Shown here one piece after another: positions 1-38,036 of a stretch of DNA of 38,036 nt. The stretch lies in assembly GCA_027295505.1 (NCBI GenBank), contig JAPUKU010000178.1, positions 1-38,036 on the forward strand, in the 5' to 3' direction. The notes beneath the pieces were generated by a model. That model had not been told where the DNA came from. It saw only the letters and a list, made by a program, of their open reading frames with translations, and did not search any database. Position numbers and translations under genes: made by a program. The DNA comes from Acidobacteriota bacterium. Lineage in GTDB: Bacteria; Acidobacteriota; Polarisedimenticolia; JAPUKU01. Numbering within the stretch: the stretch's first letter is position 1; each line of letters starts with the position of its first letter.

Positions 1-458
1 TGATCCGGGTAATCGATCATCTGATAGAAAAGCCGCACCTCCATGCGCAGGAGATCCACCCCTTCTTCCCGGCGGGGCTCACCGAACATGAAGTAGGCGC
101 CACGTCCCAGCGACAGGAAGTGGCTCAGAATGAGCCCGTCCGACCCCGAGAGGTCGATGTTCCCTGTCTTGCGCTGCTCGAGGAAGGATCGCGCCACGGC
201 CTGGAGGTGCTCATAGGCGGCCCGCCAGCGCTCCTCTGGTGGTCCGCCGGGCGCCGGACCCAGTAGCTGATCAGCGAGGCCATGGGCCGCACAGCCGATC
301 CAGCGCTCCCCCTCCTGGTCCTGGGTGGCCTCGATGAAGCAGGTCACGGTCTGCTGCATTTCCAGGCCGGACGGTGCGCAGGAGCCGCAGAAAGCGGCTG
401 CCGCCAGCCATACGATCGGCCTCAGGATGGATGGGGAGACAGTCTGCTCAACTCTCAT
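1..458 (-). CDS. Hypothetical secreted protein/lipoprotein, 3' end beyond window (partial)
   Basis: Reverse strand reads open from ATG at 458 (MRVEQTVSPSILRPIVWLAAAAFCGSCAPSGLEMQQTVTCFIEATQDQEGERWIGCAAHG...) to the window edge without a stop; signal/lipobox-like N-terminus (FCGSC). Absent from the ORF track because no stop is inside the window. Confidence 0.6.
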   Translation of the reverse strand, partial: MRVEQTVSPSILRPIVWLAAAAFCGSCAPSGLEMQQTVTCFIEATQDQEGERWIGCAAHGLADQLLGPAPGGPPEERWRAAYEHLQAVARSFLEQRKTGNIDLSGSDGLILSHFLSLGRGAYFMFGEPRREEGVDLLRMEVRLFYQMIDYPD

Positions 459-538
459 GGGGGCCGGGAGACCCAGCTCTGGGACGGCGGGCCCATCGTA
501 GTGGCGGGGATCTCCTGGGTCAAATCTTGCCCGAGCCC

Positions 539-567
539 TTGACTGGGATGGATCCAGCTCTTATGGT
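539..567 (+). promoter_or_regulatory. Putative sigma70-type promoter of clpB
   Basis: TTGACT (539-544) - 17 nt - TATGGT (562-567), about 40 bp upstream of the clpB ATG. Confidence 0.4.
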
Positions 568-608
568 CAGAGGACTGAATTTTCCGTAACTCGTGGAGAA
601 ATAAACAG

Positions 609-3221
609 ATGATTCGACAGGACCGGCTCACCATCAAAGCCCAGGAGGCACTGCAGAAGGCTCAGGCAGGAGCCGAATCGGGCGGTCATGCGGAAATTGC
701 CCCGGCCCATCTCCTGTCCGCCCTCCTGGAACAGGACGGTGGTGTGGTCGGATCGATCCTGCAGAAGCTCGGTGTGGATGCCGCGGAGCTGGGGCGCGAG
801 GCGTCCCAGATCCTGGAGAGCCTGCCGCGGGTTACCGGCGCATCGAACGCCGCCGGCATCGGCCCCGCCCTAAAGAGCGTGCTCGATCGCGCCTTCGAGC
901 AGGCGAGGGAATTCAATGATGAGTACGTCAGCACGGAGCACCTCCTGCTGAGCATCGTGGAGAAGGCGGAGGGAAAGCTCCGTGAAGCCCTGCAGCGCCT
1001 CGGTGTGACCCCCAAGGTGATCCTCGACGCCCTCGTCTCGGTGCGGGGAAGCCACCGCGTCACCGATCCGAATCCCGAGGACAAATAACAGGCCCTGGCG
1101 CGCTACGGTCGCGACCTCACGGATCTGGCCCGCGGGGGCAAGCTCGATCCGGTCATCGCCCGGGACGAGGAGATCCGCCGCGTCATGCAGGTCCTCTCGC
1201 GGCGCACCAAGAACAACCCGGTTCTCATCGGAGAGCCGGGCGTCGGAAAGACCGCCATCGCGGAGGGCCTGGCTCGCCGTATCATCGACGGCGACGTTCC
1301 CGAGGGGCTGCGCAGCAAGCGCGTCATCGCCCTGGACATCGGTGCCCTGATCGCGGGATCCAAGTACCGCGGGGAGTTCGAGGATCGTCTCAAGGCCGTG
1401 CTCAAGGAGGTCCAGGACGCCGCCGGAGAGATCATCCTGTTCATCGATGAAATGCACACTCTCATCGGCGCCGGCGCCGCGGAGGGTGCCGTGGACGCGG
1501 CCAACATGCTCAAGCCCGCGCTGGCGCGCGGCGAGCTGCACTGCATCGGAGCCACGACGCTCAACGAGTACCAGAAGCACATCGAGAAGGACGCGGCTCT
1601 GGAGCGGCGCTTTCAGCCGGTGATGGTGCGCGAGCCGGACGTCGAGAACACCATTGCCATTCTGCGCGGGCTAAAAGAACGCTACGAGGTTCATCATGGA
1701 GTGCGCGTGCAGGACTCCGCCCTGGTGGCGGCGGCCACTCTCTCCCAGCGTTACATCAGCGATCGCTTCCTTCCCGACAAGGCGATCGATCTCATCGATG
1801 AAGCCGGCTCGCGCCTGCGCATCGAGATCGATTCGATGCCCACCGAGATCGACGAGGTGGAGCGCAAGCTCAGGCAGCTCGAGATCGAGAAGGAGGCTCT
1901 CAAGAAAGAGAAGGACGCCGGCTCACGCCAGCGCCTGGAGGTGATCGGCAAGCAGCTGGCGGAACTCACCGAAAAGAGCTCCGCCATGAAAGCGCACTGG
2001 GAGGCCGAGAAGAAGGCCATCTCGTGTATCCGTTCCCTCAAGGAGGAGCTGGAAAACCTCAAGAACGAGGAAAAGACCGCCGAACGGTCCGGTAACCTGG
2101 AGAGGGTGGCCGAGATCCGTTACGGGCGCACGGCCGAGCTGGGCGCGAAGCTTCAGGAAGCCAATCGTGTCCTGGCCGACCTGCAGAAGGATCAGAAAAT
2201 GCTCAAGGAGGAGGTGGACGCCGAGGACATAGCGGCTATCGTCTCTCAGTGGACCGGCGTTCCTGTGACACGCATGCTCGAAGGCGAGGCTGAGAAGCTC
2301 CTGAACATGGAGGAGCGCCTGCACCGGCGCGTGGTGGGACAGGATCGTGCCGTGGCAGCGACGGCCAACGCCGTGCGCAGGGCACGCTCGGGCCTCAAGG
2401 ATCCGAACCATCCGATCGGCACCTTCATGTTCCTGGGCCCCACCGGTGTCGGGAAAACGGAGCTCGCGCGCGCGCTGGCCGAGTTCCTCTTTGACGACGA
2501 GCGGGCCATGGTGCGCCTCGACATGTCCGAGTACATGGAAAAGCACTCGGTGGCCCGGCTCATTGGCTCTCCTCCCGGCTACGTCGGCTACGAGGAAGGG
2601 GGCCAGCTCACCGAGCAGGTGCGCCGGCGGCCGTACACCGTGGTGCTGTTCGATGAGATCGAGAAAGCTCACCCGGATGTGTTCAACGTTCTGTTGCAGC
2701 TCATGGACGAGGGGCGCCTCACCGATGGCAAGGGCCGCACGGTCGACTTCCGAAACACGGTGGTAATTCTGACCTCGAACATCGCGGGTGCGTGGCTGCA
2801 GGAGGAGCATGCGCCGGACGGGGAGGACACGCAGCGCATCATCGAGGAGGAGCTCAAGAAGCATTTCCGCCCGGAGTTTCTCAACCGGGTGGATGACACG
2901 ATCGTCTTCAACCGGCTAGGAGCCGCGGAGATCGAGCGCATCGTCGACATCCAGATCGAACGCCTGGGGCGCGTGGTCGCGGAGCGCGGATTGCAGCTGG
3001 CGGTGACGCGGGACGCCCGTCAGAAGCTGGCGGTGCTGGGCACGGATCCTCAGTATGGCGCCCGCCCCCTGAAGCGAGCCCTGCAGCGCCACGTGCAGGA
3101 CCCGCTGGCCCGGAAGCTGCTGGCGGGCGAGTTCAGCTCCGGCGACCGGATCGAGGTGGATGTGGATGGGAAGGGGGAGCTTGTCTTCGAGCGCTCGAAG
3201 GCCCCCGCGTCCTCCCACTGA
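609..3221 (+). pseudogene. clpB: ClpB disaggregase, reading frame interrupted by one in-frame TAA at 1086-1088 (N-domain ORF 609-1088; NBD1-M-NBD2 ORF from ATG 1185)
   Basis: 609-1088 encodes a Clp N-domain (MIRQDRLTIKAQEALQKAQ...); the same frame resumes as [55 protein letters not shown] and continues to 3221 with both Walker A motifs ([16 protein letters not shown]) and the coiled-coil M domain. Whether it is a true pseudogene, an error or read through is unresolved. Confidence 0.9.
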
Positions 3222-3231
3222 GGCAGCGGGT

Positions 3232-3260
3232 TTGACAGTCCGCAGAGGCTCAGCTACAGT
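3232..3260 (+). promoter_or_regulatory. Putative sigma70-type promoter of hsp20
   Basis: TTGACA (3232-3237) - 17 nt - TACAGT (3255-3260), starting 11 bp after the clpB stop. Confidence 0.5.
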
Positions 3261-3356
3261 AATTTTAGTGGGTGCGGGAGCCGGTCCAGAGGTTCTGTGA
3301 ATCGGATAAATAATGATTCATCAGCACTTTAGAATTAGCAGCTCGAGGTGATCGAC

Positions 3357-3806
3357 ATGGCACTGGCAAAGTGGGATCCGATGAAGGATCTGATCAACTT
3401 GCAGGAGCGCATGAACCGGCTTTTCGAGGATTCGTTGCTGCGCTCCCAGACCGGCGGGGAAGACCTGACGCTCGGAGCCTGGTCTCCGGCGGTGGATATC
3501 TATGAGGAGCCGGACAAGATCGTGCTGCGCGCCGATCTACCGGGAGTGCAGGCCGATCAGATCCGCCTGAAGGTGGAGAACAGCACCCTGACGATGTCCG
3601 GGGATCGACCTTCCGAGAAGAACATCGAGAAGGAGAACTACCACCGGGTCGAGCGTCAGTACGGCACCTTCGTGCGCTCTTTCAGCCTGCCGGGCTCTGT
3701 CGACTCGGATACTATCCGTGCCGAGCACCGGGACGGTGTGCTCGAGATAACTCTGCTGAAGCTCGAGGGAAGCAGGCCTAAAGACATCAAGATTCAGGTT
3801 GACTGA
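3357..3806 (+). CDS. Small heat shock protein, Hsp20/alpha-crystallin family
   Basis: MALAKWDPMKDLINLQERMNRLFEDSL...AWSPAVDIYEEPDKIVLRADLPGVQADQIRLKVENSTLTMSGDR...YGTFVRSFSLPGSVD; SD GAGGTG upstream of ATG 3357 (the ORF track begins at 3348). Confidence 0.95.
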   Translation: MALAKWDPMKDLINLQERMNRLFEDSLLRSQTGGEDLTLGAWSPAVDIYEEPDKIVLRADLPGVQADQIRLKVENSTLTMSGDRPSEKNIEKENYHRVERQYGTFVRSFSLPGSVDSDTIRAEHRDGVLEITLLKLEGSRPKDIKIQVD

Positions 3807-3830
3807 CTCTGACACCGGAAAGGCAACAGC

Positions 3831-4667
3831 TTGAACACATTCAAGACCACTCTATTACTGACCGCGCTCACAGTCCTCGTTTTGTTCGCCGGAATGGCCA
3901 TTGCCGGGCCGCGCGGTCTTCAGATGGCTCTGGTGTTCGCGGCGCTCATGAACCTCGGCTCCTACTGGTTCTCCGACAAGATCGTCCTGGCCATGCACCG
4001 CGCTAAGCCTCTGGAGAAAGATGAGGATCCGCAGCTGCACGAGATGGTCGAGAGCCTGTGCGCGCGCTCGGGGCTGCCGAAGCCCCGGCTCTTCCTGCTG
4101 CCGTCCGAGGCGCCCAATGCGTTCGCCACGGGACGAGACCCAAAGCACGCCGCCGTGGCGATCACGCACGGCTTGCGACGCCTCATGAGCAGGGAGGAGC
4201 TCGAAGGCGTGATCGCCCACGAGCTGGCTCACGTCCGCAACCGCGACATTCTGATCGCGTCCATCGTCGCAACCCTGGCAGGTGCCATCATGGTGATCTC
4301 TCATCTGGGCCGCTGGGCGCTGATCTTTGGCGGTTTTCGTGGCAGCGAAGATCGCGGAGGCGGCGGGCTGGGGGCGCTGCTCGGCATCATCCTGGCACCG
4401 ATTGCCGCGGCCCTGATCCAGATGGCGATCTCTCGCTCCAGGGAATACCAGGCGGACGCCACGGCGGCCGAGATCGTCGGCTACCCGAACGGCCTCGCGA
4501 GCGCCCTGGTAAAGCTGGACCAGGCCTCGAAGCGAATTCCCATGCAGACGAGCCCGGTCACGAGCCACATGTTCATCGTGGCGCCGCTATGGGGCGGCTC
4601 GTTCCGCAGGCTGTTTTCGACTCATCCGCCGGTTGAGGAGCGCGTCCGCCGGTTGCTGGGGCGCTGA
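3831..4667 (+). CDS. htpX: HtpX-like M48 zinc metalloprotease, TTG start
   Basis: HELAHVRNRDILIASIVATLAGAI (HExxH), several TM segments, AMHRAKPL..., SREYQADATAAEI, C-terminal FSTHPPVEERVRRL. Confidence 0.93.
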   Translation: MNTFKTTLLLTALTVLVLFAGMAIAGPRGLQMALVFAALMNLGSYWFSDKIVLAMHRAKPLEKDEDPQLHEMVESLCARSGLPKPRLFLLPSEAPNAFATGRDPKHAAVAITHGLRRLMSREELEGVIAHELAHVRNRDILIASIVATLAGAIMVISHLGRWALIFGGFRGSEDRGGGGLGALLGIILAPIAAALIQMAISRSREYQADATAAEIVGYPNGLASALVKLDQASKRIPMQTSPVTSHMFIVAPLWGGSFRRLFSTHPPVEERVRRLLGR

Positions 4668-4756
4668 GCTTCCGGGGCGCGCAACGCCCCCGCGGAGCAC
4701 CTGCGACCCTGCCGCAGCGGTGCGGGTACCTCGTGCCGGCACCTGTTGATCTGACC

Positions 4757-6097
4757 ATGAGACTCCAACCACATATCCTCGTCGCTTTCCTGGTGCTGGT
4801 TGCGCTCGCTGCCGGTGTGGAACCGCATGCGCTGGCCCAGGAGCCCGCAGAGAACGGGCAGGTGTCGCGGCGTAACCCTACCGTCGAGGTCGTGGAGCGA
4901 GTGGGGCCGGCGGTGGTGAACATCTCCACCGAGCAGCGCGTCAAGAATCCGTTCTACTCATCCCTGTTCGAGCTGCTCGAACCACCCCAGAGGCGGGACG
5001 AGCGCACTCTCAACAACCTGGGGTCGGGCGTCATCGTTGATCCGGCCGGTTACATCCTCACAAACGAACATGTCATCGTCGGCGCTTCTTACATCAAGGT
5101 GACGGGCGCCGACGGCACTGAGTACGATGCCGAGGTCAAGGGGGTGGACCCGCGCTCCGACCTGGCGATCCTGAAGGTGGAGAGCCGGGAACCGCTGCCC
5201 GCGGTAACCATGGGGCGTTCGAGCGATCTCATGATCGGCGAGGACGTGGTGGCCATCGGCAATCCGTTTGGCCTCAGCAACACGGTGACGACCGGCGTGA
5301 TCTCGGCCCTGCGGCGCTCGGTGCGCTCCGGTGAACGCCTGTACACGGACTTCATCCAGACCGATGCCAGCATCAACCCCGGAAACAGCGGCGGCCCCCT
5401 GTTGAACGTCCGCGGGGAGCTCGTGGGCGTTAACACCGCCATTTACGGGGAAGGTCACGGAATCGGCTTTGCCATCCCGGTCGATCGAGCCCGCCGCATC
5501 GTGGAAGATCTCATCCGCTACGGTGAGGTGCGATCCACCTGGATCGGCATCGAGGTGCATGAGACCCGGATTGGCCTGGTGGTTCGACAGGTGTACGCAG
5601 GCTCTCCTGCAGCCCAGGCCGGCCTCGAGCCCGGCGACTGGATCCGTACGGCGGCGGCGGTTCCGCTGAGGAACCGGTTCGAGCTCGACACCACCCTGAG
5701 CCAGCTGCGTCCGGGGGAGAAGATTCTTCTCGGTGTGGAGCGCGACCGCCAGAACCTCGACCTCGAGGTGACGGTTCAGGAGTTTCCACTGCAGGCCGCC
5801 GAGCAGCTGGCATACGATGTCATGGGGATCGCGGTTCGGCCAATCCCCGAAGACTGGCGGGGACAGGTGCCGTTCAAGTCGGAGATAGGAGTCCTCATCG
5901 ACAAAGTACGTCCGCTCAGCCGGGCTGCGCAGAGAGGGTTCCGCCGGGGTGATGTGGTGATTCAGATGAACGGACTTCCCATGCGCAACGTGGACGCGTT
6001 CCGCAGGGCCGTGGCCCGCAGCCTGGGGCGCCATTCGGTGTTGCTTCTGATCCAGCGTGGACATTTTCGCCACTACGTAACCATGGAGCTGTCATGA
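4757..6097 (+). CDS. DegP/HtrA-like periplasmic trypsin-type serine protease with C-terminal PDZ region
   Basis: Signal peptide MRLQPHILVAFLVLVALAAGVEPHALAQ; catalytic contexts ILTNEHVI, DLAILKVE, NPGNSGGPLLN; two PDZ-like stretches. ORF track opens at GTG 4733; ATG 4757 precedes the signal peptide. Confidence 0.92.
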   Translation: MRLQPHILVAFLVLVALAAGVEPHALAQEPAENGQVSRRNPTVEVVERVGPAVVNISTEQRVKNPFYSSLFELLEPPQRRDERTLNNLGSGVIVDPAGYILTNEHVIVGASYIKVTGADGTEYDAEVKGVDPRSDLAILKVESREPLPAVTMGRSSDLMIGEDVVAIGNPFGLSNTVTTGVISALRRSVRSGERLYTDFIQTDASINPGNSGGPLLNVRGELVGVNTAIYGEGHGIGFAIPVDRARRIVEDLIRYGEVRSTWIGIEVHETRIGLVVRQVYAGSPAAQAGLEPGDWIRTAAAVPLRNRFELDTTLSQLRPGEKILLGVERDRQNLDLEVTVQEFPLQAAEQLAYDVMGIAVRPIPEDWRGQVPFKSEIGVLIDKVRPLSRAAQRGFRRGDVVIQMNGLPMRNVDAFRRAVARSLGRHSVLLLIQRGHFRHYVTMELS

Positions 6098-6837
6098 GCG
6101 AAGAGAAAGAAGAAAACGTCCCGCTGGAGGACGGACCAGGGGCCGCGGACGTCGAGGATGATGCCGCTGAGCGGCGGCCACGAAGGAAACGGAGTCCCAT
6201 GAAGGTCGTGGACCGTCGCTTCTGGGCCAGAGAAGAGCAAGGCGACGAGCAGGAGCCCGACTCCTCGGAAGCTTCCACTTATCCCAAGTATGTCCAGGAG
6301 CTGCAGGCGCAGCTCGAGGAAAGCCGCGGGCGCTTGCGCGAGCTGACAGCAGCCTACCGCCAGACACAGCAGGAGACCGATGGAATCCGCCAGCGCCTGA
6401 ACCGCGACCTCGATCGTAGGGTCTCCCTTGCCAAAGGGGATCTTTTCCGGGAGCTGCTCGAGGTTGCGGACAACCTTGAGCGCGCGCTCGGTTCGGTGGG
6501 GGAGGAGTCTCAGGCGAATGATCTGGCGCGTGGAGTCAATCAGGTGCTCTTACAGATGCGCCGTCTGCTCTCCGCTCAGGGAGTTGAGGAGCTCGAGGTG
6601 GCGAACAGCCAGTTTGATCCCGAAGTGGCAGAAGCGATCGAGGTGCGCGCCATCGATCGAGCCGAAGAGGACGGCGTGGTCATCGAGGTGGTGCAGAGAG
6701 GCTACCGTTATTCCGGACGCACCTTGCGTCCGGCGCGTGTCGTGGTGGGCAGAGCCGACGTCCCGGAAAAAGCGAAGGCGCAGCCTGCGGAAGGCGCGGC
6801 GGAGGCCGATGGCAATGGATCGACGGAAAGCCTCTAG
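6094..6837 (+). CDS. grpE: GrpE nucleotide exchange factor
   Basis: FRELLEVADNLERAL..., GVNQVLLQMRRLLSAQGVEELE...FDPEVAEAIEV..., GYRYSGRTLRPARVVVG; ATGA overlap with the preceding protease. Confidence 0.9.
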   Translation: MSEEKEENVPLEDGPGAADVEDDAAERRPRRKRSPMKVVDRRFWAREEQGDEQEPDSSEASTYPKYVQELQAQLEESRGRLRELTAAYRQTQQETDGIRQRLNRDLDRRVSLAKGDLFRELLEVADNLERALGSVGEESQANDLARGVNQVLLQMRRLLSAQGVEELEVANSQFDPEVAEAIEVRAIDRAEEDGVVIEVVQRGYRYSGRTLRPARVVVGRADVPEKAKAQPAEGAAEADGNGSTESL

Positions 6838-7463
6838 GGCGTAGTGGCGGGCTCGACATCGGCCGGAGACCGGATGCCGCCCTTGTTCAGCGTGTGGATG
6901 AGCTGGTAGGCGGTCTTGTGGCGCTCTCCGCTCGGTGAGTATCGCAGGTAGCGTTCCAGCTCGTAAAGCGCCCGTTGCCATTCGCGCAGGTTGTAATGCG
7001 CAATCCCCTTCGCGTAGTAAACCTCAGGGTACAGTCGTTCTAGAGCAATCACGTGCTCGTAGGCGTCCACCGCCTTGCGGTGCCGCTTCAGCTGTGAGAA
7101 GGTATTCCCCAGGTGGAACCAGAAGTCGGGGTCACGCGAATCGAGGCCGATGGCACGCTCGAAGTTGATCCGGGCGCTGGAATACACTCCCTGCGTGTAG
7201 GCGATGACGCCCAGCGCGTAGTACGCCTTTGGATTCTGGGGATTGATCGCCAGGGCCGCATGATAGCGCGTGCGCGCCCGGCGTAGTTCCCCTTTCTCGA
7301 AGTAGTTGTTTCCCTCCGAGATCTTGCGGTCAGATGCGCTGGGAATGCACCCGGCTCCCGGCAGAGTCATCAGCAACATGGCGGCGGCTGCGGCACGTAG
7401 CAGTACCCGCCGGATGGCTCGCGCAGGCCGTGGTGTTTGAGTGTAGATTGCTCTTGGGTTCAT
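6834..7463 (-). CDS. TPR-repeat lipoprotein
   Basis: MNPRAIYTQ...LLMTLPGAGCIPSASDRKISEGNNYFEKGELRRARTRYHAALAINPQNPKAYYALGVIAYTQG... lipobox plus TPRs; start at 7463 overlaps the UbiA stop (ATGA). The longer ORF-track start (8312) runs antisense-frame through ubiA. Confidence 0.85.
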   Translation of the reverse strand: MNPRAIYTQTPRPARAIRRVLLRAAAAAMLLMTLPGAGCIPSASDRKISEGNNYFEKGELRRARTRYHAALAINPQNPKAYYALGVIAYTQGVYSSARINFERAIGLDSRDPDFWFHLGNTFSQLKRHRKAVDAYEHVIALERLYPEVYYAKGIAHYNLREWQRALYELERYLRYSPSGERHKTAYQLIHTLNKGGIRSPADVEPATTP

Positions 7464-8479
7464 ACGATGTACGCCACCGCAAAGCCGATCTGGGCGGTCA
7501 TCATCATCCAGTACATATGAATCCAGGACGGGTGATTCTCCTTCCGGGTCAGTTCCTCGGGCCGCCTCAGGATCAGGGCCGCCACGTACAAACCCCAGGT
7601 TGCCAAGATAGCCCCGAGCGCATCCAGAATCAATGCGTTTCCTGTCAGCCATGGGTGGCCGCCCTCCCATACGTTCACCAGTCGGGTGCCGGCCGGCAGC
7701 AGGATCCATGGCAGGACGAGGAAGGGAGCGGTGATCCAAGCCGCCGCTCGCACCCCGTACCGGATCGGAAGCGTATGGCAGTTGCCCCGGCGATCCCCCT
7801 CCATATCGGAGAAATCCTTCGTGGTGCTCGCCCCCAGCAAGAAGAGCAGGAAGATCAGCCCGATATACCAGGGCTCGAGATGCACGACGCTTGCGACCAT
7901 TGACCATCCCGCAACCTTCAGGAGCATGCCGCGCGGTAGCGCGATCGTCAGGTTGGCCCAGATGCCGTAACGCTTCGTGCGGCCGAACGCGGGAACCGAG
8001 TAAATCAGAGTGAACAGCGCTCCGAGCAAATAGATGGTGAAGCACGCGCGCGCCGAGAGAGGGGCCGACCAGCGCGCCTGCCAGTCGGTGTAAGGATATG
8101 GCAGCACCCACCAGGTCGGAAGCATCGCCAACCCATAGATCACCACCGTGAAGGTCCAGGCCTGGGAAAGGTTCAGCCTGCCCGAGGGAAGCGGACGGCC
8201 ACCTTTGTTCCAGCGATCGATCTCGACGTCGCAGATCTGGTTGATCCCGTTCGAGGCCGCATTGAGAAGCGCCGCGCAAAGAGAGCCCACCAGGATGGTC
8301 AAACCGATCCACCAGGTGAAGGCGCGAGAGGGATCCGGATTGAACGCCGACCCGAACGCGGTCACCGCCCCCGAGATTACTCCGAGCGTGGGAGGCAGGA
8401 GCGTGAACGGTCGCGTGAACTCGAGCAGCGTCGAGCCCAGCGACCCGCTCCTTGGCCCTGCCCGCGGCGTGTCGGTCAT
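7460..8479 (-). CDS. UbiA-family prenyltransferase
   Basis: NASNGINQICDVEIDRWNKGGRPLPSGRLNLSQA and TTKDFSDMEGDRRGNCHTLPIRYG (two Asp-rich motifs), multiple TM helices; start MTDTPRAG at 8479. Confidence 0.9.
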   Translation of the reverse strand: MTDTPRAGPRSGSLGSTLLEFTRPFTLLPPTLGVISGAVTAFGSAFNPDPSRAFTWWIGLTILVGSLCAALLNAASNGINQICDVEIDRWNKGGRPLPSGRLNLSQAWTFTVVIYGLAMLPTWWVLPYPYTDWQARWSAPLSARACFTIYLLGALFTLIYSVPAFGRTKRYGIWANLTIALPRGMLLKVAGWSMVASVVHLEPWYIGLIFLLFLLGASTTKDFSDMEGDRRGNCHTLPIRYGVRAAAWITAPFLVLPWILLPAGTRLVNVWEGGHPWLTGNALILDALGAILATWGLYVAALILRRPEELTRKENHPSWIHMYWMMMTAQIGFAVAYIV

Positions 8480-9891
8480 GGCGCCAGCCCCGTTGCAGTC
8501 AGAGAAGCCGGCGACAGCCATTGAGCGATCCACAGCGCCGCCACCGCGCCGACAAGCGTGTTTGCAGCGTTGAGAGCTTCCGGGTGCGGCTGTTCCGAGG
8601 CCGCCAGAAGTGCAAGCGGTCGTTCCGCGAACGCACCCACGGCTGAGGCGATCCACACGCACAGAGCGGCCCCCCAGCTGTCGGAGATCAGATCCGTAAT
8701 CCCTGCCACAGCGATGACCACGGCGGCCGCTGCAGCGCCCGCCAGGGTGCCGGAAAGGGAGACGCCACCGGGTGTTCCGGCCGGAACGCGACACAGACGC
8801 TCCGGGAGAAACGTCGGCCCCGCCAGCCACTTGCCAATTTCACTCGCTACTGTGTCAAACGTCGCGGCTCCCAGAGCGCCGGCAAACGCCAGTGCGCAGG
8901 CGCCAAGCGGGGCTCCGGCGAGCGCGAAGAGAGCACATGCGAGCGGCACCGCGCCGTTGGCCAGTGCGTGCAGGCTACTGCGCGCGCCGCCGCGTTCCTG
9001 CGCGATGCCACGCGTCCTCTTCGAGACCAGTCCGATCTGTGTGGCGGCCGATCCCAGCACGAAGAACGTCAGAAGCAACACGAACCCGCCCACCCCCAAG
9101 CCAACCCCCACGAGGGTTCCGACCATGACGCCGGCAATCAGGCCGGAGAGGCTCACCCAGCGCAGCAGGTAGGCCGCGATCCCTCCGGTGAGCGCCAGGG
9201 CCAGCATCGAGGCCCAGCGTCTGGTTACGGTGATGGCTCCGAGCTCCAGTGCCAGCGGGGTGATCGCTGTTAAACCAAGAAGCACGGCAGCTCCGATCCA
9301 GGGAACAACCAGATTGTCATCCAGACCACTGGGGAGCGACTCCGCGAGCGCCGAGATCAGCGCCGCGATCAAGGCGATTGTGATCCACCCCGCGAGAGCG
9401 GAGGAATCGGATCCGGCTCCCCATGCAAGCGACAGCGCGTCACGAAACGGAAGCCGGCCGCCCGCCGACGAGTGCAACAGGAACGCCACGCTTGCCGTGC
9501 CACAGGCGATGAGAGCCGCCGAGCCCGCGAAACTCTTGGTGCTGTTCCAGGGCAGCCGTGGGCCTCCGAGGTGACGTCCGGCGAGCGAGGCCGCGCCGTC
9601 ACCGAACGCCAGCAACGCCCACCCCGCCGCCACGAGCGTGGGACGATCCGGAAGCAGCACCAGAAGCACGAACACGGACACCGGATAGAGGATCAGGCCC
9701 CGGTCGCTCGTGCCCCAGGCCGATTCCGCGCGCCGCATCTGGCCACCGGCGAGACGAGGTAGCAGCCAGAGGTTTCCGGCCACGGCCGTGGCACTGATCG
9801 CCAGCGCTGCAGCCGCCGGCAGCCACGCCAGCGTCACGCACAGAGTACCCATTGCGACGTGCGTCAGGGAACGCAAATCGGCGCCGCTCAA
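8476..9891 (-). CDS. Fused membrane protein: N-terminal phytol/dolichol-kinase-like (VTE5-like) domain + C-terminal DUF92 (TMEM19/VTE6-like) domain
   Basis: N-domain: LLAFGDGAASLAGRHLGGPRLPWNSTKSFAGSAA and ALAESLPSGLDDNLVVPWIGAAVL; C-domain: LSGLIAGVMVGTLVGVGLGVGGFVLLLTFFVLGSAATQIG...ATFDTVASEIGKWL...RVPAGTPGGVSLSGTLAG. TTG start at 9891 overlapping the SDR stop (TTGA) keeps the DLRSLTHVAMG motif. Confidence 0.85.
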   Translation of the reverse strand: MSGADLRSLTHVAMGTLCVTLAWLPAAAALAISATAVAGNLWLLPRLAGGQMRRAESAWGTSDRGLILYPVSVFVLLVLLPDRPTLVAAGWALLAFGDGAASLAGRHLGGPRLPWNSTKSFAGSAALIACGTASVAFLLHSSAGGRLPFRDALSLAWGAGSDSSALAGWITIALIAALISALAESLPSGLDDNLVVPWIGAAVLLGLTAITPLALELGAITVTRRWASMLALALTGGIAAYLLRWVSLSGLIAGVMVGTLVGVGLGVGGFVLLLTFFVLGSAATQIGLVSKRTRGIAQERGGARSSLHALANGAVPLACALFALAGAPLGACALAFAGALGAATFDTVASEIGKWLAGPTFLPERLCRVPAGTPGGVSLSGTLAGAAAAAVVIAVAGITDLISDSWGAALCVWIASAVGAFAERPLALLAASEQPHPEALNAANTLVGAVAALWIAQWLSPASLTATGLAP

Positions 9892-10889
9892 AATCCCCTC
9901 TCCATGTCGCGTATCTCGGCGCGCGCCCACTCGATCGTCGTTAGAAGGCCCTGCTCCAGCGGGGTAGCGGAGTATCCCAGGACACGCTCAGCCCGGGCGC
10001 TGGAGTAAGCCCAGTCGTGCGTGTAGATCTCCACCTCGTCCGGCGTGATCTCGGGTGGCTGCCCCGTCAGGCGGGCCCGCAAGACCTGCAGGCGGCCGAC
10101 CAGACGGGCCATCCAGGCAGGGATGGTGCGCCCGGGTGCGAGTGTACCGGTGATCTGCGCGACGCGTGCGAAAAGCTGGCGCAGCGACAGGTTCTCTCCA
10201 CCGAGGATGAAACGATCGCCCACTGCGGCAGCCTCGAGAGCCCTCAGATGTCCGCGCACGACATCGTCGACGTAAGCCAGGCACCAGCGCCTCTCTCCGC
10301 CTCCGACCAGTCCGGGCAGACCTTCCTGCAGGTGACGGATGAGCACCTGTCCGACGAGGTTCCCCTCGGTGCGTGGACCCGGGCCGTAAAGTATGCCCGG
10401 GTAGAGCGTGACGATCGGAAATCCATCCGCGGCCGCCTGGCGTGCCAGACCCTCCGCCTGGCGCTTGGTGTCGGCATAGGCATTTCCGGGCTTGAGGCTG
10501 TTACGGGGCGTGTCCTCATCATGAACCGCGCCGTCGGTGGGCCCCAGCGCCAGAAAAGAGGACGTATAGATGAACCGCTCGATTCCCTCCCGGCGTGAGG
10601 CTTCGATCAGCGTCTTCAGGCCGTCCACATTGATCCGTGAGAACTCTTCCTGGCGCGGTAGCCAGCGCTGCACCACGGCCGCCAGGTGGAACACCTGGTG
10701 GCAACCCCTGAGAGCGCGGGCCACCTCTGAGGGATCGGTGAGCGAGGCCAGGCGCACATCCACTCCGCTGGGCGACTCGCCCACATGAAGGTCGCGCCGT
10801 ACGAGAAGGCGCACACGGCGGCCCGCGGAGACGAGACCGCGCACCAGCGCCTGACCCAGGTAACCGCTGCCACCCGTGACAAGGATCAT
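9888..10889 (-). CDS. Extended SDR / NAD-dependent epimerase-dehydratase
   Basis: MILVTGGSGYLGQALVRGLVSAGRRVRLLVR (Rossmann TGGxGxLG), YTSS, NAYADTKRQAE (YxxxK), TLYPGILYGPG. Confidence 0.92.
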   Translation of the reverse strand: MILVTGGSGYLGQALVRGLVSAGRRVRLLVRRDLHVGESPSGVDVRLASLTDPSEVARALRGCHQVFHLAAVVQRWLPRQEEFSRINVDGLKTLIEASRREGIERFIYTSSFLALGPTDGAVHDEDTPRNSLKPGNAYADTKRQAEGLARQAAADGFPIVTLYPGILYGPGPRTEGNLVGQVLIRHLQEGLPGLVGGGERRWCLAYVDDVVRGHLRALEAAAVGDRFILGGENLSLRQLFARVAQITGTLAPGRTIPAWMARLVGRLQVLRARLTGQPPEITPDEVEIYTHDWAYSSARAERVLGYSATPLEQGLLTTIEWARAEIRDMERGF

Positions 10890-11785
10890 GTCGGTGCCTG
10901 CCAGCCAGGCGCAGCGCGACCCGGCGGTGAGGTGGTGAACTGCTCTGCAAGAGCCTCCTTCCAGTCACGGGGCTCACGTGATGTGATCGATCGGTACCGG
11001 GTTGTAGAAAGAGCCGAGTAGGACGGTCGGCTCGCCGGGAATCCCAGATCCTTCCAGCGCAGCTGCACCCGTTGGAGCCCGCCCTCGAGCCCAGCCGCCT
11101 CGGCGACCTGACAGGCGAAGTCGAAGCGGTTGCACGTCCCGCCGTTCACGAAGTGGATCACTCCGTGAGTCGGAATCTCGGCGAGCAACAGAAGTGCCTG
11201 GATCAGATCCGGTGTGTAGGTGGGAGAGGCGACCTGGTCCGTGACGCCGCTCAGGCTGTGCCGCGCGCGCGCTTCCTCCAGCACGTGCTCGACAAAGTCG
11301 CCGCCGCAGGGGCCGAACAGCCAGCTCGTGCGCACCACCAGTGCCTCGGGAAATTCCTTCAGCACCCTGCGTTCACCCTCCAGTTTGCTGGCACCATATT
11401 TCGAGATCGGCCGGGGGATATCGTCTTCCAGGTATGGGCTTCCTTTGTTCCCGTCAAACACCTGGTCGGTGCTCACGTGGATGAAACGTGCTCCCACTTC
11501 GCGGCACGCCCGGGCCGCGTTGGCGGCTCCATCGCTGTTGACACGAACGGCGAGATCCGGCTGCCGCTCGCAAACATCCACCCCGGAGGCGGCGGCGCAA
11601 TTGATCACCAGCGTGGGCTCCAGGCGCTCGAGCTCTCCCCGCATGCGGAAGTAGTCGGTGATATCAATCTCTGCGCGCGTGGCCGCGATTGTAGCGGGAT
11701 ACAGACGCGAGAGCGTCGTCTCCGCCTGCCGGCCGAGACGACCGCCGGTGCCAAGGATGAGAGGAACGGAGAAAAGGGAACTCAT
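10886..11785 (-). CDS. dTDP-4-dehydrorhamnose reductase-like sugar nucleotide reductase
   Basis: LILGTGGRLGRQAE..., LVINCAAASGVDVCERQPDLAVRVNSDGAANAARACREVGARFIHVSTDQVFDGNKGSPYLEDDIPRPISKYGASKLEGE (STDxVFDG, YGASKxxGE). Confidence 0.88.
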   Translation of the reverse strand: MSSLFSVPLILGTGGRLGRQAETTLSRLYPATIAATRAEIDITDYFRMRGELERLEPTLVINCAAASGVDVCERQPDLAVRVNSDGAANAARACREVGARFIHVSTDQVFDGNKGSPYLEDDIPRPISKYGASKLEGERRVLKEFPEALVVRTSWLFGPCGGDFVEHVLEEARARHSLSGVTDQVASPTYTPDLIQALLLLAEIPTHGVIHFVNGGTCNRFDFACQVAEAAGLEGGLQRVQLRWKDLGFPASRPSYSALSTTRYRSITSREPRDWKEALAEQFTTSPPGRAAPGWQAPT

Positions 11786-11803
11786 TTCCGTCCGCTGCCC
11801 CGT

Positions 11804-14221
11804 TCAGCGCATGCCCTGCTGCATGTCGAAGAGTTTGCCCACACCCTTGAGATTGATGAGAAAGCGGATTTCGCGTTCCTCGGAATTCACAAAGTCACGA
11901 TTCTGATACTCGAGAAGGAAGCCGCAGCACTGGGTATTGTAGCCGATGCGGTAGCGCTGATTCTGGATGTGGGAGGCCGCGATGTCCCAGTTGAGCTCAG
12001 CGGCCAGGGCGAGCTTCTGGCGGAACATGGAAGTTCCGGCAAGCAAGCTCATTTGACTCCGGTTTTTTGCTGGCTCGGATGTTGGATCATTCGGATCCCA
12101 CTGCGCATTCTTGCTGACGTTGTTCAGCACCCAGTTCAGGCTGAGGATGTGCGGATGCGATCGGAGATCGGCGCTGATCGTCGTCTGCTCCACCGTGTGG
12201 CGCAGGATGTTGTAGCGTGCCGTCACATTCATCGAGTGCCAGGCGGTTGGATTGACACGGATCGACAGATTTACGGGAGAGAAGGAGGAGCTGTCGACCT
12301 CTTCTCGTAACTCAAAGCGCCTGCTGAGGGGGCTCGGGTTGAAGTTAAAAATCTGGCTCAGCGTTACGGTCGCGAACTCGACGGCCGTGCCGGTCACACC
12401 GACTTCCTCCTGGTCACTCTCCGGCTCGGGTATGAGGGCAGCGACATCTTCTGCCGTGTGGGGCTCCGGGGCCAGGCCCGGCAGCGGTATCCGCCGCGGC
12501 AGCGCCAGCCCGGAGCTCACGGGAGCCCTGGAGCGCAGGGCGAACCAGCGTGAGGAGAGCGAATACCTCACCTGATTGATGTCACCGCTTGCCACATCCA
12601 CCTCGTCAAACCGTGGCACGAATAATGTGTCGTCGAAGGGGGTGTTGGCGGGGGGGAGGATGGCGACATCTTCCTCCGCAGTGCCATGGATGTCCGCGAT
12701 TACATAGCTGTAGGTGATCCTGGGTTCCAGAACATTCTTCAGGCGCGGTGAGAAGCCCCAGCCCGGCGTGTCCCAGACACGCGTGAACGAAGGACCGATG
12801 ATCTCGAGTCCACCTCGAAAGAGACTGCGGCGCAACGAGTCATCGATGGCGGTTCCAGATACGGACGGATCACGCTGTTTCGTGTAATAGGTCTCGCGCA
12901 ACGAAACTTCCGGTGTCACCTTCAACCAGGGGGCAATGCGCAGGGGTACGCGGATCTCTGGAAACACGTCGTAGCGCTCATACGAGAAGTCTCTATCCAG
13001 GGTTGCTGCGCTGGTCTGGAATGCGAGGAAGAACGGGGAGCTGCCGAGCTGGCGGCTGCGACCGCGAAGCTCGATCTCCGGCCGCCGTTCCTGTGTGAGG
13101 ATCTCACCTGCGGAGAGCGATTGCTCGATGCTTTCACCCCGGATGTTCAGCGAATAATATGACCAGGCGCGTGAGAGGTCGAGCCTGGATGATGTGGTAC
13201 TGGTCGTGGCGATCCGCGGATCGCGCTCGAAATCCAGGTAATAATCAATGTCACTCACCTCGTTCAGATCGGCGAGTAGCTTCCAGCCGTGATCGAACGA
13301 TTGCTCCGTCAGCAGGCGGAAGCGATACCGATCTCCCTCCGGTTCGCCGGTGATCGTGTCATCGATTCTCTCGTCGATGTAATAGCCGGTGAAGCGCAGC
13401 CTTCCAGCCTGGGTCGGAAGCCAGCGGGTCTCTACCCCGGCCCCCAGACCGTCCTTCTGGAAGTAGTCGAAGTAAAAAGTGGAATCGAAGTTGCGCGCCG
13501 GTGCCCAGAAGTAAGCCGTGTTGATCACCGCACCGCGCCGTGCCGAGTACCCGACCTGCGGCATCAGGAAACCCGAGACCCGATCCTTCTTGACGGGCCA
13601 CAGCAGGTAAGGAGTGTACAGGATGGGCATGCGGCCAACGCGGAATGACAGGTTCCTGAGGTGGGCGTAGCCGTCGAGCTCAACCGTACCCCGGCCGATG
13701 CGGAACGACCAGTAGGGCGTCGGCTGGGTGCAGGAAGTGAGCGTGGCCTTCTCGATCCGGTAACGGTTTTCTCCGATCTTCTCGAGGCGCTCCGCCTCCA
13801 GGATGAGGCCCGGCTGCAGCTCTCCCTGGGCGCTGTAAATGGTCGACAGGCGCGTCTCCAGGTTGATCTCAATCCGATCTCCCGTGAGAAAGGAAGATCC
13901 TTCCTTGAGCACCACGTTCCCGCGGGCGATGCACTGTTGTGTGTCCCCGTTATACTCGACTTCATCGGCCTGCAGTCTGAGATCGCCAGAGCGGATGTCG
14001 ACATCTCCCGAGAAGCGGTACCGGTTGGGGGCCGTTCGCTCGATCGTGGTGGCCCCGACACGGACCGCGGACGCGCCCGGAGCGACCGTTGAAATGAAAG
14101 ACTTTTCCGGGTCGACTGTAGGCTCCTCGTCCACTGCGGTCTGGGCCGCTGCGTGAGCGGCCGGCCAGAGGCAGGCGGCGAGTACCGCAAAAGATAAATG
14201 GGCGCGGAACCGGGTATTCAT
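11804..14221 (-). CDS. lptD: LPS-assembly outer membrane protein LptD
   Basis: Signal peptide MNTRFRAHLSFAVLAACLWPAAHAAAQ, OstA-like N-domain (RYRFSGDVDIRSGDLRLQADEVEYNGDTQQCIARGNVVL), YTPYLLWPVKKDRVSGFLMPQVGYS, C-terminal barrel with QCCGFLLEYQNRDF. Track start (14425) is upstream of the signal peptide. Confidence 0.93.
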   Translation of the reverse strand: MNTRFRAHLSFAVLAACLWPAAHAAAQTAVDEEPTVDPEKSFISTVAPGASAVRVGATTIERTAPNRYRFSGDVDIRSGDLRLQADEVEYNGDTQQCIARGNVVLKEGSSFLTGDRIEINLETRLSTIYSAQGELQPGLILEAERLEKIGENRYRIEKATLTSCTQPTPYWSFRIGRGTVELDGYAHLRNLSFRVGRMPILYTPYLLWPVKKDRVSGFLMPQVGYSARRGAVINTAYFWAPARNFDSTFYFDYFQKDGLGAGVETRWLPTQAGRLRFTGYYIDERIDDTITGEPEGDRYRFRLLTEQSFDHGWKLLADLNEVSDIDYYLDFERDPRIATTSTTSSRLDLSRAWSYYSLNIRGESIEQSLSAGEILTQERRPEIELRGRSRQLGSSPFFLAFQTSAATLDRDFSYERYDVFPEIRVPLRIAPWLKVTPEVSLRETYYTKQRDPSVSGTAIDDSLRRSLFRGGLEIIGPSFTRVWDTPGWGFSPRLKNVLEPRITYSYVIADIHGTAEEDVAILPPANTPFDDTLFVPRFDEVDVASGDINQVRYSLSSRWFALRSRAPVSSGLALPRRIPLPGLAPEPHTAEDVAALIPEPESDQEEVGVTGTAVEFATVTLSQIFNFNPSPLSRRFELREEVDSSSFSPVNLSIRVNPTAWHSMNVTARYNILRHTVEQTTISADLRSHPHILSLNWVLNNVSKNAQWDPNDPTSEPAKNRSQMSLLAGTSMFRQKLALAAELNWDIAASHIQNQRYRIGYNTQCCGFLLEYQNRDFVNSEEREIRFLINLKGVGKLFDMQQGMR

Positions 14222-14225
14222 CCGC

Positions 14226-15029
14226 TCAGTGGAAGTGCATTCCGGCATACGCCACAACGCGGCTGAAGTCGCCCGTGACGTCGCCGGAGGTGGCGTAGGC
14301 AAGAACTTCCCCCGAGCGCGCGCCGAGGAGACGACAGGCCTCGAGCGCGGCGACAGCCGGGTAAACGCCGCACATCGAGATGCGTTCACGCTGCACCACT
14401 TCGTAGAGAGTGGTAGCGTCGACACGCTCCAGCGCCTCGAGTGCTTTCCGGTCCTGGCGCTCGGCTACCTCGCGGGATTCATAGTGGGTCATGTCACTGC
14501 TGATCAGGATAGCGGCCGGCTCCTCCAGGGACGAGATCACCCGTGCCAGGGCCGTACCGAAAACCCGCAGATCGGTGATCCGCGGTGTCCCGACACACAC
14601 CGGCACGATGCGTGCCCCAGGCGCGCACACCTGCAGGAACGGCAGCTGGACCTCGATGGCGTGCTCACGGCTGTGTGCCTCGACGTCCACCTCCAGCAGG
14701 GGACACGCCTTCTGGAGTCTGTCCGCCAGATCCTCATCCACTGGCATGCGGCCCAGGGGTGTCTCCCACTCACCGCCCCCGTACAGAGCAAGGGGTGCGC
14801 CACGGCCGGTATGGTTGGGGCCAAGGATCACCAAGCGGCCCGGAAGATCGGCGGCAGCGTAAGTGTTGCCCGCCACGCCGCCCGAGTAGATATATCCCGC
14901 GTGCGGTGCCATGAGCGCCGTCACCCCGGAGCGCGGACCCGTCCTCTCCAGGCGGGCCTCGACATCCCGGCGCAGGGTCTCCGGGTCATCCGGGTAGAAG
15001 CTTCCTGAAAATGCGGGGTGGCGCAGCAT
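14226..15029 (-). CDS. MEMO1-family protein (AmmeMemoRadiSam system protein B)
   Basis: MLRHPAFSGSFYPDDPETL..., MAPHAGYIYSGGVAGNTYA, LGPNHTG, HAIEVQLPFLQ, ILISSDMTHYES, ISMCGVYPAVAAL. Confidence 0.93.
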   Translation of the reverse strand: MLRHPAFSGSFYPDDPETLRRDVEARLERTGPRSGVTALMAPHAGYIYSGGVAGNTYAAADLPGRLVILGPNHTGRGAPLALYGGGEWETPLGRMPVDEDLADRLQKACPLLEVDVEAHSREHAIEVQLPFLQVCAPGARIVPVCVGTPRITDLRVFGTALARVISSLEEPAAILISSDMTHYESREVAERQDRKALEALERVDATTLYEVVQRERISMCGVYPAVAALEACRLLGARSGEVLAYATSGDVTGDFSRVVAYAGMHFH

Positions 15030-15217
15030 GAGAGGTGGGCCGGGAGCGGTGGGCTGAAGCCGGTACCGTTCAGACGCTCGCTATTCTAGCAGAGCGCTTG
15101 TGTGCTATCCTGCCGCACTATTCCGATCTATGGATCCCCAATGGACGTGGCCGCAAGGGAAAGCATGGCCTTCTCTTGGAATACGCCCGCCCGCATGCTG
15201 CCGGTCCCGAAAAAATC

Positions 15218-16114
15218 ATGGTGAAACGCGCCACAGCTGCGCGTCGCGGGGCGCGCCTCCGGCCAAAACGAGCAAGCCGCTCCAGGAAGAAGCGGGTCCG
15301 CAAGCGCGGTACCTCACACTCCCGATCTGCATCGGCCGGCCTCGACATCAAGCCAGAGACCGTGTGCTCGCGAATCGAGCGCTTCATCCAGAAGGAAACC
15401 CGCGCCGCGGGACGCTCGCGGGTGGTGGTGGGCCTTTCCGGAGGGATCGACTCGGCCCTGTCGGCCGCGCTGGCCCGGCGGGCCCTCGGACGCGCGGGCG
15501 TGATCGCAATTCTCATGCCCTACCGCAACAGCCGTAAGGACAGCCTCCGCGACGCCGAGGAACTGGCAAAATACCTGGACATTCGTTACGAGACGGTGGA
15601 CATCTCGCCCATGGTCGACGCCTTCTTCGATAACCGACCGGAGGCCGACCGGCTGCGCCGCGGCAACAAGATGGCTCGGGAGCGTATGTCGATCCTGTTT
15701 GATTGCGCGGCCGCTCGTGATGCGCTCGTCCTCGGCACCAGCAATCGCACCGAGACCCTGCTCGGCTACGGTACGCATTTCGGAGACACCGCGTGCAGCC
15801 TCAACCCGATCGGCTGTCTTTACAAGACACAGGTGCGGCTGCTGGCGCTGCACGTGGCCGTGCCGGAGCGCATTCGCACCAAGATCCCGACTGCCGATCT
15901 GTGGCCGGACCAGACCGACGAAGCCGAGCTGGGTTACACGTACGAGGAGATCGATCGCTTGCTGCTGCTCATGGTGGATCGTGGCCTCAAGCTCCGGGAG
16001 CTGCAGGCGCACGGCTTCGATCGCGAGATGGTGCGCTCGGTGCAGGATCGGATCCAGCGCAATGAGTTCAAGCGCCGGATGCCCTACGTGGCCCCGATCA
16101 CCACCCGCCATTGA
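15218..16114 (+). CDS. nadE: Ammonia-dependent NAD+ synthetase with basic N-terminal extension
   Basis: VVVGLSGGIDSALSAALARRALG, LVLGTSNRTETLLGYGTHFGDTACSLNPIGCLYKTQV, KIPTADLWPDQTDEAELGYTYEEID. ATG 15218 is in the frame of the track ORF starting at 15035. Confidence 0.93.
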   Translation: MVKRATAARRGARLRPKRASRSRKKRVRKRGTSHSRSASAGLDIKPETVCSRIERFIQKETRAAGRSRVVVGLSGGIDSALSAALARRALGRAGVIAILMPYRNSRKDSLRDAEELAKYLDIRYETVDISPMVDAFFDNRPEADRLRRGNKMARERMSILFDCAAARDALVLGTSNRTETLLGYGTHFGDTACSLNPIGCLYKTQVRLLALHVAVPERIRTKIPTADLWPDQTDEAELGYTYEEIDRLLLLMVDRGLKLRELQAHGFDREMVRSVQDRIQRNEFKRRMPYVAPITTRH

Positions 16115-16190
16115 AGCATTGCCCGCTCGACACCGCGGCCCGCGCGGGGCACCGTGTTACCAGCCCCGCGGGCCGGCAAAAGAGAGATCT

Positions 16191-17093
16191 ATGTCCGGAA
16201 TCCTTTACGTCGTCGGCACGCCAATCGGAAACCTGGAGGACGTCACGCTGCGCGCCCTGCGGGTGCTGCGTGAAGCCGGCACCATCGCCTGCGAGGACAC
16301 GCGCCACACGCGCAAGCTTCTGGAGCGTCACGCCATCCGCTCGCGCCTCGTCTCGTACCACAAGTTCAACGAGCGGGCCCGAGTCACCGAGCTGCTGGGT
16401 TGCCTCGGCCGGGGTGAGAACGTGGCGCTGGTCACCGACGCCGGCACACCTGCCGTTTCCGATCCCGGAGCCATCCTGGTGACGGAGGCTGCGGCGGCCG
16501 GCTATCCTGTCGTGCCCGTGCCGGGACCGTCGGCTCTGGCGACGGCCGTGTCCGCTGCCGGCCTCGCAGGCAGCCGTCTCACGTTTCTGGGATTTCTGCC
16601 CTCCCGCGCCGCGGATCGTCGCCGCCTGCTCACCTCACTTGATGGAGTCGAAGGACTGCTGGTCTTCTACGAATCGCCACGCCGTGCCGCCGCGGCCCTG
16701 CGAGATCTGGTGGGGTGCTGGCCAGAGCGGCGCGCCATCATGGCGCGCGAGATGACGAAGATGCACGAGGAGATCCGGCGTGGCACACTGGCGGACCTGG
16801 CTGCCTCCGCCGAGGATGGCGTCCTGCGCGGAGAGATCACGTTCGTGGTCGAGGGAGCATCAAGAGCCACCACGGCGAAAAGATGCGGGGGGAAGTCGGG
16901 CAGGGAGGCCTCTCTCGAGATCGACGCCGCGGGGCTCAAACGACTGCGGCGGGAGGTTGAGCGCCGGGTGCGCGAAACGGGGAAGCGGCGCCCCGCTGCC
17001 ATGCGTGAGGTGGCGCGGGAGAAGGGAGTCGATTCCCGCGCCCTCTACCGGCTCCTGGCCGGCAGGGGCAAAGGGGCTCGCGGAGCGGACTAG
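16191..17093 (+). CDS. rsmI: 16S rRNA (cytidine-2'-O)-methyltransferase
   Basis: MSGILYVVGTPIGNLEDVTLRALRVLREAGTIACEDTRHTRKLLERH...LVSYHKFNE...VTDAGTPAVSDPGAILV...PVPGPSALATAVSAAG. Confidence 0.96.
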   Translation: MSGILYVVGTPIGNLEDVTLRALRVLREAGTIACEDTRHTRKLLERHAIRSRLVSYHKFNERARVTELLGCLGRGENVALVTDAGTPAVSDPGAILVTEAAAAGYPVVPVPGPSALATAVSAAGLAGSRLTFLGFLPSRAADRRRLLTSLDGVEGLLVFYESPRRAAAALRDLVGCWPERRAIMAREMTKMHEEIRRGTLADLAASAEDGVLRGEITFVVEGASRATTAKRCGGKSGREASLEIDAAGLKRLRREVERRVRETGKRRPAAMREVAREKGVDSRALYRLLAGRGKGARGAD

Positions 17094-17884
17094 GAGGGAG
17101 GCGGGGCACTTCCACAGCCGCCGCCGGGGCACCTGGCTCCCGGGTGGTCCTCCATCTTCTTGGCGAACTTGGCCGGGTCTCCACCCGTGAGCACGAACTG
17201 GTCGTACTCATACCGCAGGCAACATTTGAGCCGGCCGCACATGCCGGTGAGCTTCGAGGGGTTCAGGCTCAGGCCCTGGGCACGGGCCATCTTGATCGAG
17301 ATCGGCTGGAACTCCTTGAGCCAGGTCGAGCAGCAGAGCTGGCGGCCACAGGGCCCGCAGCCGCCCTGCACCTTGGCCTCGTCGCGCAGGCCGATCTGGC
17401 GCATCTCCACCCGCATGTGCATGTGCTGCGCCAGCTCGCGTACCAGCTCGCGAAAATCAACCCTCTCCTCCGCTGTGAAGAAAACGATTGCCTTGTGGCT
17501 GGTCCAGGAATGGCTGATGCGGACCAGCTTCATCTTCAGATTCTTTTCCCCGATCTTCATCTGGCAGAAGGCAAACGCTTCGTCCTCGCGGGCACGCTTG
17601 CTCAGGTAGATCTCGCGGTCGGACTCTTCTGCGCGGCGCAGCACTTTTTTGATCCCCTTCAGACCGCAGTGCTGTGGGGACCGGCGCGTTGCCTGCACGA
17701 CCTCGCCGAAGTCATCCCCGCGCTCGGTCTGGACGATGCAGTAGTCGCCGGGGATAAACTCTAGCTCGCCGCTATCGAACTGGTAGGCGCGAGCGATGTT
17801 GGGGAATTTAACACTGACGACGCTTACGAAAGGGCTAGGAGCTGATGGAGCGGGGGAGGTGTTGCCGGTTGGGGGCATGGGCAT
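17090..17884 (-). CDS. PSP1 C-terminal-domain protein, RicT/YaaT-like
   Basis: VVSVKFPNIARAYQFDSGELEFIPGDYCIVQTERGDDFGEV...GGCGPCGRQLCCSTWLKEFQPISIKMARAQGLSLNPSKLTGMCGRLKCCLRYE (Cys-rich Fe-S-like signature); SD GGAGG upstream of ATG. Confidence 0.93.
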   Translation of the reverse strand: MPMPPTGNTSPAPSAPSPFVSVVSVKFPNIARAYQFDSGELEFIPGDYCIVQTERGDDFGEVVQATRRSPQHCGLKGIKKVLRRAEESDREIYLSKRAREDEAFAFCQMKIGEKNLKMKLVRISHSWTSHKAIVFFTAEERVDFRELVRELAQHMHMRVEMRQIGLRDEAKVQGGCGPCGRQLCCSTWLKEFQPISIKMARAQGLSLNPSKLTGMCGRLKCCLRYEYDQFVLTGGDPAKFAKKMEDHPGARCPGGGCGSAPPPS

Positions 17885-17968
17885 GCCCTCCTATATAAAA
17901 CCGCACCCGGTCCGGCGCGGTGGTTATGGCCAGTAGAGACAGTTGTATCCAAAGGCCTAGCAATAGAA

Positions 17969-17997
17969 ATTATGTCACCCTCGAGGAGATCGGTCAA
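17969..17997 (-). promoter_or_regulatory. Putative sigma70-type promoter for the PSP1/RicT gene
   Basis: On the minus strand TTGACC - 17 nt - CATAAT, ~85 bp upstream of the start codon at 17884. Confidence 0.5.
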
Positions 17998-18056
17998 GGA
18001 AAGGCTCACTTGACCCGCGGGTCGGTGCTTACCTATCGTGGTCCGGGCATGAGCCA

Positions 18057-18533
18057 ATGAGCCGTTCCGAAGAAGCTGAAAAGGTGCTCGTCACCAACCG
18101 CCAGGCCCGCTACCGGTACCACATCCTGGAACGCCTGGAGGCGGGGATCGCTCTCGAGGGCTCGGAGGTGAAGTCGGTGCGGGAGGGGCGGGCGAACCTG
18201 AGGGAGGCATACGCCCGTATCCGGCGCGGCGAGGCGTTCCTGTTCAACTGCCACATCAGCCCCTACGCCAACGCAGGGCCCTTCGCCCCCGAGCCGACCC
18301 GCGAGCGCAAGTTGCTCCTGCACCGCCGGGAGATCCTGCGCCTGCAGGCAGCCACCGACCGATCCGGCCATACGCTGGTGCCCCTGCGGCTGTACCTGAA
18401 GAACCGCCGCGTGAAGGTCGAAATCGCCATCGCCCGCGCCAAGAAGCTGCACGACAAGCGGGACGCGAAGCGACGTGAGACGATTGACCGCGAGGCAGCC
18501 CAGGCCGCCAAGGACGCCCGCCACCGCCGCTAG
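18057..18533 (+). CDS. smpB: tmRNA-binding protein SmpB
   Basis: VTNRQARYRYHILERLEAGIALEGSEVKSVREGRANLREAYARI...LFNCHISPYANAG...RERKLLLHRREI...LVPLRLYLKNRRVKVEIAIARAKKLHDKRDAKR. Confidence 0.97.
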   Translation: MSRSEEAEKVLVTNRQARYRYHILERLEAGIALEGSEVKSVREGRANLREAYARIRRGEAFLFNCHISPYANAGPFAPEPTRERKLLLHRREILRLQAATDRSGHTLVPLRLYLKNRRVKVEIAIARAKKLHDKRDAKRRETIDREAAQAAKDARHRR

Positions 18534-18546
18534 TTCCCACCCGAAA

Positions 18547-18630
18547 CGAGTACCTTGGAAGGACTGGAGGCAGAGCCCCGCCTTGTCTCGGGTCCGGCCC
18601 TGTCTCAGGACCGTAGAGGTGGGGTACTCG
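18547..18630. other. Candidate structured intergenic element (possible RNA) downstream of smpB
   Basis: CGAGTACC (18547-18554) is perfectly complementary to GGTACTCG (18623-18630), with further internal complementarity (GGAC...AGGC...GCCT...GTCC) in between. Confidence 0.3.
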
Positions 18631-18677
18631 GATCATGCATGAGGCAGTGACGTTCTGGGTTCGGGTGCCCCCGAGGT

Positions 18678-18717
18678 CGAGAGATGGTCGTCGACGCACG
18701 CCGGGTGCCCGCTTGCG
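18678..18717. repeat. Bipartite direct repeat, copy 1: CGAGAGA-N14-CGCCGGGTGCCCGCTTGCG
   Basis: Exact 7-mer and 19-mer blocks separated by exactly 14 nt, identical to 19599-19638; also inside a small hairpin (GCACGC/GCGTGC). Confidence 0.6.
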
Positions 18718-18729
18718 TGCTGGGGAGGA

Positions 18730-19509
18730 TTACTCGATGGTGCCGTCGAGGGGGCTGGAGGCGGTGGCGTACAGCTTGCGCGGGATGCGCCCCGCTTCGT
18801 AGGCGAGGCGTCCCGATGCGACGGCGTGCTTCATTGCCTCGGCCATCTTGAGCGGATCGCGCGCACCGGCGATCCCGGTGTTCATCAGAATGCCGTCGGC
18901 ACCGAGCTCCATTGCCATGGCCGCGTCAGAGGCGGTCCCCACTCCAGCGTCCACAATGATTGGAAGATCTGGGATCTGCTCGATCAGGATTCGTAGCGCA
19001 TTGCGGTTCTGGATGCCCAGTCCCGAGCCGATGGGCGCGCCGAGCGGCATGATGGCGGCGGCGCCCGCGTCTCTCAGCCGCTTGGCAACGACCAGGTCCT
19101 CGTTGGTGTACGGAAGCACCGTGAATCCCTCCTTCACGAGAGTCCGGGTGGCCTCCAGGAGGGCGTGCGTATCCGGGAAAAGCGTCTTCTCGTCGCCGAT
19201 CACCTCGAGCTTGATCAGGCTGGATAGCCCGGCCTCGCGCGCCAGGCGGGCCGTGCGCACCGCGTCGTCAGCCGTGTAGCAGCCGGCGGTGTTGGGAAGC
19301 AGGACGTATTTCTTGGGATCGATGTAGGTCAGGAGCGATTCCTCGGGCGGTCCGCCGAGCTTCACGCGGCGAACCGCGACCGTGACCATCTCGGCGCCTG
19401 AGCGCTCGATCGCCTGCTGCGTCTGCTCGAACGATGCGTACTTGCCGGTACCCACGATGAGGCGTGATCGATACTCCCGGCCGGCGATTTTCAGCGGTGA
19501 AACATTCAT
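18730..19509 (-). CDS. thiG: Thiazole synthase ThiG
   Basis: [44 protein letters not shown]..., [25 protein letters not shown]...[14 protein letters not shown]..., [37 protein letters not shown]. Track start 19542 also in frame; MNVSPLKI at 19509 preferred. Confidence 0.96.
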
Positions 19510-19574
19510 GTTTCTGTCCAGAATTGCTCTCGATTCTAGCACAGCACCACGCGCCCGAGCTGTCGGATGAGGTT

Positions 19575-19723
19575 GCTAGAGCAGGGTTAGCCCGCTACCG
19601 AGAGACCATGCCTGAGGTGCGCCGGGTGCCCGCTTGCGGGCGGCGCACGAGGGAGAGGCGAGCGCAGGCGTCGCCTGCGCGGAGCCATGTCTCGAGGTGG
19701 TGGGCCAGTCCTGCTCTACTAGC
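19575..19723. repeat. ~149-nt long imperfect inverted repeat between thiS and thiG
   Basis: Termini GCTAGAGCAGG (19575-19585) and CCTGCTCTACTAGC (19710-19723) pair; inner arms CGAGAGACCATG / CATGTCTCG; contains two strong hairpins, 19617-19648 and 19662-19680 (GCGCAGGCG T CGCCTGCGC). Confidence 0.5.
19599..19638. repeat. Bipartite direct repeat, copy 2: CGAGAGA-N14-CGCCGGGTGCCCGCTTGCG
   Basis: Same two blocks and same spacing as 18678-18717, on the same strand, 921 bp away. Confidence 0.6.
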
Positions 19724-19752
19724 GGCCCGGGACAGGGCGCGGGGCGACGGGC

Positions 19753-19953
19753 TTAGCCGCCGCCGACGAGCTGCACGATCTCCAGCTCGTCATCGTCCTC
19801 GAGGCGCACCGACGAGTACTTGTCGCGGTGCACCAGTGTGCGGTTTCGCTCGACCGCCACGCGCGCGGCGGGGAGCTGCAGCTTTTCCAGTAGTGCCGGA
19901 AGCATCAGATCGCCGGGAAACTGCCGCACTGCTCCGTTGATCTTCAGGCGCAT
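19753..19953 (-). CDS. thiS: Sulfur carrier protein ThiS
   Basis: 66 aa ubiquitin-like: MRLKINGAVRQFPGDLMLPALLEKLQLPAARVAVERNRTLVHRDKYSSVRLEDDDELEIVQLVGGG, C-terminal GG tail. Confidence 0.92.
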   Translation of the reverse strand: MRLKINGAVRQFPGDLMLPALLEKLQLPAARVAVERNRTLVHRDKYSSVRLEDDDELEIVQLVGGG

Positions 19954-19992
19954 GCAAACAGCATAACAGGAAGGTAACGGGCGGGACAGGGT

Positions 19993-20664
19993 TCAGGCGA
20001 CCGGTTCGCCGACGGGCTCGGAACGCTTCCGATGGACGAGCATGCGGGCCTCCTCGCGGGCCTGCTTGGAGGTCGCCTCGACGATCAGCACCGCGCTGGC
20101 ATCTTCGCATTCGGGCAGTGCAATCGTGGTCACCACCTTACCTTCGCGATTGGTCTTGCCGCGGAACAGCTCCATGTCATCCTGGCCGGGACGGGCAAGA
20201 CGAATAGAGACAGCCACCTTGGGGAGCGGCTTGGAAGTCAGCTCGGTACGCACATATACTTCGACTTCGGCACTCTCGCCGAAAACCAGATCCGAGGGCC
20301 CCTGAACGATCACCTCGAGGCGCTCGTCCCCTTTGCTGGATGCCAGGTGTTCGAGGATTACCTGGTCGAGCCGGCGCTTCGAGACGAAGTTTTCGCCGAA
20401 CTGCGGTGGACCTTCCGGTGCGTACTTTCCTCCACGCACATCCATAAGCATGCGCTTGTGCTGGGATTCGAGGCGCTCCTGGATATCTTTCTCTCCGGCA
20501 CCGGCCTCGAGAAGATCCGCGTACGGCGTCTGCTTCGAGCCGAGGATCTTTCCCTTCTGGTAGATGAGTGATTCGATGATGGGGTTGTTGAGGCCCTTGT
20601 CTTCTGTTTGGACGTGGTAGACCTGTCCCTTGTATTCGACGTCGGTGTTGTGGCCGGTGATCAT
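19993..20664 (-). CDS. Conserved-looking hypothetical protein with C-terminal Ig-like/beta-sandwich-type region
   Basis: MITGHNTDVEYKGQVYHVQTEDKGLNNPIIESLIYQKGKILGSKQTPYADLL...; C-terminal LEVIVQGPSDLVFGESAEVEVYVRTELTSKPLPKVAVSIRLARPG...GKTNREGKVVTTIALPECEDASAVLIVEAT. Start at 20664, not the track start 21132, which lies antisense to the pdaD-like gene. Confidence 0.75.
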   Translation of the reverse strand: MITGHNTDVEYKGQVYHVQTEDKGLNNPIIESLIYQKGKILGSKQTPYADLLEAGAGEKDIQERLESQHKRMLMDVRGGKYAPEGPPQFGENFVSKRRLDQVILEHLASSKGDERLEVIVQGPSDLVFGESAEVEVYVRTELTSKPLPKVAVSIRLARPGQDDMELFRGKTNREGKVVTTIALPECEDASAVLIVEATSKQAREEARMLVHRKRSEPVGEPVA

Positions 20665-20820
20665 GGGTGAGCTGGGATCCTGCTTCCGGGGAAGATACCG
20701 CCGTGGTGCCGCGATTCCGGACACACGGACGGCTACCGGGACCCCTCTGCCAATATGGAGCACGCACCGGCCGGCGTCAAGGCGTTGGGAACAAAGGACA
20801 TCTATGGTACTATCCGGCGA

Positions 20821-21363
20821 ATGTTCGTGCCCACTAAATTGTTCCTGACCAAGGGGGTGGGGGTTCATCGCGAGCAACTGACCTCCTTCGAAATGGCCCT
20901 GAGGGTGGCGGGAATCGCCCGCTTTAACATCATCACGGTCTCCAGCATCGTCCCTCCGCAGGCCAAAATCATCACCCAATCGGCGGGCCTCAAGCTGCTC
21001 ACACCCGGGCAGATCGTGCCGTGCGTAGTGGCCAGGATCGCCACCAACGAGCCCCACCGGCTGGTCGCCTCGTCGATCGGGGTGGCGCTTCCGAAAGATC
21101 CGACGCAGCACGGCTACCTCTCGGAGCACCACGCTTTCGGCGAGACGGATGAAAAATCAGGCTCGTACGCCGAGGCGCTGGCTGCCCACATGCTGGCCAC
21201 GACCCTGGGGATCGATTTTGATCCCAATTCCTACGACAAGAAGAAAGAGGTGTGGCAGATCAGTGACCAGATCGTGCGCACGACGAACGTCACCCAGTCC
21301 GCCATCGGGCAAAAGGACGGCCATTGGACCACCGTTCTGGCCAGCGCCGTCCTTCTGGCGTGA
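20821..21363 (+). CDS. Pyruvoyl-dependent arginine decarboxylase
   Basis: [52 protein letters not shown] (Ser-Ser self-cleavage context), [34 protein letters not shown]-like stretch. Confidence 0.92.
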
Positions 21364-21372
21364 GGAACCGCG

Positions 21373-22248
21373 GTGGGGACTCAGCCGCCATTCAACTTCC
21401 TGGGCCTTCCGGCCGCCAGTTGTGATCCTGATCGCTCCCGGGCGGTGATCCTGCCGGTGCCGTACGAACGAACGACCTCGTATGCCGGCGGAACCGCTCG
21501 GGGCCCCGAAGCGATCATCGAAGCTTCTCGATACGTCGAGCTGTACGACGAGGAGCTGGAGAGCGAGCCGTACCACGCCGGAGTGCATACGGCTGCGCCG
21601 CTCGACCTCACGGGCCTGGACGCTCCCGGCTCGATGGCGCGCATTGAGCAGGAGGTGCACGGTTATCTCGAGCGCGACAAGTGGATCTGCATGCTGGGAG
21701 GAGAACACACGATCACCACGGGTGGCGTGAGGGCCGCCCTCAAGCGGTATCCTTCGTTGACGGTCGTGCAACTCGATGCGCACGCGGATCTGCGCGATGA
21801 GTACGAGGGCACGCCCTGGAGCCATGCCTGCGTCATGCGCCGCGTTCATGATCTGTGCCCCGCCGTGGCCATCGGCATCCGCGCGCTCAGCCGCGAGGAG
21901 GCGGAGTTTGCGCGCTCACACGAGAAACACATTCTGTATGCCCACCAGATGGACGCTGACTGGCCCGAGCGCGCTCTGGAGGGTATTTCAGGTGATGTTT
22001 ATCTGACCTTCGACCTGGATTTTCTGGATCCGACTCTGATGCCGTCGACGGGGACTCCGGAGCCGGGTGGAGGAACTTACGGACCGACCCTGCGCTTTCT
22101 GCGCGGGCTGGCAGGTCGCGCGCGTGTTGTCGCCATGGACATGGTGGAACTGATGCCGCTGCGGGGCCTGCATGCACCCAACTTCTCAGCCGCCCGCCTG
22201 CTGTACAAGATTATGGGATACTGCCTTGCCGCGTCGTCCAAGACCTGA
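21373..22248 (+). CDS. speB: Agmatinase/ureohydrolase
   Basis: VILPVPYERTTSYAGGTARGPEAIIEASRYVELYDEEL, MLGGEHTITTGGVRA, VVQLDAHADLRDEYEGTPWSHACVMRR, VYLTFDLDFLDPTLMPSTGTPEPGG (Mn-binding DAHxD and DxDxxDP). Confidence 0.94.
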   Translation: MGTQPPFNFLGLPAASCDPDRSRAVILPVPYERTTSYAGGTARGPEAIIEASRYVELYDEELESEPYHAGVHTAAPLDLTGLDAPGSMARIEQEVHGYLERDKWICMLGGEHTITTGGVRAALKRYPSLTVVQLDAHADLRDEYEGTPWSHACVMRRVHDLCPAVAIGIRALSREEAEFARSHEKHILYAHQMDADWPERALEGISGDVYLTFDLDFLDPTLMPSTGTPEPGGGTYGPTLRFLRGLAGRARVVAMDMVELMPLRGLHAPNFSAARLLYKIMGYCLAASSKT

Positions 22249-22311
22249 GAAGGAAGCGGCAGCAGGGGACGTGCTCGAGACCCTTAGCGGGGGTAGGAGG
22301 TAAGCGCCGAG

Positions 22312-23145
22312 ATGTGCACACTCATCCTGTATTACCGGTGCCGGGACGACTGGCCGTTGCTGGTGGCCGGCAACCGGGACGAGCGACTCGATCGACCGGC
22401 TCAGGCGCCGCGCGCACTACCCGGTAAGCTACGCCGCTGGGCCGGGATCGATAAGGAGGCGAACGGCACGTGGCTGGGGCTGAACGCGGCCGGAACCATT
22501 GTCGGGTTAACCAACGCGGCCCGCTCCATGCGCGATTCTTCACTGCGCTCCCGGGGCAAGCTCGTGCTCGACATCCTCAAGGAGCCGAGCGCCACGGCGG
22601 CGGCCGAGGCACTCTCGGACATCGAGGACTCCACTTACAACCCGTTCCAGATCATCGTCGCGGACGCGAGGTACGCTTTCCTCGGAACCTTCGACACGAC
22701 CATGCGCGTAGAGCCTCTTCCGGAAGGGGTGCATGTCCTGACGAATGCGGCACCCGGCGATCCGGAGGAGCCCCGGCGGGCTGAGGTTCTCCGCCTTCTG
22801 GGCGTGGAAGGCCCTCCCGAGGGGAAATCCGTAGAAGACCTGCAGCGCATCCTGTCACGCCATGCTCCGGTTCCGGAGCGCAGCGTCTGCCTGCACAGGC
22901 CGGTATTCGGTACGCGCTCGGCAAGTTTGATTGGCATCGGCGGCAAGCGCGCCCCACTGTATCTGCACGCGGAGGGACCGCCCTGCCGCACGCCGTTCCG
23001 GGATCTCTCCCCCAGGCGCTCGGAGTTCAAGACAACCGCGCCGTCAGGCGGAAAATTACGCGCCGCGGCACGCAACCGGCGCTCTCCGGCGGCCAAACCC
23101 ACTACCAAGAAACGCGCCCCGCGCTCCCGGCGGATTCACGCCTGA
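22312..23145 (+). CDS. NRDE/TANGO2-family protein
   Basis: MCTLILYYRCRDDWPLLVAGNRDERLDRPAQAPR...WAGIDKEANGTWLGLNAAGTIVGLTNAA (N-terminal MCTL... and NRDE motif). Confidence 0.92.
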   Translation: MCTLILYYRCRDDWPLLVAGNRDERLDRPAQAPRALPGKLRRWAGIDKEANGTWLGLNAAGTIVGLTNAARSMRDSSLRSRGKLVLDILKEPSATAAAEALSDIEDSTYNPFQIIVADARYAFLGTFDTTMRVEPLPEGVHVLTNAAPGDPEEPRRAEVLRLLGVEGPPEGKSVEDLQRILSRHAPVPERSVCLHRPVFGTRSASLIGIGGKRAPLYLHAEGPPCRTPFRDLSPRRSEFKTTAPSGGKLRAAARNRRSPAAKPTTKKRAPRSRRIHA

Positions 23146-23163
23146 GCCGTTTTCGGCCGACGC

Positions 23164-24852
23164 CTACCACACACCGATGTCGGTAGGCTTCTTCTCTGGA
23201 AGGGGATCCGGCAGCGGCTTGCGGGGCAGCATCTCCTCCCGCGTGGCTGCGTGGTACACGACCGACGCCAGCACCGCCGAGGCCTGCATCAGGTCGGTCG
23301 GTACGACATGGTCGTACACATCGATGTTGGAGTGGTGGGTTTGCGTCGAGTACTCGAGCGGATCCTGAATGAACTGGAACCCCGGCAAACCGACCGCATC
23401 AAACGAGAGATGATCGGTTCCCCGGGTGTTTCGGATGGAGATCGTCTCCACGCCCAGATCGCGGAACGGAGCGAGCCAGTCCGCGAAGATCGGCCGCATC
23501 ATGTCGTTCCCCTGCAGGTAGACGCCGCGAATCTTCCCTGAACCGTTGTCGATGTTGAAGTAACCGCTCAGCCGCGCGTGGCCCCGCTTCACCTCCATGG
23601 TGATCGGATCTCCGAAATGGGTCCTGACGTAGCCGCGCGATCCGAACAGACCCTGCTCCTCGCCACCCCATAGAGCCAGGCGAACAGTCCGATCCAGCTT
23701 GAGGTCGAGCGCCTTCAGGATGCGCAGGGCTTCCATTACCACGGCACAACCGGCGGCGTTGTCGCTGGCGCCAGTGCCCGCCTGCCATGAATCGAGGTGA
23801 CCGCCGAGCATGATCAGCTCATTTTTCTTCTCGCCACCCGGGATCTCGGCAATCACGTTCCAGTCGTCGAGATCGTCGTCATAGAACTCGACCTCAAGGT
23901 GGAGCTCCACCTTAACCGGGATTTCCTTCTCGATCAAGCGAGCAATCTGGGCGTACGTCTCAGGGGGCAGGACGATCATCGGGGGTGGCACGGGCGCGCC
24001 TTCTTCCCAGGATGCGCTGTCGTCCACGAAGATGATGCCACCTGTTTTCTCGTCGCTGGTGTGAAACGCGGCCACCACCCCTTCGTCGCGAAGGAAGGCG
24101 TGCAGCAAGCCCCACACCCGCATGCTACGCGCCGAGTAGTCTTCAGTTACTTCAAGGGGCAGGGTGGCGTAGGCGCGATAGCGCTCCTTCTCGTCGATGG
24201 GGAAGCTGGTGATGGGCCATTCGATCGGTTCCGCGGCCACGGGCTCCGGTGCCCTGGCGAGGCGGGCCAGTCCCTCATCGTTGAAACGCTTGCTGAGAGG
24301 CTCTTCCCGGGGCTCGAACTCGGGAATTCGATCGAGCAGAACTATCTTTCCCTTGAGGGCACCCTTGTTTTTTTCTGCGTATTCCTTGAGATGTTTCGTC
24401 AGCTTGACGAGGTCGTAGGCCACCTTTGCCTGTGCCTTCGACTCATAAAGCGGCGCCGCCACGACTTCCGCGGTGACTACACCCTGGGTTCCAGCGGTCC
24501 AGGCCATAGGTGCACCGTTGAGGGGCACATACCTTGGTTCCACGAGGTGGGCTGAAAATCTCTTCAGGGACCAGCCGCGGCCGAATTTCCCCCAGCGCTC
24601 GAGCTCCACACGCTTGATTCCCCACTCCTTCATCGCCGACACAGCCCATTCGGCCGCTTGCCGGTACTCCGGTGATCCGCTGAGCCTGGGGCCGATCACA
24701 TCGGAAAGGTGGAACATGTGATCCATCACCTGTGAGTTCCTGAAGGCCTCGGCCTTGATACGGTGAACGACGCTGAGATCAACGTCCTCCGCGGTGCTCG
24801 ATGTGAAAGGAATCAGCAGCAGGAGCAGGCTGGCGCAAAGATAGAGTCTCAT
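23164..24852 (-). CDS. Secreted M28-family metallopeptidase
   Basis: Signal peptide MRLYLCASLLLLLIPFTSSTAED; LIMLGGHLDSWQAGTGASDNAAGCAVVMEALRIL, LALWGGEEQGLFGSRGYV, DHLSFDAVGLPGFQFIQDPLEYSTQTHHSNIDVYDHV. Confidence 0.95.
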   Translation of the reverse strand: MRLYLCASLLLLLIPFTSSTAEDVDLSVVHRIKAEAFRNSQVMDHMFHLSDVIGPRLSGSPEYRQAAEWAVSAMKEWGIKRVELERWGKFGRGWSLKRFSAHLVEPRYVPLNGAPMAWTAGTQGVVTAEVVAAPLYESKAQAKVAYDLVKLTKHLKEYAEKNKGALKGKIVLLDRIPEFEPREEPLSKRFNDEGLARLARAPEPVAAEPIEWPITSFPIDEKERYRAYATLPLEVTEDYSARSMRVWGLLHAFLRDEGVVAAFHTSDEKTGGIIFVDDSASWEEGAPVPPPMIVLPPETYAQIARLIEKEIPVKVELHLEVEFYDDDLDDWNVIAEIPGGEKKNELIMLGGHLDSWQAGTGASDNAAGCAVVMEALRILKALDLKLDRTVRLALWGGEEQGLFGSRGYVRTHFGDPITMEVKRGHARLSGYFNIDNGSGKIRGVYLQGNDMMRPIFADWLAPFRDLGVETISIRNTRGTDHLSFDAVGLPGFQFIQDPLEYSTQTHHSNIDVYDHVVPTDLMQASAVLASVVYHAATREEMLPRKPLPDPLPEKKPTDIGVW

Positions 24853-24905
24853 TGCTGGCTCTCCGTGGTGGTTCGAAAGATTTTGGTGCTTGCTGGAATC
24901 GGCGA

Positions 24906-24935
24906 AGGGTACGCTGGTGGAGCACCCGAGGTCAA
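24906..24935 (-). promoter_or_regulatory. Weak putative promoter for the M28 peptidase
   Basis: Minus strand TTGACC - 18 nt - TACCCT upstream of start 24852. Confidence 0.25.
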
Positions 24936-24946
24936 GCGGTGCCGGG

Positions 24947-25492
24947 CTAGAACAGGGACCCCTGTTCGGCGGGGTAGGCGAGGCGGCCTGCGAGGACGCG
25001 GGCGCAACCGGTGCGCTGGTGCTGCTCGAGCTGGTCGATGCCAGTGATGTGGAGGATCTCTACCTTCCGCTGCTGGAGCGCATCGGATAGCAACGAGCGG
25101 TGGCAGTTCCGGTAATCCGCTTCCGCGCACAGGATGGCTGAGCGCCGCCGGAGCGCAAACGCCATCAGGACATCGAGCGCCGACTCGAAGGCCGGTGTTT
25201 CCATGTAATCTGCGTAGGCGCGGAAGCCTCCTTCGGGCAGTCCCAGGTGGCGCGATCCGGGACGCGGCCGGCGCAGGCCGCCGAGGGCGGGCATCCCAGA
25301 ATAAAGGATGCCGGCCTCGCCCAATGTGTCTGCCAGCGCTTCTGAGTTGAAGTGTGGATTGCGGCGCGATCTCGGCAATGAGCGCACATCGGCCACTGCC
25401 ACGATGGCATGGGCGTGAAGAAGATCAAGGAACTCCCGGGCGGACCGGTTGGAGTGTCCGACTGTGTGAAGGACGAGATCTGGCGCGCTCAT
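24947..25492 (-). CDS. DUF488 family protein
   Basis: VLHTVGHSNRSAREFLDLLHAHAIVAVADVRSLPRSRRNPHFNSEALADTLGEAGILYSGMPALGGLR...YADYMETPAFE...ILCAEADYRNCHRSLLSDAL. Confidence 0.93.
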   Translation of the reverse strand: MSAPDLVLHTVGHSNRSAREFLDLLHAHAIVAVADVRSLPRSRRNPHFNSEALADTLGEAGILYSGMPALGGLRRPRPGSRHLGLPEGGFRAYADYMETPAFESALDVLMAFALRRRSAILCAEADYRNCHRSLLSDALQQRKVEILHITGIDQLEQHQRTGCARVLAGRLAYPAEQGSLF

Positions 25493-25582
25493 TTTCTATC
25501 TCAATCGATTCGCTTACCCACGGAGAAAATCTTACCACCGCTCCACGGCTGCCTGTGGCCCGGTCGGGAGTAGTATGGGGTC

Positions 25583-26344
25583 GTGAACATTGCGGTTGAT
25601 GAGCGGTTCGACATCTGGATGACGGAGCTGGAAGCGCGGCACCTCGCGGAGCACACGTTTACGGAGGTGCGAAAAGCGTTGCAGAGTCTGTCCTCAATTT
25701 ACGTTGAGCGCCGTGAAAAGCTCACCGCGGGCGCCGCGCTCGAGGGGGCGGGAAAGAGAGCCGCTTTTGCCCTATTTTATGCGCCGCTACACTTTTGCCT
25801 GGTGCAGGAGATCGTCCGGGCCCTGGGCGCCGGATCGGGCTCCGAACGTCTCCTCGATCTGGGATGCGGCACGGGGGCGGCCGGCGCCGCCTGGGCGCTC
25901 GAGTCGGGCGAAGCCTGCCGGCTCGAGGGGGTGGATCGTAGCGGCTGGGCCTCGCGGGAGACGCGCTGGAACTACCGTGCCCTGGGAGTGCGTGGACGCT
26001 CCGCCCGTGGCGATCTTCTGCGCACCACCCTGCCGGGTAAGGGTGCCGGGATCCTGGCCGCCTTCACGGTCAACGAGCTGTCGGGCGCGGATCGAACTCG
26101 TTTTCTCAAGAAGGTGCTTGCTGCCGCCCGCCGGGGGGCGCGGGTGCTGATCGTCGAGCCCATCGGCGGGAGGATCACGCCCTGGTGGGAGGAATGGGCC
26201 GATGCGTTTCGCGCCGGGGGCGGCCGGCAGAATGTCTGGAGGTTTCGAGTCGAGCTGCCCGAGCTGCTGCTGCGTCTCGATCGGGCGGCCGGTCTCGATC
26301 ACCGGGAGCTGGCGGGACGATCTCTCTGGCTGTCTGAAGGCTGA
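25583..26344 (+). CDS. Class I SAM-dependent methyltransferase (possibly Rsm22-like)
   Basis: SERLLDLGCGTGAAGAAWALESGEACRLEGVDRSGWASRETRWNYRALG...LAAFTVNELSGADRTRFLKKVLAAARRGARVLIVEPIGGRITPWW. Subfamily tentative. Confidence 0.8.
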   Translation: MNIAVDERFDIWMTELEARHLAEHTFTEVRKALQSLSSIYVERREKLTAGAALEGAGKRAAFALFYAPLHFCLVQEIVRALGAGSGSERLLDLGCGTGAAGAAWALESGEACRLEGVDRSGWASRETRWNYRALGVRGRSARGDLLRTTLPGKGAGILAAFTVNELSGADRTRFLKKVLAAARRGARVLIVEPIGGRITPWWEEWADAFRAGGGRQNVWRFRVELPELLLRLDRAAGLDHRELAGRSLWLSEG

Positions 26345-29166
26345 AGTGCGCCGCGGCCGCTGGCCGCGTCCTTGAGCCGGCTGCGCAGGATCCTTCCGGT
26401 GCGGGACTCATCGATCCGGGCCACCTCTTCCGGAGTGCCCTGGGCCACGATGCGCCCTCCCTCATTTCCCCCCTCGGGTCCGAGATCAATGATGATGTCC
26501 GCGGATTTGATGACATCGAGATGATGCTCGATGACGATCACGGTGTTTCCGGCATCCACCAGCTTCTGAAGGACGCCCAGAAGCTTGTGGACATCCTCGA
26601 AGTGCAGGCCTGTGGTCGGCTCGTCGAGCAGGTAGACGGTGCGGCCGGTATCCCGGCGGCTAAGCTCGCGTGACAGCTTGACGCGCTGCGCCTCACCACC
26701 GGAGAGGGTGACGGCGGACTGTCCCAGGCGCACGTAGCCGAGGCCGACCGTCTGTAGGGTCTCCAGCTTGCGGCGCACGAGAGGGACGGACGAGAAGAAC
26801 TTCAGCGCCTGGTCGATCGACAGATCGAGAACCTCGGCGATCGATTTCCCCTTGTAACGAACCTCCAGCGTGTCACGGTTGTAGCGCCGGCCGTGGCACT
26901 CCTCACAGGTCACAAAAACATCGGGAAGGAAATGCATCTCGATGCGCCGGGTGCCCTCTCCCTGGCAAGCTTCGCAACGTCCGCCTTTGACGTTGAATGA
27001 AAAACGTCCCGCCCCGTAGCCGCGCGCTCGCGCCTCGGGGACGCGGGCGAACAGGTCGCGAATGGGAGCGAACAGCGCCGTGTAGGTGGCCGGATTGGAG
27101 CGCGGCGTGCGGCCGATCGGAGACTGATCAAGGGCGATCACCTTATCAACGTTCTCGGCTCCCTGCAGATCACGGTGCTTGCCGGGCTCAACCGAGGAGT
27201 TGTACAGGCGCTTCATCAGGCTTGGGTGAAGGATCTCGTTCACCAGCGTACTTTTGCCGCTCCCCGATACCCCGGTCACGGCGATGAAGGTTCCCAAAGG
27301 GAAACACACGTCAATTTCGCGCAGGTTGTGCTCGGCCGCACCGCGGAGCCACAGCGCTTCGCCTCCCGGCTCGCGCCGGCGACTGGGAACAGGGATCCGC
27401 TTTCGCCCGGAGAGGTAGGCCCCCGTGAGCGAATCGGGATGCCGGCTGATCTCATCGGGCGTGCCCTGTGCTACCAGATATCCTCCCTGCTCGCCCGCAC
27501 CCGGTCCGAGATCGATCACGTGATCGGCGCTGCGGATGGTCTCCTCGTCGTGCTCAACCACCAGGATCGAGTTACCGAGATCACGCATCCCGAACAGCGT
27601 GTCCAGGAGCCTGCGGTGATCGCGGGCGTGCAGTCCGATGCTTGGTTCGTCGAGCACATAGAGCACTCCCGACAGCCTGGAGCCGATCTGGGTCGCGAGG
27701 CGGATGCGCTGGCCTTCGCCTCCGGACAGGGTGGAAGCTGCACGGTGCAGCGTCAGGTAGCCGAGCCCGACGCTGAGCATGAACCCGAGACGATCGACCA
27801 CCTCCTTGAGGATGGACCGGGCAATTTGCTCTTCCTGCGAGCCGAGAGACAGGCTGGAGAACGCTTCCAGCGCTTCTTGGATCGAAAGGCGCGAGTACTG
27901 GGCCACGTTGCGATCGCCGACGCGCACCGCGAGGCTCTCCGGGCGCAGGCGATCTCCGTCGCACGCGGGGCACGGACGGTGGCGCATGAACGCCTCGAGA
28001 GCCTCGCGCACGCTCTGTGAGTTGGTACTCCGGTGCCAGGACTCGAGCTGGGGAACGATGCCATCAAACGACCACCGGCTCATCCACGCCGGCTTTTCCA
28101 TGCGGGCCGGAACCGTCTTTATTCCGTAGAGCAGAGCATGGCGCACGCTTTCCGGCAGCTTCTCGAAGGGAACCTCGAGGTCAAACCGCGGCCGCCCGAG
28201 AGCCGTGCGCAGAGCCTCCATCGATTCCTCTCGATGCCCCCAGGCCACGACCGCGCCGTCGGCGATCGACAGGCTCGGATCGGGCACCAGGCGCCCGGGA
28301 TCGAACTCCGGGCGCTCGCCCAGGCCGTCGCACTGCTGGCAGGCGCCGTACGGAGAGTTGAATGAGAACATGCGCGGCGCCAGGTCCGCCATGTTTATCC
28401 CGCACTTCACACACGCCAGTCTCTCAGAGAACAGCCGCTCGTCATGGCCCTCGGGGCTGCTTACCACGAGTCCGTCTCCAAGTTTGAGCGCCAGCTCGAT
28501 TGCCTCTCCCAGCCGTGACCGTGCTTCCGGCTTGATTACCACTCGATCCACAACCACCTCGATCGTGTGCTTGAGATTCCTGGCAAGCGCCAGCTCGGGA
28601 TTGATTTCGACCACCTGTCCGTCCACGCGAGCGCGCACGAACCCCTTGCGCACCAGATCCTCAAACGTGCGTCGATGCTCACCCTTGCGGCCGCGCACCA
28701 GTGGAGCCAGGACCAGCAGGCGCGTGCCCGCTGGAAGCTCGAGGATCTTGTCGACGATCTGGGGAGGAGTCTGGGAGCGGATCTTCCGGCCGCATTTCGG
28801 GCAGTGAGGAACCCCAACGCGCGCGAACAGAAGCCGCAGGTAATCGTGAACCTCCGTCACCGTGCCTACTGTGGATCGTGGATTTCGGCTGACCGTCCGC
28901 TGCTCGATGGCGATCGCGGGCGAGAGACCCTCGATGTGTTCCACATCGGGCTTCTCCATCTGCTCCAGGAACTGGCGGGCGTAGGTCGACAGGGAGTCGA
29001 CGTAGCGCCGCTGCCCTTCCGCGTAGATGGTGTCGAAGGCGAGTGATGACTTGCCCGATCCGCTGAGCCCGGTGATCACGACGAGCCGGTTCTTGGGAAT
29101 CTCGAGATCGAGACGCTTCAGGTTATGCTGCGCGGCGCCCTTGATGATAATTGACGATACGGGCAT
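26299..29166 (-). CDS. uvrA: Excinuclease ABC subunit A
   Basis: MPVSSIIIKGAAQHNLKRLDLEIPKNRLVVITGLSGSGKSSLAFDTIYAEGQRRYVDSLSTYARQFLEQM; zinc fingers CPKCG/CEACQGEG...CEECHGRRYN; two ABC signatures (TLSGGEGQRIRLA, TLSGGEAQRVKLS). Start 29166 rather than track 29259. Confidence 0.98.
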   Translation of the reverse strand: MPVSSIIIKGAAQHNLKRLDLEIPKNRLVVITGLSGSGKSSLAFDTIYAEGQRRYVDSLSTYARQFLEQMEKPDVEHIEGLSPAIAIEQRTVSRNPRSTVGTVTEVHDYLRLLFARVGVPHCPKCGRKIRSQTPPQIVDKILELPAGTRLLVLAPLVRGRKGEHRRTFEDLVRKGFVRARVDGQVVEINPELALARNLKHTIEVVVDRVVIKPEARSRLGEAIELALKLGDGLVVSSPEGHDERLFSERLACVKCGINMADLAPRMFSFNSPYGACQQCDGLGERPEFDPGRLVPDPSLSIADGAVVAWGHREESMEALRTALGRPRFDLEVPFEKLPESVRHALLYGIKTVPARMEKPAWMSRWSFDGIVPQLESWHRSTNSQSVREALEAFMRHRPCPACDGDRLRPESLAVRVGDRNVAQYSRLSIQEALEAFSSLSLGSQEEQIARSILKEVVDRLGFMLSVGLGYLTLHRAASTLSGGEGQRIRLATQIGSRLSGVLYVLDEPSIGLHARDHRRLLDTLFGMRDLGNSILVVEHDEETIRSADHVIDLGPGAGEQGGYLVAQGTPDEISRHPDSLTGAYLSGRKRIPVPSRRREPGGEALWLRGAAEHNLREIDVCFPLGTFIAVTGVSGSGKSTLVNEILHPSLMKRLYNSSVEPGKHRDLQGAENVDKVIALDQSPIGRTPRSNPATYTALFAPIRDLFARVPEARARGYGAGRFSFNVKGGRCEACQGEGTRRIEMHFLPDVFVTCEECHGRRYNRDTLEVRYKGKSIAEVLDLSIDQALKFFSSVPLVRRKLETLQTVGLGYVRLGQSAVTLSGGEAQRVKLSRELSRRDTGRTVYLLDEPTTGLHFEDVHKLLGVLQKLVDAGNTVIVIEHHLDVIKSADIIIDLGPEGGNEGGRIVAQGTPEEVARIDESRTGRILRSRLKDAASGRGALQPSDSQRDRPASSR

Positions 29167-29230
29167 GGATCGGCTTGTAGCATGCGGTTTTGGGCGAGTC
29201 AAGGAAGCCGGTTTAGCCGGAGGAGGGTGC

Positions 29231-29259
29231 TTGACGCCCCGCCGCCACACATTTAACAT
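29231..29259 (+). promoter_or_regulatory. Weak putative promoter for the 29282-29950 gene
   Basis: TTGACG - 17 nt - TAACAT (29254-29259). Confidence 0.3.
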
Positions 29260-29281
29260 GGGCTCCGCTTCGCGCTCACCG

Positions 29282-29950
29282 ATGGTATCTCTGGCTTCTT
29301 TCCGCGGTCATCTGGCTCGTTCGGGCGTTGCTCAATGCCTGGCGGTCAGCTTCGTCCTGGTGCTCTCTTGCGCCGGCGGGAAGCGCTCGCGTGTCGTTCC
29401 GCCGCAGCCCGATCCACCCGTCAGCCCGCGGACGGATCGCGTCACGGTCAGGATAGACGACCTGGAAGTCAGACTCGAGGTACTGGACGGTCCCGGCCGC
29501 TTGAAGTTTCTCAACGAAAAGCGGGTGAACGTGGGCGCGGATCCATTCGCCGATGATCCGAAGCGCAGCTACAGGTTTGTCACTTTCAAGCTGGATCTGA
29601 TCAATGCCACCGAGGAGGACGTCAATCTCCATCCCACGAACTTGCGGGCCATCACCGATGCGGTTCCACATTTCGCGATGGAGTACACTGGATTCTACGA
29701 GCATTTCATATCCAGACTACACCTCGATCCGAGCGTGCTGGAGGATCTCGAAGGTGCCGTGATCATGAGCAATATCGAGGTCCCGGCCGGAAGCCGGGCC
29801 AGCGGATTGATCGTCTTCAAGGGTTTCCCGGATCAGTTCAAGAGATTCAGGATCTCGTGCACGAGCATCCTGATAGGTGCGGAGAGCCGCACATTCACCG
29901 CGTTCTTTGACGTGATACAGGAGAAGATACCGAAGAAGAGAAAATCATGA
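29282..29950 (+). CDS. Hypothetical lipoprotein
   Basis: MVSLASFRGHLARSGVAQCLAVSFVLVLSCAGGKRS (lipobox-like), followed by RVTVRIDDLEVRLEVLDGPGRLKFLNEKRVNVGADPF...YRFVTFKLDLINATEEDVNLHPTNLRAITD; ATGA overlap with folD. Upstream ATG 29258 is an alternative start. Confidence 0.7.
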   Translation: MVSLASFRGHLARSGVAQCLAVSFVLVLSCAGGKRSRVVPPQPDPPVSPRTDRVTVRIDDLEVRLEVLDGPGRLKFLNEKRVNVGADPFADDPKRSYRFVTFKLDLINATEEDVNLHPTNLRAITDAVPHFAMEYTGFYEHFISRLHLDPSVLEDLEGAVIMSNIEVPAGSRASGLIVFKGFPDQFKRFRISCTSILIGAESRTFTAFFDVIQEKIPKKRKS

Positions 29951-30879
29951 GCGCGCGGATATTGGATGGAAAGGCGATTGCCGCAGCGATCGAGTCCGAG
30001 GTGGCCAGTGCCGTCCAGGATCTCGAGAAGCGCCTCGGCCTCACGCCGCGCCTGTGCGTGGTTCTCGTGGGTGAGAATCCGGCTTCCCAGGTCTACGTTC
30101 GCAACAAGGCCCGCGCGGCGGGCCGGGTGGGAATTCGCTCTGAGATCATCCGGCTGCCGGAGACCTCCTGCACGGCGGATGTGCGCCGGCAGGTCGAGGC
30201 TCTGGATGCCGACTCGGACGTCGACGGCATCCTCGTTCAGCTGCCGCTGCCTCGAGATGTTGATGAAGCGGAAGTCATGGGCCGGCTCGATGCCGACAAG
30301 GATGTCGACGGCCTGACCGCCGTGAACATGGGGAGGCTGTTGCTGGGCACGAACCCCTGGGCGCCCTGCACTCCCGCCGGAGTGATGGAGATCCTGCGAC
30401 GCTCCGACATACCCGTCGAAGGCAAGAAGGTCACGATCGTCGGACGCAGCAACATCGTGGGCAAGCCGCTGGCCCTGCTCATGCTCCGTGCCCACGCCAC
30501 GGTTACACTGTGCCACACACGCACCGCAAACCTGGAGGAGGAGACCCGCCGTGCCGACATCCTGGTAGCGGCCGCCGGCCGCACCGCACTCCTGGGAGCA
30601 CGCCACATCTCCCCGGGCACGACCGTGATCGATATCGGAATTAACCGTGTGACGTCGCGGCAGGAGGCCGAAAACTTTTTCGCGGGCAACCCCCGGCGCC
30701 TGGAGCAATTTGAGCGAAACGGTTCGGCACTGGTAGGGGATGTGCATCCTGCCGAGGCGCAAGAGTGCGCCGGCGCAATCACGCCGGTCCCGGGCGGTGT
30801 CGGACCGCTCACGGTGGCGATGCTGCTGCTTAACACAGTTGACGCGGCCCGCCGCCGGAGGACCGCAGCACGACGCTGA
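29947..30879 (+). CDS. folD: Bifunctional methylenetetrahydrofolate dehydrogenase/cyclohydrolase
   Basis: LCVVLVGENPASQVYVRNKARAAGRVGIRSE, DGILVQLPLPRDVDEAEVMGRLDADKDVDGLTAVNMGRL, PCTPAGVMEILRR, VTIVGRSNIVGKPLALLML, HPAEAQECAGAITPVPGGVGPLTVAMLL. Confidence 0.97.
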   Translation: MSARILDGKAIAAAIESEVASAVQDLEKRLGLTPRLCVVLVGENPASQVYVRNKARAAGRVGIRSEIIRLPETSCTADVRRQVEALDADSDVDGILVQLPLPRDVDEAEVMGRLDADKDVDGLTAVNMGRLLLGTNPWAPCTPAGVMEILRRSDIPVEGKKVTIVGRSNIVGKPLALLMLRAHATVTLCHTRTANLEEETRRADILVAAAGRTALLGARHISPGTTVIDIGINRVTSRQEAENFFAGNPRRLEQFERNGSALVGDVHPAEAQECAGAITPVPGGVGPLTVAMLLLNTVDAARRRRTAARR

Positions 30880-30880
30880 A

Positions 30881-31522
30881 GTGAAGCGCAAACCCTCGCT
30901 CTACCGCCGTTGTTCATATCTGTCGGTTGGACTTACGGGCGGCATCGCCAGCGGCAAGAACTTCGTTGCCGATCTGCTCGAGGCCGAGGGTATTCCGGTC
31001 ATCGACGCCGATCCGATCGGCCACGAGCTCATCCGGCCGGGAGCGCCTTGCTACGGTGCGGTTGTAAAACTGTTCGGGCGCGGGGTGCTGGCCCGGAACG
31101 GACGGGTCGTACGCCGGCGGGTGGCAGACATTGTCTTCGGCGACGCGAAGAAGCTCCGTGCGCTGAACGCGCTCATGCATCCGCCGATTTTTCGCGAGGC
31201 GGATCAGCGGGCGCGCATGCTTCACCGCAGGGGCGGGCACGCCATCGTGGTTGTCAGCGCCGCCGTGCTCGTGGAGTCGGGGGCTGCAAAGCACTTCGAT
31301 CGCATTGTTGTGGTTTCCTGCCGGCCGGCGATACAGCTGCGGCGGCTGGTGCGACGGGATGGCCTCGACACCCAGCGCGCGCGCGCGCGGCTGGCGGCGC
31401 AGTTATCCGACGCTGAGAGACGAAAGAATGCGGACCACATCATCGAAAATTCCGGGAGCCGCCTGCACACGCGCCGACAGGTGCAACGGCTGGCCCGGCA
31501 GCTGCGTCGCGCCGCCCGTTAG
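30881..31522 (+). CDS. coaE: Dephospho-CoA kinase, GTG start
   Basis: YLSVGLTGGIASGKNFVADLLEAEGIPVIDADPIGHELIRPG...RVADIVFGDAKKLRALNALMHPPI...NADHIIENSGS. Confidence 0.93.
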   Translation: MKRKPSLYRRCSYLSVGLTGGIASGKNFVADLLEAEGIPVIDADPIGHELIRPGAPCYGAVVKLFGRGVLARNGRVVRRRVADIVFGDAKKLRALNALMHPPIFREADQRARMLHRRGGHAIVVVSAAVLVESGAAKHFDRIVVVSCRPAIQLRRLVRRDGLDTQRARARLAAQLSDAERRKNADHIIENSGSRLHTRRQVQRLARQLRRAAR

Positions 31523-31560
31523 GGGCGGATGCGGCGCAAGAGGCGGAGGGTAACCGCACC

Positions 31561-32955
31561 ATGATCACCAGAGAGCACGCCGCCCGAGTTCTGCGCACTC
31601 TGCTATCTCGGGGCGGGGATTTCGCCGAGATCTACCTGCAGTGCACACAGTCGACCCGGGTGTCCTATGACGACGGACGGCTGGATGAGGCCACCACGGG
31701 CGAGGATGCGGGCGTGGCCCTGAGGCTGGTGCGCGGAGATCTCACGAACTTCTCCAACTTCAATCGCCTGGATCCAGCGGCGATCCTCGAGGAAGCTGAG
31801 GCCTTGGCACGGGCGGCTGGCGGCAGGAAGAGGCGTGTCTCCCTGCCGCGTCTGGTAACCGTGCGCACCACCGATCCCTGCCCCGTGAAAATCCATCCAC
31901 GCCAGGTTTCACTCGAGCGCAAGGTGGAGATGGTGCGCCGCTGTGACACCGCGGCGCGCGGCCTCGACAAGCGCGTGGTGCAGGCGACCTGCCACTACCG
32001 GGACACGGAAATCAAGGTGCGGGTGGCGACCTCAGAGGGCCGTTTTGCTTCCGATACACGTATCTCCACGGGCCTGGTGTGCATGGCCGTGGCGCGCCAG
32101 GACGGCCAGACGCGCACCGGCTATCATCCGGCAGCCGAGGCCCGGGGCTTTGAGCTCCTGCGCCGCCAGACGCCCGAGAAGATCGGCCGGGAGGCTGCCC
32201 GGATCGCCGTACTGCAGCTCGAGGCGGAACCGGCGCCGGCCGGAAGCTTCACTGTTGTGCTCTCCTCTTCCGCCGGAGGAACCATGGTGCACGAAGCCTG
32301 TGGACATGGCCTGGAGGGAGACTTCATACTCAAGGAGCTCTCCGTCTACGCCCGCAAGGAAGGCCAGAAGGTTGCATCCGATCTGATCACGGTGGTCGAT
32401 GATGGATCCATCCCGAATATGCGGGGATCCTCGCGTATTGATGATGAAGGAACGCCCTCCACTCGCGCTCTGCTGATCGAGAACGTCATTCTGCGCGGCT
32501 ACCTGCACTCCTGGAAGACAGCGCGCGACCTCGGTCACGAGCCAACCGGGCATGGCCGGCGGGAGTCGTACCGGCACCTGCCGATCCCGCGCATGCGCAA
32601 CACGTTGATCCTTCCTGGAAAGAGCGATCCGGAGGAAATCCTGCGATCGGTCGAGGAGGGTATCTTCGTGGCGCAGATGGGAGGCGGCGAGGTGGACATC
32701 GCCACCGGCAACTTCGTGTTCTCCTGCACGGAAGCGTACCGCATCCGGGGCGGCCGCAAGGCCGAGCCCATCCGTGACGCCACGCTAATCGGAAATGGCA
32801 TCGAGGTGCTCTGCTCCATCGATCGCGTCGGACGGGATCTCGGATACGGTGTGGGCACGTGCGGCAAGGACGGCCAGGGAGTCCCGGTCGCTGACGCGCA
32901 GCCGACCCTGCGCATCCCCAGGATCACCATCGGAGGCACCGTTGCCCAGAAGTGA
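31561..32955 (+). CDS. tldD: TldD metalloprotease subunit
   Basis: GGDFAEIYLQCTQSTRVSYDDGRLDEATTGEDAGVALRLV..., GGTMVHEACGHGLEGDFILKELSVYA (HExxxH), DDEGTPSTRALLIENVILRGYLHSWKTA. Confidence 0.95.
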   Translation: MITREHAARVLRTLLSRGGDFAEIYLQCTQSTRVSYDDGRLDEATTGEDAGVALRLVRGDLTNFSNFNRLDPAAILEEAEALARAAGGRKRRVSLPRLVTVRTTDPCPVKIHPRQVSLERKVEMVRRCDTAARGLDKRVVQATCHYRDTEIKVRVATSEGRFASDTRISTGLVCMAVARQDGQTRTGYHPAAEARGFELLRRQTPEKIGREAARIAVLQLEAEPAPAGSFTVVLSSSAGGTMVHEACGHGLEGDFILKELSVYARKEGQKVASDLITVVDDGSIPNMRGSSRIDDEGTPSTRALLIENVILRGYLHSWKTARDLGHEPTGHGRRESYRHLPIPRMRNTLILPGKSDPEEILRSVEEGIFVAQMGGGEVDIATGNFVFSCTEAYRIRGGRKAEPIRDATLIGNGIEVLCSIDRVGRDLGYGVGTCGKDGQGVPVADAQPTLRIPRITIGGTVAQK

Positions 32956-34297
32956 TTCCTCCCCGCCCCGACCCCTTGGCTCCGGCTTGCGGGCGCTGAG
33001 CCGCGCCGGCATGGCGCAGGGGGAGGTCTACTTTCATGACGTTCGCTCGAGCAGCCTGTCATACGCGGGAGGGAAGATCGAGGCGCTGGAGCGCAGGCAC
33101 GATCTGGGCGTCGGCCTGCGGGGTTTCCACCGCGGTCGCACCGGATTTGCCTACACCTCAGATCTGAGCCCCGCGGGCCTCAGGCGCGCCGCCGAGCGTG
33201 TCGCTGCACTCGTGCGGATTCTGCCCACCGATCCCGCCAACCGCTTGCCTGAACCCGGTTCACGGCCTGAGGTGGAGGGTAATTACGATGCGGCGATCGG
33301 CAGGCTGCCGGCAACGCGCATGAAGGAGATCGCCGCCGGAGTGGAGGATGCGGCGTGCCGCAAGGTCCGGGGGTTGAAAACACGCGAGAGCCGCTATGCC
33401 GATGTGTGGGGGCACATCTGGATCGCCCACAGCGACGGCCTCGTGGAGTCGTTCAGCATGAGCCGGGCAATGTGCTGGGCGGAAGTGATTGTCCCCGGCC
33501 CGCGCGACACATTGCAGGCCGGGTTTGCATCGGCCTTTGCCATCGGTCCGGATGGGCTCGACCCGGCAGCCGTGGGACACGAGGCGGCGGAACGCGCCCA
33601 GGCCAAGCTCGGAGCGCGGCAGCCTGCAACCGTCCGCGCGCCGGTGCTGCTCGATCCCCATGTGACTGCCAGCCTCCTCTCGGCGGTGGTACCCGCACTG
33701 TACGCCGATGAGGTTGTGAAAGAGAAGTCGTTCTTTGCGGGGCGCGTGGGCGACCTGGTTGCCTCCCCCCAGGTCACCCTGATTGACAACGGGATTCTGC
33801 CGCAGGGTTTCGGGAGCGCCCCCTTCGACGGCGAGGGTGTCTCCCAACGGAAGACCACACTGATCGAGGAAGGCCGGCTGTGCGGTTACCTGCACTCGAC
33901 CTACACGGCGGCCCGCATGAAGGCCGAGCCGACTGGAAACGCCATGCGCGAGTCATATACGGGGCCCCCGAGTATCGATACCTCCAACATCTACCTTGCT
34001 CCCTCTGGAGTCAGCCGGCGGGACATGCTCGCCTCCGTCAACGACGGGATTTATATCGCGGATGTGATGGGGCTCCACACCATGGACGCGATCACCGGTG
34101 ACTTCTCCCTCGGGGCCAGCGGCTTCGAGGTCAAGAAGGGCAAGATCGGTGCGCCCCTCGAGAAGATGGCTATCGCGGGAAACACCATTGATCTTCTTCA
34201 GGCAATCCATGGCGTGGCCGATGACCTGCGCTTTTTCCCGGGCGGCCAGGGGGGTGCCACCGTCCTCCTAGACGGCCTCACCGTCTCAGGTCTTTAA
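32942..34297 (+). CDS. tldE: TldE/PmbA metalloprotease partner subunit
   Basis: AGMAQGEVYFHDVRSSSLSYAGGKIEALERRHDLGVGLRGF..., FDGEGVSQRKTTLIEEGRLCGYLHSTYTAARM, GNAMRESYTGPPSIDTSNIYLAPSG. Probable TTG start at 32942 (14-nt overlap with tldD); ATG 33011 alternative. Confidence 0.9.
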   Translation: MPRSDSSPPRPLGSGLRALSRAGMAQGEVYFHDVRSSSLSYAGGKIEALERRHDLGVGLRGFHRGRTGFAYTSDLSPAGLRRAAERVAALVRILPTDPANRLPEPGSRPEVEGNYDAAIGRLPATRMKEIAAGVEDAACRKVRGLKTRESRYADVWGHIWIAHSDGLVESFSMSRAMCWAEVIVPGPRDTLQAGFASAFAIGPDGLDPAAVGHEAAERAQAKLGARQPATVRAPVLLDPHVTASLLSAVVPALYADEVVKEKSFFAGRVGDLVASPQVTLIDNGILPQGFGSAPFDGEGVSQRKTTLIEEGRLCGYLHSTYTAARMKAEPTGNAMRESYTGPPSIDTSNIYLAPSGVSRRDMLASVNDGIYIADVMGLHTMDAITGDFSLGASGFEVKKGKIGAPLEKMAIAGNTIDLLQAIHGVADDLRFFPGGQGGATVLLDGLTVSGL

Positions 34298-34370
34298 GTT
34301 CTGCCGATTCAATCAGATCCCTGCAGCCCCGGAAGAGGGCCCAGGCTTGCATGACCCCGCCACAGGCATC

Positions 34371-34417
34371 AAGTTAAGGGGGTAGCTGTCCCCGGCCGGA
34401 TCCCGAGAAGCCGGCCG
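34371..34417. repeat. REP-like inverted element upstream of the zinc-ribbon/REC gene
   Basis: AAGTTAAGGGGGTAGCTGTCCCC followed by GGCCGGatcccgagaagCCGGCC; two tandem hairpins; the minus strand reads GGGGACAGCTACCCCC. Confidence 0.3.
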
Positions 34418-34442
34418 CCCGAGTCAACGGACCGGAGGCGGG

Positions 34443-35201
34443 TTGTCCCTCGACATCGACTGTCCACAGTGCGGCCACATCGAACCAATCGATGAGGACT
34501 CGCTCCCCCAGGGACAGGTCACCCTGGTTTGCAAGCAGTGCCGCTACAAGTGGCCCTTCCACAGACTCGCGAGCCCAGTCAGCCTGGCGCCTCCCCCCAG
34601 ACCCAAAAAGAAAACAGACCGCAAGGCTCCCGAACTCGTTCGGGAGGCCAGCACCGCCAACGACGTCACCTGTCCGGGCTGTGGGTTAACCTTCAATGCT
34701 GGCCATACTGAGGTATCGGTGATGCTCTCCGACCCGAACGCCCCCACGGCCGAGATGGCCGTGTCGAAAGCGGCCCGGCGAGCCAAACCGAAGCCCAAGC
34801 CGAAACCGAAGCGCCCCCGCCGCGCCGACGGCAAGAAGACGATCCTGGTGGTCGAAGAGGTCGACTACTTCTCGCAGCTGGCCAGGGAGACTCTCAGCAG
34901 CAAATACCACACGGTCATGGTCAAGACCGCCAAGGAGGCGTTTCAGGCGATCGAGCGGGAACCGGTCGACCTGATGGTGCTCGACCTCACGCTGAACGAA
35001 AATGACGGAGACACTGTTCTCGAGCGCCTCGAGCCGAAGGGATTTCCCGTCCTGATTTCGACCTCGCGCGATGAGACCGAGATGTACGGCGAAGCTTGGG
35101 AGGAGCTCAAGCGCATGGGCGCCGACGATCTGGTACTCAAGGGGATGAACATGGAGGAGACCCTCCTGAAAAAGATCGCCTCCCTGCTCGGCGCGAAATA
35201 G
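34443..35201 (+). CDS. Zinc-ribbon (MJ0042-like) + Lys/Pro linker + C-terminal receiver domain protein, TTG start
   Basis: CPQCGHIEPIDEDSLPQGQVTLVCKQCRYKWPF; second CPGCGLTF; KPKPKPKPKRPRR linker; ILVVEEVDYFSQLARETLSSKYHTVMVKTAKEAFQAIEREPVDLMVLDLTLNENDGD...LISTSRDE...DDLVLKGMNME; SD GGAGG 5 nt before TTG. Confidence 0.8.
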   Translation: MSLDIDCPQCGHIEPIDEDSLPQGQVTLVCKQCRYKWPFHRLASPVSLAPPPRPKKKTDRKAPELVREASTANDVTCPGCGLTFNAGHTEVSVMLSDPNAPTAEMAVSKAARRAKPKPKPKPKRPRRADGKKTILVVEEVDYFSQLARETLSSKYHTVMVKTAKEAFQAIEREPVDLMVLDLTLNENDGDTVLERLEPKGFPVLISTSRDETEMYGEAWEELKRMGADDLVLKGMNMEETLLKKIASLLGAK

Positions 35202-35250
35202 CGCACCTCAACTTTCTTTCCTTCCATTTCCTCCGCAAAACATCGCGCTT

Positions 35251-35282
35251 AGGGGTCAGGTTACGCACCGGCCATGGCCGGT
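35251..35282. repeat. REP-like motif plus 16-bp perfect palindrome between convergent genes
   Basis: AGGGGTCAGGTTACGC followed by ACCGGCCATGGCCGGT (35267-35282, perfect palindrome). Confidence 0.35.
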
Positions 35283-35304
35283 CACCATCCAGATCTCCGC
35301 AACA

Positions 35305-35976
35305 TCAGACCACATCCTTGCGGGCGGTTACGGCCAGCATCCTGACATCGCCTTCGGTGTGCTTGCTGAAGCAGACATCCACAAAACCAGCATCCTTGAT
35401 AATGGCCAGGACACGGGCCGGATCCGTCAGATCTCCATCACCGTGGCCGAACTTGTCCGGCTCCGCCTCCTCATCCGTCACCAGGAGCCGTCCATCCGGT
35501 CTGAGAACCCGCATTACTTCGGCCAGGCCCGCGGCCGCATTCTCCCAGTGGTGCAGTGAATTGATCGCCACCACGACGGTCGCTGATGCATCCGGAAGCG
35601 GAAGCTTTTCAGCACGCCCCTCGACAAACTCGATCCGTTTCCGGCCTGCGTGAGAGTCAGAGAGCTCTCTGGCGATCCGCATCATGGCGGCGGAGGGATC
35701 GACTCCTATGGCCTTTCCTTCCGGAACCCGGGCCGCCGCCTCACGAATAGCTTCGCCACCGCCGCAACCAACGTCGACTACCAGGTCATCGGGCTCGAGC
35801 CGGGCCAGAGCCACGGTCATGCGGTTCGTTGGATGGTCACCGTAGTTTTCAACGTACCACCTCGCGGTTTCTTCATCAAAACCATGAGACTGCCCATGGT
35901 GATCATGATGATCGCGGTGTTCGTGGGGCCTGTGTCGATTGGGGGTAGTCACCGGGTCATTCCTCGAGGCCCGCAC
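35305..35976 (-). CDS. Class I SAM-dependent methyltransferase with His-rich N-terminus
   Basis: HRPHEHRDHHDHHGQSHGFDEETARWYVENYGDHPTNRMTVALARLEPDDLVVDVGCGGGEAIREAAARVPEGKAIGVDPSAAMMRIARE...VVVAINSLHHWENAAAGLAEVMRVLRPDGRLLVTDEEA. Confidence 0.88.
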   Translation of the reverse strand: MRASRNDPVTTPNRHRPHEHRDHHDHHGQSHGFDEETARWYVENYGDHPTNRMTVALARLEPDDLVVDVGCGGGEAIREAAARVPEGKAIGVDPSAAMMRIARELSDSHAGRKRIEFVEGRAEKLPLPDASATVVVAINSLHHWENAAAGLAEVMRVLRPDGRLLVTDEEAEPDKFGHGDGDLTDPARVLAIIKDAGFVDVCFSKHTEGDVRMLAVTARKDVV

Positions 35977-36063
35977 ACGCCAGAAATCAGCGGGCGGCGT
36001 GTTGAGTCAGGATCCTTACGAATGTACAGGAGCCCAGTCTGTGGATCATCGCCGGGTGTCCAT

Positions 36064-36516
36064 TTACGGTGAGAATTGCCACTCCCAGACTGTGCCATCC
36101 TCAGGGTGATCGATCGTTGCAACATGGCTGAAGCCCAGTTTTTCAAGAACTCTATGAGAGGCGTTGCGATCGGGAAGCGTCTGTGCCGTGACCGAGACAA
36201 CTGACTCTTGCTGTCTCACAAGGGCGACAAGCTCCGCCGCCATTGCAGTGGCAAATCCTTGTCCTTCGTAATCGGGAAACGTGAAATAGGCGATCTCCAC
36301 CCGCCTGTCTTGCGGGGGTGATTTGAATCCGCAGGTACCAACCGGTGTCGATCCTGACAGCGCAAGGTAGCCGACCCAGGGCTGTTCGAAGCCGACAGAA
36401 TCGTAGTGCTTGATGGTTTCCAGGATAACTTCGGCCGTGACTTCAGGAAGATCCCCGTCATAGCCACGGGGGGCGCCGTCACGATCTATCAGTATGAGAG
36501 AGACGGTATTGCTCAT
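36064..36516 (-). CDS. GNAT-family N-acetyltransferase (RimJ/RimL type)
   Basis: WVGYLALSGSTPVGTCGFKSPPQDRRVEIAYFTFPDYEGQGFATAMAAELVALVRQQESVVSVTAQTLPDRNASHRVLEKLGFSHV. Confidence 0.88.
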   Translation of the reverse strand: MSNTVSLILIDRDGAPRGYDGDLPEVTAEVILETIKHYDSVGFEQPWVGYLALSGSTPVGTCGFKSPPQDRRVEIAYFTFPDYEGQGFATAMAAELVALVRQQESVVSVTAQTLPDRNASHRVLEKLGFSHVATIDHPEDGTVWEWQFSP

Positions 36517-36542
36517 CTGTGAGTCGTCTCTAACATCTTAAC

Positions 36543-37109
36543 TCAGCGGCGAGCGGCACGTCGCTTGGTCTGCAAGCGGCGTGACACGCGAGTGCGTCCG
36601 CTGGGGCGCGCCCTCAGGTTCCGCGAACGGTCGCCTGATACTTTCAGGAATAGCTCAGCACCCAATCGTGATACCGCCTCGGCCTCGCTCAATCGCTTGG
36701 CCTGGATCGACACCTTCGGTGGCACCCAGCGCGGGAACGGAGTCACAACGGCGCGATGACTCCCCTTGGACGTGTGTTCCTGCCGGACCGCAGCTAGACC
36801 TGGCTTCGGCAATTCGCTCGCGAGGCGCACCAGCGCAGGCCACAGTCGGCGGTGCACCAGCGTGACCCTGCCACCTACCAGCCGGCATACCAGAACCTGG
36901 TCTGATTCGCACACCGCGCCGAAGACCTGATACATGTGGTGTGATTGCGGATGAGCCCACCAGCTGCCTTTGATGGGCTCGCCCACGATAGCTTCAGCCA
37001 GGTTCGGTACGGGACCTCGTGCCGACATCAGCACAACCCCATGTTTCCTAACGAAGGACAATGCACCTTGAACGTTCACTGAAACCTTCTTTAGCCAATA
37101 CGATCCCAT
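36543..37109 (-). CDS. Hypothetical protein with very basic C-terminus
   Basis: 188 aa: VQGALSFVRKHGVVLMSARGPVPNLAEAIVGEPIKGSWWAHPQSHHMYQVFGAV...RSRNLRARPSGRTRVSRRLQTKRRAARR; protein-like composition, no confident family. Confidence 0.6.
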   Translation of the reverse strand: MGSYWLKKVSVNVQGALSFVRKHGVVLMSARGPVPNLAEAIVGEPIKGSWWAHPQSHHMYQVFGAVCESDQVLVCRLVGGRVTLVHRRLWPALVRLASELPKPGLAAVRQEHTSKGSHRAVVTPFPRWVPPKVSIQAKRLSEAEAVSRLGAELFLKVSGDRSRNLRARPSGRTRVSRRLQTKRRAARR

Positions 37110-37196
37110 AATGGCGTTTTTGTCGAATCAGCGTCTTCCCCGGGCCGGTCCGGAGACGAAAGATGGTCGACCCGTCCAGAACAATCCCGCCCCACA

Positions 37197-38036
37197 TCAC
37201 TGCGAGGATTCTCCCATCGCCTCGTACACGAGCGTCTGAAAGTGCTTCTCGATGCTGTGGATTAGAAACGGGTCCATCTGGGTCCACACCATCGCGATCA
37301 GCTCGGCCTCGGGATCGATCCAGAAGAAGGTGTTCGCCACCCCGCCCCAGCGGAACACACCCTTGTGGTCCGCATCGGGCGTTGCGTCCTCGTCGACCAG
37401 CGTAGCAAAACCGAGCCCGAATCCGTAGGCCGGCGGGATCCAGGTCCCAAGGCTGATCGGCGTGAGCTCCTCGGGCAGCTGGTTGGATCGCATCGCGCGG
37501 ACGGTCTCGGGCTGGAGGATCCGCACGTCATCCAGCTGCCCCTCCTGAAGAAGCATCTGCGCGAAACGGATGTAGTCCGAGGCGGTCGAAACGAGTCCCC
37601 CCCCGCCCGACGTCATTGGCGGTATCCGTGTGTACGATCCCTCCTCAGGACTGTCGACCACCTGCAGCCCGTCACTGGACGCGCGGTAGTGTGTCGCAAA
37701 GCGATCTCGCTTCCCGGCGGGCACCCAGAAAGCGGTGTCGTCCATGCCGAGCGGCTCGAAGATATGCTCCTCGAGGAATTCCTCGAACGGCTGCCCCGAC
37801 ACGACCTGGACGAGGTACCCGAGGATGTCCGTCGAGACGCTGTAGTTCCACAGTTCGCCTGGGTGCGCGAGCAACGGGAACCCCGCGACCTTCGCGACGA
37901 AGTCGTCCAGACTCGGGGACTCGAACAGCTTCTCCGTCAGATACATCTGGTCGACGGGCGTGCTGCCGAAGAACCCGTAGGTCAGCCCTCCGCTGTGACT
38001 CAAGAGATGCTTGATCGTAATAGGCCGCGCGGCCGG
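37197..38036 (-). CDS. Beta-lactamase/penicillin-binding-protein-like serine hydrolase (class C fold), N-terminus beyond window (partial)
   Basis: Frame stays open to the window edge (AARPITIKHLLSHSGGLTYGFFGS...); NYSVSTDILGYLVQVVSGQPFEEFLEEHIFEPLGMDDTAFWV; GGGGLVSTASDYIRFAQMLL; FRWGGVANTFFWIDPE. Confidence 0.9.
   Translation of the reverse strand, partial: PAARPITIKHLLSHSGGLTYGFFGSTPVDQMYLTEKLFESPSLDDFVAKVAGFPLLAHPGELWNYSVSTDILGYLVQVVSGQPFEEFLEEHIFEPLGMDDTAFWVPAGKRDRFATHYRASSDGLQVVDSPEEGSYTRIPPMTSGGGGLVSTASDYIRFAQMLLQEGQLDDVRILQPETVRAMRSNQLPEELTPISLGTWIPPAYGFGLGFATLVDEDATPDADHKGVFRWGGVANTFFWIDPEAELIAMVWTQMDPFLIHSIEKHFQTLVYEAMGESSQ

Follow-up and report, generated by a model that had tools for sequence, protein, structure and literature searches.

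The clpB gene of this uncultured Acidobacteriota genome carries an in-frame TAA at codon 160. This stop can almost certainly be put down to a commonplace point mutation or an error in the sequence, and it does not point to any new way of making ClpB. With high probability only one isolated base change is involved, which would be a nonsense mutation of recent date or an error in the assembly consensus. The window analyzed, i.e. the whole stretch of 38,036 nucleotides, is contig C88 of a bin of 2.92 Mb in 259 contigs that is 95% complete.

The interrupted clpB frame

Read from the ATG at position 609, the clpB frame reaches TAA at 1086-1088 (GAG GAC AAA TAA CAG GCC CTG, 1077-1097) and then continues to a TGA at 3219-3221 (codon 871), the sole other stop in the frame. 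The initial annotation, which had reported this stop and an open frame to 3221, is borne out by re-reading the sequence. The part of the gene that precedes the TAA (609-1085, forward strand) is an open frame matching the N-domain family Clp_N (PF02861). The part that follows it (1089-3221, forward strand) is made up of 710 codons without frameshift or second stop and covers the linker, NBD1, the middle domain, NBD2, D2-small and the terminal TGA, so that both AAA modules and ClpB_D2-small lie behind the interruption. If the TAA is read through, the product has the full order Clp_N, AAA, middle region, AAA_2 and D2-small, and only then does it score above the cut-off of the NCBIfam ClpB model TIGR03346 (1324.2 bits vs 1232.1). 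The Walker A and Walker B motifs and the pore loop of NBD2 are intact. The coding signal is strong on either side of the stop, with a GC3 of 0.77-0.87 and an unchanged codon bias after it. The remaining tyrosine codons of the gene are 11 TAC and one TAT, each of them one base away from TAA.

The stop had been described as lying precisely at the junction of the N-domain and NBD1. It does fall between the two domains, but within the linker that leads to NBD1, about 12 residues past Clp_N, whose last residue is 147. We consider this position as descriptive only, since a lone chance event must land somewhere in the ~870 codons of the gene.

Upstream of clpB, a weak match to a sigma-70-like promoter (TTGACT-17-TATGGT) is found on the forward strand at 539-567. 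The gene is the first of a protein-quality-control cluster encoded on one strand (609-6837 of the window), where it is followed by hsp20, an M48 peptidase, a trypsin-PDZ protease and grpE. No second full ClpB is encoded in the bin: the remaining Clp-type ATPases (frames of 825, 1007 and 639 amino acids) score below the ClpB cut-off and were rejected as backup copies. The search of the bin for an alternative haplotype of the TAA site gave a single match only. Elsewhere in the bin, the ends of two contigs (C97, 1-350, and C30, 1-350) overlap over 350 bases in opposite orientation with 97.4% identity. This points to the presence of more than one strain in the bin or to a paralogue of nearly the same sequence.

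Other ClpB sequences and other in-frame stops

The site occupied by the TAA was compared in 108 other aligned ClpB sequences, a count that includes two duplicate loci and excludes the two ClpC-type loci from the same bin. The residue is Tyr in 81 of them, Phe in 21, Met in five and Leu in one, and none has a stop; the consensus of the relatives around codon 160 is PEDK(Y/F)QAL. The tyrosine that the initial annotation expected at this codon is present in about three quarters of them. The outcome that it had named as a refutation, relatives with Tyr and a stop in this assembly only, is largely what was observed, the closest relatives in the comparison being members of the same class with ~66% identity. 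Among the ~155 matches listed for residues 1-353 (the best matches in 396 genomes from the same phylum), an internal stop was present only in this genome. Internal stops were also flagged in the clpB of other genomes; wherever the fetched locus placed the stop in the alignment, it was at residue 859 or beyond.

One genome of the same class (G036; contig C97, ~2350) has lost ~80 bases of the linker between the N-domain and NBD1 and also has a frameshift in clpB. This break was rejected as a shared design, as a short GGCA repeat at the join makes it look like an independent deletion or a mis-join. The seemingly shortened ClpBs from four other genomes (G040, G071, G130 and G143) are sequences that run into a contig end.

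A scan for stops with coding signal on both flanks covered 1.03 Mb of the bin and is bound to miss some cases. It detected a CMD/AhpD-like gene (contig C5, 3433-3909, minus strand) with a TGA at ~3721, in the place of the catalytic Cys (GCEY-TGA-TRAHT). A TGA at the same codon is found in at least 13 CMD/AhpD-like relatives from the same class or phylum, and the more distant homologues have Cys. Judging from these sequences, the TGA-bearing proteins are likely a selenoprotein family. Neither a SelB above the cut-off nor a distinct tRNA-Sec was found in the 95%-complete bin, and the selenocysteine machinery may be encoded in its missing part. The scan also detected an amino acid permease (contig C97 of the bin, 2-1138, minus strand) with a lone TAG at 452, where the nearest relative has TGG. 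Together, the permease TAG and the clpB TAA amount to about two isolated nonsense events in the 1.03 Mb scanned. In its distribution among relatives, the clpB stop resembles the permease TAG and not the CMD TGA: conservation, which is expected from recoding, is observed for the latter and is lacking for the clpB TAA. From this pattern we infer that the sampled strain would carry a recent nonsense mutation in an otherwise ordinary clpB, or else that the assembly consensus would contain an error.

Improbable alternatives: readthrough, split protein and gene decay

Four explanations had been offered in the initial annotation. Two of them, sequence error and fresh nonsense mutation, fit all the findings, whereas readthrough and a deliberately split protein are unsupported, the stop being neither conserved nor accompanied by an RNA structure.

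In the case of readthrough, a near-cognate or suppressor tRNA would put a residue at the UAA and allow the production of low-level full-length ClpB. The intact frame and conserved motifs behind the TAA are compatible with this possibility, and so is the following codon, CAG, which after a stop loosely resembles known leaky contexts. Nevertheless, a programmed stop should be either conserved or assisted by a helper, and the TAA at codon 160 is found in 0 of the 108 other ClpB sequences. The RNA over the 120 bases from the TAA is no more stable than its shuffled versions (z = -0.02), and an Rfam search gave no match above threshold. None of the 29 tRNA matches reads UAA, in a bin that is 95% complete and whose tRNA set looks incomplete. 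Moreover, TAA serves as a normal stop codon: of the 664 long open frames counted in the scanned 1.03 Mb, some of which are not genes, ~85 end with it. A genome-wide reassignment of TAA was ruled out, as many long frames close with this codon. Readthrough therefore appears very improbable.

A second possibility is that the N-domain ends at the TAA and that the body of ClpB is re-initiated, either at the non-standard CTG at 1095 or at the ATG at 1185-1187 (forward strand), which is the first standard start codon after the stop. Both candidates are preceded by purine-rich stretches, GAGGA (1077-1081) 13 bases upstream of the CTG and GAGGAG ~12 bases upstream of the ATG, and ClpB bodies devoid of the N-domain are known to work in Escherichia coli and Mycobacterium tuberculosis (PMC6168691). 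Yet, these stretches are also the codons for conserved residues (PED and DEE, respectively) and thus provide no evidence of selection. The initial annotation had correctly read from the sequence that the frame offers no ATG, GTG or TTG from the TAA up to 1185 and that a restart at this ATG would cost the KLDPVIxRDEEI motif; the segment dropped extends to KLDPVIxRDEEIRR, and a start at the CTG would retain it. In addition, the usual internal start of ClpB lies upstream of the TAA, and a similarly split clpB was found in no relative. Such a split is very improbable as well, and there is just as slight a chance of a lineage-specific arrangement in which the TAA uncouples a free N-domain from a disaggregase that lacks this domain and has a start of its own. 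Taken together, a split ClpB and programmed readthrough account for under a tenth of the probability.

Finally, the loss of function could be older and clpB a decaying pseudogene in this lineage. The sequence deviates at three of 176 nearly invariant positions (G184A, A654S and D701E), against ~0.6 expected, which ranks it in the top five of the 106 sequences for such deviations. One of the three is codon 184, which encodes Ala (GCC, 1158-1160, forward strand) where all 105 other sequences have the Gly of VIGRDEE. However, four other sequences that are intact deviate equally or more, so this sign of decay is weak, and the 710 codons behind the TAA have kept both their frame and their codon bias. 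The earlier argument that the intact downstream frame speaks against an old pseudogene thus holds, with the reservation that G184A, unique among the 106 sequences, hints mildly at a relaxation of constraint. Decay of the gene is hardly probable.

Consequences for ClpB and relation to known systems

As clpB is heat-protective and present in a single copy, it would be a little surprising to find a null allele of it fixed. In many bacteria, nevertheless, clpB is not essential. If the TAA is real, translation would stop after the N-domain and we infer that no product would be made beyond it. The shorter isoform ClpB-deltaN arises from an internal start, which is the GUG at codon 149 in E. coli, and it is also known in M. 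tuberculosis (PMC6168691). In the gene studied here, codon 145 is a GTG (1041-1043, forward strand), near the position of the E. coli internal start and upstream of the TAA. Since the stop lies downstream of this position, it would cut both isoforms, and a real TAA would leave an allele that yields no working ClpB, neither full length nor deltaN.

An interrupted gene in one assembled genome is of little importance in itself, although the strain would be a natural clpB-null if the mutation were real. Our search of the literature on premature stops in assembled genomes found nothing useful. The case is a useful reminder that, when a conserved gene in an assembly is interrupted by a lone in-frame stop, the cause is usually mutation or error, and the CMD TGA, common to relatives and present in the same bin, illustrates what real recoding looks like.

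Compared to the ClpB/Hsp100 disaggregases (TIGR03346), which are expected to have an unbroken frame, this gene differs by the TAA at codon 160 and by the Ala that replaces the invariant Gly of VIGRDEE. The ClpB-deltaN isoforms of E. coli and M. tuberculosis (PMC6168691) involve the same linker between the N-domain and NBD1 that holds the break here, but their internal start is upstream of the TAA position and their frame is unbroken, whereas here the TAA would cut deltaN as well. The gene is most alike to the ordinary nonsense alleles and consensus errors of assembled genomes, with which it shares a single stop, an intact frame and the absence of the stop from all relatives; the permease TAG from the same bin is a similar case, and no difference from this class was seen.
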